Assembly (NCBI GenBank): GCA_000209465.1
Contig: GL890602.1
Coordinates: 1 to 47,583 of the forward strand
Source: Lachnospiraceae oral taxon 107 str. F0167
Lineage (GTDB): Bacteria; Bacillota; Clostridia; Lachnospirales; Lachnospiraceae
Reading direction: 5' to 3'
Length of the DNA stretch: 47,583 bases
Below are positions 1 through 47,583 of this stretch, piece after piece; the first letter of the stretch is position 1; each line of letters begins with the position of its first letter. The notes beneath the pieces are model-generated. The model was not told the DNA's origin and did no database searches. It saw only the letters and a program-made list of their open reading frames with translations. The position numbers were made by a program, and so were the translations under genes.

Positions 1-1
1 A

Positions 2-742
2 CAGGCAGTTGTTGATAAGATGAACAGAAAGTCATCTACAGCAGAGCTTATAGCTGCACTTGATGCATTAAATCAGGCAGTAAAAGATGCGGGCGGAAAA
101 ACATATGAACCTGACAACAACAAGGGCGGCGGCGGAAGCCGTGGCGGTCGTGGAGGCTCAGGTGGCGGAAGCTCAAGCGGCTCAGGTAAGAGAGTCAATT
201 ACGATACCAAGATCCTTACAGTAGGTCAGGACGGTAATTGGGAGCTTATAAATCCTGATGAAGCTGCAGGAAACCTTAATAAGAGTAAATGGAAATTTAA
301 CTTAAAGACCGGCGGTAATGCTAAGGGATGGGCTTATTTAAGCTATACATTCGAAGGCAAGACAAAGTCTGAGTGGTATCACTTCGGTGAAGACGGTGTA
401 ATGAATTCAGGATGGTTTGTAGAGAATGGCAGATGGTATTATCTGTCAATGGATCACAACGGATTCTACGGAGAAATGATCAGAGGATGGCATTTTGACG
501 GAGCCGACAGTAAGTGGTATTATCTTAACCCAAGCAACGGTTCAATGCATACAGGCTGGTTAAAGGATGGAAATGAGTTCTACTATTTGAATCCTACAGC
601 ACAGCAGCAGACTTGGTTCTATGATAATGAAACAGGCAGATGGAATTTCGGTCATGTTAATTCAAGACCATATGGTTCAATGTATCAGAACGAAACAACA
701 CCTGACGGTTATACTGTAAATGAAAACGGAGCTTGGAGATAA
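2..742 (+). CDS. Cell-wall/choline-binding repeat surface protein, 3' part
   Basis: The frame is open back to the first bases of the window, so this is the C-terminal 246 residues of a longer gene whose start lies outside. A short charged helical stretch is followed by a Gly/Ser-rich linker (about residues 42-62 of the visible part) and then by aromatic repeats of the choline-binding type: GWAYL, SEWYHFGEDG, SGWFVENGRWYYL, KWYYLNPSNGSMHTGW, EFYYLN. Such repeats anchor exported proteins to teichoic acid or other wall polymers, so the protein is probably extracellular; its catalytic or adhesive part, if any, is upstream. The last repeats are degenerate (QQTWFYDN, NENGAWR). A strong terminator follows, so it ends its transcript. 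Confidence 0.85.
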   Translation, partial: QAVVDKMNRKSSTAELIAALDALNQAVKDAGGKTYEPDNNKGGGGSRGGRGGSGGGSSSGSGKRVNYDTKILTVGQDGNWELINPDEAAGNLNKSKWKFNLKTGGNAKGWAYLSYTFEGKTKSEWYHFGEDGVMNSGWFVENGRWYYLSMDHNGFYGEMIRGWHFDGADSKWYYLNPSNGSMHTGWLKDGNEFYYLNPTAQQQTWFYDNETGRWNFGHVNSRPYGSMYQNETTPDGYTVNENGAWR

Positions 743-779
743 TCTATAAATTTAGATAATCTTTGGTTTCAAGACAATG

Positions 780-803
780 GGGGTGCTTAGGCACCCCTTT
801 ATT
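780..803 (+). terminator. Rho-independent terminator of the surface protein gene
   Basis: GGGGTGC (780-786), loop TTAG, GCACCCC (791-797), then TTTATT. It lies 38 bases after the stop codon. Confidence 0.85.
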
Positions 804-812
804 GACAGTAAA

Positions 813-852
813 AAGGGAGTATAAAAATGATGATTCATTTTTATACTCCCTT
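813..852 (-). terminator. Terminator of upp, 18-bp perfect stem
   Basis: AAGGGAGTATAAAAATGA (813-830) pairs perfectly with 835-852 around a 4-base loop. On the minus strand the stem is followed by TTTTT, so it terminates upp; the + side is AT-rich enough to act in both directions. Confidence 0.85.
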
Positions 853-868
853 ATTTTATATATTATAT

Positions 869-1498
869 TTACTTTGTTCCGAATATTCTGTCTCCGGCAT
901 CTCCAAGTCCCGGGCAGATATAGGCATCTGAGTTTAGTTGTCTGTCCAAATGTCCTACATATATCTGTACATCAGGATGTGCTTCTTCCAAAGCTTTCAG
1001 ACCTTCAGGAGCGGCTATGATGCACATAAATTTGATCTTTTTACCGCCATGCTTTTTTATCTGAGAAATAGCATCAATGGCGGAACCTCCTGTTGCAAGC
1101 ATAGGATCTGTAACTACTATGATTCTCTCCTCGATAGGATTTGGTAATTTACAATAATATTCTACAGGTGTATGTGTTTCTTCATCCCTATAAAGTCCGA
1201 TATGGCCTACCTTTGATGCCGGTACAAGGTTTAAAATACCGTCCACCATGCCAAGTCCTGCTCTAAGTATAGGTACTATTGCCATTTTTCTACCGGAAAT
1301 CACCTCTGTCATACAGGTTTCAAGAGGGGTTTCAACCTCAACTTTTTCTGTAGGAAGATCGTTTAATGCTTCATAACCCATCAACATAGCAATTTCTCCG
1401 ACAAGAGACCTGAATTCATTGGTTCCTGTATTTTTATCACGAAGAATTGATATCTTATGCTGAACCAATGGATGATTATTAATATAAACTTTTGACAT
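869..1498 (-). CDS. upp: Uracil phosphoribosyltransferase
   Basis: Converts uracil and PRPP to UMP in pyrimidine salvage, in the cytosol. The 209-residue length is the family norm. Visible family motifs are RAGLGMVDG, the PRPP-binding stretch [13 protein letters not shown], and the C-terminal [16 protein letters not shown] that contacts uracil. I chose the ATG at 1498 ([10 protein letters not shown]) because GAGGTG sits 5 bases upstream; the in-frame TTG at 1510 would place the start inside the ribosome binding site. It is a single-gene unit closed by the long hairpin at 813-852, with a TATAAT hexamer about 50 bases upstream of the start (1546-1551, minus strand). Confidence 0.97.
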
Positions 1499-1585
1499 TT
1501 TACACCTCAATCTAAAATTCCTAAAACTAAAAATTACTATTTTTTATTATAGTTCAAAAAAATGTATAAGTACATAGAAAAAACA

Positions 1586-2398
1586 TTATTTAGTGCTTGG
1601 AGAATATTTTACAAGTACATAGTCCCCAAGTTCATGTGACATAGGAATGGCTATAAAAATATCACCACCTGATTCATAGGAAAATACTTTGGGGAAGCCC
1701 TCATTAATATCATTTTCCTTTATAAGAGGGAAGTCCGCATCATCCAATAAAGCTTTTAATATATCTACATTTAGAGTTTTTTTATATTCTTCAAAACCCG
1801 CCGCCTGAGCATTGGTAGCATTTTCAAGTACCACATCATCAGAGAGTATATAATTTGCTATGGTAAGCGGGTCTGCATAATCCGAGAGCCCGATACTTTT
1901 GCCTGTTTCAAGATTTATATTATTTGTAAAGAATACCTTTTTACTTTGACCGCCATCCTTTACCGTACCGGTATAAACTATACTGATTCTGTTTCTGCTC
2001 TGATTTTTAATGGTGTATTTTATATCAACATTTGAATCGGGATTTGAAGCAAACGAGTTCAGGGAAAGTTTGGCATTATCTTCAATCAATGTATTTATAT
2101 TGCTTTTAGAATCTATGCCGGCAAGCCTCGGATATGATATTTTAGACTTATCCTTTGAAAAACTTTGTGAACTGTCTGTAATACCGGCTTTGGAAGCGGG
2201 CTTGGACTCAGAAGCTGCGGTCTTTGAAGACTCCGCTTCGGATAGTTTTTCTTTATCGGCTGATATGGTGGTGGCTGACATAGTGCCGTTTGCCTGTGTT
2301 GTCATAATACTTTTTAAATCGGAAGTTTCTTTTTTCTTGCAACCTGTAAAAATTAAAGGTAATATAATGATTACCGAACATAAAAATAATCTTCTCAT
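1586..2398 (-). CDS. Lipoprotein with RsiV/DUF3298-like domain
   Basis: 270 residues. The N-terminus is a lipoprotein signal, MRRLFLCSVIIILPLIFTGC, with the lipidated cysteine at residue 20, so the protein should be tethered to the outer face of the membrane. A Ser/Lys/Ala-rich low-complexity spacer (about 25-85) precedes a folded domain starting at SYPRLAG. Its pattern resembles DUF3298/DUF4163 domains found in RsiV anti-sigma factors and PdaC: IN.LIEDNAKLS, then ISIVYTGTVKDGG, then NINLETGKSIGLSDY. No RsiV cytoplasmic helix is present and no sigma factor gene is adjacent, so a regulatory role is not indicated. TGGAGGC precedes the start. The function is unknown. Confidence 0.75.
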   Translation of the reverse strand: MRRLFLCSVIIILPLIFTGCKKKETSDLKSIMTTQANGTMSATTISADKEKLSEAESSKTAASESKPASKAGITDSSQSFSKDKSKISYPRLAGIDSKSNINTLIEDNAKLSLNSFASNPDSNVDIKYTIKNQSRNRISIVYTGTVKDGGQSKKVFFTNNINLETGKSIGLSDYADPLTIANYILSDDVVLENATNAQAAGFEEYKKTLNVDILKALLDDADFPLIKENDINEGFPKVFSYESGGDIFIAIPMSHELGDYVLVKYSPSTK

Positions 2399-2657
2399 TT
2401 TGCCTCCATATAAATTGATTTATTTCTTTACATTATACATTAAAAGTGAAAAAAGAAATATTAAATATAGCTTATAATTTATACATATACAGGCATTCGA
2501 TTAAGTTATTTTAAAGGAATGATTTTATATAATTTATTTAAAATATTTGTTAAATATGTTAGAATAATGCTGAAATGTATCCGGTGATAATGCCATAGGA
2601 GTTGTGGTGGATTCCATATATCACAGATATATATTGAAAAAATAATAGGAGAGGGAT

Positions 2658-3323
2658 ATGGCATTTATCAGTGTTTTTGATGTACTCGGACCTAATATGA
2701 TAGGACCTTCAAGTTCACATACGGCAGGTGCATGTGTAATAGCATTTTTAGCAAGAAAAATGCTTGGAAACAGTCCGAAGAAAGTAGAATTTATTTTATA
2801 TGGCTCTTTTGCAAATACCTATAAAGGTCATGGAACCGACAGGGCGTTGCTTGGCGGACTTATGGGCTTTGGTACGGATGATGTAAGAATTCGTGATTCC
2901 TTTAATATTGCTGATGAAAGGGGGATTGAATATAAATTTACACCTGACAGTGAGCTTACAGATATACATCCGAATACTGTGGATGTATGTATGGAGGATG
3001 AGAGCGGAAATAGAGTAGTTGTAAGAGGAGAGTCTCTTGGAGGCGGAAAAGTACGCATAGTAAAGATAGACAGGGTGGATATTGATTTTTCCGGAGAGTA
3101 CAGTGCTATAATTTTGGTGCATAGAGACAGACCGGGTGTTATTGCGTATATTACAAAGATTTTGAGTGAGCATAATATAAATATTGCATTTATGAAATTA
3201 TACAGGGAGTCAAAGGGTAATAAGGCATATACCATTATAGAGTCGGATGAAATGATTACTCCGGATATAAAGTCAGGGCTGTATAAAAATGAGCATATAT
3301 CACAGGTAATGATCGTTCAATAG
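2658..3323 (+). CDS. sdaAB: L-serine dehydratase, iron-sulfur-dependent, beta subunit
   Basis: With the next gene it forms the oxygen-sensitive [4Fe-4S] enzyme that deaminates L-serine to pyruvate and ammonia. The 221 residues begin with the beta-fold signature DVLGPNMIGPSSSHTAGA and end in an ACT domain (about 150-221, IILVHRDRPGVIAYITKILS) that may bind serine or a regulator. The AGGAG-AGGG ribosome site precedes the ATG. The stop is 8 bases before sdaAA. The upstream 260 bases carry no clear gene; a weak TTTAAA-17-TAGAAT promoter can be proposed near 2540-2570. Confidence 0.95.
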   Translation: MAFISVFDVLGPNMIGPSSSHTAGACVIAFLARKMLGNSPKKVEFILYGSFANTYKGHGTDRALLGGLMGFGTDDVRIRDSFNIADERGIEYKFTPDSELTDIHPNTVDVCMEDESGNRVVVRGESLGGGKVRIVKIDRVDIDFSGEYSAIILVHRDRPGVIAYITKILSEHNINIAFMKLYRESKGNKAYTIIESDEMITPDIKSGLYKNEHISQVMIVQ

Positions 3324-3331
3324 GAGAATTT

Positions 3332-4195
3332 ATGGATTTTAATAATGCAAAAGGACTTTTAGAACTTTGTGATAATAATAATTTATCTATTTCAGAAGTG
3401 ATGAAGATAAGGGAATTTGAAGAGGGAATAAGTTCAAAAGAAGAAATAAAAAATAAAATGAAAAGAGTCCTTGAAATTATGAGAGACTCTGCAACAATGC
3501 CTGTAAATACTCCTATAAAATCAATGGGAGGACTTATAGGCGGTGAAGCGGGAAAATTAAATAAGTACAGGGAAAAAAGTATAGGAGGTGTTCTTTTAAA
3601 TAAAGCGATAATGTATGCTATGGCAGTGCTTGAGTGCAATGCATCTATGGGACTTATAGTGGCGGCACCTACAGCAGGCTCATCAGGAGTAGTGCCGGGA
3701 CTTATTTTGGCAATACAGGATGAATATTCATTTTCCGATGAAAAAGTGATGGATGCTTTATTTACAGCAGGAGCCATAGGCTATCTCGCAATGAGAAATG
3801 CCACCGTTGCAGGAGCGGTAGGCGGTTGTCAGGCGGAGATGGGTGTAGCGGCATCTATGGCTGCTGCAGGAGCTGTGGAACTTATGGGAGGCAGCCCGAG
3901 ACAATGTCTGGATGCAGCATCCACAGTGCTTATGAATATGCTTGGATTGGTATGCGATCCTGTGGGAGGGCTTGTAGAATATCCCTGTCAAAACAGAAAT
4001 GCATCGGGAGTGGCAAATGCTTTGGTGGCGGCTGAACTTTCACTTTCAGGTATCAAGCAGCTTATACCATTTGATGAGATGCTTGATACAATGTATAAAA
4101 TAGGCAAAAGAATGCCGGTTGAACTTAGAGAGACTGCACTTGGAGGTTGTGCAGTCACTCCAAGTGCATGTGATGCCTGTAAAAAATGTATGTAA
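3332..4195 (+). CDS. sdaAA: L-serine dehydratase, iron-sulfur-dependent, alpha subunit
   Basis: The catalytic subunit, 287 residues, usual length for the two-subunit clostridial type. Cluster-binding and catalytic signatures are AAPTAGSSGVVPG, the CDPVGGLVEYPCQNRNASG segment, and a cysteine-rich C-terminus with Cys at 273, 280, 283 and 286. Translationally close to sdaAB (8-base gap, GGAG in the gap), so the two are one operon. No clear terminator follows; the converging hydroxyacyl-CoA dehydrogenase gene begins its 3' end 28 bases later, with only AT-rich DNA between. Confidence 0.95.
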   Translation: MDFNNAKGLLELCDNNNLSISEVMKIREFEEGISSKEEIKNKMKRVLEIMRDSATMPVNTPIKSMGGLIGGEAGKLNKYREKSIGGVLLNKAIMYAMAVLECNASMGLIVAAPTAGSSGVVPGLILAIQDEYSFSDEKVMDALFTAGAIGYLAMRNATVAGAVGGCQAEMGVAASMAAAGAVELMGGSPRQCLDAASTVLMNMLGLVCDPVGGLVEYPCQNRNASGVANALVAAELSLSGIKQLIPFDEMLDTMYKIGKRMPVELRETALGGCAVTPSACDACKKCM

Positions 4196-4223
4196 AATAA
4201 TTTTAAAATTAAATTTTTAAAAT

Positions 4224-5168
4224 TTAATTATATTTATAGAATCCTTCGCCTGCGTTTATACCTGTCTTACCCTCGGAAATATATTTTTCAAGTATTGCTT
4301 TTATCTTTCCCTGTACAGTGGAAGAGTCATTTGAGCGAGGGTCATTGGATACAACATTTAATGCGGTATTTAGGCCTATTATATCAAGAATTTGGAATGG
4401 ACCATATGGCGAGCCTGTGCCCATCCTCCATGTAAGATCAATGGTGGCAGGGTCAGCAACTTCATTTGCAAGCAGCATTTGACCTGCATTTAAAAATGGT
4501 ATAAGCATGGAGTTTAATATATATCCGGGCTGTTCCTTGCTAAGGCGAAGAGGAATCATCCTGATATCGGCTGCAAATTCTGCCACCTTTTCGTAAGCGT
4601 CTTTTGATGTGGCATCATGCCCCATGATTTCTGCCGTATTGCTGATCCAGATATTATTTGCAAAGTGGATTGCAAGATATTTTTCCGGTCTGCTTAAATA
4701 AGAACGGAACATACTTGGAATCATACTTGAGGAATTTGTGGCAACTATTGTTTTTTCCTCAAGGTATGGATCAAGGGTTTTATAAAATGAAATTTTAGCC
4801 TCAGGGTTTTCAGCCATACTTTCAATTATAAGGTCTGCATTCTTGCAAGCCTCTTCAAAGCTTGTAGTAAGGACTATTTCTTTATAAGCTCTTTCAGTAG
4901 CTTCCAATAGATTGTCTATGTAAGCTTCATTAACTGATTCCGAACCGGAAAACATCCCTCTTGGAAGAGTATTACCTGTTCCGATATTTTTCTTAGCCTC
5001 ATTTAAAGTGTGCTTGTATATATTGTATAATCTATCTAATTTTGGCCTTGTTCTTCCTATAGAATCTTCAGTTCTTAGCCATATCTTTACATTAAAACCG
5101 CAAAATGCAGTTTGAAATGCTATCTGCGAGCCCAGTACTCCTCCACCTGCAACAGTTATATTCTTCAT
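4224..5168 (-). CDS. 3-hydroxyacyl-CoA dehydrogenase family protein
   Basis: 314 residues, about the size of a stand-alone 3-hydroxybutyryl-CoA dehydrogenase. The N-terminal NAD-binding fold shows GGGVLGS (residues 8-14). The catalytic region reads AIHFANNIWISNTAEIMGH, which carries the conserved His and Glu but departs from the classic HFFNPVP motif, so the substrate may not be the usual acetoacetyl-CoA. The C-terminal helical domain (about 195-314) has the family's MGTGSPYGPFQILDIIGLN. No thiolase, crotonase or acyl-CoA dehydrogenase lies nearby, so this is not the butyrate cluster. GGAGGT precedes the ATG. Confidence 0.85.
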   Translation of the reverse strand: MKNITVAGGGVLGSQIAFQTAFCGFNVKIWLRTEDSIGRTRPKLDRLYNIYKHTLNEAKKNIGTGNTLPRGMFSGSESVNEAYIDNLLEATERAYKEIVLTTSFEEACKNADLIIESMAENPEAKISFYKTLDPYLEEKTIVATNSSSMIPSMFRSYLSRPEKYLAIHFANNIWISNTAEIMGHDATSKDAYEKVAEFAADIRMIPLRLSKEQPGYILNSMLIPFLNAGQMLLANEVADPATIDLTWRMGTGSPYGPFQILDIIGLNTALNVVSNDPRSNDSSTVQGKIKAILEKYISEGKTGINAGEGFYKYN

Positions 5169-5282
5169 ATTACCTCCTTAATATCCTATAAAGGACAAAG
5201 ATTATTACAAATTCACAATATTTAATTGTACAAAATACATTATAGCATGTTTAGAAAGATTTGAAAATATATTTCACCATAT

Positions 5283-5335
5283 AGTTAAAGTTTTTACCCA
5301 TAAATCTTTAACTCCGTTAAAATATAGTATATAAT
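5283..5335 (+). promoter_or_regulatory. Promoter with overlapping inverted repeat
   Basis: A perfect 8-base inverted repeat, AGTTAAAG (5283-5290) and CTTTAACT (5306-5313), overlaps a TTAACT -35 hexamer (5308-5313); TATAAT follows at 5330-5335 with 16-base spacing. The arrangement looks like a repressor site for the flavoprotein gene; the regulator is not identifiable. Confidence 0.5.
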
Positions 5336-5372
5336 ATATTGATGAAATGTAAGAGGTTTAAGGAGGTTTCAG

Positions 5373-7472
5373 ATGAGTAAGCAACCTACAAAACGAAACA
5401 GTACCAATATTACAGGGCTTTTGCTGATGGTTTTGGCTGCTGTTATTACTATTGTAATAGCTTTTCCTGTAACAGATGCTGTAAGAAAGAGCATAAAAGA
5501 CAATATAAGATATATTGCAGGTACATATTCCGCCATGGAGAAGGGGTTTGGCGGCAAGGTAAAAGCTATAGTAAAGGTGGGAGAAAACGGGCTGGAAAGT
5601 ATTTCTTTTGAAGGGGGGAAAGAAACTCCCGATATAGGCGGTGCTGCTATAGCGACCATCAATGAGCAGATGAAAAACGGGCTGAGTACCGAGTTTGAAG
5701 CTATAAGCGGTGCAACTGTAACATCCTATGGTATGAAAAGAGCTTTAAGAAAAGCTTTATTAAAGGCTCAGGGCAAAAAGGTAAAGGAAAATATAGTTGT
5801 AAAGTCAGCGGATATTGTGGTAATAGGTGCAGGCGGTGCAGGAATGAGTGCCGCAATTGAGGCTGCACAAAAGGGTGCCACCAATGTAGTGATTTTAGAA
5901 AAGATGCCTTTTACAGGAGGTAATACTGTAAGAGCCACAGGCGGACTTAATGCTTCACAGACATATTATCAACAAAGAGACGGAATAGAGGACAGCAATG
6001 ATCTTTTCTATGAGGATACAATGAAGGGGGGAAAAGAATTAAACGATCCCGCTCTTGTAAGAACTCTGGTTGAAAATTCCGCAGCGGCAGTGGACTGGGT
6101 AAATGAGATAGGCGGTGACCTTTCAGTTGTAGCTCAGTTTGGAGGTGCAAGTGTAAAGAGAATACATAGACCAAGTGATACCTCGGCAGTAGGCCCGATG
6201 CTTGTAAAAACCTTAAATGCGAAGCTCCTTGAACTTGGAATTCCGGTTTTGCTTGAAACAAAGGCGACAAAGATTTTAGCTGATAATGACGGCAAGATAA
6301 CCGGAGTGGAGGCTGAAGATGAAAATGGAGACTTTATTATAAATACCAAGGCTGTAATTCTTGCTACAGGAGGATTTGGTGCAAATCCTGATATGGTGGT
6401 AAAGTATGCGCCTCAGCTTGCAGGCTTTATTACAACCAATCATGCAGGGGCTACAGGTGACGGTATAGAAATGGCTTTGGAACTGGGAGCGGGACTTACA
6501 GATATTGAGCAGATACAGACTCATCCTACAGTAAACCCGGATACCGCAACTATGTATACCGAGGGTGTGCGTGGTAATGGTGCAATACTGGTAAATAATG
6601 ACGGAAACCGTTTTGTAAATGAATTGGAGACCAGAGATGTTGTTTCAGCAGCTATACTTGCACAGCCCGGTGAAGAGAGCTGGCTGGTATTTGATACGGC
6701 GGTAAGAGAGTCTTTGAGTGCTATAGAAAAATATATAAATGAGGGTATTATAGTAGAGGCAAATACTGTTGAAGAACTGGCACAAAAGACAGGTATAAAT
6801 GAAGCAAATCTTGTGGCTACTATGAGCAGATATGCACAAATGCAGCAGGCAGGGGCTGACAGTGATTTTGGAAGGCAGAGCATGGAATTACCTCTCACAC
6901 AACCGCCTTATTTTGCAGGTCGTGTAAAGCCTGCTATTCACCATACAATGGGTGGAGTAAAGATAAATAAAGATACTCAGGTATTAAAGGATGACGGCAG
7001 TGTTATTCCCGGACTTTTTGCAGCCGGTGAAGTAGTCGGCGGTGTACATGGCGCAAACAGGCTGGGTGGAAATGCAGTAGCGGATATTGTGGTATTTGGC
7101 CGCATTGCAGGTAATAATGCAAACGGATATGTACTTGAAAACGGTGGAAATACCGAGAGGACTATTACTGCAAATGATGATGCAAACTTTGAACCTCAGG
7201 ATATAAAGACAGATCTTAAGGACGGTTCATATAAAGGCAGTGCCAAAGGTTTTGGAGGTGATGTTGAGATTACATTTACCGTCACAGGAGGCATTGTAAA
7301 TGATTTATCAATAACCGGAGATAAGGAAACGGCTGAGATAGGTGGAAAGGCAATGGAAAAGATTAAGAGGGGTATGCAGTCAAGCGGAGAGTTTAAAGTT
7401 GACAGTGTATCAGGAGCTTCCATCACTTCAAAGGCTGTGAGTGATGCGTTAAGTAATGCAGCCATACAGTAG
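5373..7472 (+). CDS. Flavocytochrome-c/fumarate-reductase-like FAD protein with two FMN-binding domains
   Basis: 699 residues. A hydrophobic N-terminal segment (about 10-33) targets the protein to or across the membrane. It is followed by an FMN_bind domain with the attachment motif SGATVT at 112-117, an FAD_binding_2 module (GAGGAG at 152-157, GGNTVRATGGLNAS, IHHTMGGVKI, GANRLGGNA), and a second FMN_bind domain near the C-terminus with SGASIT at 680-685. In this family FMN is bound covalently to the last Thr by ApbE, and electrons pass from FMN to FAD to reduce fumarate, urocanate, methacrylate or similar acceptors. The substrate cannot be read from the sequence. AAGGAGGT precedes the ATG. 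It is monocistronic. Confidence 0.9.
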   Translation: MSKQPTKRNSTNITGLLLMVLAAVITIVIAFPVTDAVRKSIKDNIRYIAGTYSAMEKGFGGKVKAIVKVGENGLESISFEGGKETPDIGGAAIATINEQMKNGLSTEFEAISGATVTSYGMKRALRKALLKAQGKKVKENIVVKSADIVVIGAGGAGMSAAIEAAQKGATNVVILEKMPFTGGNTVRATGGLNASQTYYQQRDGIEDSNDLFYEDTMKGGKELNDPALVRTLVENSAAAVDWVNEIGGDLSVVAQFGGASVKRIHRPSDTSAVGPMLVKTLNAKLLELGIPVLLETKATKILADNDGKITGVEAEDENGDFIINTKAVILATGGFGANPDMVVKYAPQLAGFITTNHAGATGDGIEMALELGAGLTDIEQIQTHPTVNPDTATMYTEGVRGNGAILVNNDGNRFVNELETRDVVSAAILAQPGEESWLVFDTAVRESLSAIEKYINEGIIVEANTVEELAQKTGINEANLVATMSRYAQMQQAGADSDFGRQSMELPLTQPPYFAGRVKPAIHHTMGGVKINKDTQVLKDDGSVIPGLFAAGEVVGGVHGANRLGGNAVADIVVFGRIAGNNANGYVLENGGNTERTITANDDANFEPQDIKTDLKDGSYKGSAKGFGGDVEITFTVTGGIVNDLSITGDKETAEIGGKAMEKIKRGMQSSGEFKVDSVSGASITSKAVSDALSNAAIQ

Positions 7473-7487
7473 TATTTAATATAAAAT

Positions 7488-7513
7488 GCCGATATCATAA
7501 GATGTCGGCTTTT
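7488..7513 (+). terminator. Terminator of the flavoprotein gene
   Basis: GCCGATATC (7488-7496), loop ATAA, GATGTCGGC (7501-7509), then TTTT; one G-U pair in a 9-bp stem. Confidence 0.85.
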
Positions 7514-7665
7514 GATTATATAAAAATATAATCCCTGTTTATCAGAGCTCATATCAAAATCGCATAGAAAAACTTATAAAAAATGATGGATAAATTTAGT
7601 ACTTTATGCTAATATTTAAATACTAAAATTAATACCTAAAGAATAAACGATATAGGGGGACAAAA

Positions 7666-8058
7666 TTGCTAATAACCAGAGAAATGGATTATGCCGTAAG
7701 AATCATCAGAGCCTTAAAGGAGGGGACAAAGGTCTCGGCAACGGAAGTGGCTAAAAAAGAACATCTACCACAGGCTATAACATATAAGGTTTTAAACAGC
7801 CTCTTAAAATCTAAGCTTATAGGAAGCATGAGAGGTGTTAACGGGGGCTATTATTTAAAATGTGATCTTTCAAATACTACATTATATGATATTTGTACTG
7901 CTCTGGGTGAGGATATGAGCATCACCGAATGTATAAGAGATGGATATGATTGTATAAATAACAGATGTGGTGAATGTATTTTAAATAAAGAATTCGGCAG
8001 GATACAGAGTTCATTAAATATAGAATTGCAGAAAACAACTTTGGATAAACTTTTATAA
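7666..8058 (+). CDS. Rrf2-family transcriptional regulator
   Basis: 130 residues. The N-terminal winged helix (about 1-65) has the family opening LITREMDYAVRIIRAL and the wing RGVNGGYYL. The C-terminal half has four cysteines in the order C89-x6-C96-x4-C101-x2-C104, suggesting an iron-sulfur or other thiol-based sensor like IscR or NsrR, though spaced differently. Translation most likely starts at the TTG at 7666, because AGGGGG lies 5 bases upstream and no ATG is well placed. Located between two redox genes (the flavoprotein and msrAB), it may answer to oxidative or nitrosative stress; that is inference. Confidence 0.88.
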   Translation: MLITREMDYAVRIIRALKEGTKVSATEVAKKEHLPQAITYKVLNSLLKSKLIGSMRGVNGGYYLKCDLSNTTLYDICTALGEDMSITECIRDGYDCINNRCGECILNKEFGRIQSSLNIELQKTTLDKLL

Positions 8059-8072
8059 GTTTATCCTTTTTT
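8043..8072 (+). terminator. Terminator that contains the Rrf2 stop codon
   Basis: GGATAAAC (8043-8050), loop TTTTATAA, GTTTATCC (8059-8066), then six T. The left arm and the TAA stop are part of the coding sequence. Confidence 0.85.
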
Positions 8073-8093
8073 ATATGTATTTAAGGAATCCAA

Positions 8094-8121
8094 TTGTTAA
8101 AAACAAATAAAATGCTATAAT
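8094..8121 (+). promoter_or_regulatory. Promoter of msrAB
   Basis: TTGTTA (8094-8099), 16 bases, TATAAT (8116-8121). Transcription would begin near 8128, just before the inverted repeat at 8135-8157. Confidence 0.7.
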
Positions 8122-8134
8122 TAAGAAGGATTAT

Positions 8135-8162
8135 GTGGTCAAATGTCTTTTGACCACTTTTA
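8135..8162 (+). promoter_or_regulatory. Inverted repeat in the msrAB leader
   Basis: GTGGTCAAA (8135-8143) and TTTGACCAC (8149-8157) are exact inverted repeats with a 5-base spacer, followed by TTTTAAT. It lies between the promoter and the ribosome site of msrAB, so it can be an operator, an attenuator, or a 5' stabilising hairpin. Confidence 0.5.
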
Positions 8163-8175
8163 ATAAGGAGTAAAA

Positions 8176-9120
8176 ATGATAAATAGAATATATTTGGCAG
8201 GTGGCTGCTTTTGGGGAGTTGAAGGTTATTTTAAAAGAATAGAAGGTGTGGTGGATACGGAATGCGGTTATGCAAACGGCAATACAAAAAATCCAAGCTA
8301 TGAGGATGTATGTCGCAAAAATACAGGACATGCAGAGGCTGTAAGAATTGATTTTGATGATAATATAATCAGTCTTGAGGATTTACTTATATATTATTTT
8401 AGAATAATTGATCCGATTTCTGTTAACAAACAGGGAAATGATGTAGGTACACAGTATAGAACAGGTATTTATTATACAGATGAGGGGCAGCTGCCCATAA
8501 TAAATGATGCTTTAAAAAGGGAACAGGAAAAGTATATTGATAAGATTGAAGTAGAGGTTTTAGAAATAGAAAACTTTTATGATGCTGAAGAATATCATCA
8601 GAACTATCTTGATAAAAATCCGAACGGATACTGTCATATAAACTTGGAATGGGCAAATGAGCCTATAGTAAGGTCTGAAAATTATAAAAAGGAAAATGAT
8701 GAAAGCCTGAAAAACAGACTAACAGATTTGCAATATGATGTTACAATGAATGCCGCTACCGAGGCACCTTTTAGAAATGAATATTGGGACAGTTTTGAAA
8801 GAGGTATCTATGTGGATATAACCTCAGGCGAACCGCTTTTCTTTTCTACGGATAAGTTTGAGTCGGGCTGCGGCTGGCCAAGCTTTTCAAAGCCTATACA
8901 AAAGGATTTGGTAAAGTATAAGGAAGATTTAAGTCTTGGCAGAAGAAGAATAGAGGTAAGAAGCAATAGTGCGGATGCCCATTTGGGACATGTGTTTAAT
9001 GACGGTCCGGCTGAGCTTGGAGGACTCAGATATTGTATAAACTCAGCGGCACTTAAGTTTATTCCTCTTGAAAAGATGGAAGAAGAGGGATATGGATATT
9101 TAATTAAATATCTGCCATAA
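8176..9120 (+). CDS. msrAB: Peptide methionine sulfoxide reductase MsrA-MsrB fusion
   Basis: Repairs oxidised methionine in proteins; MsrA reduces the S and MsrB the R sulfoxide. The MsrA domain (about 1-160) has the catalytic GGCFWG with Cys11. The MsrB domain (about 180-310) has [26 protein letters not shown] and the catalytic cysteine in [11 protein letters not shown] (Cys287). The 314 residues match the A-B order of streptococcal and clostridial fusions. No signal peptide is seen, so it acts in the cytosol. AAGGAG precedes the ATG. It has its own promoter and no simple terminator; the structured RNA candidate lies just downstream. Confidence 0.96.
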
Positions 9121-9136
9121 TTTTTTGTGATAAAAA

Positions 9137-9243
9137 GGTTCAGCAAATAAATGAGTTTTTGTAGACTGCGTAAAATCCTGTGAAGTTTTAAGAAAGAGTT
9201 GTTATTAGGATTGTGAAAAAACTCTAAAGGCGATAACTGAACT
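9137..9243 (+). ncRNA. Candidate structured RNA upstream of the SNF symporter
   Basis: Three complementary segment pairs are properly nested: GGTTCAG 9137-9143 with CTGAACT 9237-9243; GAGTTTTT 9153-9160 with AAAAACTC 9217-9224; AATCCT 9174-9179 with AGGATT 9207-9212. One pair is G-U in the + strand RNA. The single-stranded parts (such as GTAGACTGCGTAA and TAAAGGCGATAA) could form a binding core. I do not recognise a known riboswitch class. It may be the symporter leader or the 3' end of the msrAB transcript. Confidence 0.4.
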
Positions 9244-9288
9244 GTAACAGAATATTAGTTATTTATAGGGATTTATCTTAAATTATCC

Positions 9289-9317
9289 TTGTAAAAAAAC
9301 TTTTAAAATGTTAGTCT
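9289..9317 (+). promoter_or_regulatory. Possible promoter of the SNF symporter
   Basis: TTGTAA (9289-9294), 17 bases, TAGTCT (9312-9317), 27 bases before the ATG. If real, it would start transcription after the structured element at 9137-9243. Confidence 0.35.
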
Positions 9318-9344
9318 TAACAAAGAAAAACAAAGGGGATAAAT

Positions 9345-10751
9345 ATGTCTGACAATTTTAAATACGGCGAAGAAACCAAACTTGAAAATGTTAAGGAAAA
9401 AAGAGCGAACTTTTCAGGAGGTTTGGGATATATACTCGCAGTCGCAGGTTCTGCGGTAGGTCTTGGTAATATTTGGAGATTTCCATATCTGGCTGCAAAA
9501 TACGGCGGAGGAATGTTTTTACTTACATATCTGCTTTTAACACTTACATTCGGCTATGCTATGATAATGTCTGAAACCACTATAGGAAGAATGACAAAGA
9601 GAAGTGCCATAGGAGCATTTAATCATTTCGGAAACAGTAAATTACTTAAAATAGGCGGTTTTATAAATGCAATAGTACCTGTACTTATTGTGCCTTATTA
9701 CAGTGTAATAGGAGGCTGGGTGGTAAAGTACCTTGTGGAATATATAAAGGGGAATGTATCCGGACTTGCAAGTGACGGGTATTTTGGAAGCTTTATAGGT
9801 GATACAAAGATAGTCTTTTTCTGGTTTTTAATATTTGCAATTGCCACCTTTGTTGTAATACTTGGAGGTGTGGAGCAGGGGATTGAAAGAGTTTCAAAAA
9901 TAATGATGCCGCTACTTATTATTCTTGCAGTTATAGTGGCAATCTATTCAGTTACAAGACCGGGGGCTATGGCAGGAGTAAAGTATTTATTTATTCCGAA
10001 TTTTAATAATTTTTCTTTGATGACCGTAGTTGCGGCTTTGGGACAGATGTTTTATTCATTATCCATTGCTATGGGAATACTCTACACCTATGGTTCCTAC
10101 CTTACAAGAGATGTGGATGTGGAGATATCCACATCAAGAGTAGAGCTTGTAGATACGGGAGTTGCAATACTTGCAGGGCTTATGGTTATTCCGGCGGTGT
10201 TTGCTTTTTCAGGAGGTGATCCCGATAAATTAAAAGCGGGACCTTCACTTATGTTTATTACATTGCCGAAAGTTTTTGAGAGCATGGGTGCGGGGAGAGT
10301 TGCAGGTATAGGATTCTTTTTACTGGTTCTTTTAGCGGCTCTTACAAGTGCGATATCACTTGTTGAGACCAGTATATCAACTTTTTGTGATGAATTAAAC
10401 TTAAGCAGAAATAAATCCATTATATTAATGGCATTTATAATGGTGTTTGTAGGCGGTTCATCTGCGGCAGGATATGGAATCCTGGATTTTGTTTTGATAT
10501 TTAAGATGCCTATACTTGATTTTTTGGATTTCCTTACAAATTCCATAATGATGCCCATAGCTGCTTTGGCTACCTGCTACCTGGTGGTAAAAATTATTAC
10601 ATTAAAGAAAATTGATGATGAAATTTCATATTCATCTGTTTTTAAAAGAAAAAAGCTTTATAATATAGTTATGAGGGTATTTGCACCCATATTTTTAGTT
10701 ATTATTTTGGTTAGTGCAATATTAAACACATTAGGATTTATAAGCCTGTAA
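9345..10751 (+). CDS. Sodium-dependent transporter, neurotransmitter:sodium symporter (SNF) family
   Basis: 468 residues with about eleven hydrophobic segments. The family signature in TM1, SAVGLGNIWRFPYLAAKYGGG (residues 36-56), contains the unwound region that binds Na+ and the amino acid substrate in LeuT. Bacterial members import amino acids such as leucine, tyrosine or tryptophan with Na+; the specific substrate cannot be deduced. A later motif, LLAALTSAISLVE, matches TM8, which supplies Na+ ligands. The start is supported by AAAGGGG seven bases upstream. The next gene, a sugar kinase, starts 50 bases later and may or may not share the transcript. Confidence 0.93.
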   Translation: MSDNFKYGEETKLENVKEKRANFSGGLGYILAVAGSAVGLGNIWRFPYLAAKYGGGMFLLTYLLLTLTFGYAMIMSETTIGRMTKRSAIGAFNHFGNSKLLKIGGFINAIVPVLIVPYYSVIGGWVVKYLVEYIKGNVSGLASDGYFGSFIGDTKIVFFWFLIFAIATFVVILGGVEQGIERVSKIMMPLLIILAVIVAIYSVTRPGAMAGVKYLFIPNFNNFSLMTVVAALGQMFYSLSIAMGILYTYGSYLTRDVDVEISTSRVELVDTGVAILAGLMVIPAVFAFSGGDPDKLKAGPSLMFITLPKVFESMGAGRVAGIGFFLLVLLAALTSAISLVETSISTFCDELNLSRNKSIILMAFIMVFVGGSSAAGYGILDFVLIFKMPILDFLDFLTNSIMMPIAALATCYLVVKIITLKKIDDEISYSSVFKRKKLYNIVMRVFAPIFLVIILVSAILNTLGFISL

Positions 10752-10801
10752 AAGACTTTTAAATTAGATAGACTCAAATTATACAAAGGATGGATTTTTA
10801 A

Positions 10802-11761
10802 ATGAAAAAATTTGATGTAGTTGCATTGGGAGAGTTATTAATAGATTTTACACCGGCAGGACTTTCAGCGACAGGAATGAGACTGTTTGAACAAAATCCG
10901 GGAGGAGCACCGGCAAATATGCTGACTGCGGTGTCAAGAGCAGGTTTAAAAACAGCATTTATAGGTAAGATAGGTGCGGATATGCATGGTGATTTTTTAA
11001 GAAGTGTACTGGAAAGTGTACCGATTGATACAGGCAGTTTGATAACAGACCCTTCAGTCTTTACCACTTTAGCATTTGTAAGCTTATCTATAACCGGAGA
11101 GAGAGGTTTTTCATTTGCAAGAAAACCGGGAGCGGATACAAAACTTTGTATAGAAGAGATAAATAAAGACATATTGGCGGATACAAAAATCTTCCACGTG
11201 GGTTCACTTTCACTTACGGATGAACCTTCAAGAAGTGCCACCTTTGAGGCTGTAAGAATTGCAAAGGAAGCCGGAGCAATTATATCCTATGATCCAAATT
11301 ACCGTGAACCGCTCTGGGACAGTGTGGAAAATGCGGTGGAAATGATGAGGCTTATGTCAACATTTGCTGATATTATGAAAATCTCAGATGAGGAGACCTC
11401 ACTTCTTACACCATATAATGAGCCTCTTGCGGCAGGTAAATATTTGGTGGAAAACGGAAGAAAACTTGTGGTGGTGACTCTTGGTGAAAAGGGAGCTTTG
11501 GCTGTATCAAAAACAGGATATGTGGAGGTACCGGGCTTTAAAAGTAATGTAGTAGATACCACAGGGGCAGGAGATTCGTTCTGGGGAGGACTTGTGGCAA
11601 GATTCTTAAATGAAAATGTTGACTTGGATAATATAAGTACAAAACAAATGTATGATATTGCAAGATATGGCAATGCGGTTGCCAGCCTCTGTGTTGAAAA
11701 AAGAGGTGGTATTGTAAGTATTCCTACATTTGATGAAGTTTTGGAGAGGTTAAAACAATGA
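10802..11761 (+). CDS. PfkB-family carbohydrate kinase (fructokinase-like)
   Basis: 319 residues of the ribokinase/PfkB fold. The N-terminal GELLIDFTP and NPGGAPAN motifs bind sugar; the C-terminal VVDTTGAGDSFWGG (residues 250-263) holds the anion hole and the catalytic base Asp258. The closest recognisable group is bacterial fructokinase (fructose to fructose 6-phosphate). Its stop codon overlaps the start of the next gene by four bases (ATGA), so the two are translationally coupled. The coupling to a sugar-nucleotide enzyme leaves open that the true substrate is another hexose or a heptose. Confidence 0.88.
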   Translation: MKKFDVVALGELLIDFTPAGLSATGMRLFEQNPGGAPANMLTAVSRAGLKTAFIGKIGADMHGDFLRSVLESVPIDTGSLITDPSVFTTLAFVSLSITGERGFSFARKPGADTKLCIEEINKDILADTKIFHVGSLSLTDEPSRSATFEAVRIAKEAGAIISYDPNYREPLWDSVENAVEMMRLMSTFADIMKISDEETSLLTPYNEPLAAGKYLVENGRKLVVVTLGEKGALAVSKTGYVEVPGFKSNVVDTTGAGDSFWGGLVARFLNENVDLDNISTKQMYDIARYGNAVASLCVEKRGGIVSIPTFDEVLERLKQ

Positions 11762-13086
11762 AAAATATTGATGTAGCGGTTATAATGGCAGGTGGTAAGG
11801 GCAGCAGACTCTTAAGTATAACAAATGATGAGATACCAAAGCCTATGGTACCTGTAGACGGTAAGCCATTACTTGAATATCAGGTGGAAAAGCTTAAAAG
11901 CTACGGTGTTAAAAAGATAATAATGATTGTAGGCCATTTGGGTGAAAAGATATCGGGGCATTTTCAGGACGGGAAGGCTTTTGGAGTAGATATTGATTAT
12001 ATTTTTGAAAAAGAGCCTCTTGGAACGGCAGGAGCATTTTATTATCTGAAAGATAAAATAGATGCAAAGAATTTTTTGCTTATTTTCGGAGATGTTTTCT
12101 TTGATTTGGATTTTGACAGAATGGAAGATTTTCATTTTAAAAATTCGGCATTGACTACACTTCTCGCGCATCCAAACGGGCATCCATATGATTCGGATCT
12201 TATACAGATGGATGATACCGGCAGGGTTATAGGTTTTGACTCTAAACATAATGTAAGAGATTACTGGTATGACAATATGGTCAATGCAGGTATGTATATA
12301 TTAAATAAAGATTTGCTTGATTTGGTAAAGGAGCCTGTAAAGATTGATTTTGAGAAGGATATACTGGCAAATCAGGTAAAGCTAGGGGCAAATATCTATG
12401 CATATCATTCACCTGAATATGTGAAGGATGTGGGCACTGTGGACAGAATAAATGCTACTGTGGAAGAGCTAAGGAGCGGACTTATAGCTGCAAAGAATCT
12501 TAAAAATAAACAAAGAGCCATATTCCTTGACAGGGACGGTACTATGAATGTGTCAAAGGGCTTTATATCAAAGGCGGAGGATTTGGAACTTATTCCGGGT
12601 ACTATAGAAGCTGTAAAGGCTATAAATAAGAGCGGTGCGCTTGCTATAGTTATTACAAATCAGCCTGTTATCGCAAGGGGTGAATGCTCCTTTGAAGAAT
12701 TACACAATATTCACAATAAGCTTAAAACTCTTTTAGGTGAAAAGGGGGCATTTGTAGATGATATCTTTTACTGTCCTCATCATACTGATAAGGGATTTGA
12801 AGGAGAAGTGCCTGAGCTAAAATTTGACTGTGAATGCAGAAAGCCAAAGACAGGTATGGTAATGAAGGCTGTGGAAAAGTATAATATCGATCTTTCACAA
12901 TCATATATGGTGGGGGATTCCACCATGGATCTTGAAACGGCAAGAAATGCGGGGGTTAAATCTGTTTTGGTAAACACAGGTTTTGCCGGAAATGACGGAA
13001 AATATAGTAGAAAATGCGATATTGAGGCAAAGGATCTACTTGATGCGGTGGAGAAGATAAAAGCTGATTTAGAAACTAAGATTTAG
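11758..13086 (+). CDS. Sugar nucleotidyltransferase fused to HAD-IIIA phosphatase (HddC-GmhB-like)
   Basis: 442 residues with two catalytic modules. Residues 1-235 are a nucleotidyltransferase with GGKGSRL (12-18), IPKPMVPVDGKPLLEY and LIFGDVFFD. Residues about 250-435 are a HAD-IIIA phosphatase with DRDGT (258-262), ITNQPVIARG, a zinc-site pattern YCPHH ... CECRKPKTGM, and GDSTMDLETA. The pairing matches heptose 1-phosphate nucleotidyltransferase (HddC) with heptose 1,7-bisphosphate phosphatase (GmhB), steps used to make NDP-heptose for glycans. No heptose isomerase (GmhA) or 7-kinase is adjacent, so the pathway assignment is inference; mannose or other sugar phosphates remain possible. Confidence 0.85.
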   Translation: MKNIDVAVIMAGGKGSRLLSITNDEIPKPMVPVDGKPLLEYQVEKLKSYGVKKIIMIVGHLGEKISGHFQDGKAFGVDIDYIFEKEPLGTAGAFYYLKDKIDAKNFLLIFGDVFFDLDFDRMEDFHFKNSALTTLLAHPNGHPYDSDLIQMDDTGRVIGFDSKHNVRDYWYDNMVNAGMYILNKDLLDLVKEPVKIDFEKDILANQVKLGANIYAYHSPEYVKDVGTVDRINATVEELRSGLIAAKNLKNKQRAIFLDRDGTMNVSKGFISKAEDLELIPGTIEAVKAINKSGALAIVITNQPVIARGECSFEELHNIHNKLKTLLGEKGAFVDDIFYCPHHTDKGFEGEVPELKFDCECRKPKTGMVMKAVEKYNIDLSQSYMVGDSTMDLETARNAGVKSVLVNTGFAGNDGKYSRKCDIEAKDLLDAVEKIKADLETKI

Positions 13087-13110
13087 TATAAAGTAATTTA
13101 ACAAAGTAAA

Positions 13111-13147
13111 AGAGCCGGCACACTTTTTGGTGTGTCGACTCTTTTTT
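13111..13147. terminator. Bidirectional terminator between convergent genes
   Basis: AGAGCCGGCACAC (13111-13123) and GTGTGTCGACTCT (13130-13142) form a stem with one mismatch and one wobble pair, with T runs on both sides. It serves the nucleotidyltransferase gene and, from the other strand, the methyltransferase gene whose last bases it abuts. Confidence 0.75.
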
Positions 13148-14033
13148 ACCAGGTACATCTTGCACTGGCGCCGCATGGCAGTATAAAGTCTGATTTATTT
13201 ACACGCAGACCTATCTCCATTGACTGAGTATTTGCAGACGGAAGTTTATTTTCTTCCAATGATTTTTGCAACATATAAGTGAGTACACCCGGGGCAAGCC
13301 CTGTTGTATATGAGTTTATAAGAAAGAACAGAGGCTCTTTACTTAAAAGGTTTGTAGTAAGCTTTATAAAATCATATATGGAGTCCTCTATTTTCCATAT
13401 TTCACCCTTTGGACCTCTGCCGTATGAAGGGGGATCCATTATTATAGCATCATAAGTATTACCGCGTCTTATTTCTCTTTGGACAAATTTTATACAGTCA
13501 TCCACAAGCCATCTGATATGGGAATTTGAAAGTTCGGAACTTACCATATTTTCCTTTGCCCATCCTACCATTCCCTTGCTGGCATCCACATGTGTTACAT
13601 TTGCACCTGCAGCAGCGGCAGCCAAGGTGGCACCGCCTGTATATGCAAACAGGTTTAAGACATTTACTTCCCTGTTTTTATCTGTGGCTTCTTTTATTTT
13701 ATTATAGCTGAAATCCCAATTGGTAGCCTGCTCCGGAAACACTCCGGTATGCTTAAATGTAAAAGGTTTTAGATTAAAGGTTATTTTTGATGAAGGCAGT
13801 TCATAGTCAATACTCCATGTATCAGGAAGATTAAAAAACTCCCAATGTCCGCCACCTGCCTTACTTCTGTGATAGTGACCGTTTTTTTGTTTCCATGCCG
13901 GGTGATTATGACCTGTATTCCAAAGCACCTGGGGATCGGGACGCACAAGTATATAATCTCCCCATCTTTCAAGCTTTTCGCCATTTGAAGTATCTAATAT
14001 TTCATAGTCCTTCCAATTATCTGCAATCCACAT
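13146..14033 (-). CDS. Class I SAM-dependent methyltransferase, RlmI/RlmL-K-like
   Basis: 295 residues. The order of motifs is that of 23S rRNA m5C/m2G methyltransferases: a short N-terminal segment, GVFPEQATNW, the SAM-binding NLFAYTGGATLAAAAAGA, the acidic VTHVDASKG, and the catalytic DPPSYGRG. The PUA domain of RlmI is missing, as in the shorter proteins of this family in Firmicutes, so the methylated target is not certain. It probably acts on rRNA in the cytosol. The ribosome site is weak (AGAAAG). The gene stands alone between two terminators. Confidence 0.85.
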   Translation of the reverse strand: MWIADNWKDYEILDTSNGEKLERWGDYILVRPDPQVLWNTGHNHPAWKQKNGHYHRSKAGGGHWEFFNLPDTWSIDYELPSSKITFNLKPFTFKHTGVFPEQATNWDFSYNKIKEATDKNREVNVLNLFAYTGGATLAAAAAGANVTHVDASKGMVGWAKENMVSSELSNSHIRWLVDDCIKFVQREIRRGNTYDAIIMDPPSYGRGPKGEIWKIEDSIYDFIKLTTNLLSKEPLFFLINSYTTGLAPGVLTYMLQKSLEENKLPSANTQSMEIGLRVNKSDFILPCGASARCTW

Positions 14034-14076
14034 ATTTTTCTTTCTCTATATTTACAATGGTATTTTTATTTTATTA

Positions 14077-14117
14077 TAAAAAATGCCGCCTGGCTGTATT
14101 TTACATCCATACGGCAT
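14077..14117 (-). terminator. Terminator of the HU-S4 operon
   Basis: On the minus strand ATGCCG and CGGCAT close a stem with inner TGG/CCA and TGT/ACA pairs (14083-14117), followed by six T. A second small hairpin, GCCGG/CCGGC at 14124-14138, lies between it and the stop codon. Confidence 0.75.
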
Positions 14118-14146
14118 AATCTTGCCGGCAGATCCGGCTATTTTTA

Positions 14147-14386
14147 CTAAAGATATTTAAATAATTCCTGTGCCTCATCTTTTTTTGTTGTTTCTTTTAA
14201 GGAAAGAACTTCTATTTTCACAGACTTGCCACCAAATAATACTTCAACAATATCTCCAACTTTTACTTCGGCAGATGCCTTGACGACTTTATCATTTATA
14301 AGAACTCGTCCCGCATCACATGCTTCATTGGCTATTGTTCTTCTCTTTATTATTCTTGAAACCTTTAAAAACTTGTCAATACGCAT
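14147..14386 (-). CDS. S4-domain RNA-binding protein (Hsp15/RlbP-like)
   Basis: 79 residues that consist of a single S4 domain: MRIDKFLKVSRIIKRRT, a turn, then AGRVLINDKVVKASAEVKVGD. Proteins of this size and motif bind ribosomal or stalled-ribosome RNA; in Firmicutes the gene often follows that of HU. The start codon shares one base with the HU stop (TAATG), so the two are translationally coupled. Confidence 0.88.
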   Translation of the reverse strand: MRIDKFLKVSRIIKRRTIANEACDAGRVLINDKVVKASAEVKVGDIVEVLFGGKSVKIEVLSLKETTKKDEAQELFKYL

Positions 14387-14667
14387 TAGTTATTAACAGC
14401 ATCCTTTAGTGCCTTACCCGGCTTAAACTTTGGAACAACACTTTCGGCAATCTTCATTGTCTCACCGGTTCTTGGGTTTCTACCTTCTCTTGCAGGTCTT
14501 ACAGATGTTTCAAATGTTCCAAAACCAACAAGCTGGATTTTCCCCTTATTTGAAAGTTCCTCTGTAACAACATCTACAAAAGACTTAAGAGCTGATTCAA
14601 CCTCTTTTTTTGTAACGGAATTACCCATCTTCTTAGCCATAGCATCGACTAACTCTGTTCTATTCAT
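14386..14667 (-). CDS. hup: DNA-binding protein HU
   Basis: 93 residues, the family length. Motifs are MNRTELVDAMAKK, the core VGFGTFE, the minor-groove arm RPAREGRNPRTGE, and the C-terminal helix FKPGKALKDAVN. It compacts and bends chromosomal DNA. I chose the ATG at 14667, which has AGGAGG five bases upstream; an upstream in-frame ATG would add eleven poorly matching residues. It has a promoter about 115-140 bases upstream and therefore a long 5' leader. Confidence 0.97.
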   Translation of the reverse strand: MNRTELVDAMAKKMGNSVTKKEVESALKSFVDVVTEELSNKGKIQLVGFGTFETSVRPAREGRNPRTGETMKIAESVVPKFKPGKALKDAVNN

Positions 14668-14750
14668 TTTCTTCCTCCTAAAAATAATGTTAAAAAACAT
14701 TATAATAAATATATATTACTACCGTAATTTTTAACGGCAATATAGAATCA

Positions 14751-14775
14751 TTATGAGGTACGATACCACTCATAA
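14751..14775 (-). promoter_or_regulatory. Palindrome in the HU leader
   Basis: TTATGAGGTA-CGA-TACC-AC-TCATAA forms an almost perfect hairpin. It lies just downstream of the -10 of the HU promoter, so it is near the transcript 5' end; it could be an operator or an mRNA-stability hairpin. Confidence 0.4.
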
Positions 14776-14782
14776 CATATTT

Positions 14783-14811
14783 TTTATAGTCTGTTTAGGG
14801 CGTTTTGTCAA
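14783..14811 (-). promoter_or_regulatory. Promoter of HU
   Basis: Read on the minus strand: TTGACA (14811-14806), 17 bases, TATAAA (14788-14783). It is nearly consensus. Confidence 0.75.
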
Positions 14812-14823
14812 GAAGAATAAAGC

Positions 14824-14851
14824 AAAAAAGCCATATTGTAAGGCTTTTTTT
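14824..14851. terminator. Bidirectional hairpin between divergent promoters
   Basis: AAAAAAGCC (14824-14832), a 9-base loop, GGCTTTTTTT. It reads as a terminator on both strands. It sits between the HU -35 and the cop -35, where no upstream gene needs ending. Confidence 0.65.
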
Positions 14852-14892
14852 ATCTATAAAGACATTTTATGTAAGAAAAAATACAGAATTGC

Positions 14893-14920
14893 TTGACATA
14901 GTAAGAATAAAGACTATAAT
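14893..14920 (+). promoter_or_regulatory. Promoter of the copper operon
   Basis: TTGACA (14893-14898), 16 bases, TATAAT (14915-14920): consensus hexamers. Confidence 0.85.
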
Positions 14921-14926
14921 ATACAT

Positions 14927-14943
14927 ATACCCCGTGGGGGTAT
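14927..14943 (+). promoter_or_regulatory. CsoR operator
   Basis: ATACCCC-GTG-GGGGTAT, a G-tract palindrome of the type bound by CsoR copper repressors, placed at the expected transcription start and followed by the copA-csoR genes. Copper would release CsoR and switch the operon on. Confidence 0.85.
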
Positions 14944-15071
14944 CAAGAGGAAAAGTATACTATAACTGTATGAAGATATAGTGCTTATATGCTGTATAGT
15001 TAAAATGTCGGGTATATGGCGACAAATTTAATGATACAGTTTTAATGATATTTAATCATAGAAAGGAAAAT

Positions 15072-17612
15072 ATGTTAAAGGAGAAGTATAATATTACCGG
15101 AATGAGCTGTGCCGCATGTTCCGCTAAGGTGGAAAAGGTAGTAGGCAAGCTTGAAGGTGTGGAGAATGTAGCGGTAAATCTTTTGACCAATTCCATGCAG
15201 GTGGAATATAAAGAGGATAAATTAAGCTCAAATGATATAATAAAAAATATAAAAGATGCGGGATACGGTGCATCTCTTGCAAAAAATGAGATAAAAAAAG
15301 AGAAAACCATAAAAAAGACCAATGATGATGCTATAGATTCAATGAAGTTCAGATTGAAGGTATCCATAGTATTTTTGGTTATTTTAATGTATTTCAGTAT
15401 GGGAAGTATGGTGGGACTTCCATTGCCGAAGTTTTTATCTGTAAAGGGAAATCCTGTAGGTTTTGCGTTGACTCAGCTTTTACTTGTACTGCCTGTAATG
15501 TATGTGAACAGGAAATATTATATAAGCGGATTTAAATCACTTTTTCACCTGTCACCGAATATGGACACACTTATTGCAATAGGCACATGTGCGGCATTTT
15601 TTTACGGTGTAATAACAATATATATTATGGGCTATGCTCTAAATAATTCTGATATGAATACGGTTGTGGAATACAGTATGAATCTGTATTTTGAGTCTGT
15701 TTCAATGATTTTGACATTGATAACTTTGGGTAAGTTCTTTGAAACATCATCAAAGGCAAGAACAACCGATGCAATATCAAAGCTTATAGATTTATCACCG
15801 AAGACCGCCAATGTATTGAGAAACGGAGTGGAAGAAAATATTCTTACAGAGGATGTAGCAGTAGGTGATACAGTAATAATAAGACCGGGAGAGAGTATAC
15901 CTGTTGACGGCATTATAATAGAGGGCAACACAAGCGTGGATGAGAGTGCTATTACAGGTGAGAGTATACCGGTGCAAAAAGAGACGGGAGATAAGCTTAT
16001 AGCCGCCACCATCAATAAAAACGGGAGTGTAAGGATAAAAGCTACGGAGGTAGGAGAGGATACAGCTATTTCAAGAATCATAGCTTTGGTGGAGGAGGCA
16101 TCATCATCCAAGGCACCTATTGCAAAGATGGCGGACAAGGTTGCGGGAGTATTTGTACCTGTAGTAATGGGTATTTCTTTGCTGACATTTATAGTGTGGA
16201 TAGCACTGGGATTCGGCTTTTCATTTGCTCTTAATTGTGCAATATCGGTACTTGTTATATCCTGCCCATGTTCACTGGGACTTGCAACTCCGGTGGCTAT
16301 AATGGTCGGAACGGGAAAGGGAGCAGAAAACGGAATACTTATAAAATCGGCAGAAGCTTTGGAAACCACTCACAGTATAGATACTGTTGTACTTGATAAA
16401 ACAGGTACTGTAACGGAGGGTAAGCCTGTAGTTACGGATATTTTAGGATTTGATATAGATGAAAATGAATTTTTAGCATTAGCTGCGGGTGTGGAGAGTG
16501 CTTCAGAGCATCCTTTGGCTGAGGCAATTGTGGAAAAAGCCAAGGAAAAGAGATTGAATATAGTTTCCCCAAAGGAATTTGAGGCGATATCCGGAAGAGG
16601 AATTGTAGCATTTGTAGGTGATTCTAAAATCATTGCAGGAAATGAGCAGGCTGTAAAAGAGCAGTATGGGGATAATGAAAGCCTTTTTGAAGTGTTTAAA
16701 AAAGGAAATGAGCTGGCGGCACAGGGAAAGACACCTATGTATTTTATAAAAGACGGCAAAATGCTTGGAATAATTGCTGTAGCGGATACCATAAAAAAAG
16801 ACAGTAAGGAAGCGATACAGGCTCTTAAAAACAGAAATATTGATGTAATACTTTTAACGGGAGATCATAAAAGTACCGCAACGGCTATTGCAAAACAAGC
16901 CGGTATTAAAAAGGTGATAGCGCAGGTACTTCCGACAGATAAAGAAGAACATATCAGAAAGCTTATGAAAGAGGGGCATAAGGTGGCAATGGTAGGTGAC
17001 GGAATCAATGATTCACCGGCACTTGCAAGAGCCGATGTAGGTATTGCAATAGGTGCAGGAACGGATATTGCGATAGAGAGTGCGGATATAGTGCTGATGC
17101 ACAGCTCTTTAAAGGATGTTGCCACAGCTATCGACCTTAGTAAGGCTGTAATAAGAAATATAAAGCAAAATCTTTTTTGGGCATTCTTTTATAATTCAAT
17201 TGGAATACCATTGGCGGCAGGAGTATTTTATCTTACTTTAGGCTGGAGATTAAGCCCTATGTTCGGAGCGGCGGCAATGGGTATGAGCAGTGTATGTGTG
17301 GTAAGTAATGCTCTCAGACTCAGAGCCTTTAAGCCAAAGGAAATAAAGAAAAACAATACGGAAAATGATGAGATAGAACTCATTGAAAATAATAAGAAAG
17401 AGGATAAAAATATGACAACAGTAATAAATGTAAACGGGATGATGTGTGAGCATTGTAAGGCAAATGTGGAGAAGGTGACAAGAGGAGTAGAAGGTGTCAG
17501 CAATTCATTAGTGAATCTTGAAGCAAAAAATGTTACAATAGAACACAGTGCCGATACTGATTTGGAAAAGGTGAAAAAGGCTATAACAGATGCGGGCTAT
17601 GAGGTTGTATAA
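15072..17612 (+). CDS. copA: Copper-translocating P1B-type ATPase with a fused C-terminal CopZ-like domain
   Basis: 846 residues; exports Cu+ across the membrane. Order: N-terminal metal-binding domain with GMSCAAC (Cys13, Cys16), transmembrane helices, actuator domain (VDESAITGES), transport motif CPC (398-400), phosphorylation motif DKTGT (Asp442), nucleotide domain SEHPLAEAI, GDGINDSPAL, last helices, then a charged linker (about 740-780) and a second complete metal-binding domain with GMMCEHC (Cys792, Cys795). A C-terminal domain of this kind is uncommon and looks like CopZ. Start chosen at 15072 with GAAAGGA upstream. Coupled to csoR by a TAATG overlap. Confidence 0.95.
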   Translation: MLKEKYNITGMSCAACSAKVEKVVGKLEGVENVAVNLLTNSMQVEYKEDKLSSNDIIKNIKDAGYGASLAKNEIKKEKTIKKTNDDAIDSMKFRLKVSIVFLVILMYFSMGSMVGLPLPKFLSVKGNPVGFALTQLLLVLPVMYVNRKYYISGFKSLFHLSPNMDTLIAIGTCAAFFYGVITIYIMGYALNNSDMNTVVEYSMNLYFESVSMILTLITLGKFFETSSKARTTDAISKLIDLSPKTANVLRNGVEENILTEDVAVGDTVIIRPGESIPVDGIIIEGNTSVDESAITGESIPVQKETGDKLIAATINKNGSVRIKATEVGEDTAISRIIALVEEASSSKAPIAKMADKVAGVFVPVVMGISLLTFIVWIALGFGFSFALNCAISVLVISCPCSLGLATPVAIMVGTGKGAENGILIKSAEALETTHSIDTVVLDKTGTVTEGKPVVTDILGFDIDENEFLALAAGVESASEHPLAEAIVEKAKEKRLNIVSPKEFEAISGRGIVAFVGDSKIIAGNEQAVKEQYGDNESLFEVFKKGNELAAQGKTPMYFIKDGKMLGIIAVADTIKKDSKEAIQALKNRNIDVILLTGDHKSTATAIAKQAGIKKVIAQVLPTDKEEHIRKLMKEGHKVAMVGDGINDSPALARADVGIAIGAGTDIAIESADIVLMHSSLKDVATAIDLSKAVIRNIKQNLFWAFFYNSIGIPLAAGVFYLTLGWRLSPMFGAAAMGMSSVCVVSNALRLRAFKPKEIKKNNTENDEIELIENNKKEDKNMTTVINVNGMMCEHCKANVEKVTRGVEGVSNSLVNLEAKNVTIEHSADTDLEKVKKAITDAGYEVV
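17412..17612 (+). CDS. copZ: Possible internal translation product: free CopZ-like copper chaperone
   Basis: Within copA and in the same frame, an ATG at 17412 is preceded by AAAGAGG at 8-base spacing. It would yield 66 residues, MTTVINVNGMMCEHC onward, the exact length and composition of a stand-alone CopZ. The upstream linker is low complexity and charged. This may be a second product of the mRNA or a fossil of gene fusion. Confidence 0.45.
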   Translation: MTTVINVNGMMCEHCKANVEKVTRGVEGVSNSLVNLEAKNVTIEHSADTDLEKVKKAITDAGYEVV

Positions 17613-17884
17613 TGAGAGCCGATTCTAAAACTGTACTGAGGCAGCTAAAGACAGCCAAGGGACAGCTGGAGGGTATTATAAAAATGGTGGAGGAAAACAG
17701 ATACTGTATTGATATATCAAATCAGGTACTTGCCACCAGAGCCCTTTTGGAGAGGACAAATCGGATTATCCTTGAAGCTCATATAGAGGGCTGCATTATG
17801 GATGCGGCTGCTACAGGCAGTGATGAGGAAAGAAAAGAAAAAATATTTGAGCTTTCAAATATGATAAAGAAGATGATGAAATAA
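17612..17884 (+). CDS. csoR: Copper-sensing transcriptional repressor CsoR
   Basis: 90 residues, all helical, DUF156 family. The Cu+ ligands of CsoR are conserved in position and spacing: Cys32, His57 and Cys61 (AHIEGC). It should bind the G-tract palindrome at 14927-14943 and repress its own operon until Cu+ binds. Start and stop overlap its neighbours by single bases (TAATG), so it is translated from the cop mRNA. Confidence 0.94.
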   Translation: MRADSKTVLRQLKTAKGQLEGIIKMVEENRYCIDISNQVLATRALLERTNRIILEAHIEGCIMDAAATGSDEERKEKIFELSNMIKKMMK

Positions 17885-18783
17885 TGGAAAGAGAGATTCT
17901 ATATATAATAGACGGGGAGTATAGGGATATTGCAAGCTTTTTAAAGTCAAAGGGATATTCCTCCTCCAATATTATAGGCTTAAAAAAATATGAAAACGGT
18001 ATAATGCTCAATGGAGTTTGGGCTTATATGAATCAGAAGCCGGAGCTAAATGACCGGCTTCTTGTTCGTGTATGTGAATATAAAAAAAGCGAAAATATAG
18101 TGCCGGTAGATATAAAGCTTGATATAAAATATGAGGATGAGGATATTGTGGTGATAAATAAGCCCGGCGATATGCCCATTCATCCAAGCCTTAATAATTA
18201 TGAGAATTCACTTGCAAATGCCTTGATGCATTATTATAAAGACAAAAACTTTGTTTTCAGATGTATCAACAGACTTGATAAGGACACTACGGGACTGACC
18301 ATTGTGGCAAAGCATTTTTTAAGTGCGGGCATTTTAAATATAGCCATGCAAAAAAGACAGATAAAAAGAGTTTATAATGCTATAGTAAAAGATGAAGGCA
18401 GATTGGCAAAAGAAGGAATTATTGACTTGCCTATAGCCAGAGAAAATGATACCTTAATCAAGAGAAAGGTAAGCGAGGACGGACAAAGAGCTGTTACATA
18501 TTTTAAAATGATTAAGAGGTTCGGAGAGTATTCTCTTATTGAACTGAGACTTGAAACGGGCAGGACTCATCAGATAAGAGTTCATATGAGCCATATAGGT
18601 GCTCCTTTGGCAGGGGATTATCTCTATAATGAAAGCGAGTATGGCAAGAGAAATATAAGGCCTCTGCTACATTCCAAGAGTCTTGATTTTATACATCCCG
18701 TTACAGGAGAAAGAATATATTTGGAATGTGATTTACCTTTGGATTTTAAAGAAAAAATAATGATTGGAAAAGACTATGTTTAG
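17884..18783 (+). CDS. RluA-family pseudouridine synthase
   Basis: 299 residues. Isomerises uridine to pseudouridine in rRNA or tRNA. The catalytic motif is RLDKDTTGLTIVAK with Asp132; C-terminal motifs RTHQIRVHMSHIGAPLAGDYLY and LHSKSLDFIHPVTGE are typical. The N-terminal part (about 1-80) resembles the reduced S4-like domain of RluD. Its ATG overlaps the csoR stop, so it can be co-transcribed with the copper genes, which is probably incidental. The exact target (RluC, D or other) cannot be told. Confidence 0.92.
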   Translation: MEREILYIIDGEYRDIASFLKSKGYSSSNIIGLKKYENGIMLNGVWAYMNQKPELNDRLLVRVCEYKKSENIVPVDIKLDIKYEDEDIVVINKPGDMPIHPSLNNYENSLANALMHYYKDKNFVFRCINRLDKDTTGLTIVAKHFLSAGILNIAMQKRQIKRVYNAIVKDEGRLAKEGIIDLPIARENDTLIKRKVSEDGQRAVTYFKMIKRFGEYSLIELRLETGRTHQIRVHMSHIGAPLAGDYLYNESEYGKRNIRPLLHSKSLDFIHPVTGERIYLECDLPLDFKEKIMIGKDYV

Positions 18784-19624
18784 GATAGAATACCCATATT
18801 TGGATATGAAAAAGATTGCAGACAGCGGTCAGATATTCAGATTTAATGTTTATGATGATGAGTTTAGCCTTGTGGCGGGAGATAAATTGCTTTTTATAAA
18901 GGAAGATAAAAACGGCTATATATTATCCTGTAGCGAAAAAGAGTTTAATGAATTCTGGCTTGATTATTTTGACTTAAGTCTTGACTATGGTGATTTTGAA
19001 AAAAATATACCGGAAACGGATGTATTTTTAAAGGATGCGGCAAAGTATTCATACGGTATAAGGATATTAAATCAGGATAAATGGGAGATGTTGATATCAT
19101 TCATTATTTCACAAAGAAAAAGTATTCCTGCAATAAAATCCTCTATTGAAAAACTTGCAAAGGTCTATGGCAAAAAAATAGATATGAAAATACCTGAATT
19201 TATTAAAAATATTGATGCCGATACGGAGTTTTATACATTCCCCACACCAAAGGAACTTGCAAATGCGGATATAGAAGCTTTAAATGCCTGCTCACTGGGA
19301 TACAGAAGCCCTTATATTGAGGCAAGTGCAAAAGCGGTATATAGAAAAGATATAGATCTTAATGCTATTGACTCACTTGATGATGAGGAACTCTTAAAAG
19401 CATTGATGAGTCTAAAGGGTGTGGGTATAAAGGTGGCAAATTGTGTGGCATTATTCGGATATCACAGGATAGCCGCCTTCCCTATAGATGTGTGGATAAA
19501 GAGGATGATTGATGAACATTATGACGGAGAATTTCCTTTGGAATTGTATAAAGGATATGCCGGAGTTATTCAACAATATATTTTTTATTATGGCAGAGAA
19601 AGTGCGAAACATAGTAGTAATTAG
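18776..19624 (+). CDS. 8-oxoguanine DNA glycosylase, OGG1 type
   Basis: Removes 8-oxoguanine from DNA and nicks the strand. The helix-hairpin-helix motif LKGVGIKVANCVALF carries the catalytic Lys219, and Asp238 lies in AAFPIDVW; the 19-residue distance equals that between Lys249 and Asp268 of human OGG1. The N-terminal half (KIADSGQIFRFNVYDDEF) matches the OGG_N domain. 282 residues. I start at the ATG at 18776, which overlaps the RluA stop; an in-frame TTG at 18764 is an alternative. Confidence 0.9.
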   Translation: MFRIEYPYLDMKKIADSGQIFRFNVYDDEFSLVAGDKLLFIKEDKNGYILSCSEKEFNEFWLDYFDLSLDYGDFEKNIPETDVFLKDAAKYSYGIRILNQDKWEMLISFIISQRKSIPAIKSSIEKLAKVYGKKIDMKIPEFIKNIDADTEFYTFPTPKELANADIEALNACSLGYRSPYIEASAKAVYRKDIDLNAIDSLDDEELLKALMSLKGVGIKVANCVALFGYHRIAAFPIDVWIKRMIDEHYDGEFPLELYKGYAGVIQQYIFYYGRESAKHSSN

Positions 19625-19695
19625 ACCGAAAATTTGCTATTATATTACCATATGAAAAAGTTAAAAAGGGACTGATTTCCCATGAAAGGAGCATT

Positions 19696-21411
19696 ATGAA
19701 CGAACTTACAAAAAAAGCTTATGAGACATGGAAGAATGCCGAACTTAGCGATGAGGCTCTTAGAAAAGAACTTGCATCTATTGCAAATGATGAAGAGGCT
19801 ATCAATGACAGATTTTATAAGGAATTGGCATTCGGTACCGGAGGTCTTAGAGGTGTGCTTGGCGTGGGAAGCAACAGAATGAATATTTACACTGTAGGCA
19901 AGGCAAGCAGAGGACTGGCAAATTATATAAATTCAGTATCAAAATCACCAAAACTTGCAATAGCTTATGACAGCAGAAATAATTCCGATGTATTTGCAAG
20001 AAGGGCAGCAAGTGTATTTGCAGGTGCGGGAATAAAGGTACATATCTGGAAAGAGCTTATGCCTACACCGGCACTTTCCTTTGCGGTAAGAGAGCTTGGA
20101 TGCGACGGCGGTATAATGGTTACAGCCAGCCATAATCCGGCAAAGTATAACGGCTATAAGGTATATGGTGCTGACGGCTGTCAGATAGCAAATGAGGCTG
20201 CTGACAGGATACTTGATGAAATCAATAATGTAGATACTTTCTCCGATTATAAGCTTGTGGACTTTGAAGAGGGACTTAAGTCGGGTATTATAGAGTATGT
20301 AAGTGAAGATACATTTAATGCCTTTATAGATGCGGTTTCAACACAGACCTTTATAGGTGATGATATTGTTAAGAATGTAAAGATTGCTTATACACCGCTT
20401 TATGGAACAGGGCTTAGATCGGTTACCACCTGCCTTAAGAAAAACGGCTTTACAAATATAGAGGTTGTAAAGGAGCAGGCAACTCCAAACGGAGACTTCC
20501 CGACCTGTCCATATCCGAACCCCGAGATAAGAGAAGCACTTGAAGTAGGCTTAAATGTAGCTAAAGAAGTGGGCGCGGATATTCTTATTGCAACAGATCC
20601 TGACTGTGACAGAGTGGGTATTGCCGTAAAGCAAAATGATGATTTCAGACTGTTCTCAGGTAATGAAGTGGGAGTTTTACTTACAGATTTTATTGCAAAG
20701 AGAAAAGTGGCTATGGGAATTATGCCAAAGAAGCCTGTAGTTGTAAAAACAATTGTTACTACAGATCTTGTAAACAGAGTTGCAGACGACTATGGCATAG
20801 AGACAAGAGATGTGCTTACAGGATTTAAATATATCGGAGATCAGATTGCAAATCTTGAAAAAGACGGTGAAGTGTACAGATATCTTCTCGGTTTTGAGGA
20901 GAGCTACGGATATCTTTCAGGCAGCTATGTAAGAGATAAGGATGCGGTAAACGGTGCATATCTGATTGCACAGATGTTTGCATACTATAAGGCACAGAAT
21001 AAGTCCTTACTTGAGGTGCTTGACGGATTGTATGAAAAATACGGATATTATCTGAATACACTTTATTCATTTGAGTTTGAAGGTGAGAGCGGAATGAAGA
21101 AGATGGATGCGATAATGGATACTTTCAGAAATAATATTCCAAAGGATATTGCAGGAGTAAAGATTTTAGAGGTAAGAGATTATGAGACTTCCACTCAGAC
21201 AAATCTTGCTACAGGTGAGAAAAAGCCGATAGATTTACCGAAGTCAAATGTTATCAAGTATATACTCGAGGGCAATTCATCAGCGGTACTCAGACCTTCA
21301 GGTACAGAGCCGAAGTTAAAGCTTTATCTTGCTATAAGTAGCGAGAATGAAGCAAGCGCAAGAGAGCTTGAGAGTAAGATATCAAATGAGGTAAAAAAGA
21401 GTTTAGCTTAA
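19696..21411 (+). CDS. pgcA: Phosphoglucomutase / phosphomannomutase (PgcA type)
   Basis: 571 residues, the size of the Firmicute PgcA group. Interconverts glucose 1- and 6-phosphate, feeding UDP-glucose, wall polymers and glycolipids. The phosphoserine loop is TASHNP with Ser145; the metal loop is DPDCDR, the sugar loop GFEESYGY, and the phosphate loop RPSGTEPKLKLY. AAAGGAG precedes the ATG. Single gene ended by a strong hairpin. Confidence 0.95.
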   Translation: MNELTKKAYETWKNAELSDEALRKELASIANDEEAINDRFYKELAFGTGGLRGVLGVGSNRMNIYTVGKASRGLANYINSVSKSPKLAIAYDSRNNSDVFARRAASVFAGAGIKVHIWKELMPTPALSFAVRELGCDGGIMVTASHNPAKYNGYKVYGADGCQIANEAADRILDEINNVDTFSDYKLVDFEEGLKSGIIEYVSEDTFNAFIDAVSTQTFIGDDIVKNVKIAYTPLYGTGLRSVTTCLKKNGFTNIEVVKEQATPNGDFPTCPYPNPEIREALEVGLNVAKEVGADILIATDPDCDRVGIAVKQNDDFRLFSGNEVGVLLTDFIAKRKVAMGIMPKKPVVVKTIVTTDLVNRVADDYGIETRDVLTGFKYIGDQIANLEKDGEVYRYLLGFEESYGYLSGSYVRDKDAVNGAYLIAQMFAYYKAQNKSLLEVLDGLYEKYGYYLNTLYSFEFEGESGMKKMDAIMDTFRNNIPKDIAGVKILEVRDYETSTQTNLATGEKKPIDLPKSNVIKYILEGNSSAVLRPSGTEPKLKLYLAISSENEASARELESKISNEVKKSLA

Positions 21412-21416
21412 ATTTT

Positions 21417-21443
21417 AAGAGGCTGTGAAGGCAGCCTCTTTTT
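21417..21443 (+). terminator. Terminator of pgcA
   Basis: AAGAGGCTG (21417-21425), loop TGAAGG, CAGCCTCTT (21432-21440), then T. Confidence 0.88.
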
Positions 21444-21467
21444 CATGCTTAAATATATGATTTTTGC

Positions 21468-21496
21468 TTGCAATTTAAAATTCATTATGCTATCAT
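21468..21496 (+). promoter_or_regulatory. Promoter of the ACT-hom operon
   Basis: TTGCAA (21468-21473), 17 bases, TATCAT (21491-21496), 38 bases before the start codon. Confidence 0.6.
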
Positions 21497-21533
21497 TATG
21501 CGGTAGACGAACAGATGTATTTTAGGGGCGAAC

Positions 21534-21977
21534 ATGGAGCAAAATATCAAATATTATGTTGTAAAAGATAAAGCAATACCTGAGGTGCTTATTAAGGTGG
21601 TTGAAGCCAAAAGGCTGTTGACTGCGGATAAAATGATGACTGTAAAAGAAGCTACGGATAAATGTGGCATAAGCAGGAGTTCATTTTACAAGTACAAAGA
21701 TGATATATTTCCATTTGATGATTCTTCAAAAGGAAGAAATATAACCCTTTCAATTCAAATGTCTGATGAATTAGGTCTGCTGTCGGAGCTTTTGGCAGTG
21801 GTTGCAAAATATCATGCAAATATACTGACAATACATCAAACAATACCGGTAAGCGGTGTGGCGACGATTTCTCTGTCCATTGAGGTATTAAAGGATACGG
21901 GAGATTTATCGAGTATGGTGGATGAAATCGGAAATTTGAACGGCATCTTTGATATAAAAATATTGGCTAGGGAGTAA
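21534..21977 (+). CDS. ACT domain protein, UPF0735/PheB type
   Basis: 147 residues. An N-terminal helical part with an HTH-like stretch (VKEATDKCGISRSSFYKYKD, about 38-57) is followed by an ACT domain (about 70-147, ITLSIQMSDELGLLSELLAVVAKYHANI). Proteins of this group lie next to homoserine dehydrogenase or prephenate dehydratase and are thought to sense an amino acid; no enzyme activity is known. It ends 3 bases before hom, so it may regulate threonine/methionine synthesis. Confidence 0.88.
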   Translation: MEQNIKYYVVKDKAIPEVLIKVVEAKRLLTADKMMTVKEATDKCGISRSSFYKYKDDIFPFDDSSKGRNITLSIQMSDELGLLSELLAVVAKYHANILTIHQTIPVSGVATISLSIEVLKDTGDLSSMVDEIGNLNGIFDIKILARE

Positions 21978-21980
21978 AAT

Positions 21981-23198
21981 ATGTTTAGTGTTGCGATATT
22001 AGGATTTGGAACGGTAGGTTCGGGCGTATATGAAGTTATAAAAGAAAATAATGCACTTTTAAAGGAAAAGACAGGTGAGGAGATAGCCGTAAAAAAGATA
22101 CTTGACCTTAGAGAGTTTCCGGGAAGTGAGTGGGAAAGCTTAATGGTGCATGATATAAAGGAAATTATAGAGGATAAAAATATAGATGTGGTAGTGGAAA
22201 CTATGGGAGGAACATCTCCGGCATTTGAGTTTGTAAGAGATGCACTGCTTTCAGGCAAGCATGTTACCACATCAAATAAGGCTTTGGTCGCTGCACATGG
22301 TACCGAGCTTTTAAAGATTGCAAGAGAAAGAAATGTGAACTTTTTCTTTGAGGCAAGTGTCGGTGGAGGTATTCCGATTATAAGAACATTGACTGAGAGC
22401 TATGCCGGTGAACATTTTAAAGAGATTACAGGTATATTAAACGGTACTACAAATTATATACTTACAAAGATGGATGCCGAGGGTGAGAGCTTTGAAAAGG
22501 CATTATCAACCGCACAGGAGCTTGGATATGCCGAGAGAAATCCGGAGGCGGATGTGGAAGGGCATGATACCTGCAGAAAGATAGCTATACTCTCTTCACT
22601 TGCCACAGGAAAGGGAGTTAACTTTGAGGATATATATACTGAGGGTATCACAAAGATAGATACTACAGATTTTGAATATGCCAAGGCTTTACATACATCT
22701 ATAAAGCTTTGCGGTGATGCAAAGTTTGAAGACGGAAAAGTTTATGCATTTGTGGCACCTGTAATGGTGGAGCATAATCATCCTTTGTTTATGGTAAATG
22801 ATGTATTTAACGGCATTATGGTGGAAGGAAATATGCTCGGAAAGAGTATGCTCTATGGCAGCGGCGCAGGTAAATTACCTACTGCAAGTGCCGTAGTTGC
22901 AGATATAGTTGCTATAACAAAGAATAAAAATGAAAATGTGGCATTTGGCTGGGGTGAGAAAAAACAGGAAGTTGTAGATATGAAAGAGACAAGCCACAGA
23001 TACTTTGTCAGATTTATGGGAAGAGACGGAGAGTTTATAGCAAAATGTAAATCGGAATTTAATGATGCTAAAGAGGTATATCTGGACGGCAAGGATGAAT
23101 TCGCTTTGATAACCGGAGTAATTAAGGAAAAAGATTTCCTTAATGCTTTGAATAATCTAAGCGGTGTGATAAAATATATAAGAACAAAGATAGTTTAG
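21981..23198 (+). CDS. hom: Homoserine dehydrogenase
   Basis: Reduces aspartate semialdehyde to homoserine, the branch point to threonine and methionine. 405 residues: NAD(P)-binding GFGTVGSG (8-15), the catalytic domain with GGGIPIIRTL, GILNGTTNYILTKM and the ADVEGHDTCRKIAILS substrate region, and a C-terminal ACT domain (about 325-405, YFVRFMGRDGEFIAKC) for feedback control. Coupled to the ACT protein upstream. Confidence 0.96.
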   Translation: MFSVAILGFGTVGSGVYEVIKENNALLKEKTGEEIAVKKILDLREFPGSEWESLMVHDIKEIIEDKNIDVVVETMGGTSPAFEFVRDALLSGKHVTTSNKALVAAHGTELLKIARERNVNFFFEASVGGGIPIIRTLTESYAGEHFKEITGILNGTTNYILTKMDAEGESFEKALSTAQELGYAERNPEADVEGHDTCRKIAILSSLATGKGVNFEDIYTEGITKIDTTDFEYAKALHTSIKLCGDAKFEDGKVYAFVAPVMVEHNHPLFMVNDVFNGIMVEGNMLGKSMLYGSGAGKLPTASAVVADIVAITKNKNENVAFGWGEKKQEVVDMKETSHRYFVRFMGRDGEFIAKCKSEFNDAKEVYLDGKDEFALITGVIKEKDFLNALNNLSGVIKYIRTKIV

Positions 23199-23203
23199 TT
23201 TTA

Positions 23204-23228
23204 TTGGCACTACCATTGGTGGTGCCAA
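23204..23228 (+). terminator. Hairpin after hom
   Basis: TTGGCACTACC pairs with GGTGGTGCCAA around a 3-base loop (one G-U pair). The T tract is poor (ATTATATT), so it may be a weak terminator or a processing site between hom and the DUF2752 gene. Confidence 0.55.
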
Positions 23229-23243
23229 ATTATATTAGAGAAG

Positions 23244-23588
23244 ATGATAGATAAAATATTTGAAAAAATTGGGGATTTTATGTACCCCTGCGTATTTCAT
23301 GAAATGACGGGACTTTATTGTCCGGGATGCGGTGCCACGAGGTCATTAAGATTTCTGGTAAGAGGAAATATATGGAAAAGCTTTATTTATAACCCTATAA
23401 TACTTTATATGCTTATATCAACTTTTATTTTTTTTGTTTTTGTAGTAAAGTATAAGATTAGTGGTAAAAGTCTGAATAAGGACAAAATTATTTTACCAAT
23501 GTTATATGTAGGTGTTGTCGTATTGATTTTAAACTGGATTATAAAGGACTGGTTTTTGATTTTTAAAGGCATTGACCTGCTTAAATAG
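23244..23588 (+). CDS. DUF2752 family membrane protein
   Basis: 114 residues with two or three hydrophobic segments. The family signature is clear: PCVFHEMTGLYCPGCGATRSL, with two cysteines in CPGC, followed by FIYNPIILYML. The function is unknown; it sits in the cytoplasmic membrane. It is followed by another small membrane protein gene 13 bases later. Confidence 0.85.
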   Translation: MIDKIFEKIGDFMYPCVFHEMTGLYCPGCGATRSLRFLVRGNIWKSFIYNPIILYMLISTFIFFVFVVKYKISGKSLNKDKIILPMLYVGVVVLILNWIIKDWFLIFKGIDLLK

Positions 23589-23601
23589 ACGGGGATTACA
23601 G

Positions 23602-23955
23602 ATGAAAAATACTGAAGATATTGCAAAAAAGAGATGGGAAAACAGAGCCGTTGTATTTGGGATAGTTTCCATACTGTCAAATATGTGTGCGCTCCCTACC
23701 TCGGGAGTACCGATGGGTATTCCTATAGGCATATTCTCCATTGCCTTTGCCATTATATCGGCAAAGGGAGGTATCAGAGGAAGAGCAATTGCCGGAATAA
23801 TTACGGGAATGATTGGGATAATGATGGGACTTATTGTATACGCTATGATACTTTTTGTTGTGGTTCAATTAAAAGATCAGAGGATATTAAGTCAGTTTAA
23901 ACCGGAGCAGATTAAAATTATACAGGATTATATCCAATTGTATATAGCACATTGA
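23602..23955 (+). CDS. Small membrane protein, DUF4190-like
   Basis: 117 residues. After a short polar start (MKNTEDIAKKRWENR) two hydrophobic helices flank a Gly/Ile-rich turn, GVPMGIPIGIFSIAFAIISAKGG ... IAGIITGMIGIMMGLIVYAM when read across the gene, the pattern of DUF4190 proteins. I chose the ATG at 23602; an upstream in-frame ATG would overlap the DUF2752 gene. No function is known. Confidence 0.7.
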   Translation: MKNTEDIAKKRWENRAVVFGIVSILSNMCALPTSGVPMGIPIGIFSIAFAIISAKGGIRGRAIAGIITGMIGIMMGLIVYAMILFVVVQLKDQRILSQFKPEQIKIIQDYIQLYIAH

Positions 23956-23971
23956 TAAAGAGGAGGCAAAT

Positions 23972-26125
23972 TTGACCGATATAGCAAAAATACTTGCAGA
24001 TGAGCTTGGAATAAAGACTACACAGGTGGAGGCTACCATAAAACTTATTGATGAGGGCAATACCATACCTTTTATTTCCAGATACAGGAAAGAAGTAACA
24101 GGCTCTTTGAATGATGAAATACTCAGACAGTTTGATGAAAGACTTAGATATCTTAGAAATCTTGAAGAAAAAAAGGAGCAGGTAATATCCGCCATTGAGG
24201 AGCAGGGCAAGCTGACCGAGGAATTAAAAAAAGAAATAGAATCGGCTATGACCTTAGTGGCAGTGGATGATTTATACAGACCTTTCAGACCGAAGAGGCG
24301 TACAAGAGCAATGATTGCTATTGAAAAGGGACTTGAGAATTTTGCTAATGATATATATGAGGAAAAACTTCAAAGACCGGCAATAGAAGAAGGAGAAAAA
24401 TATCTTTCAAATAAAGAGGGGCTTGAGGTAGAAAGCCCGCAGGATGCAATATCCGGAGCAATGGATATTATTGCTGAAAAGATATCAGATGATGCGGCAT
24501 TTAGAAATAAGATAAGAGATATGTCCTATAAACAGGGTATACTTATGTCAAATGCCAAGGATGAGGGCTTGGAATCGGTATATGAAAATTATTATAATTT
24601 TTTGGAGAGTGTTTCAAAAACAGCAGGATATAAAATTCTTGCAATTAACAGAGGAGAGGATGAAAAGATTCTCACTGTAAAGCTTGATCCTCCGACTGAT
24701 GATATTATAAGATATTTGGAAAAAATAATTATAAAAAAGCATAATCCGCATACACAGCAGATCTTAAAGGATACTATAGAGGATGCATATAAAAGACTTA
24801 TTGCGCCTTCTATAGAAAGGGATATCAGATCAAGCCTGACAGAAAGCGCTGAGGATGAGGCTATAAAGGTATTCGGAAAGAATCTTACACAGCTTCTAAT
24901 GCAGCCTCCTGTAGCCGGAAGAGTGGTGCTTGGCTGGGATCCGGCGTTTAGAACAGGTTGCAAGCTGGCAGTGGTGGATGAGACCGGAAAGGTACTTGAT
25001 ACAAAGGTAATATATCCTACAGCACCGCAAAACAAGGTGGCTGAGTCCAAGAAGATATTAAAAGAGCTTATAAAAAAATATAATATAAGTCTTATTTCTC
25101 TTGGAAACGGTACAGCTTCAAGAGAGTCTGAGGCTATTATTGTAGAACTTATAAAAGAAGTGGACAGCAGACTGGAATATATTATTGTAAATGAGGCCGG
25201 AGCAAGTGTATATTCCGCAAGCAAGCTTGCAACGGAGGAATTCCCGAATTTTGATGTGGGGCAAAGATCCGCCGCATCCATTGCAAGAAGACTGGAAGAT
25301 CCTCTGGCTGAGCTTGTAAAGATTGATCCTAAGTCCATAGGAGTAGGGCAATACCAGCATGATATGAATCAAAAAAAGCTTTCGGAAGCACTTTCGGCAG
25401 TTGTGGAGGATTGCGTAAATAAGGTGGGTGTGGATTTAAATACCGCTTCTGCACCGCTTTTGGAGTATATCTCGGGTATATCAAAGGCGGTTGCCAAAAA
25501 TATTGTAATATATAGAGAGGAAAACGGCAGTTTTAAAAGCAGAAAGGAGCTTTTAAAGGTTTCAAAGCTTGGACCTAAAGCCTTTGAGCAATGTGCGGGC
25601 TTCCTTAGAATAAATGAGGGGAAAGAGCCTCTTGATATGACCAGTGTGCATCCTGAAAGTTATGATGCTACAAAAAAACTTTTGGAAAGTCTTGGCTATA
25701 GTACCGGAGATATTACATTGGCGGGACTTAACGGTATTTCAAAGAAAATATCCGATTTTAAGAAAGTATCTGAAAATGTCGGTATAGGTGAGATTACTTT
25801 AAAGGATATAGTAAAGGAACTTGAAAAACCGGGAAGAGATCCAAGAGATGAGATGCAAAAGCCGATACTTCGTACAGATGTACTTGAGATGGAAGATTTA
25901 AAAGAAGGAATGATTTTAAAGGGTACTGTTAGAAATGTTATCGACTTTGGAGCATTTGTGGATATCGGAGTACATCAGGACGGGCTTGTGCATATATCAA
26001 AGTTAAGTAAGAAATTTATAAAGCATCCGCTTGAAGCGGTAAGTGTCGGAGATATTGTTGAGGTAAGGGTGGACAGTGTGGATTTAAAGAAAAAGAGAAT
26101 TGCCCTGTCCATGGTATTGGATTGA
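23972..26125 (+). CDS. tex: Tex family RNA-binding accessory protein
   Basis: 717 residues. The TEX N-terminal helical domain, the YqgF-like RNase H fold (RVVLGWDPAFRTGCKLAVVDETG), the helix-hairpin-helix region (SGISKAVAKNIVIYREENG) and a C-terminal S1 domain (KGTVRNVIDFGAFVDIGVHQDGLVHISKLS) are all present. It binds RNA and RNA polymerase and affects transcription and RNA stability. The start is a TTG at 23972, supported by AGGAGG at the right distance. It opens the run of eight close genes down to ispD. Confidence 0.94.
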   Translation: MTDIAKILADELGIKTTQVEATIKLIDEGNTIPFISRYRKEVTGSLNDEILRQFDERLRYLRNLEEKKEQVISAIEEQGKLTEELKKEIESAMTLVAVDDLYRPFRPKRRTRAMIAIEKGLENFANDIYEEKLQRPAIEEGEKYLSNKEGLEVESPQDAISGAMDIIAEKISDDAAFRNKIRDMSYKQGILMSNAKDEGLESVYENYYNFLESVSKTAGYKILAINRGEDEKILTVKLDPPTDDIIRYLEKIIIKKHNPHTQQILKDTIEDAYKRLIAPSIERDIRSSLTESAEDEAIKVFGKNLTQLLMQPPVAGRVVLGWDPAFRTGCKLAVVDETGKVLDTKVIYPTAPQNKVAESKKILKELIKKYNISLISLGNGTASRESEAIIVELIKEVDSRLEYIIVNEAGASVYSASKLATEEFPNFDVGQRSAASIARRLEDPLAELVKIDPKSIGVGQYQHDMNQKKLSEALSAVVEDCVNKVGVDLNTASAPLLEYISGISKAVAKNIVIYREENGSFKSRKELLKVSKLGPKAFEQCAGFLRINEGKEPLDMTSVHPESYDATKKLLESLGYSTGDITLAGLNGISKKISDFKKVSENVGIGEITLKDIVKELEKPGRDPRDEMQKPILRTDVLEMEDLKEGMILKGTVRNVIDFGAFVDIGVHQDGLVHISKLSKKFIKHPLEAVSVGDIVEVRVDSVDLKKKRIALSMVLD

Positions 26126-26126
26126 T

Positions 26127-26615
26127 ATGAATAAAATAAAAATAGACATGCAGCTTAATGCAAAGGATATCTGGCTGTTTTCAATGTATCACAGCAACAG
26201 AGGATTTTTATTGGTATTTAATGTGCTTTTTACAGTGGCAATGTATTATTATATGTTTACTTCCTGGAATACATTTGATATTCCCAGAAAGATTTTGTTT
26301 TTATTGCTTTCAAATATGTTTTTGATAATACAGCCTGTAACCCTTTATTTAAAATCGGCAAAACAGGCAAGAACTGAAGCAATAAGAGCAGGGCTTTTGA
26401 TGGAGATAAATGATGAGGGGATTGTGGTTTCATCAAAGGGTGAGAGTATTGATTTTAAATGGGAGAGCGGATTTCGCTCAAGGATATTGCCGGGAATTAT
26501 AATAATATATGTGGATGCTATAAGAGGATATCTTTTGCCTGACAGATACACAAAAGAGAATAAAGAAAAAATAGTAAGCATTTTAAAAGAGAAGACAAGG
26601 GTAAGTTTATTATAA
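26127..26615 (+). CDS. YcxB-like membrane protein
   Basis: 162 residues. Two transmembrane helices (about 24-40 and 50-72) are followed by a cytosolic beta-rich domain with MEINDEGIVVSSKGESIDFKWES and YLLPDRYTKENKEKIVSILKEK, the YcxB-like C-terminal pattern. Function unknown. One base separates the tex stop from its ATG. Confidence 0.7.
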   Translation: MNKIKIDMQLNAKDIWLFSMYHSNRGFLLVFNVLFTVAMYYYMFTSWNTFDIPRKILFLLLSNMFLIIQPVTLYLKSAKQARTEAIRAGLLMEINDEGIVVSSKGESIDFKWESGFRSRILPGIIIIYVDAIRGYLLPDRYTKENKEKIVSILKEKTRVSLL

Positions 26616-26632
26616 ATGTGATTGGTATAAGA

Positions 26633-27094
26633 ATGAATATAAAAATTTTTGAGAGCTTTTCCGATAAGGAAACATTTGATATTGCCTTTAAAATTGCCAC
26701 CGGTCTAAAGGAAAGAACCGATGCCACTGTGGTTTGTCTTGACGGTGATTTGGGAGTCGGAAAAACTGTTTTTGCAAAGGGATTTGGAGCAGGGCTTGGA
26801 ATAAAAAAAGATATTGTAAGCCCTACCTTTAATATAGTGAAAAGCTATGAGGGAGAAAAAAGACTGCATCATTTTGATGTATACAGGATCACCGATATTT
26901 CAGAGCTGGATGAAATAGGGTTTGAGGAATTTTTATATGATGATGCTATAGTTCTTATAGAATGGTCAAAGCTTATAGAGGAAGCCTTGCCTGAAAATAT
27001 TATAAAGATTGTGATATCAAAGAATCTTGAAAAGGGATTTGACTATAGAAAGATAACAGTGGAAGGCATGAAGGATGAAGATTTTAGGGATTGA
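26633..27094 (+). CDS. tsaE: tRNA t6A37 biosynthesis ATPase TsaE
   Basis: 153 residues. P-loop GDLGVGKT (38-45) and the family motif HHFDVYRI support TsaE, the ATPase that works with TsaB-TsaD to form threonylcarbamoyl-adenosine at position 37 of ANN-decoding tRNAs. I prefer the ATG at 26633; a GTG at 26618 is also in frame. It overlaps tsaB by 20 bases. Confidence 0.94.
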   Translation: MNIKIFESFSDKETFDIAFKIATGLKERTDATVVCLDGDLGVGKTVFAKGFGAGLGIKKDIVSPTFNIVKSYEGEKRLHHFDVYRITDISELDEIGFEEFLYDDAIVLIEWSKLIEEALPENIIKIVISKNLEKGFDYRKITVEGMKDEDFRD

Positions 27095-27800
27095 AAGTGC
27101 CGCATTGGTGGCATCGGTTGCGATATTAGATGAGGATATAACAATAGCTGAATATACTACAAATTTTAAAAAGACTCATTCGGAAACATTATTGCCGATG
27201 CTTGATGAGATAATAAAAATGACAGGTATTGATTGCAGTGAACTTTCAGCTATCGCAGTTTCAGGAGGTCCGGGATCATTTACCGGACTTAGGATAGGAG
27301 CAGCCTGTGCAAAGGGATTGGGGCTTGCGCTTGATTTACCTCTTATCCATGTTCCGACACTTGATGCAATGGCATTAAATATATACTCATCAGATGCGAT
27401 TATAGTGCCCATAATGGATGCCAGAAGAAATCAGGTATACACCGGTATATATAAAAATGACTGCAATTTGGAAATTATAAAGGATTCTATGGCTGTGGCT
27501 ATAGATGAATTGTTTGAAATTTTAAAAGATTTAGATAATAAAGAAAAGATAAAAAAGATTATTTTTCTGGGTGACGGTGTGCCGGTATTCAGGGAATATA
27601 TTGACAAAAACCTTGAAATAGCACATGATTTTGCATCTGCAAATTTGAACAGACAAAGAGCATCAAATATTGCAATGCTTGGACTTAAAATGTTTAAGGA
27701 AGGAAAGTCTTTACTTTCTGATGATATGAGACCGGAATACCTTAGAAAAAGTCAGGCGGAAAGGGAGAGAAATGTGGATAAGACCGATGCTGGTCTCTGA
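27075..27800 (+). CDS. tsaB: tRNA t6A37 biosynthesis protein TsaB
   Basis: 241 residues of the ASKHA fold that lacks the TsaD metal site. Motifs: ILGIESAALVASVAILDE, the helix KKTHSETLLPMLDE, and GGPGSFTGLRIGAACAKGL. It forms a heterodimer with TsaD. The 20-base overlap with tsaE and 29-base overlap with rimI show translational coupling. Confidence 0.94.
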   Translation: MKILGIESAALVASVAILDEDITIAEYTTNFKKTHSETLLPMLDEIIKMTGIDCSELSAIAVSGGPGSFTGLRIGAACAKGLGLALDLPLIHVPTLDAMALNIYSSDAIIVPIMDARRNQVYTGIYKNDCNLEIIKDSMAVAIDELFEILKDLDNKEKIKKIIFLGDGVPVFREYIDKNLEIAHDFASANLNRQRASNIAMLGLKMFKEGKSLLSDDMRPEYLRKSQAERERNVDKTDAGL

Positions 27801-28212
27801 TATAGAAGTAATAAAACAACTTGAAAAAGATATTTTTGGCGATGCATGGAGCGAAAATAATATAAAAGACTCTATAGAATCTAAATTCGATTACTGTGTG
27901 GTTATCGAAGAAGACTATAGAGTCTTGGCTTATATTATTTTTAGGGTGAATGCAGATGAGGCGGAGCTTTTTCGTATAGCTACAGATAAATGTAACAGAG
28001 GAATGGGGTGTGGGCATAGGCTGATGAACTTTATGATTTCAAATCTTAGAGATATGAAGGTAAAAAAAGTGTTCCTTGAGGTCAGATGCCAAAATAAAGA
28101 TGCTATAAGGCTATATGAAGAGTACGGTTTTAAAAAGCTTGGCATCAGGAAGGAATATTATCATGATCCCATAGATGATGCTTTGTTAATGGAAGGATAT
28201 ATAAAATGTTAG
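27772..28212 (+). CDS. rimI: Ribosomal-protein S18 alanine N-acetyltransferase
   Basis: 146-residue GNAT enzyme. The acetyl-CoA loop appears as RGMGCGHRLMNFM and the C-terminal VRCQNKDAIRLYEEYGFKKLGIRKEYYHDP is characteristic of RimI. It acetylates the N-terminus of S18 and possibly other proteins; it is a constant neighbour of tsaB/tsaD in Firmicutes. Confidence 0.92.
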   Translation: MWIRPMLVSDIEVIKQLEKDIFGDAWSENNIKDSIESKFDYCVVIEEDYRVLAYIIFRVNADEAELFRIATDKCNRGMGCGHRLMNFMISNLRDMKVKKVFLEVRCQNKDAIRLYEEYGFKKLGIRKEYYHDPIDDALLMEGYIKC

Positions 28213-29117
28213 ATATTTGTTTATTAGGTACAGGTGGTATGATGCCTCTGCCTTACAGATGGTTGACCTCTATGATGGCAAGATGTGAGGGAGTGAATCT
28301 ATTGATAGATTGCGGAGAGGGTACCCAGGTTGCGATAAAAGAAAAGGGATGGAGTCCGAAACCTATAGATGTGATCTGTTTTACACATTTTCATGCAGAT
28401 CATATAAGCGGTCTGCCGGGGCTTTTACTTACAATGGGAAATTGTGAAAAGACCACACCGCTTCTTGTAATAGGACCGAAAGGACTTGAAAGGGTTGTAA
28501 ATGCTATGAGGGTTATAGCACCTGAACTCCCCTTTGAAATACAATTCCATGAATTAAAGGAAAATGAGGAAGTGATAAATTTTGCTCCATATAAGATAGA
28601 GGCATATAGAGTAAATCACAGAGTGACCTGCTATGGCTACAGAATATCAATTGACAGAAAGGGCAAATTTGATGCCGAAAGAGCAAAGGCACTTGATATT
28701 CCTCTAAAATACTGGAATAAATTGCAGCATGGAGAGACGATTACTGACGGAGAGAAGGTATATACTCCGAATATGGTAATGGGAGAGGCAAGAAGAGGTA
28801 TTAAGGTAAATTATTGTACAGATACAAGACCTGTACCGATTATTGCAGAATATGCCAAAGACTGTGACCTCTTTATATGTGAGGGTATGTATGGAGAGGA
28901 TGAAAAGGAAGAAAATGCCAAAGGCTATAAGCATATGACTATGACCGAGGCGGCAAACCTCGGGAAGGAGGCAAACCCTAAGAGAATGTGGCTTACACAT
29001 TATTCGCCCTCAATGAACAAGCCGGATGAATATATTGAAAATTTAAAGAAAATTTTCCCGGCTATAAGGACTGCAAGAGACGGATGGAGTATAGAACTGG
29101 GTTATGAAGAAGAATAA
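28206..29117 (+). CDS. rnz: Ribonuclease Z / MBL-fold phosphodiesterase
   Basis: 303 residues. Metal ligands in TH-F-H-A-D-H at His61, His63, Asp65, His66; further ligands in [17 protein letters not shown] and the C-terminal THYSPS. The tRNase Z opening [12 protein letters not shown] is present. It should trim the 3' end of tRNA precursors, which fits the surrounding tRNA modification genes. Starts 7 bases inside rimI and its stop overlaps tsaD by 14 bases. Confidence 0.88.
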
Positions 29118-30120
29118 TATAAAAATACTTGCAATAGAAAGTTCATGTGATGAGACTGCGGTAGCTGTAGTGGAAGACGGAAGAAAGGTACTTTCAAATA
29201 TTATTTCATCACAGATAGATCTGCATACAATATATGGAGGGGTTGTACCGGAGATTGCCTCCAGAAAACATATAGAGAATATAAATTTTGTAATAAGAGA
29301 TGCACTAAAGGAGGCAAATGTCACCTTTGATGATATTGATGCCATAGCGGTTACCTACGGTCCGGGGCTTGTAGGGGCTTTACTTGTAGGTGTAGCTGAG
29401 GCAAAGGCACTTGCCTATGGACTTAAAAAGCCCTTGATAGGAGTACATCATATAAAGGGACATGTTTTTGCAAATCTTATAGAGCATGAAAATTTGAAGC
29501 CTCCTTTTGTATGCCTGATTGTTTCGGGAGGACATACGGAAATAGCTATTGTAAAGGATTATAATGATTTTGAAATAGTTGCAGCCACAAGAGATGATGC
29601 GGCAGGTGAGGCATTTGATAAGGTGGCAAGAAGTGTAGGTCTTGGTTATCCCGGAGGTCCAAAGATTGATAAGGCGGCAAAGCTTGGCAATCCTTTTGCA
29701 ATAGAGTTTCCAAAGGCAAGAGTAAATGATTCAAAATATGATTTCAGCTTTTCAGGAGTAAAGTCAGCTGTTTTAAATTATCAAAATAAAGCAAATATGA
29801 CAGGTGAAAAGATAAATGTAAATGATTTGGTGGCATCTTTTCAAAGAGCTGTGGTGGAAGTACTGGTAGAGCATACCATTACAGTAGCAAAGGATTATAA
29901 TATAAAGAATGTAGCAATGGCAGGTGGAGTGGCGTCAAATACGGCACTTAGAAGTTTGATGGAGGAAAAATGTAATGAAGAGGGGTTAAAACTTCATTTC
30001 CCGTCACCAATATATTGTACGGATAATGCGGCAATGATCGGTGTTGCTGCATATTATGAATATTTAAACGGAAATTTTAAGGATTTGACATTAAATGCGG
30101 TACCAAATCTTGAACTGTGA
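29104..30120 (+). CDS. tsaD: tRNA N6-adenosine threonylcarbamoyltransferase TsaD
   Basis: 338 residues, the universal Kae1/Qri7/TsaD enzyme that transfers the threonylcarbamoyl group to A37. [19 protein letters not shown], the iron-binding [21 protein letters not shown], and [19 protein letters not shown] near the C-terminus are all conserved. Co-transcribed with tsaE and tsaB, giving a complete TsaBDE set. Confidence 0.97.
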
Positions 30121-30149
30121 TTGTAAAAAGTATTTATTGATATTGGAAT

Positions 30150-30848
30150 ATGATTATGAAAAGTACGGCGATAATACTGGCCGCGGGCAGCGGAAAAAGA
30201 TTTAATGCTAAGAAAAAGAAGCAGTTTACAGAGCTTTATGATAAGCCTCTATTATACTATTCCCTTAAAGCATTTAGTGAAAGCAAAGCAGATGAGATTA
30301 TAATAGTTACATCAGAAGACGATATTGACTATGTAGGAAAAGATATCGTAAAAAAATACGAATTTTTTAAGGTAAAAGATATTGTTTCCGGCGGAAATGA
30401 AAGATATGATTCTGTATATAGTGGATTAAAGGCTGTATCAGGAGATATATGTCTGATACATGACTCTGCCAGAGCTATGATAAATGTGGAACTTATAAAC
30501 AGATGCATTGATGCAACGCTTAAGTATAGGGCGGTGGTACCTGTAGTAGCTCCAAAGGATACCGTCAGAATAAGAGATGGTGAGTTTGGGGGAAAGACAA
30601 TTGATCGAGGTACCCTTTGTATTATACAGACTCCGCAATGCTTTTATACGGAGCTTATAAAGTCGGCATTTGAAAAGATGTATAAAACCGATTATAAATC
30701 TCTTGGAATTACGGATGATGCAATGGTAGTGGAAAAGTTTACCGATACAAAGGTAAGACTTATAGAGGGTGATTATAAAAATATAAAGGTAACCACACCT
30801 GAGGATATAATGATAGCTAAGGCGTTTTTGGATGCCGGTAATTGTTGA
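30150..30848 (+). CDS. ispD: 2-C-methyl-D-erythritol 4-phosphate cytidylyltransferase
   Basis: 232 residues. CTP + MEP to CDP-ME in the non-mevalonate isoprenoid pathway. LAAGSGKRFNAKKKKQF, the middle IHDSARAMI, and the late TDDAMVVEK are family motifs. Another in-frame ATG lies two codons in (30156). No strong ribosome site is visible, so translation may depend on the upstream gene. Confidence 0.93.
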   Translation: MIMKSTAIILAAGSGKRFNAKKKKQFTELYDKPLLYYSLKAFSESKADEIIIVTSEDDIDYVGKDIVKKYEFFKVKDIVSGGNERYDSVYSGLKAVSGDICLIHDSARAMINVELINRCIDATLKYRAVVPVVAPKDTVRIRDGEFGGKTIDRGTLCIIQTPQCFYTELIKSAFEKMYKTDYKSLGITDDAMVVEKFTDTKVRLIEGDYKNIKVTTPEDIMIAKAFLDAGNC

Positions 30849-30851
30849 AGG

Positions 30852-30887
30852 AAAAGCCTATGTAGCCTGTGGTTGCATTGGCTTTTT
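30852..30887 (+). terminator. Terminator of the tex-ispD operon
   Basis: AAAAGCC-T-ATGTAGCC-TGT-GGTTGCAT-T-GGCTTTTT: a long hairpin with one symmetric T/T mismatch and a T tract. It separates the conserved operon from the accessory region. Confidence 0.85.
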
Positions 30888-30949
30888 GGGTATTTATAAG
30901 ATATAATATTTTAATAATATATACAAATTTGAATTTACAGAGGAAGAGT

Positions 30950-31516
30950 ATGAGTAAAAAATTGGAGGAAATGAGCTTAAAAGAACTTTGGCAATTGTTT
31001 CCGATATTTTTAGTTGAATATAATAAAAAGTGGATAATATGGTATGATGAAGAAAGAAAATCGATTTTATCAGCGGTTCCAAATATTTATATAAAAAGAA
31101 TATCTCATATCGGTAGCACCGCTATATTGGGAATATGGGCAAAAAATATTGTGGATATATTGGTTGAAGTAAACAATAAAGAAGAATTAGATGTTGTTAA
31201 AAATATACTCATAAATAATGGATGGCTATGTATGAATGTGTCTGAAACTCGTACCACATTAAATAAAGGGTATACGGAACAAGGATTTGCGGAAAAAGTA
31301 TTTCATCTTCATATTAGAATTGCCGGAGATAATGATGAATTGTATTTCAGAGATTATTTGAATGAGCATAAGGAAATAGCTAAAGAATATGAAACTTTAA
31401 AACTATCTCTTTGGAAAGAATTTGAACATGATAGAGATGGATATACAAATGCAAAAACGGAATTTATAAATAAATATACAAATTTAGCAAAAAATGAATA
31501 TGGAGGAAGATATTAA
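30950..31516 (+). CDS. GrpB family protein
   Basis: 188 residues of the GrpB/UPF0157 nucleotidyltransferase-like fold. Signature: ISHIGSTAILGIWAKNIVDILVEV, matching the usual HIGSTAVPGLxAKPxIDI, but with substitutions at Pro and other sites (ILGIWAKN), and later FHLHI. Function unknown in the family. I chose the ATG at 30950 with AGGAAG upstream; the longer frame begins in non-coding DNA. TATAAT lies at 30902-30907 as a possible -10. Confidence 0.82.
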   Translation: MSKKLEEMSLKELWQLFPIFLVEYNKKWIIWYDEERKSILSAVPNIYIKRISHIGSTAILGIWAKNIVDILVEVNNKEELDVVKNILINNGWLCMNVSETRTTLNKGYTEQGFAEKVFHLHIRIAGDNDELYFRDYLNEHKEIAKEYETLKLSLWKEFEHDRDGYTNAKTEFINKYTNLAKNEYGGRY

Positions 31517-31592
31517 ATAACTTCCGGTTTGTCCGGCTTAGCCCAATATAAGTTTGTAGTGCTATAACATAATAATTTACATATTTGCAAAA

Positions 31593-31767
31593 CTACATAC
31601 CGAAAAGGTCAGCATGAGTACCGATTTCTGTTGCAATGATAATAAGCCTATCATCTTCAACACGATATATTAATAACCAATCCGGTTCTATGTGACATAT
31701 TTTTACCACGCTTCTTGATTCGCTTTACATCACGCTTCATCTTATTTGTAAATAGAATTTGATACAT
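31593..31767 (-). pseudogene. YafQ/RelE-type toxin, internal deletion
   Basis: Directly after the antitoxin stop, an ATG opens MYQILFTNKMKRDVKRIKKRGKN, the start of a YafQ-like mRNA interferase. The matching C-terminal half follows in another frame: CHIEPDWLLIYRVEDDRL and then ATEIGTHADLFGM with a stop. The pieces add up to 175 bases where an intact gene of about 92 codons would need about 280, so roughly 100 bases of the middle, including catalytic residues, are lost and the frame is broken. The toxin must be inactive. Confidence 0.85.
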
Positions 31768-32031
31768 CTAATCCTCCAACATAGCTAAAACAGCTTCTTT
31801 AGCAGAATTATACGGTCCATTTAAGTTTCTATTTAACCTTGCATCTTGAATTGCACTAAGGCTTTCATTATATTGCTTTTTATGTACAACAGGAAATGGT
31901 AATCCATTGTGTTCAAGTGAAGCATTTAAGAAAATCCTTATTGCTGTTGATGTATCCAAACCCAGACTTGAAAATAGTGAGTCGGCGTCTTTCTTTAGCT
32001 GATCATCTATACGAATTTGTAGTGTTGACAT
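31768..32031 (-). CDS. RelB/DinJ-family antitoxin
   Basis: 87 residues. N-terminal ribbon-helix-helix: STLQIRIDDQLKKDADSLFSSLGLDTSTAIRIFLN, typical of RelB/DinJ; the C-terminal tail would neutralise the toxin. Start at 32031 with AGGTGC upstream. It is followed immediately by the broken toxin gene, so it is now an orphan antitoxin that may still repress its promoter. Confidence 0.9.
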   Translation of the reverse strand: MSTLQIRIDDQLKKDADSLFSSLGLDTSTAIRIFLNASLEHNGLPFPVVHKKQYNESLSAIQDARLNRNLNGPYNSAKEAVLAMLED

Positions 32032-32069
32032 ATTGCACCTCCAATACTTAAGCAATTATTCGTAATGTA

Positions 32070-32098
32070 ATTATAGTATAAGTGTAGCATATATGCAA
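32070..32098 (-). promoter_or_regulatory. Promoter of the antitoxin gene
   Basis: On the minus strand TTGCAT (32098-32093), 17 bases, TATAAT (32075-32070). Confidence 0.7.
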
Positions 32099-32149
32099 TG
32101 TTGATAACCGCTTTAGATAAAATTAGAATTTGTGGAGGTATTTTATGCC

Positions 32150-32566
32150 ATGATTACATACAAAGTGGATGAAAAGAAGTTAAGATTTTGGAAAGAATTA
32201 TATGAAAAGAAATCTAAGTTCCTTAAACCAAATAGAATAAGTGGGAGCGATTTAAACACATATTTTCAAGATAAATATCCCGCACAAAATTATGATAATG
32301 AAAAATTTAAGGAAATTGTAAATTTAAACTCAAAGGAATATTTTCATGAAAATGCAGGTAATATAAATGATATTGTTGCCTATACACTTAATGGTGACAT
32401 TCTTGTTGGTATTGATTTAAAAACAGGTTTTTTTCATATTGAAAGTGAAGATGTAAGTAAGTCTATTCCAATTTATGATGATTTGTTTATCACGAGAGGG
32501 TTAAGCAAAGAGGATCTTCAAAACTATGTGATTGTAGGGCAATTTTTAGAATTAAAAGAACTATAA
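32150..32566 (+). CDS. Hypothetical protein, SMI1/SUKH-like size, unplaced
   Basis: 138 residues, soluble, acidic, with no recognised motif. The opening MITYKVDEKKLRFWKELYEKK is helical; the centre, DIVAYTLNGDILVGIDLKTGFFHIESED, alternates short strands as in small regulatory or immunity-type proteins; I cannot assign a family. GGAGG lies 11 bases upstream of the chosen ATG; an out-of-frame ATG closer to it would give only two codons. It could belong to a contact-toxin immunity family, but nothing in the neighbourhood supports that. Confidence 0.65.
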   Translation: MITYKVDEKKLRFWKELYEKKSKFLKPNRISGSDLNTYFQDKYPAQNYDNEKFKEIVNLNSKEYFHENAGNINDIVAYTLNGDILVGIDLKTGFFHIESEDVSKSIPIYDDLFITRGLSKEDLQNYVIVGQFLELKEL

Positions 32567-32572
32567 ATCTTT

Positions 32573-32638
32573 GTTTACTAAGCCCGGTAATTAGAATTTA
32601 ACAAAGCGTATTATAAAAAAGTAAAGGATTTATAAGTT
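32573..32638 (+). repeat. Duplicated leader, copy 1
   Basis: The segment starting GTTTACTAAGCCCGGTAATT at 32573 recurs before the second acetyltransferase gene at 35414. The first 29 bases differ at two positions, and similarity continues more loosely to the start codon. Confidence 0.75.
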
Positions 32639-33049
32639 ATGGAATTGAAATTAGAAAATGCTGAATCGGAAAAAACTCAAGAATTGGCAAATTTAATCAG
32701 GGCATATAACAGATCAAAGAGAGAGCCGTCTAAAAGTGAACCTCTGAATATTTATTTGGAAGATGAACAGGGCAATTTGAAGGCAGGAATGGTAGCGGAA
32801 ACTTTTGGTAATTGGCTTGAGATTGAATATTTATATGTCAGTGATGATTTACGGGGACAAGGGATAGGTTCAAAAATTTTGAAAATGGCGGAAAGAGAGT
32901 CAAAAGAGCGAGGGTGTAAGTATTCATTTGTGGATACTTTTAATTTTCAAGCACCGAAATTTTATGAAAAGCATGGTTATAAAGAAGTGTTTGCATTGGA
33001 AAAATATCCTTATACGGGGGAGAGATACTATTATACAAAAGATTTATAA
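32639..33049 (+). CDS. GNAT family N-acetyltransferase, copy 1
   Basis: 136 residues. The acetyl-CoA pyrophosphate loop is LRGQGIGSKIL (about 71-81), followed by FYEKHGYKEVF. The pattern DTFNFQAPKFYEKHGY resembles acetyltransferases of unknown small substrates annotated beside resistance genes. It is about 93 percent identical to the protein at 35481-35891 (nine substitutions counted by eye). A stem with CTTTT follows. Confidence 0.88.
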   Translation: MELKLENAESEKTQELANLIRAYNRSKREPSKSEPLNIYLEDEQGNLKAGMVAETFGNWLEIEYLYVSDDLRGQGIGSKILKMAERESKERGCKYSFVDTFNFQAPKFYEKHGYKEVFALEKYPYTGERYYYTKDL

Positions 33050-33094
33050 TTTTAAGTATAAGTAGAAATGGAATCTGAACGCATGAAATATCTA

Positions 33095-33122
33095 GGTGAG
33101 TCAAGTTTTGAATCACCCTTTT
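33095..33122 (+). terminator. Terminator after acetyltransferase copy 1
   Basis: GGTGA-G-TCAA, loop, TTGA-A-TCACC, then CTTTT; one mismatch in a 10-position stem. Confidence 0.6.
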
Positions 33123-33309
33123 AAAATTGCATATAAAAGTCTATTTGAATAAGTTGCTCTCCTGCATTTTGGCTTACATACATATCCTTAATAAGTTCAC
33201 CGTCAAAAATAGTGGAGATATGTTTTAAGACCATATTTAAATAATTTTCCTTGCTCTCAAAGTGGCTGTAAGGGGTTCCTTTAATTTTTCGTATCTCTTT
33301 TATTGTCAA
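33121..33309 (-). pseudogene. Remnant of a TetR-family regulator
   Basis: The frame contains KGTPYSHFESKENYLN, MVLKHISTIFDGELIKDM and NAGEQLIQ, which align with residues about 43-92 of the intact TetR protein encoded at 42380-42976. The helix-turn-helix start and the whole ligand domain are missing. Just upstream lies TTTTATTGTCAA, also found before the intact gene, so this is a deletion remnant and not a separate small gene. Confidence 0.8.
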
Positions 33310-33414
33310 GAAGAAATACAGACTTTGGGATAGATTTTATAGAATTAAAAGTAATTATGATATAATACATTCAATATAAGAGAGAGTAAAAAACTATAAA
33401 TATGGAGGAATATT

Positions 33415-33870
33415 ATGCTTAGAGTGTGGTTTGGTGATAGAGATAATGTAATATATAATACATCAGTATATTTTAGAAACAGATATAAAGACAGCTGGAT
33501 TACAGATGAATTTGCAAGAGTCGCTATTAAAGATATTGACAGATCTGAAGTATTGGATGCAAATACTATTCAAAGCCCTGTTTTAGGACAAATTCCGCCG
33601 GATAAGCTATCAGGTGGTGTAAAGGCTTTGATTCTTATGAAAAATGAACCGGGTAAGACATTTAATGCATCCAACTGTGGAGATAATTGCTCAAAATGGA
33701 TACTAGAGCTTGGTAAAGAAAAGAATTTTACAATAGCCCTATATCACATAATGGATTTTGGAAAGGAAGATTTTGAAATTCGTATTTTAAATGACAAAAA
33801 ACTTATTGTACATAATATGAGAGAGTTTTTAGATGCGGCGGATAAATATCTTAAGGAGAATATGCAGTAA
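33415..33870 (+). CDS. DUF4869 domain protein
   Basis: 151 residues, soluble. The family opens with MLRVWFGDRDNVIYNTSVYF; the centre has IPPDKLSGGVKALILM followed by NASNCGDNCSKWILELGKEK, with two cysteines. The domain is known from Clostridia but has no assigned function. GGAGG precedes the ATG, and the next gene begins at its stop codon (TAATG), so it is translated with the ATPase. A decayed copy lies at 43167. Confidence 0.8.
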   Translation: MLRVWFGDRDNVIYNTSVYFRNRYKDSWITDEFARVAIKDIDRSEVLDANTIQSPVLGQIPPDKLSGGVKALILMKNEPGKTFNASNCGDNCSKWILELGKEKNFTIALYHIMDFGKEDFEIRILNDKKLIVHNMREFLDAADKYLKENMQ

Positions 33871-34520
33871 TGATTGGTAGGGTAAGTATTAAGATAAGCA
33901 ATCAAAGAAACTCTTATAAATTCACACTAAATAGGAATATTACTATTCTTCGTGGAGACAGCGGCACAGGGAAGACCACATTGTATGATATGATTAGAGA
34001 TTATAACAATCTGGGAAGAGAAAGCGGAGTAAAGATTAGCGGTGGAAATATTGTAACGCTGGAAGGAAGAAATTGGGAAGACGAACTTGATAAGTTGAGT
34101 AAAAAAATTGTAGTGATTGATGAAGGAAGTAAGTTTGTATTTTCAAAGGAATTTGCAAATAAGGTAAAGGGTTGCGATAATTACTTCCTAATAATAACAA
34201 GAAGTTATCTTTCACAGTTGCCATACAGTGTTGATGAAATATATCGTATTAAGGGTACCGGAAAGAACAAAGAATTTGAGAGAGTTTATACTGATATTGA
34301 TAAATTTTATGATAATCCTGATCCAAATAGATTTCCATTCATGCCGGATATTATTATTACAGAAGACAGCAAGTCCGGATATGAGTTTTTCTTAGATACT
34401 GTAAAAAATACAAATATAAAATGTGAAGCAGCAGGAGGAAAGTTACCATTATACTACATACAGCCGGACATAAAGGGGAAAATAATGATGCAGATTGCAC
34501 ATATTAAGTTGGATAATTAA
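33870..34520 (+). CDS. P-loop ATPase/GTPase partner of DUF4869
   Basis: 216 residues. A Walker A loop, GDSGTGKTT, lies near residue 29-37, and VVIDEG (about 88-93) is a Walker B-like strand; EYANKVKGCDNYFLIITRS-like text continues with ITRSYLSQLPYS, which reads as an ABC/SMC-type small ATPase without a signature motif. The C-terminal YYIQPDIKGKIMMQIAHIKLDN ends the gene. Overlaps the DUF4869 stop by one base. No family role is known; the pair looks like a module. Confidence 0.75.
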   Translation: MIGRVSIKISNQRNSYKFTLNRNITILRGDSGTGKTTLYDMIRDYNNLGRESGVKISGGNIVTLEGRNWEDELDKLSKKIVVIDEGSKFVFSKEFANKVKGCDNYFLIITRSYLSQLPYSVDEIYRIKGTGKNKEFERVYTDIDKFYDNPDPNRFPFMPDIIITEDSKSGYEFFLDTVKNTNIKCEAAGGKLPLYYIQPDIKGKIMMQIAHIKLDN

Positions 34521-34528
34521 GGTGTAAT

Positions 34529-34724
34529 ATGAAAAGAAATAAATTATATTTACTATTGTTTATGATATTTTTTATTCTCAGGTTGCATGAGAGAAGATGA
34601 AAACATCATCACAAGTGAGGGAGCAGAAAGTACAATTATTGAAGATAGTACGGTTGCCAAAGCTAATGACAATGAGAGCAAAGAAGAGAGTTTTAAGGAT
34701 GTTTGGTGTAATGTTAAACAATAA
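34529..34724 (+). pseudogene. Truncated, frameshifted copy of the DUF4846 lipoprotein gene
   Basis: ATG at 34529 gives MKRNKLYLLLFMIFF, like the start of the lipoprotein at 36632. The frame then breaks inside the signal peptide; in the neighbouring frame the text continues SGCMREDENIITSEGAEST and NDNESKEESF, matching the low-complexity region of the intact protein (EEAEST, NDNESKEEST). Only the first 60 or so codons remain. The stop is at 34724. Confidence 0.8.
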
Positions 34725-34839
34725 AGACTTGAAAATTTAGTATGTAAATAACAGGACACCTTTTAGGAAGCTTATTAAAAAAAGTAATTAAGAAATTCCG
34801 GTTTACTAGTCTTGGTAAATTTGGAGTTGAGGTTAAGAT

Positions 34840-35370
34840 ATGAGAAAAGTAAAACTGTTTATAGCTATGAGTGTAGATGGCTATATTGCTGATAAAAATG
34901 GGGGTGTCGCTTTTCTGCAAGGTCATGAAGATTGTTTAGAAAACGAAAGTACCTATTCTGAGTTTATAAAAAATATAGACACAGTTCTGATGGGTTGGAA
35001 TACTTACAATCAGATAATAACTGAGTTATCCCCTGATAATTGGGTTTATGACAATTTATTGACTTATGTTTTCACTCACCGAGAACAACAAGATTCCGAT
35101 AAGATCATTTTTACAAGTGATAATTTGGAGGAATTGATCAAGAAATTAAAAGGGGTTGAAGGAAAAGATATTTGGATATGTGGAGGAGCAGACTTAGTTC
35201 AACAAGCCATTTCTTCAGATGTGATTGATGAGTATCTTATATCCATTATTCCTACAATTTTAGGGAATGGTATAAAATTATTTAGCCAAAATGATGCGGA
35301 ACATAAATTGAAATTAATCAACACGATAAAAAATAATGGAATTGTCGAGTTGAATTATATTCGTAGATAA
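34840..35370 (+). CDS. Dihydrofolate-reductase-like (RibD C-terminal) protein
   Basis: 176 residues. RKVKLFIAMSVDGYIADKNGG is the family opening; DTVLMGWNTYNQI and IWICGGADLVQQAISS supply NADPH-binding features; DEYLISIIPTILGNGIKLF closes the fold. These proteins (YyaP/YwjB type) are reductases of unknown substrate; they are not the housekeeping folate enzyme. It has no close partner gene. Confidence 0.88.
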   Translation: MRKVKLFIAMSVDGYIADKNGGVAFLQGHEDCLENESTYSEFIKNIDTVLMGWNTYNQIITELSPDNWVYDNLLTYVFTHREQQDSDKIIFTSDNLEELIKKLKGVEGKDIWICGGADLVQQAISSDVIDEYLISIIPTILGNGIKLFSQNDAEHKLKLINTIKNNGIVELNYIRR

Positions 35371-35413
35371 AAATTAAATTGTAGATGACGATAATATCTA
35401 CAGGTAAATCTCA

Positions 35414-35480
35414 GTTTGCTAAGCTCGGTAATTAGAATTTAAAAAGCCGAATTATAAAAACAATGAGGGACAAATAAAAT
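35414..35480 (+). repeat. Duplicated leader, copy 2
   Basis: GTTTGCTAAGCTCGGTAATT at 35414 is the second copy of the element at 32573. Together with the following gene it defines a duplicated unit of about 480 bases. Confidence 0.75.
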
Positions 35481-35891
35481 ATGAAATTGAAATTAGAAAA
35501 TATTGAATCGAAAAGAACTGAAGAACTTGCAAATTTAATCCGAGCATACAATAGATCCAATAGAGAGCCGTCTAAAAGTGAACCTTTAAATATTTATTTG
35601 GAAGATGAACAGGGCAATTTAAAGGCAGGAATGGTAGCGGAAACTTTTGGAAATTGGCTTGAGATTGAATATTTATATGTCAGCGATAATTTACGGGGGC
35701 AAGGGATCGGTTCAAAAATTTTGAAAATGTCGGAAAGAGAGTCAAAAGAGCGAGGGTGTAAGTATTCATTTGTGGATACTTTCAATTTTCAAGCACCGAA
35801 ATTTTATGAAAAGCATGGCTATAAAGAAGTGTTTGCATTGGAAAAATACCCTTATACAGGTGAGAGATACTATTATACAAAAGAGTTGTGA
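35481..35891 (+). CDS. GNAT family N-acetyltransferase, copy 2
   Basis: 136 residues, nearly identical to copy 1. Substitutions lie mainly in the first 27 residues (A8I, E11K, K12R, Q14E, K27N), with D70N, A84S and D135E further on, so the acetyl-CoA site is conserved and both copies look functional. The codon-level similarity suggests a recent duplication. Confidence 0.88.
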   Translation: MKLKLENIESKRTEELANLIRAYNRSNREPSKSEPLNIYLEDEQGNLKAGMVAETFGNWLEIEYLYVSDNLRGQGIGSKILKMSERESKERGCKYSFVDTFNFQAPKFYEKHGYKEVFALEKYPYTGERYYYTKEL

Positions 35892-35969
35892 TTTGAAATG
35901 TGGTTTTGAATTGGAATCATTTACTATGATAACCATTATAGGGAAATCATTATTTACGAAGGAGGGCTG

Positions 35970-36587
35970 ATGAAAGATATTAGACCGGATTTTAAAAATA
36001 TAAAATCATTTGAAGAATTTAACAGATACTATTGGTATCGAGAAGAACTTTCACAAATTTGTAAATCCCTTGGATTGGAGTATAGATGTACAAAACAAGA
36101 GCTGAACTTAATTATAGAACAATTTTTTAGGGGAAATAGAGTAGAAAAATCTGTAAGGAAAGTAAACAAAAATCAAACTGAATCGATAAATTTAAATACG
36201 CCATTGCTTGAAGCCGGATTTTCCTTTAACCAAAAATTTAGAGATTATTTTTCTGCCGTAACAGGTGTTAATCCGTTTAAATTTAATGCTGATATGGCAA
36301 CAGCTTGGAGGAAAGTAAAAGCCGAAAATGATTTAAGCTTTACGATACAAGATATGCTGAAAGTATATTATGGTGAATCAGATTACGCTAAGTATGATAA
36401 TTCAGCTTGTCAATGGAATCAGTTTTTAAAAGATTTTTGTTTAGATGAATGTAGCAATAATTATTCTGATAAGTTAAAAGCTGCAGCTACCCTTTGGAAA
36501 GAAGTTAGAGACTCAAAAAATGAAAAAGTTTATTCAAGGGAACTTTTAAAAAAATATGAAGACAAAATAGAGGAGTACTTAAAGTAA
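35970..36587 (+). CDS. SAP-domain protein with DUF6434-like region
   Basis: 205 residues. The N-terminus (ELSQICKSLGLEYRCTKQELNLIIEQFF, about 26-53) is SAP-like, a helical nucleic-acid-binding motif. The centre (LNTPLLEAGFSFNQKFRDYFSAVTG and FKFNADMATAWRKVKAEN) matches the pattern of DUF6434 proteins. Probably cytosolic; role unknown. GGAGGG precedes the ATG. Confidence 0.72.
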   Translation: MKDIRPDFKNIKSFEEFNRYYWYREELSQICKSLGLEYRCTKQELNLIIEQFFRGNRVEKSVRKVNKNQTESINLNTPLLEAGFSFNQKFRDYFSAVTGVNPFKFNADMATAWRKVKAENDLSFTIQDMLKVYYGESDYAKYDNSACQWNQFLKDFCLDECSNNYSDKLKAAATLWKEVRDSKNEKVYSRELLKKYEDKIEEYLK

Positions 36588-36631
36588 ATAAATCTGATTT
36601 TAAGAGTTTGAAAGGGGGTATACAGACATTG

Positions 36632-37591
36632 ATGAATTTTATGAAGAGAAATAAATTTTATTTACTGCTTACTATGATTATTTGCATATGTTGTGGTTGT
36701 AAGAGTAAAAATATGAATACCGTCACAAATGAGGAAGCGGAAAGTACAATTGTTGAAAATAGTAATGATATAAAAACAAATGATAATGAGAGCAAGGAAG
36801 AAAGCACTGAGGAAAGTGCTGTGAAACTTTCGGATTTTATAAATCCTGAGGGCAATACACTTTTTACCCGTTTTATTACTCCAAAGGGATACAAAAGGGT
36901 GGATGTGCCTGAGGGAAGCTTTGCCTATTTTATAGGCAATTATAATTTGGAGCCTGACGGTACTCCGGTATATTATTTTGACAAAAGAGAAAAGGCAGGA
37001 AACGGTCATGTTGCGGTATTTTCCATGGAAGTGGCAGAGGAGGATTTGCAGCAATGTGCAGACAGCATTATGAGAGTATATGCCGAATATTTGTATAAGA
37101 TAGGAGAGCAGGATAAAATAAGCTTTACATTTGTAGACGGCTTTGTATGCGATTATGAGCACTGGAGACAGGGGTATAGGGTAAAGTTTTCAAATGATAA
37201 ACCGTACTGGGAGAAAAGTGCAAATCCTGACAGTGGTGAGGAAACATTTAAAAAGTATCTTCGCATTGTATTTGCCTATTCTTCCACACTTTCTATGGAA
37301 AAAGAGTCAAGACCTGTAGATATCTCTGAAATTCAGGTGGGGGATATTTTTATAAAGGGAGGAAGCCCCGGACATGTGGTAATGGTGGCTGATATCTGTG
37401 AAAATGAAGCAGGAGAAAAGGCATTCTTACTGGCACAGGGCTTTATGCCGGCACAAAGTTTTCATATAATTAAAAATCCTACCCACAGTGAGGACCCATG
37501 GTATTATGAAGGTGAGATAAAATATCCTTTAAGAACACAGAATTATACCTTTGATGAGGGAAGTTTAAAAAGGCTTGATTATTTGCAATAG
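36632..37591 (+). CDS. DUF4846 domain lipoprotein
   Basis: 319 residues. Lipoprotein signal MKRNKFYLLLTMIICICCGC (cysteine about residue 23), then an acidic low-complexity spacer, then a DUF4846 domain with AEEDLQQCADSIMRVYAEYLY, YLRIVFAYSSTLSM and VGDIFIKGGSPGHVVMVADI followed by LLAQGFMPAQSFHI. The PGHVV-His and AQ-xx-PAQ positions look like a cysteine-free NlpC-like or amidase-like fold, but no activity is known. The start codon is uncertain (36632 chosen; AAAGGGGG is 14 bases upstream). A broken 5' copy is at 34529. Confidence 0.85.
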   Translation: MNFMKRNKFYLLLTMIICICCGCKSKNMNTVTNEEAESTIVENSNDIKTNDNESKEESTEESAVKLSDFINPEGNTLFTRFITPKGYKRVDVPEGSFAYFIGNYNLEPDGTPVYYFDKREKAGNGHVAVFSMEVAEEDLQQCADSIMRVYAEYLYKIGEQDKISFTFVDGFVCDYEHWRQGYRVKFSNDKPYWEKSANPDSGEETFKKYLRIVFAYSSTLSMEKESRPVDISEIQVGDIFIKGGSPGHVVMVADICENEAGEKAFLLAQGFMPAQSFHIIKNPTHSEDPWYYEGEIKYPLRTQNYTFDEGSLKRLDYLQ

Positions 37592-37607
37592 ATATAGGCG
37601 TTAGTTA

Positions 37608-37636
37608 TTGACACCTAACTTAAAAAGGAATAAAAT
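37608..37636 (+). promoter_or_regulatory. Promoter of the frameshifted TetR gene
   Basis: TTGACA (37608-37613), 17 bases, TAAAAT (37631-37636). Confidence 0.75.
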
Positions 37637-37652
37637 GATAACAAAGTTATCA
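37636..37652 (+). promoter_or_regulatory. TetR operator, perfect palindrome
   Basis: TGATAAC-AAA-GTTATCA overlaps the end of the -10. The same GATAAC half sites recur before the ECF operon at 38324-38351. Confidence 0.7.
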
Positions 37653-37664
37653 GAAAGGTAAAAG

Positions 37665-38288
37665 TATGTCAAACGGAGCATATGATATCACACATAAAAA
37701 GATATTAGAAAGTGGAAAGGAACTTTTTTTAAAAAATTAGGTTATGAAAGGACCAATCTCAGGGAGCTTTGTAAGAAGGCAGGAGTTACTACAGGTGCAT
37801 TTTACAGGCATTTTGAGGACAAGTCTTCCATCTTTCGAGAACTTGTAGATGATGTGGCAACCGGTCTTTTATCAGGATTTGATAGAGCTGAAGATAAATG
37901 CTTTGATAATATAGATACGGGAAATACGGATGAAATCTGGAATATTTCTTCAGATGCTATAAGAGAATTTATACACTATATTTATATGCATTTCGATATA
38001 TTTAAGCTTATAATTTGCTGCTCGGACGGAACGGAATATAATAACTATATTGACCGCATTGTTGAGCGTGAATTAAACAGTATGTATCGTATGTATGAAG
38101 CACTGGATGAAAAGGGGATTTCTTATAATCGTGTTGCAAAGAATGAGTTACATATGATTATACATGCATATTATGCCTGTATTTTTGAAACGGTTTTACA
38201 TGATTTCAGTAAAGAAACAGCACTGGATTCTGTTCAAAGTCTGTCGAGTTTTTTTACAGCAGGATGGAGGAAACTGCTTCAAATCTAG
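37665..38288 (+). pseudogene. TetR-family regulator with a frameshift in a T7A6 tract
   Basis: The first frame runs MSNGAYDITHKKILESGKELFLKN and stops. One extra base in the tract CTTTTTTTAAAAAATTAGG would restore LFLKKLGYERTNLRELC and then KKAGVTTGAFYRHFEDKSS, a standard TetR helix-turn-helix, followed by a C-terminal domain to 38288. The only lesion is this homopolymer, so it is either a recent mutation, a phase-variable switch, or a sequencing error. A GATAAC palindrome lies at its own promoter and another before the following ECF transporter operon. Confidence 0.85.
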
Positions 38289-38323
38289 GATTGTCACAAT
38301 ATGTGGCATATTTTTGACTCAAA

Positions 38324-38351
38324 GATAACTAAGTATGCAATCTAAGTTATC
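38324..38351 (+). promoter_or_regulatory. Second GATAAC operator before the ECF operon
   Basis: GATAACTAAG (38324-38333) and CTAAGTTATC (38342-38351) are inverted with one mismatch and an 8-base spacer, just downstream of a TTGACT -35 (38314-38319). It links the TetR regulator to the transporter. Confidence 0.65.
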
Positions 38352-38386
38352 ATAAATTAGATAAATAAATTCTAGGAGGAATTTGT

Positions 38387-38971
38387 ATGAAAAGTGATAG
38401 TTTAAAGACAAAAGATTTGATTCATGTAGGTGTGTATACGGCAATTTATATTGTGGTATTTTTTACAGTGGGAATGATTAATGCAATCCCATTCCTTTAT
38501 CCTCTGCTGTTTATTTTGGTTCCGCTTATTACAGGAATACCTTTTATGTTATTTTTGACTAAAGTGGAAAAGTTCGGAATGGTAAGTATTATGGCGGTTA
38601 TTATCGGTATATTTTGGTATATTATGGGATATACATGGATTCCTACTGTAAGCTTTATTGTGTTGGGACTTATTTCCGACTTTGTTATGAAAGCAGGAAA
38701 ATATAAAAAGTTCAGTATGAATATTCTTGGATTTGTAATTTTTTCTTGCAGTATGCTGGGGCTTCCTGCACCGATGTGGCTGATGACAGAGACTTATATG
38801 GCAGGTGTTCGAGAAGCTATGGGTGAAAAATATGTAATGGAAGTAACAAAATTTATGCCGCCATGGATGGGATTTGTGGCATTGGTTTGTATTATTATTT
38901 CTTCAATTCTTGGGGCATTTATTGGCAGAAGAATGTTAAAAAAGCATTTTGAGAGAGCGGGAATTGCATAG
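38387..38971 (+). CDS. ECF transporter S component, MptD/Trep_Strep family
   Basis: 194 residues with five or six membrane helices. LKTKDLIHVGVYTAIYIVVFFTVGM and the C-terminal FIGRRMLKKHFERAG are typical of the MptD family of substrate-binding S proteins. With the EcfT and fused EcfA below it makes a dedicated ECF importer. Substrates of this family are not settled (nucleobases, cofactors or amino sugars have been proposed). AGGAGG precedes the ATG. Confidence 0.88.
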   Translation: MKSDSLKTKDLIHVGVYTAIYIVVFFTVGMINAIPFLYPLLFILVPLITGIPFMLFLTKVEKFGMVSIMAVIIGIFWYIMGYTWIPTVSFIVLGLISDFVMKAGKYKKFSMNILGFVIFSCSMLGLPAPMWLMTETYMAGVREAMGEKYVMEVTKFMPPWMGFVALVCIIISSILGAFIGRRMLKKHFERAGIA

Positions 38972-38972
38972 T

Positions 38973-39707
38973 ATGGAAGAAAATATAATTTATGAGCCTC
39001 CAAAACATAGGGGATTATACCTTGATCCTCGTACTAAAGTACTTGTTATGCTTGTACTTGCAACTTTGATTTTTTTCGTTCATAAGAATCTTATATTGAA
39101 TTCAATACTTGTATTTATTCCTATTTTTTTATTGATTTCAGATAAGAGATATCGTCCGGCTTTTATTTACGGAGGTTTATTTGTAATTGCAATCTTTGTA
39201 AAAATATATGGAGGAAAGTTTGAATTCCCATATCTGATTTCTATGATTTTAGGACTTATTGTAGAACTTATTTTTAGATTTTTCCCTGTATTTATGTTTG
39301 GTTATTATATTATAAAATCAACAAAGCCGAATGAGTTTATATCCGCAATGAATTTGTGGCATATTCCGGAGGCATTTATTATTCCTGTTTCGGTCGTTTT
39401 TAGATTTGTTCCGACCTTGGCAGAGGAGAATAAGTCCATCAGTAATGCAATGAGGATGAGAGAGATAAGATTCGGAACCAAGAAATTCCTGAAAAACCCG
39501 TCAATGATTTTGGAATACAGATTGGTTCCACTTATGATGTCTGTTGCAAAGATAGGTGAAGAACTTTCGGCGGCGGCACTTTCAAGAGGACTTGGTAGAC
39601 TTAAAAAAAGGACATGTATGGTTGAGCTGAGATTTGGAATATGGGATGCAGGTATGGCTATTCTCATAGGCGTATTAGTTATATGGACAATAATGGGGAG
39701 AATATAA
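38973..39707 (+). CDS. ECF transporter transmembrane protein EcfT
   Basis: 244 residues. Hydrophobic helices flank the cytosolic coupling region with the paired motifs FRFVPTLAEENKSISNAMRMR and AAALSRGLG, the A-R-G type arms that touch the ATPases. It joins the S component to the ATPase. One base separates the S gene stop from its ATG. Confidence 0.88.
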   Translation: MEENIIYEPPKHRGLYLDPRTKVLVMLVLATLIFFVHKNLILNSILVFIPIFLLISDKRYRPAFIYGGLFVIAIFVKIYGGKFEFPYLISMILGLIVELIFRFFPVFMFGYYIIKSTKPNEFISAMNLWHIPEAFIIPVSVVFRFVPTLAEENKSISNAMRMREIRFGTKKFLKNPSMILEYRLVPLMMSVAKIGEELSAAALSRGLGRLKKRTCMVELRFGIWDAGMAILIGVLVIWTIMGRI

Positions 39708-39712
39708 ATAGT

Positions 39713-41176
39713 ATGGTTGTACTTGAAAATGTATCTTTTTCTTATAATACTGTAGAGCATAGTGCTGGTGTTTATGATATAAATCTGGAGATTTTGCCCG
39801 GGCAGGTTGTGATTCTTTGCGGTGCTTCAGGTTGCGGTAAGACTACAATTACAAGACTGATTAACGGGCTTTCACCTGCATATTATCCGGGAGAGCTCAA
39901 AGGAAATATACTTATTGACGGCATAGATTCATCTGAATTGACATTATACGAATTGTCACAAAAAATAGGCTCTGTTTTTCAAAACCCTCGTTCTCAGTTT
40001 TTTAGTGTGGACTCCACCGGAGAGATTGCTTTCGGATGCGAAAATATCGGTGTATCAAGAGAAGAAATATATAAAAGAATAGGACGTATAACCAAGGATT
40101 TAAATATGGAATATCTTCTTGACAGAGATATTTTCGCTTTGTCAGGAGGTGAAAAGCAAAAGATTGCATGTGCATCTGTTGCAGCAATGTTACCGGAAAT
40201 TTTTATCCTTGATGAACCCTCTTCAAATTTGGATCTTCGTACTATTTCTGATTTAAAGGAGGTAATAAGAAATTGGAAAAAGCAAGGTAAGACGGTTATT
40301 ATTGCTGAGCATAGGCTGTATTATCTGATGGAGCTTGCGGACAGAGTCATTTATATGAAGGACGGAAGGATTGTAAATGACTTTTCTATTGATGAATTTA
40401 AAAAAATTGAAGAAACACAATTGCATCAAATGGGGCTTCGTTCCGTTTATCCGGTCAAATTTGAGGAAAGGAATGATGAAAACAGTAATAAAAACAACTT
40501 CAGTTTTAATAATATTTCATTTTCTTATGGGAAAAGAAAATTTATCGATATTCCTGATATAACAGTTCCATATGGTGCAATTGTAGGAGTTTTAGGGTAT
40601 AATGGTGCAGGTAAGTCCACTCTTGCAAAGATGATATGCGGACTTGAAAAAAGGGTAAAGGGAAGTTTAAACTATAAATCCGGTATTATTATGGCAAAGG
40701 ATTGGAAAAATCTAAGTTATATGGTAATGCAGGATGTAAATCATCAGTTGTTTACGGAAAGTGTTTTGGATGAAGTTATTTTAAGTATGGAAGAAGATGA
40801 TGAGATTGCAAAAGAAAATGCTAAGAAAATACTTAAAGATCTGAATCTGGAGATGTTTTGTGATGTACATCCACTCTCTCTTTCGGGAGGTCAAAAACAG
40901 AGAGTGGCAATTGGCAGTGCAATAGCAAGTGATAAGGAAATATTGATTTTTGATGAGCCGACAAGTGGTCTTGACTATGAGCATATGTTGGAAGTTTCTG
41001 AAATCATAAAGCATTTAAAAGCTGAGGGAAGAACAAGCTTTATCATAACTCATGATCCGGAGTTTTTAGAGGAATGCTGTGATTATTTGATTTTTTTGGA
41101 GAATGGAAAGCTTTTATGGTCAGGAGCATGGACAAAAGAAAATGCGGAAAGAGTGAGTAAATTTTTTGAAATATAA
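39713..41176 (+). CDS. Fused energy-coupling ABC ATPase (two nucleotide-binding domains)
   Basis: 487 residues. Domain 1: Walker A GASGCGKT (37-44), LSGGEKQKIA, ILDEPSSNLD, and a switch H in AEHR. Domain 2: Walker A GYNGAGKS (295-302), LSGGQKQRVAIGSA, FDEPTSGLD. It powers the S/T pair above. I start at MVVLENVSFSY (39713), where GGGGAG lies upstream; an in-frame ATG at 39683 inside EcfT is an alternative. The three genes form one operon. Confidence 0.92.
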   Translation: MVVLENVSFSYNTVEHSAGVYDINLEILPGQVVILCGASGCGKTTITRLINGLSPAYYPGELKGNILIDGIDSSELTLYELSQKIGSVFQNPRSQFFSVDSTGEIAFGCENIGVSREEIYKRIGRITKDLNMEYLLDRDIFALSGGEKQKIACASVAAMLPEIFILDEPSSNLDLRTISDLKEVIRNWKKQGKTVIIAEHRLYYLMELADRVIYMKDGRIVNDFSIDEFKKIEETQLHQMGLRSVYPVKFEERNDENSNKNNFSFNNISFSYGKRKFIDIPDITVPYGAIVGVLGYNGAGKSTLAKMICGLEKRVKGSLNYKSGIIMAKDWKNLSYMVMQDVNHQLFTESVLDEVILSMEEDDEIAKENAKKILKDLNLEMFCDVHPLSLSGGQKQRVAIGSAIASDKEILIFDEPTSGLDYEHMLEVSEIIKHLKAEGRTSFIITHDPEFLEECCDYLIFLENGKLLWSGAWTKENAERVSKFFEI

Positions 41177-41213
41177 GTCTTATAGCAAAAATCTTATATA
41201 TACAGGAGATTAA

Positions 41214-41651
41214 ATGGTAAGAGAGATAAAAGAAAATGAATTAAATGATTTACTCCAACTGTATTTACATTTACATGAGAGCAGTTTGCCGGAGATGTCA
41301 AAGCATCTTGAGGAGGTCTGGCTTAGCATTATAAAAGATGAGAACCATCATATTATGGTTAATGAAATAGACGAAAAAATAGTATCCTCCTGTGTCTGTG
41401 TTATAATTCCGAATTTAACAAGAAATGCAAGGAGCTATGCATTTATAGAAAATGTGGTTACTCATGTAAATTATCGCGGCAGTGGCTATGCAAGTGAATG
41501 TTTAAATTTTGCCGGAGAGATAGCTAAAAAAGAGAATTGCTATAAGATGATGCTTTTAACAGGCTCAAAGGATGAATCTACATTAAACGTTTATAAAAAT
41601 GCAGGCTATAATTGTGCCGATAAGACAGCATTTATAAAGTGGATTAAATAA
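41214..41651 (+). CDS. GNAT family N-acetyltransferase
   Basis: 145 residues, unrelated to the two GNAT copies upstream. The acetyl-CoA loop is RGSGYASECLNFA, preceded by IENVVTHVNY and followed by LTGSKDESTLNVYKNAGYN. Its substrate is unknown. Begins 37 bases after the ATPase gene with AGGAG upstream and could be the last gene of the ECF operon. Confidence 0.85.
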   Translation: MVREIKENELNDLLQLYLHLHESSLPEMSKHLEEVWLSIIKDENHHIMVNEIDEKIVSSCVCVIIPNLTRNARSYAFIENVVTHVNYRGSGYASECLNFAGEIAKKENCYKMMLLTGSKDESTLNVYKNAGYNCADKTAFIKWIK

Positions 41652-41666
41652 TATTTATAAAAAAGT

Positions 41667-41715
41667 AAAGGGTATGTCGTGACAGTAGGACTTTTAATCG
41701 GGACATACCCTTTTT
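41667..41715 (+). terminator. Terminator after the acetyltransferase gene
   Basis: AAAGGGTATGTC (41667-41678) and GACATACCC (41702-41710) followed by TTTTT; the loop is 23 bases. Confidence 0.8.
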
Positions 41716-41816
41716 AATGCTTATATATAATAAATAGGTGAAAATCCTGACTTATAAATTTCATTCTTTATTATCACAGAAAATCTTATTTACAGTATTT
41801 TTTACAGACTATGATT

Positions 41817-42383
41817 TTAGATACAGGCAGCCATACCGGATATTTTTTCCAAATAGAGTTTCCTTTTTTCCTGTGATGAGGATTCCACCTGAGCTAAAGT
41901 GGTTAATTTGACCGGTGTGATTCCGCAGGGCTTTAAAATCTGATTTTTTAAAACCTTGCCGTAATCATTACAGAATGGCAGTGCAATGGCAGGTGCATCC
42001 ATAGTGGTGATAATCCATGCTGATTTGCCCTTTAAATGCCCTTCAAGTCCTATTTTCTTATAAGAATAAGCAAAACCTGATACAAACACTCTGTCAATAA
42101 AGCCCTTTAAAATAGCAGGCATACCGCTCCACCATATAGGGAAGATAAAGATAAGCTTATCGGCTTCTTTGATCATATCACGATATTTGCAAGTCTCCGG
42201 ACTTTTTGCAAGATCACGCCTTTTATTTTTCTCATCAAATTTCAGCACCGGATCAAAATTTTCTTTATATAAGTCTATGGTTTTAATCTTATGTGTAGAC
42301 GGAATAGAACTTTCCACCTGCTTTAATATTGCATTATTAAAACTTTTACAATTTGGATGTGCGTAAATAATCAAAATATTCAT
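41817..42383 (-). CDS. NAD(P)H-dependent flavodoxin-fold oxidoreductase
   Basis: 188 residues of the NQO1/modulator-of-drug-activity B fold. MNILIIYAHPNCKSFNNAIL is the FMN phosphate loop region and FIFPIWWSGMPAILKGFIDRVF the NQO1-like WW motif. It reduces quinones or similar electrophiles with FMN. Its start overlaps the stop of the TetR gene by four bases (ATGA), so the regulator probably controls it in response to a toxic compound. Confidence 0.92.
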   Translation of the reverse strand: MNILIIYAHPNCKSFNNAILKQVESSIPSTHKIKTIDLYKENFDPVLKFDEKNKRRDLAKSPETCKYRDMIKEADKLIFIFPIWWSGMPAILKGFIDRVFVSGFAYSYKKIGLEGHLKGKSAWIITTMDAPAIALPFCNDYGKVLKNQILKPCGITPVKLTTLAQVESSSQEKRKLYLEKISGMAACI

Positions 42384-42976
42384 TTTCTTTCTCCTTTAAT
42401 ATAGATATCAAGCATATGCCTGATAGTACTTTGTATGGTTTCATTATCGAGTTCATTCCCTATCGGACTGCCGGCTATTACGGCTAAGCCGGAGATAAAA
42501 CTCCAAAAGTGAAGCAGAGACTCGGCTTCGCTATTTGTAAAGTTTTCCTCTTTTCGAAGCATCAGCACAATATGCTTAAACTTTGAAAATCCCGGGAAAT
42601 CAGAGGTGTCTGAAATGGTATTTTCTGTGAATTTCATATATTTAAACGGGAATTTGATAAATAATGCCTCAAAGAAATAAGGATATTTCTTTGAAAAATT
42701 TATCAGATTAAGTCCCATTTGAACCAGCTGTTCTCCTGCACTTTGCTTTATATCCATATCCTTAACAAGCTCATTATCAAGTAAGGTTGAAATATGCTTT
42801 AATACAACATTCAAATAATTTTCCTTGCTCTCAAAATGGCGATAAGGAGTGCCATGAGTCACTCCGCAGGATTTGGCTATGGTTCTAAGCGATAAATTAT
42901 CAATTCCGGATTGCTTTATTTCTTCCACCCCGGTTAAAATAAGATCTTCTTTCAATTTTTCCGTATTTCTTTTCAT
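42380..42976 (-). CDS. TetR-family transcriptional regulator
   Basis: 198 residues. The N-terminal helix-turn-helix reads LSLRTIAKSCGVTHGTPYRHFESKENYL; the C-terminal ligand domain resembles the TetR_C group (VKDMDIKQSAGEQLVQMGLNLI). It precedes and overlaps the oxidoreductase gene. Operators are present at its promoter. A decayed copy lies at 33121. Confidence 0.92.
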   Translation of the reverse strand: MKRNTEKLKEDLILTGVEEIKQSGIDNLSLRTIAKSCGVTHGTPYRHFESKENYLNVVLKHISTLLDNELVKDMDIKQSAGEQLVQMGLNLINFSKKYPYFFEALFIKFPFKYMKFTENTISDTSDFPGFSKFKHIVLMLRKEENFTNSEAESLLHFWSFISGLAVIAGSPIGNELDNETIQSTIRHMLDIYIKGERK

Positions 42977-42992
42977 ATTCGCCTCTTCTAAA

Positions 42993-43042
42993 AGTATACA
43001 CTGTCTACAATATTAGTATACACCGTCTACTTTTATTGTCAA
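42993..43042 (-). promoter_or_regulatory. TetR promoter with tandem near-palindromic operators
   Basis: Two 16-base copies, AGTATACACTGTCTAC (42993) and AGTATACACCGTCTAC (43015), are 22 bases apart, and each is itself a near palindrome (GTATAC ... GTCTAC). On the minus strand the second overlaps a TATACT -10, with TTGACA at 43042-43037 and 16-base spacing. This is what autoregulation by a TetR dimer pair looks like. Confidence 0.75.
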
Positions 43043-43166
43043 AGGGGTAAATATTAGGTTTAGGGAGAAGTTTTATTTTATAAAATCAAAAATAATTATG
43101 ATATAATAGATATTCAATATAAGAAAGAATTAGAAAGCCTATATTATAAAAGCATGGAGGAGTATT

Positions 43167-43502
43167 ATGCTCAGAGTATGGTTTGGCGACAGGGTAATGT
43201 AATATATAATACATCAGTGTATTTTAGAAACCGGTATAAGGATGGCTGGATTACAGATGATTTTACAAGGGCTGTTATTAAAGATATTTAATGCTTCAAA
43301 CTGTGGAGATAATTGTGCAAAGTGGATTTTAAAGCTTTGGAAGTAAAGAGATTTTACCATAGCTTTATATCATATAATGGATTTTGGAAAGAAAGATTTT
43401 GAGATTCGTATTCTTAATAATAAAAATAAAAAGCTTATTGTACATAATATGAGAGATTTTTTGGATGCTGTGAATGATTATCTTAAAGGGAAGGTAGAAT
43501 AA
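43167..43502 (+). pseudogene. Decayed DUF4869 gene
   Basis: MLRVWFGDR is followed by a one-base deletion and a stop at codon 12. A further deletion of about 125 bases (between sites equal to 33535 and 33661 in the intact copy) and an in-frame TAA after WILKLWK follow. The C-terminal NMRDFLDAVNDYLK is kept. The promoter-like GATATAATAG and the GGAGG site are preserved. Confidence 0.85.
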
Positions 43503-43738
43503 TATCAGGTGTAATTGTAGAGATAGAAGAGTTAAATGAAACATATAATTATGTAGACAGCACAAAATATAAAAGCCGGGAGCAGTATTTTACGCATTTA
43601 TTAGAGGAACTGAGTAAAAATGACAAGGCTAAAAAATATAATAAAAGCAGATTGCCGAAGTAGTATATACAGCCTGTTGTAAAGGAAAAGATACTATCTC
43701 AGATTCCACATCTTAAACTTGAGATATTAATATTATAA
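43503..43738 (+). pseudogene. Remnant of the ATPase partner
   Basis: Downstream of the DUF4869 remnant, the reading SRLPK-stop-YIQPVVKEKILSQIPHLKLE corresponds to the C-terminal LPLYYIQPDIKGKIMMQIAHIKLD of the intact ATPase. The P-loop part is absent; the preceding 50 codons (VEIEELNETYNYVDSTKYKS) are too changed to align by eye. Confidence 0.6.
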
Positions 43739-43740
43739 AG

Positions 43741-44026
43741 CTATTGTAAAAATACCGTATTATATTTCATAATTTTTGGCATAATTACTTGACACTTTAT
43801 GCCATATATTTTTATGTAATATATATACATATATATATAAGTATTTGATATTGAACGAATTAAGAATATTATGTACAATTACTTCACATAGTTGGCAGGT
43901 TCTAATATGATAGAGGACTATATTTTAGAGGTAGTTATGTTAAGTGTTAATCCAAAGAGATATAAGAACGGTGATATGTAAAATTTAAGTTGTAGGTATG
44001 ATTTATTAATTATGAGGAGGTAAGAT
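43741..44026 (+). promoter_or_regulatory. Leader and promoter region of the secreted-protein operon
   Basis: 286 bases without an established gene. A good promoter is TTGATA (43845-43850), 16 bases, TATTAT (43867-43872), giving a leader of about 150 bases. A second TTGACA lies at 43789. The stretch 43817-43838 is an AT alternation. A small ORF with a ribosome site lies at 43937-43981. Confidence 0.5.
43937..43981 (+). CDS. Possible 14-residue leader peptide
   Basis: AGAGG precedes ATG at 43937; the peptide reads MLSVNPKRYKNGDM. It lies in the 5' leader of the secreted-protein gene, 45 bases before that start. It could be a translated leader or chance. Confidence 0.25.
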   Translation: MLSVNPKRYKNGDM

Positions 44027-44482
44027 ATGAATAAGATTTTTAAAGTAATGACTATTGCGTGTGCTATAAGCGTATTGTCGACAAGTGTCAGCTATGCAAA
44101 AGTTACAAGGCTGTGGACCGGTAGTGATGCTTCATATGTTGAGAGTGAACATGGTGACAGTTTTTGGGCAGATATGTATTATGGTACTGTATCAGCTAGG
44201 GGAAGCGACAGAGTAATACATAATGGCAGGTATTGTTACTATAGTGAAGTAAGACTTACATATAATGTACAGGGTAAGCTTTACCCGGTAGCTGCTAGAC
44301 CAACAAGTAAAAATAGTAGTAGACCGGTCGTAAAAAAAATTGAAGTAAGGGATAAATGGAATATTGGGCCTAAGACCACGGCAAAATATTCAATTAATAA
44401 TGCTCCTGTAGACGGCAGTACAGTAAATTCTATTGGGAATAATGTGGATACTTTTATCAGCGGAAATATAGTTGTTGAGTAA
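44027..44482 (+). CDS. Small secreted protein, candidate bacteriocin-like product
   Basis: 151 residues. A clear Sec signal peptide (1-24, cleavage after SYA) leaves about 127 residues with a basic, aromatic, Gly/Ser-rich character: RLWTGSDASYVESEHGDSF, YYGTVSARGSD, a lone Cys in GRYCYYSEV. The pattern S-x-x-Y-x-x-x-x-HG near the mature N-terminus loosely recalls lactococcin 972, but the protein is longer and I cannot place it in a family. GAGGAGG precedes the ATG. It is followed by two membrane proteins and an ATPase in the order used for lactococcin-972-type loci, so export-coupled toxin, or a substrate of the transporter, is the working idea. Confidence 0.7.
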   Translation: MNKIFKVMTIACAISVLSTSVSYAKVTRLWTGSDASYVESEHGDSFWADMYYGTVSARGSDRVIHNGRYCYYSEVRLTYNVQGKLYPVAARPTSKNSSRPVVKKIEVRDKWNIGPKTTAKYSINNAPVDGSTVNSIGNNVDTFISGNIVVE

Positions 44483-44504
44483 GATTACCAAAGGTAGGGA
44501 CAGT

Positions 44505-45584
44505 ATGAAAAGCTTTGTAAAGAAAAATATAATATTTTATATTTTGATATTTGCAGTGAATTCTATCATATTAATTGCAGCTAATTATGTGGTTGGAAAC
44601 ACTATATCAATACCATATGAGTTATATGAAACCCGAAGGGTATTTGTCCCTACCGGAAAGGTTAAAAATTTTGATTGGGATTTTTTGCTTGAGCGAAATG
44701 TAGTGCTTGTAGCTGAGACATCAGATAGTAAGGTCGTGGGACTTTATGACCCGGGTATGTACTATTTTGTAAATTCCACAAAAGCACTTGACCCAAGATA
44801 TTTAAGATACTTTTCAAATGAGGACTATATAAAAAAGACCGATACAGGAGTAGCCCTTATAAATATTGATACTATGTTTCGAAGCGGAAAGCTAAGTCCG
44901 TACATAATAAAAAAGGGAATGAAAAGAGCAGCTGATACATATAATATAGACATTATAGGGGCGCTTGATATTGCTTCAGTAGGATATGGTTCACTTGAGG
45001 AGTCATATCCTACTGATGAATTTGCAGTATTTAAAAATATCTTTAAATTAAATAGTAATCTTATAAAGAAGATATATGTAGATGTGCCATATATAGATGT
45101 GTCGGAGACTGAAAAATTTAATGAAATGGAAAAGGTATCTGAAGTACTAAAAGAAAAAGGATTTACAGAGATATCTGAAAATAAAGCACAACCGGTGATA
45201 AAGGCATTTATTCATGCAGTATTAAATTACAGAAAATATGAGAGGTTTATATTATATTGTGCAATGGCATCATTATCAGTATTCATATACACCTCCGTGA
45301 TATATTTGTGGAAATATAAGGAATATATTTATATCAGCAGAGTATGTGGTACCGATTTTTTTAAAATGTATAAACTTATTTTAAAATATAGTATTTTTCA
45401 GATTGTATTAATAAGTATGGTGGCATCTTTTGGGATTTGGATATATTTAGGACTGATAAAAGAAGGAATAATGAGTATCTTTGATTATATAGTTGTTGAC
45501 TTTATATTTTTATTATTATTTTTATTATGTATAACAGGAGTATATATATTTGGATTTCTTAGATATTCAAGAGAGATGAGGTAA
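44505..45584 (+). CDS. FtsX-topology membrane protein, first half-permease
   Basis: 359 residues. One N-terminal helix (about 9-30), a large extracytoplasmic domain (about 31-240) and three C-terminal helices (about 250-275, 295-320, 330-350). This is the MacB/FtsX plan and matches half of a DUF1430 bacteriocin-associated membrane protein. The outer domain carries YDPGMYYFVNSTKALDPRYL and no enzymatic motif. Start at 44505 with AAAGGTAGGG upstream; the longer frame overlaps the previous gene. It ends three bases before the next gene. Confidence 0.72.
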   Translation: MKSFVKKNIIFYILIFAVNSIILIAANYVVGNTISIPYELYETRRVFVPTGKVKNFDWDFLLERNVVLVAETSDSKVVGLYDPGMYYFVNSTKALDPRYLRYFSNEDYIKKTDTGVALINIDTMFRSGKLSPYIIKKGMKRAADTYNIDIIGALDIASVGYGSLEESYPTDEFAVFKNIFKLNSNLIKKIYVDVPYIDVSETEKFNEMEKVSEVLKEKGFTEISENKAQPVIKAFIHAVLNYRKYERFILYCAMASLSVFIYTSVIYLWKYKEYIYISRVCGTDFFKMYKLILKYSIFQIVLISMVASFGIWIYLGLIKEGIMSIFDYIVVDFIFLLLFLLCITGVYIFGFLRYSREMR

Positions 45585-45587
45585 TAT

Positions 45588-46622
45588 ATGCTGACTGATA
45601 TGTTGCTTGGTATAAAAGATGCTTTGAAAAATAAAATGATTGCTTTAAGCTTCGTTATTATAACAATATCTGTATTTATTGTCTTAGTAGCTGCAACATT
45701 ATCTTTTAAAGATGATCTGTCTATGACCGAGGGGATTGGATATATGCATCTTGTTCCTATAAAATTTGTAGATGAAAAAGGTGATGAAGGAAAGAATATC
45801 CTTGAAAAGTTGGATAGTGTGTACAAGGATGGCGGTATAGCTATGTTTACTACAGTTTATAAATCAAGTAAAATTAAGACTGATATAAATGTTTTGGTAT
45901 GTAATGGTGGTGAATATATATGGATACTGCCTGAAAGAGAGTATAACAGTTATTTTAAAGGAGATGTCAAAGGCGATATTATCACTTGGAAACAAGTTGT
46001 AGATGACTTAGTTTATCAAGGATATGACAGAGAGTGGCTTAATTATTTCTTTTATGAACAGGAAAGTATATGTATAAAGATTAAGGATGATAAATATAAA
46101 AGATTTGAAGATTACAGTATTTCAATTTTTGATATTGATTCAATAGTTGAGAGAACTTATTTTAGCAAGGAAGATATAAAAAATGGTGTTGTAGATAATT
46201 TTATACAAGTCTTTGAAAATTCATCATTTTATCTTAAAGTGAATAAGATAAACAAGGATTTTAAAGAGATGAATTTTATAATAAGGTATGTGCTTATCTA
46301 TGTGATGTTTATTATACTTGAAATCATTTCAGTGCTTTTTATTTTTTTAGAGCATATAAAGAATAAAATGCATAAAGTGTTTATGATACATATAACATAT
46401 GGGGCAAGAAAAAGGGATATTATAATCAGAAATTTTACTATGAGCTTTGTGGTGATATCGGCAGATATTTTGATACTGTTTTATTTAAACATGTTCAGAT
46501 GGGATTTTGCTGCTGCACTCATAGTAGTAATATCTTTGTTTTTTCTACTGATAATGCTTATAGCTAATGTGATTGCCACTTTAAATGATGATTTTTTGTC
46601 AGAAAGGAGTGACAGGCAATGA
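45588..46622 (+). CDS. FtsX-topology membrane protein, second half-permease
   Basis: 344 residues with the same plan: an N-terminal helix (about 17-40), an extracytoplasmic domain (about 41-225) and three C-terminal helices, with the cytosolic loop KVFMIHITYGARKRDIIIRN between the first two, typical of FtsX coupling helices. It is not a close copy of the first protein. The two probably form a heterodimer. Its stop overlaps the ATPase start by four bases. Confidence 0.72.
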   Translation: MLTDMLLGIKDALKNKMIALSFVIITISVFIVLVAATLSFKDDLSMTEGIGYMHLVPIKFVDEKGDEGKNILEKLDSVYKDGGIAMFTTVYKSSKIKTDINVLVCNGGEYIWILPEREYNSYFKGDVKGDIITWKQVVDDLVYQGYDREWLNYFFYEQESICIKIKDDKYKRFEDYSISIFDIDSIVERTYFSKEDIKNGVVDNFIQVFENSSFYLKVNKINKDFKEMNFIIRYVLIYVMFIILEIISVLFIFLEHIKNKMHKVFMIHITYGARKRDIIIRNFTMSFVVISADILILFYLNMFRWDFAAALIVVISLFFLLIMLIANVIATLNDDFLSERSDRQ

Positions 46623-47287
46623 TTGAAATGATTGATATAAAAAAACGTTATATAAATTCGGATAAAAATATTATTGACGGTTGTCCGGCTACATTTGACA
46701 TCGGGAAAAGATATGCTTTATTTGGAGAAAACGGCAGTGGAAAGACTACATTTATAAAAATTCTCGGACTCCTTGATAAAAACTTTTCGGGTACATATAG
46801 AATAAACGGAAAAGATGTCTTAAGTATGTCGGGAAGTGATATTGCAAGACTTAGGAATGAAGTCTTCGGATTTATGTTTCAAGATAATAAACTTCTTGAG
46901 AATGAAAGTGCATACAATAATATATTTATTCCGCTTATCTATTCAAAAAAATACAGATATTTTGACAGAAAGAAAAGAGTTATTGAAATTGCCGAGATAC
47001 TTGGAATTGAAAAGTTACTTAAAAAGAGAGTTTTTCAAATGTCAGGCGGAGAAAAGCATATGATTGCTTTGGCAAGAGCAATGGTGAATAATCCGTCTGT
47101 ATTGATACTTGATGAACCTTTTTCATCACTTTCCATTGAAAACAGAACGTTGAGCATGGAATATATAGATAATATAATGGATGAGAGTAAAATACTTGTA
47201 ATGGTTACACATGACAGTAGGATATATAGTGATAAACGATATATTACTTTGAATATGACTGAGGGAAAACTTATTAATATAAAATAA
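46619..47287 (+). CDS. ABC transporter ATP-binding protein, MacB type
   Basis: 222 residues, one complete nucleotide-binding domain. Walker A GENGSGKT (36-43), Q-loop FMFQDNKLLENESAYNNIF, signature MSGGEKHMIALARA, Walker B VLILDEPFSSL, and H-loop THDS. It should drive the two half-permeases in a type VII (MacB) mechanism, which moves substrates outside the membrane rather than through it, as for peptide secretion or immunity. Confidence 0.92.
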   Translation: MIEMIDIKKRYINSDKNIIDGCPATFDIGKRYALFGENGSGKTTFIKILGLLDKNFSGTYRINGKDVLSMSGSDIARLRNEVFGFMFQDNKLLENESAYNNIFIPLIYSKKYRYFDRKKRVIEIAEILGIEKLLKKRVFQMSGGEKHMIALARAMVNNPSVLILDEPFSSLSIENRTLSMEYIDNIMDESKILVMVTHDSRIYSDKRYITLNMTEGKLINIK

Positions 47288-47294
47288 GTATGTA

Positions 47295-47328
47295 GGCAGT
47301 TGCTTTTATAAAGCAATTGCCTTATTTT
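47295..47328 (+). terminator. Terminator of the secreted-protein operon
   Basis: GGCAGTTGCTTT (47295-47306), loop TAT, AAAGCAATTGCC (47310-47321), then TTATTTT; one G-U pair in 12 bp. Confidence 0.88.
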
Positions 47329-47399
47329 ACTGAAGTATAAAGTTTGATCTTACCGGGAAACTGAATTATTTGGATTAGTATTAAATTACCAGTATTAAA

Positions 47400-47583
47400 G
47401 TAAGCGCCTTATAATATAATGCCTTATATTCAGTTATAAATAATGAGATAATAGTTACCAACAAGTGTATAGTACTATTTAGTTATAGTGAAGTATAGTA
47501 CTGTATAGTAATGCAAGTCGGAGGTAATTATGGATCAAGTAACAAAAGTAAAAAGGCATTTAAAACAAGAGCAATGGAAAGCA
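47400..47583 (+). mobile_element. Left end of an IS66-like insertion sequence (partial)
   Basis: GTAAGCGCC at 47400 resembles the terminal inverted repeat of IS66-family elements, which begin GTAA. AT-rich leader DNA with TATAGTA repeats (about 47468-47516) follows, then a ribosome site and a small ORF. The 8-base target duplication, if this is the end, would be 47392-47399; the other end is outside the window. Confidence 0.55.
47530..47583 (+). CDS. Start of IS66-type accessory protein TnpA (partial)
   Basis: GGAGG seven bases upstream of ATG; the visible 18 residues are MDQVTKVKRHLKQEQWKA. The RxxxxxEQW start and the position next to an IS66-like terminus fit the small TnpA protein of IS66 elements. 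The rest lies outside the window, so the call is tentative. Confidence 0.5.
   Translation, partial: MDQVTKVKRHLKQEQWKA

Follow-up and report, generated by a model that had tools for sequence, protein, structure and literature searches.

We found that the window, by which we mean the whole stretch of 47,583 nucleotides analysed here (contig GL890602.1 of Lachnospiraceae oral taxon 107 str. F0167), carries near its end a compact four-gene operon with a strong terminator. With modest confidence, we lean towards reading this cassette as a Sec-exported bacteriocin-like protein that is accompanied by a type VII (MacB/FtsX-like) ABC transporter for self-immunity. The computed support for this reading consists of the operon itself, the conserved association of its genes, their joint divergence, the collinear match of the permeases, the predicted beta fold and the insertion of the cassette; secretion, antibacterial action, the target and immunity are what we infer. 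The features of the region are as follows.

43167..43761 (start approximate), +: remnant of a two-gene module, intact in the same-genus genome G481, its middle missing here
43845..43872, +: promoter-like site TTGATA-16-TATTAT, weak evidence
44027..44098, +: Sec-type signal peptide of 24 residues, ending in SYA; boundary set by eye
44099..44482, +: mature part of the secreted protein; an all-beta domain is predicted up to about residue 127, with a tail of low confidence at 130-151
44505..45584, +: permease 1, with 1+3 helices; corresponds to the N-terminal half of the fused permease in lactococcin-972 loci
45588..46622, +: permease 2, likewise with 1+3 helices; probably corresponds to the C-terminal half of that fused permease
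46619..47287, +: ABC ATPase of the MacB/LolD/lactococcin-972 exporter type (PF00005, 97.9 bits)
47294-47322, +: intrinsic terminator with a 13-pair stem, a 3-base loop and a T-rich tail
47531..47583, +: beginning of an ORF truncated at the contig end, from translation

Operon layout and expression signals

The four ORFs lie on the + strand at 44027-44482, 44505-45584, 45588-46622 and 46619-47287, encode 151, 359 (counted from the ATG), 344 and 222 aa, and are spaced by 22, 3 and -4 nt. An earlier, sequence-only reading had described just such a set of a Sec-type protein, two 1+3 permeases and an ATPase, and all of this was confirmed. It had also placed the set between a promoter and a terminator, of which the terminator stood up. 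Folding of the 51-nt terminator stretch gives -19.8 kcal/mol (z -5.43), a value that 0 of 200 shuffles equalled, and a simple terminator scan gave 1 site against 1.2 expected. The promoter-like site at 43845 agrees with the consensus at 10 of 12 positions, but the evidence for it is weak because such sites are common in this DNA (43 found vs 30.8 +/- 5.9 in shuffles).

The secreted protein

Hydropathy showed one N-terminal hydrophobic segment in the secreted protein, centred on residue 13. The signal peptide is complete, with an AXA-type site and without a cysteine at the cleavage site; its layout was alike by eye in six of the seven rows compared, the window included, and was absent in locus L062. 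The best AlphaFold2 model, computed from a 7-row alignment, had 8 strands, a mean pLDDT of 71.4 and a pTM of 0.63, and three of the five models reached only 39-45. Residues Y37, H42, Y51, G53, S56, G59 and D109 were present in every row of a 12-row family alignment.

No Pfam or NCBIfam family matched the secreted protein. PF09683, the lactococcin-972 family, gave no match to the window protein at E 5 and none to seven members of its family at E 10, and hhalign of the secreted family to six PF09683 members returned a probability of 1.1. These results bear out the earlier proposal that the secreted protein is of a different and longer type. Profile searches with it matched no toxin, binding-protein or housekeeping family, the last of which had been named beforehand as speaking against the reading. 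Weak structural neighbours of the predicted beta fold include a solved lactococcin-972-family bacteriocin; the fold reference for lactococcin 972 was the beta-sandwich of 2lgn/9hkj.

The permeases and the ATPase

Hydropathy peaks were located at residues 17, 257, 309 and 343 in permease 1 and at 26, 244, 294 and 316 in permease 2. When aligned by hhalign with the halves of the lactococcin-972 fused permease, permease 1 matched the N-terminal half with a probability of 92 (E 5.8e-7) and the C-terminal half with 19 (E 0.0012), and it reached 55 (E 1.2e-4) against a set of nine MacB-type permeases. For permease 2, the probability was 52 (E 1.4e-4) with the C-terminal half, 1.4 with the N-terminal half and 16 with the MacB set; against uncut fused permeases it was only 8.5, with the match still in the C-terminal part. 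The two permeases matched each other at 82. They are separate ORFs with a stop and a start between them, and their profiles match the halves collinearly. This suggests that the split pair corresponds in order to the two fused halves, with firm support for permease 1 and only moderate support for permease 2. The earlier claim of a split large permease therefore holds for the two polypeptides and the N-terminal half, and only in moderate degree for the C-terminal one.

Permease 1 remained below the Pfam cut-offs for both permease families that the earlier reading had named (PF07242, DUF1430, 8.5 bits, cut-off 28.2; FtsX, 8.7 bits, cut-off 25.5), and permease 2 matched neither. Nor did either permease pass the cut-off of MacB_PCD. 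Among the relatives, judged by E-value, DUF1430 matched one of seven permease 2 members (E 0.077), and FtsX matched two of seven for permease 1 (best E 0.04) and two of seven for permease 2 (best E 0.0012). The Pfam importer families were not matched by the permeases.

TIGR03608 (L_ocin_972_ABC) was the top of the 191 NCBIfam models matched by the ATPase (164.1 bits, below the cut-off of 254.85), followed by LolD, FtsE and MacB. In the ATPase tree, which took in 7 of the 13 loci described below, the seven ATPases of cassette loci grouped by themselves. Used as a search guide, the ATPase had only MacB-level matches among those listed (best 39%) and led to locus L037. Its PADLOC matches were set aside as generic P-loop matches. 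By hydropathy for the permeases and by profile hits for the ATPase, the three proteins have the type VII (MacB/FtsX superfamily) architecture, with 1+3 permeases, a large loop and a LolD-like ATPase.

Recurrence and distribution of the cassette

Members of the secreted-protein family occur at 13 loci, spread over 12 genomes with the window counted in, and at all 13 loci two permease ORFs and an ATPase lie directly 3' of the secreted gene, one permease being shortened. With the same arrangement present at 12 further loci, the array is not due to chance. It had been considered beforehand that the transporter might always accompany an unrelated, non-secreted gene, and this was not so. The transporter is not exclusive to the secreted family, however: L103 and L037 possess the trio but no secreted gene, and L104 and L105 have a different small protein in its place. 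In L062, the secreted gene is degraded and the trio is intact. By eye, no further gene recurred beside the four. For L134-L138, identification of the permeases and ATPase relied on gene order, size, hydropathy and the ATPase signature rather than on alignment.

The four proteins diverge jointly at the eight loci compared, seven of which entered the permutations; five further loci were added later. Duplicate records were merged (L068 with L062; L080, L101 and L126 with L064; L127 with L063; L096 and L133 with L102), L071-L073 fall inside the L067 and L062 records, and the L065 and L066 operons are near-identical.

Occurrence is patchy, with the cassette in 7 of 130 genomes of one family and permease 2 in none of five other genomes of the same genus. 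Close homologues of the secreted protein and of permease 1 were each found in one of 200 family genomes, namely that of the window itself. Nothing new was obtained with permease 1 in genome contigs and viral contigs, with the secreted protein and permease 1 of the window or L062 in the plasmid collection, with the L062 secreted protein in phages, or with the two- and seven-row secreted-protein alignments in viral contigs. A plasmid or phage origin of the cassette is unsupported in these collections.

Insertion of the cassette

In a blastn comparison of positions 40000-47583 with region L121 of G481, the stretches 41197-43288, 43280-43503 and 43500-43761 matched at 92-96% identity. The G481 region has no match past 43761, which places the left edge of an insertion there, and at the corresponding site G481 has no cassette. 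The right junction is not placeable, because the contig stops within the downstream ORF and the right flank of G481 matches 18 places in the window's own genome. That ORF start is a short fragment, which may be IS66 orfA-like. Mobility and decayed neighbouring modules had been proposed before, and the cassette is indeed an insertion beside decayed genes.

Comparison with known systems

MacB, LolCDE, BceAB and FtsEX are type VII ABC transporters, whose permeases have 1+3 helices and a large loop separating helices 1 and 2, and whose ATPase is LolD-like. The cassette resembles them in these features. Unlike them, it has two unlike permeases and a free ATPase with no further operon gene, and Pfam FtsX is below cut-off or absent, with a best E of 0.0012 in relatives. 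That the 1+3 permeases are two separate proteins is nothing unusual per se, since LolCDE and Vex are built likewise. In Vex123-Pep27 of Streptococcus pneumoniae, two separate permeases and one ATPase have a small secreted product nearby, as in the cassette, but that product, Pep27, is a short peptide.

Lactococcin 972 loci (Lcn972, streptococcin B, mediterrocin) comprise a bacteriocin, a DUF1430-type permease and an ATPase. In common with them, the cassette has a Sec-exported small protein first, then the permeases and the ATPase, on one strand with short gaps, as well as collinear permease halves and an ATPase that matches TIGR03608 best. However, its permease is two polypeptides, its secreted family is longer with no detectable sequence in common with PF09683 members, and the seven cassette ATPases form their own group. 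The titles and abstract openings of the literature surveyed name no split-permease lactococcin-972 locus; the papers drawn on were PMC11796350, PMC4055356, PMC12345188 and PMC7438565.

How the cassette may work

We suggest that the 151-aa protein exits via Sec and is cleaved after SYA, and that the mature protein would fold into a compact beta domain and act at the surface of competing bacteria. Its target is plausibly a cell-wall precursor, as for lactococcin 972. The two permeases and the ATPase would form one type VII transporter, a split version of the fused permease and ATPase of lactococcin-972 loci. This transporter may work on the outer face of the membrane, where it would dislodge the protein, or a complex of the protein and its target, from the producer.

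The secreted beta protein could instead serve as ligand, adaptor or substrate for a MacB/FtsEX-like transporter that functions in signalling or wall remodelling, with no killing involved. Type VII transporters act through extracytoplasmic partners, the secreted protein matched no toxin family, and at some loci the transporter is paired with another small protein or with none (L103, L104, L105), all of which would suit such a role. We nevertheless regard it as rather unlikely, because the patchy spread, the insertion relative to G481 and the degraded secreted gene beside an intact trio in L062 suit a competition cassette better, and by eye no additional gene recurs beside the four.

It is also conceivable that the secreted protein is handed over by Sec or the membrane to the transporter for release, in the way that MacB and LolCDE release their substrates; the top ATPase model is named a putative bacteriocin export ABC transporter. 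However, a protein with a complete Sec signal peptide, an AXA-type site and no cleavage-site cysteine argues against dedicated export, as do the lack of any further gene in the operon and the trios without a secreted gene, and we consider it distinctly improbable. A nutrient or metal uptake or efflux unit with a secreted binding protein is very hard to credit. Importers commonly combine a secreted protein with an ABC transporter, but these permeases match MacB-type and lactococcin-972 permeases rather than importer families in Pfam, and the secreted protein has no lipoprotein cysteine at its cleavage site and no binding-protein match.

Implications

The split-permease trio might be the core shared by a whole superfamily of bacteriocin cassettes that has so far gone unrecognised in Clostridia. 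We offer this tentatively, as a possibility that we somewhat doubt. Such a core would be combined with interchangeable, sequence-unrelated small secreted proteins (the family described here and those of L104, L105, L106, L110 and L092). Lactococcin-972 loci, with their fused permease, would then represent one derived branch. Trio-only loci beside full loci offer a direct test of a possible immunity role of the permease and ATPase in lactococcin-972-like systems. If true, the finding would add to Clostridia a family of folded, secreted proteins that has no name yet and is probably antibacterial, together with the likely immunity genes; Pfam and NCBIfam missed it here.

Operon structure

The four-gene set described in the sequence-only reading was borne out as one operon on the + strand, within the last 4 kb of the window.

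Genes of the window operon
44027-44482, +, secreted protein with a Sec-type signal peptide, 151 aa
44505-45584, +, permease 1, 359 aa counted from ATG
45588-46622, +, permease 2, 344 aa
46619-47287, +, ABC ATPase, 222 aa

The intergenic gaps are, 5' to 3', 22, 3 and -4 bases, and hydropathy agreed with the 1+3 topology proposed for the permeases, each having one N-terminal and three C-terminal hydrophobic segments. Of the promoter and terminator thought to enclose the set, the terminator stood, as a hairpin of 13 pairs and a T-rich tail 3' of the ATPase gene (z -5.43), but the promoter carries little weight, since promoter-like sites abound in AT-rich sequence such as this.

Relatives and gene association

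Single-sequence searches found no relatives in 200 sampled family genomes, genome contigs, viral contigs or plasmids. Window permease 1 matched the distant permease 1 of locus L037 in a two-sequence comparison (E 4e-5, 57 aa), and a two-row profile of both, run over 392 genomes of the order, led to L062 in Acetivibrio ethanolgignens. At this locus a protein homologous to the secreted one (38% over 95 aa, E 4e-21) is encoded upstream of homologues of the two permeases and the ATPase, the trio (permease 1 E 3e-13, permease 2 E 2e-5, ATPase 42% over 175 aa; E-values from single comparisons); its gene has lost the signal part and carries one stop inside the matched stretch. A pattern search with these two secreted proteins, covering one genome per species in 84,980 species, gave six loci, in Peptoniphilus asaccharolyticus, Ezakiella, two Oscillospiraceae, an uncultured Acetivibrio and the already known A. 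ethanolgignens. The permease 1 profile matched in 17 of 341 class genomes, the new find being a second cassette copy in the Ezakiella genome (L102); several weaker rows were, by eye, ordinary FtsX, MacB or fused permeases. With the secreted-family profile, 7 of 130 genomes of the Ezakiella genome's family were positive, five of them new. Later queries against plasmids, phages and viral contigs gave no match.

The secreted family was found at 13 loci in 12 genomes, the window included, and each of the 13 has two ORFs for permeases and one for an ATPase directly downstream on the same strand (at L134-L138 the trio was recognised by gene order, length, hydropathy and ATPase signature; the permease 2 ORF of L136 has only 153 aa). 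Across seven loci, pairwise identities of the secreted proteins correlated with those of permease 1, permease 2 and the ATPase (r 0.86, 0.84 and 0.77, reached by 18, 3 and 18 of 5040 permutations). In the ATPase tree, a supported branch (96/91) set seven of the cassette ATPases, the window one on a long branch, apart from 12 MacB-type, 5 BceA-type and 3 lactococcin-972 ATPases and from the L037 ATPase. Taken together, the constant association, the tracking identities and the ATPase grouping indicate that the cassette moves as one block of four genes. The trio, in turn, is not tied to a secreted-family gene: L103 has none in 1.1 kb upstream, L037 has in that place what we take, by eye, to be a transposase-like remnant, and L104 and L105 have a different small protein. 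At L135 (5666-7274, -), another small secreted ORF, of 131 aa, and, by eye, a sigma-factor-like and membrane-anchored pair, possibly regulatory, lie just upstream of the cassette.

Comparison with known families

Three fused permeases of 695-734 aa from lactococcin-972 loci (L074, L075 and L077; bacteriocin, permease, ATPase) served as the reference for hhalign. Permease 1 matched their N-terminal half with probability 92 (E 5.8e-7), against 19 for the C-terminal half and 55 for nine MacB-type permeases; permease 2 matched the C-terminal half with 52 (E 1.4e-4), against 1.4 for the N-terminal half and 16 for the MacB set. With the uncut permeases, permease 1 reached 91, in the N-terminal part, and permease 2 only 8.5, still in the C-terminal part. 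Permease 2 against permease 1 gave 82 in one direction and 30 in the other. By sequence comparison, permease 1 thus corresponds firmly to the N-terminal half and permease 2, with moderate confidence, to the C-terminal half, and the halves of the fused permease follow the window gene order. L074 (2264-6556, -) has an additional 289-aa half-size permease-like ORF 5' of its bacteriocin gene. The genome carrying L103 also has, at L111 (3524-6367, +), a fused 719-aa permease and ATPase, with no obvious bacteriocin gene beside them by eye.

For the window secreted protein, Pfam gave no match up to E 5, and NCBIfam gave none that rose above noise, the best having E 0.045. When seven family members were scanned singly, the best rows, at E 0.04 and 0.023, were unrelated families, and their joint profile found no PDB chain at E 10. 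The window permeases were below cut-off or unmatched for FtsX and DUF1430 in Pfam, the best FtsX match among seven relatives of each being E 0.0012; the top Pfam row of permease 2 was ABC2_membrane_3 (21.2 bits, 31.6 required). The ATPase is of LolD/MacB type, and among NCBIfam models it scores highest with TIGR03608, the lactococcin-972-locus ATPase (164 bits, 255 required). Known counterparts exist for every part of the cassette. In the libraries searched (Pfam, NCBIfam) the secreted family is without a match, and the split arrangement is undescribed in the paper titles and abstract openings among the matches listed.

The permease 1 profile also found other small proteins upstream of two 1+3 permeases and an ATPase.

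Other small proteins with split permeases
L104, 5798-6133, -, gap of 424 bases
L105, 5563-6030, -, permease 2 broken
L106, 2541-2858, +, precedes two permeases and ATPase
L110, 1878-2213, +, precedes two permeases and ATPase
L092, 2737-3102, -, precedes two permeases and ATPase

An N-terminal hydrophobic segment is present in four of these five; by hhalign none had a sequence relation to the secreted family or lactococcin 972, those of L104 and L105 giving probability 2.4 (E 0.019) against a 12-row secreted family.

Insertion

The cassette is most simply read as an insertion relative to G481, a genome of the same genus, with its right end cut by the contig end, because the G481 match (92-96%) stops at window position 43761, permease 2 was found in none of five other genomes of the genus, and the operon has a G+C of 0.305 against 0.355 for the window, although the adjacent stretch is low too. 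Both genes at the site are open in G481 (the second, 321 aa); in the window their remnants (about 43167-43761) are joined and the middle is missing. An apparent second copy of this two-gene module (151 and 216 aa, by eye) lies at 33415-34520. In G088, of the same genus, the flavodoxin/TetR pair found left of the window insertion occurs twice (L120, 1664-2823 and 5859-7087), its TetR copies having 96% and 82% identity to that of the window. Transposase-like fragments, as we take them to be, lie immediately upstream of the P. asaccharolyticus cassette (L063).

Proposed function

That the transporter exports the secreted protein seems quite improbable, because the protein has its own Sec signal and would leave by Sec; excerpts on mediterrocin argue likewise that a Sec signal makes the transporter unnecessary for export (PMC12345188). 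An envelope-sensing unit is unlikely, though less so. Uptake we regard as very improbable.

On balance we favour, over these three, a putative bacteriocin-like effector with a type VII transporter that would give the producer self-immunity. Parts of PMC4055356 regard the permease and ATPase of lactococcin-972 clusters as immunity genes and give MICs for L. lactis of 800-1600 AU/ml with the cluster against 12.5 for the plain host, while an excerpt of PMC11796350 stresses that their individual roles are unverified. According to PMC7438565, Lcn972 selects for L. lactis mutations that switch on an ABC module of Bce-like type. L136, where a short permease 2 accompanies a secreted gene that keeps its signal, counts against immunity, and this locus and the match of permease 2 to permease 1 slightly lower our confidence in the favoured reading. 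Loss of the secreted gene beside an intact trio, which L062 shows and L103 and L037 may show, is the leftover expected of an immunity function, as in the scbBC-only pneumococci (157 of 571 genomes, PMC11796350). Most boldly, split-permease cassettes may form a wider class whose secreted proteins can be exchanged for one another.
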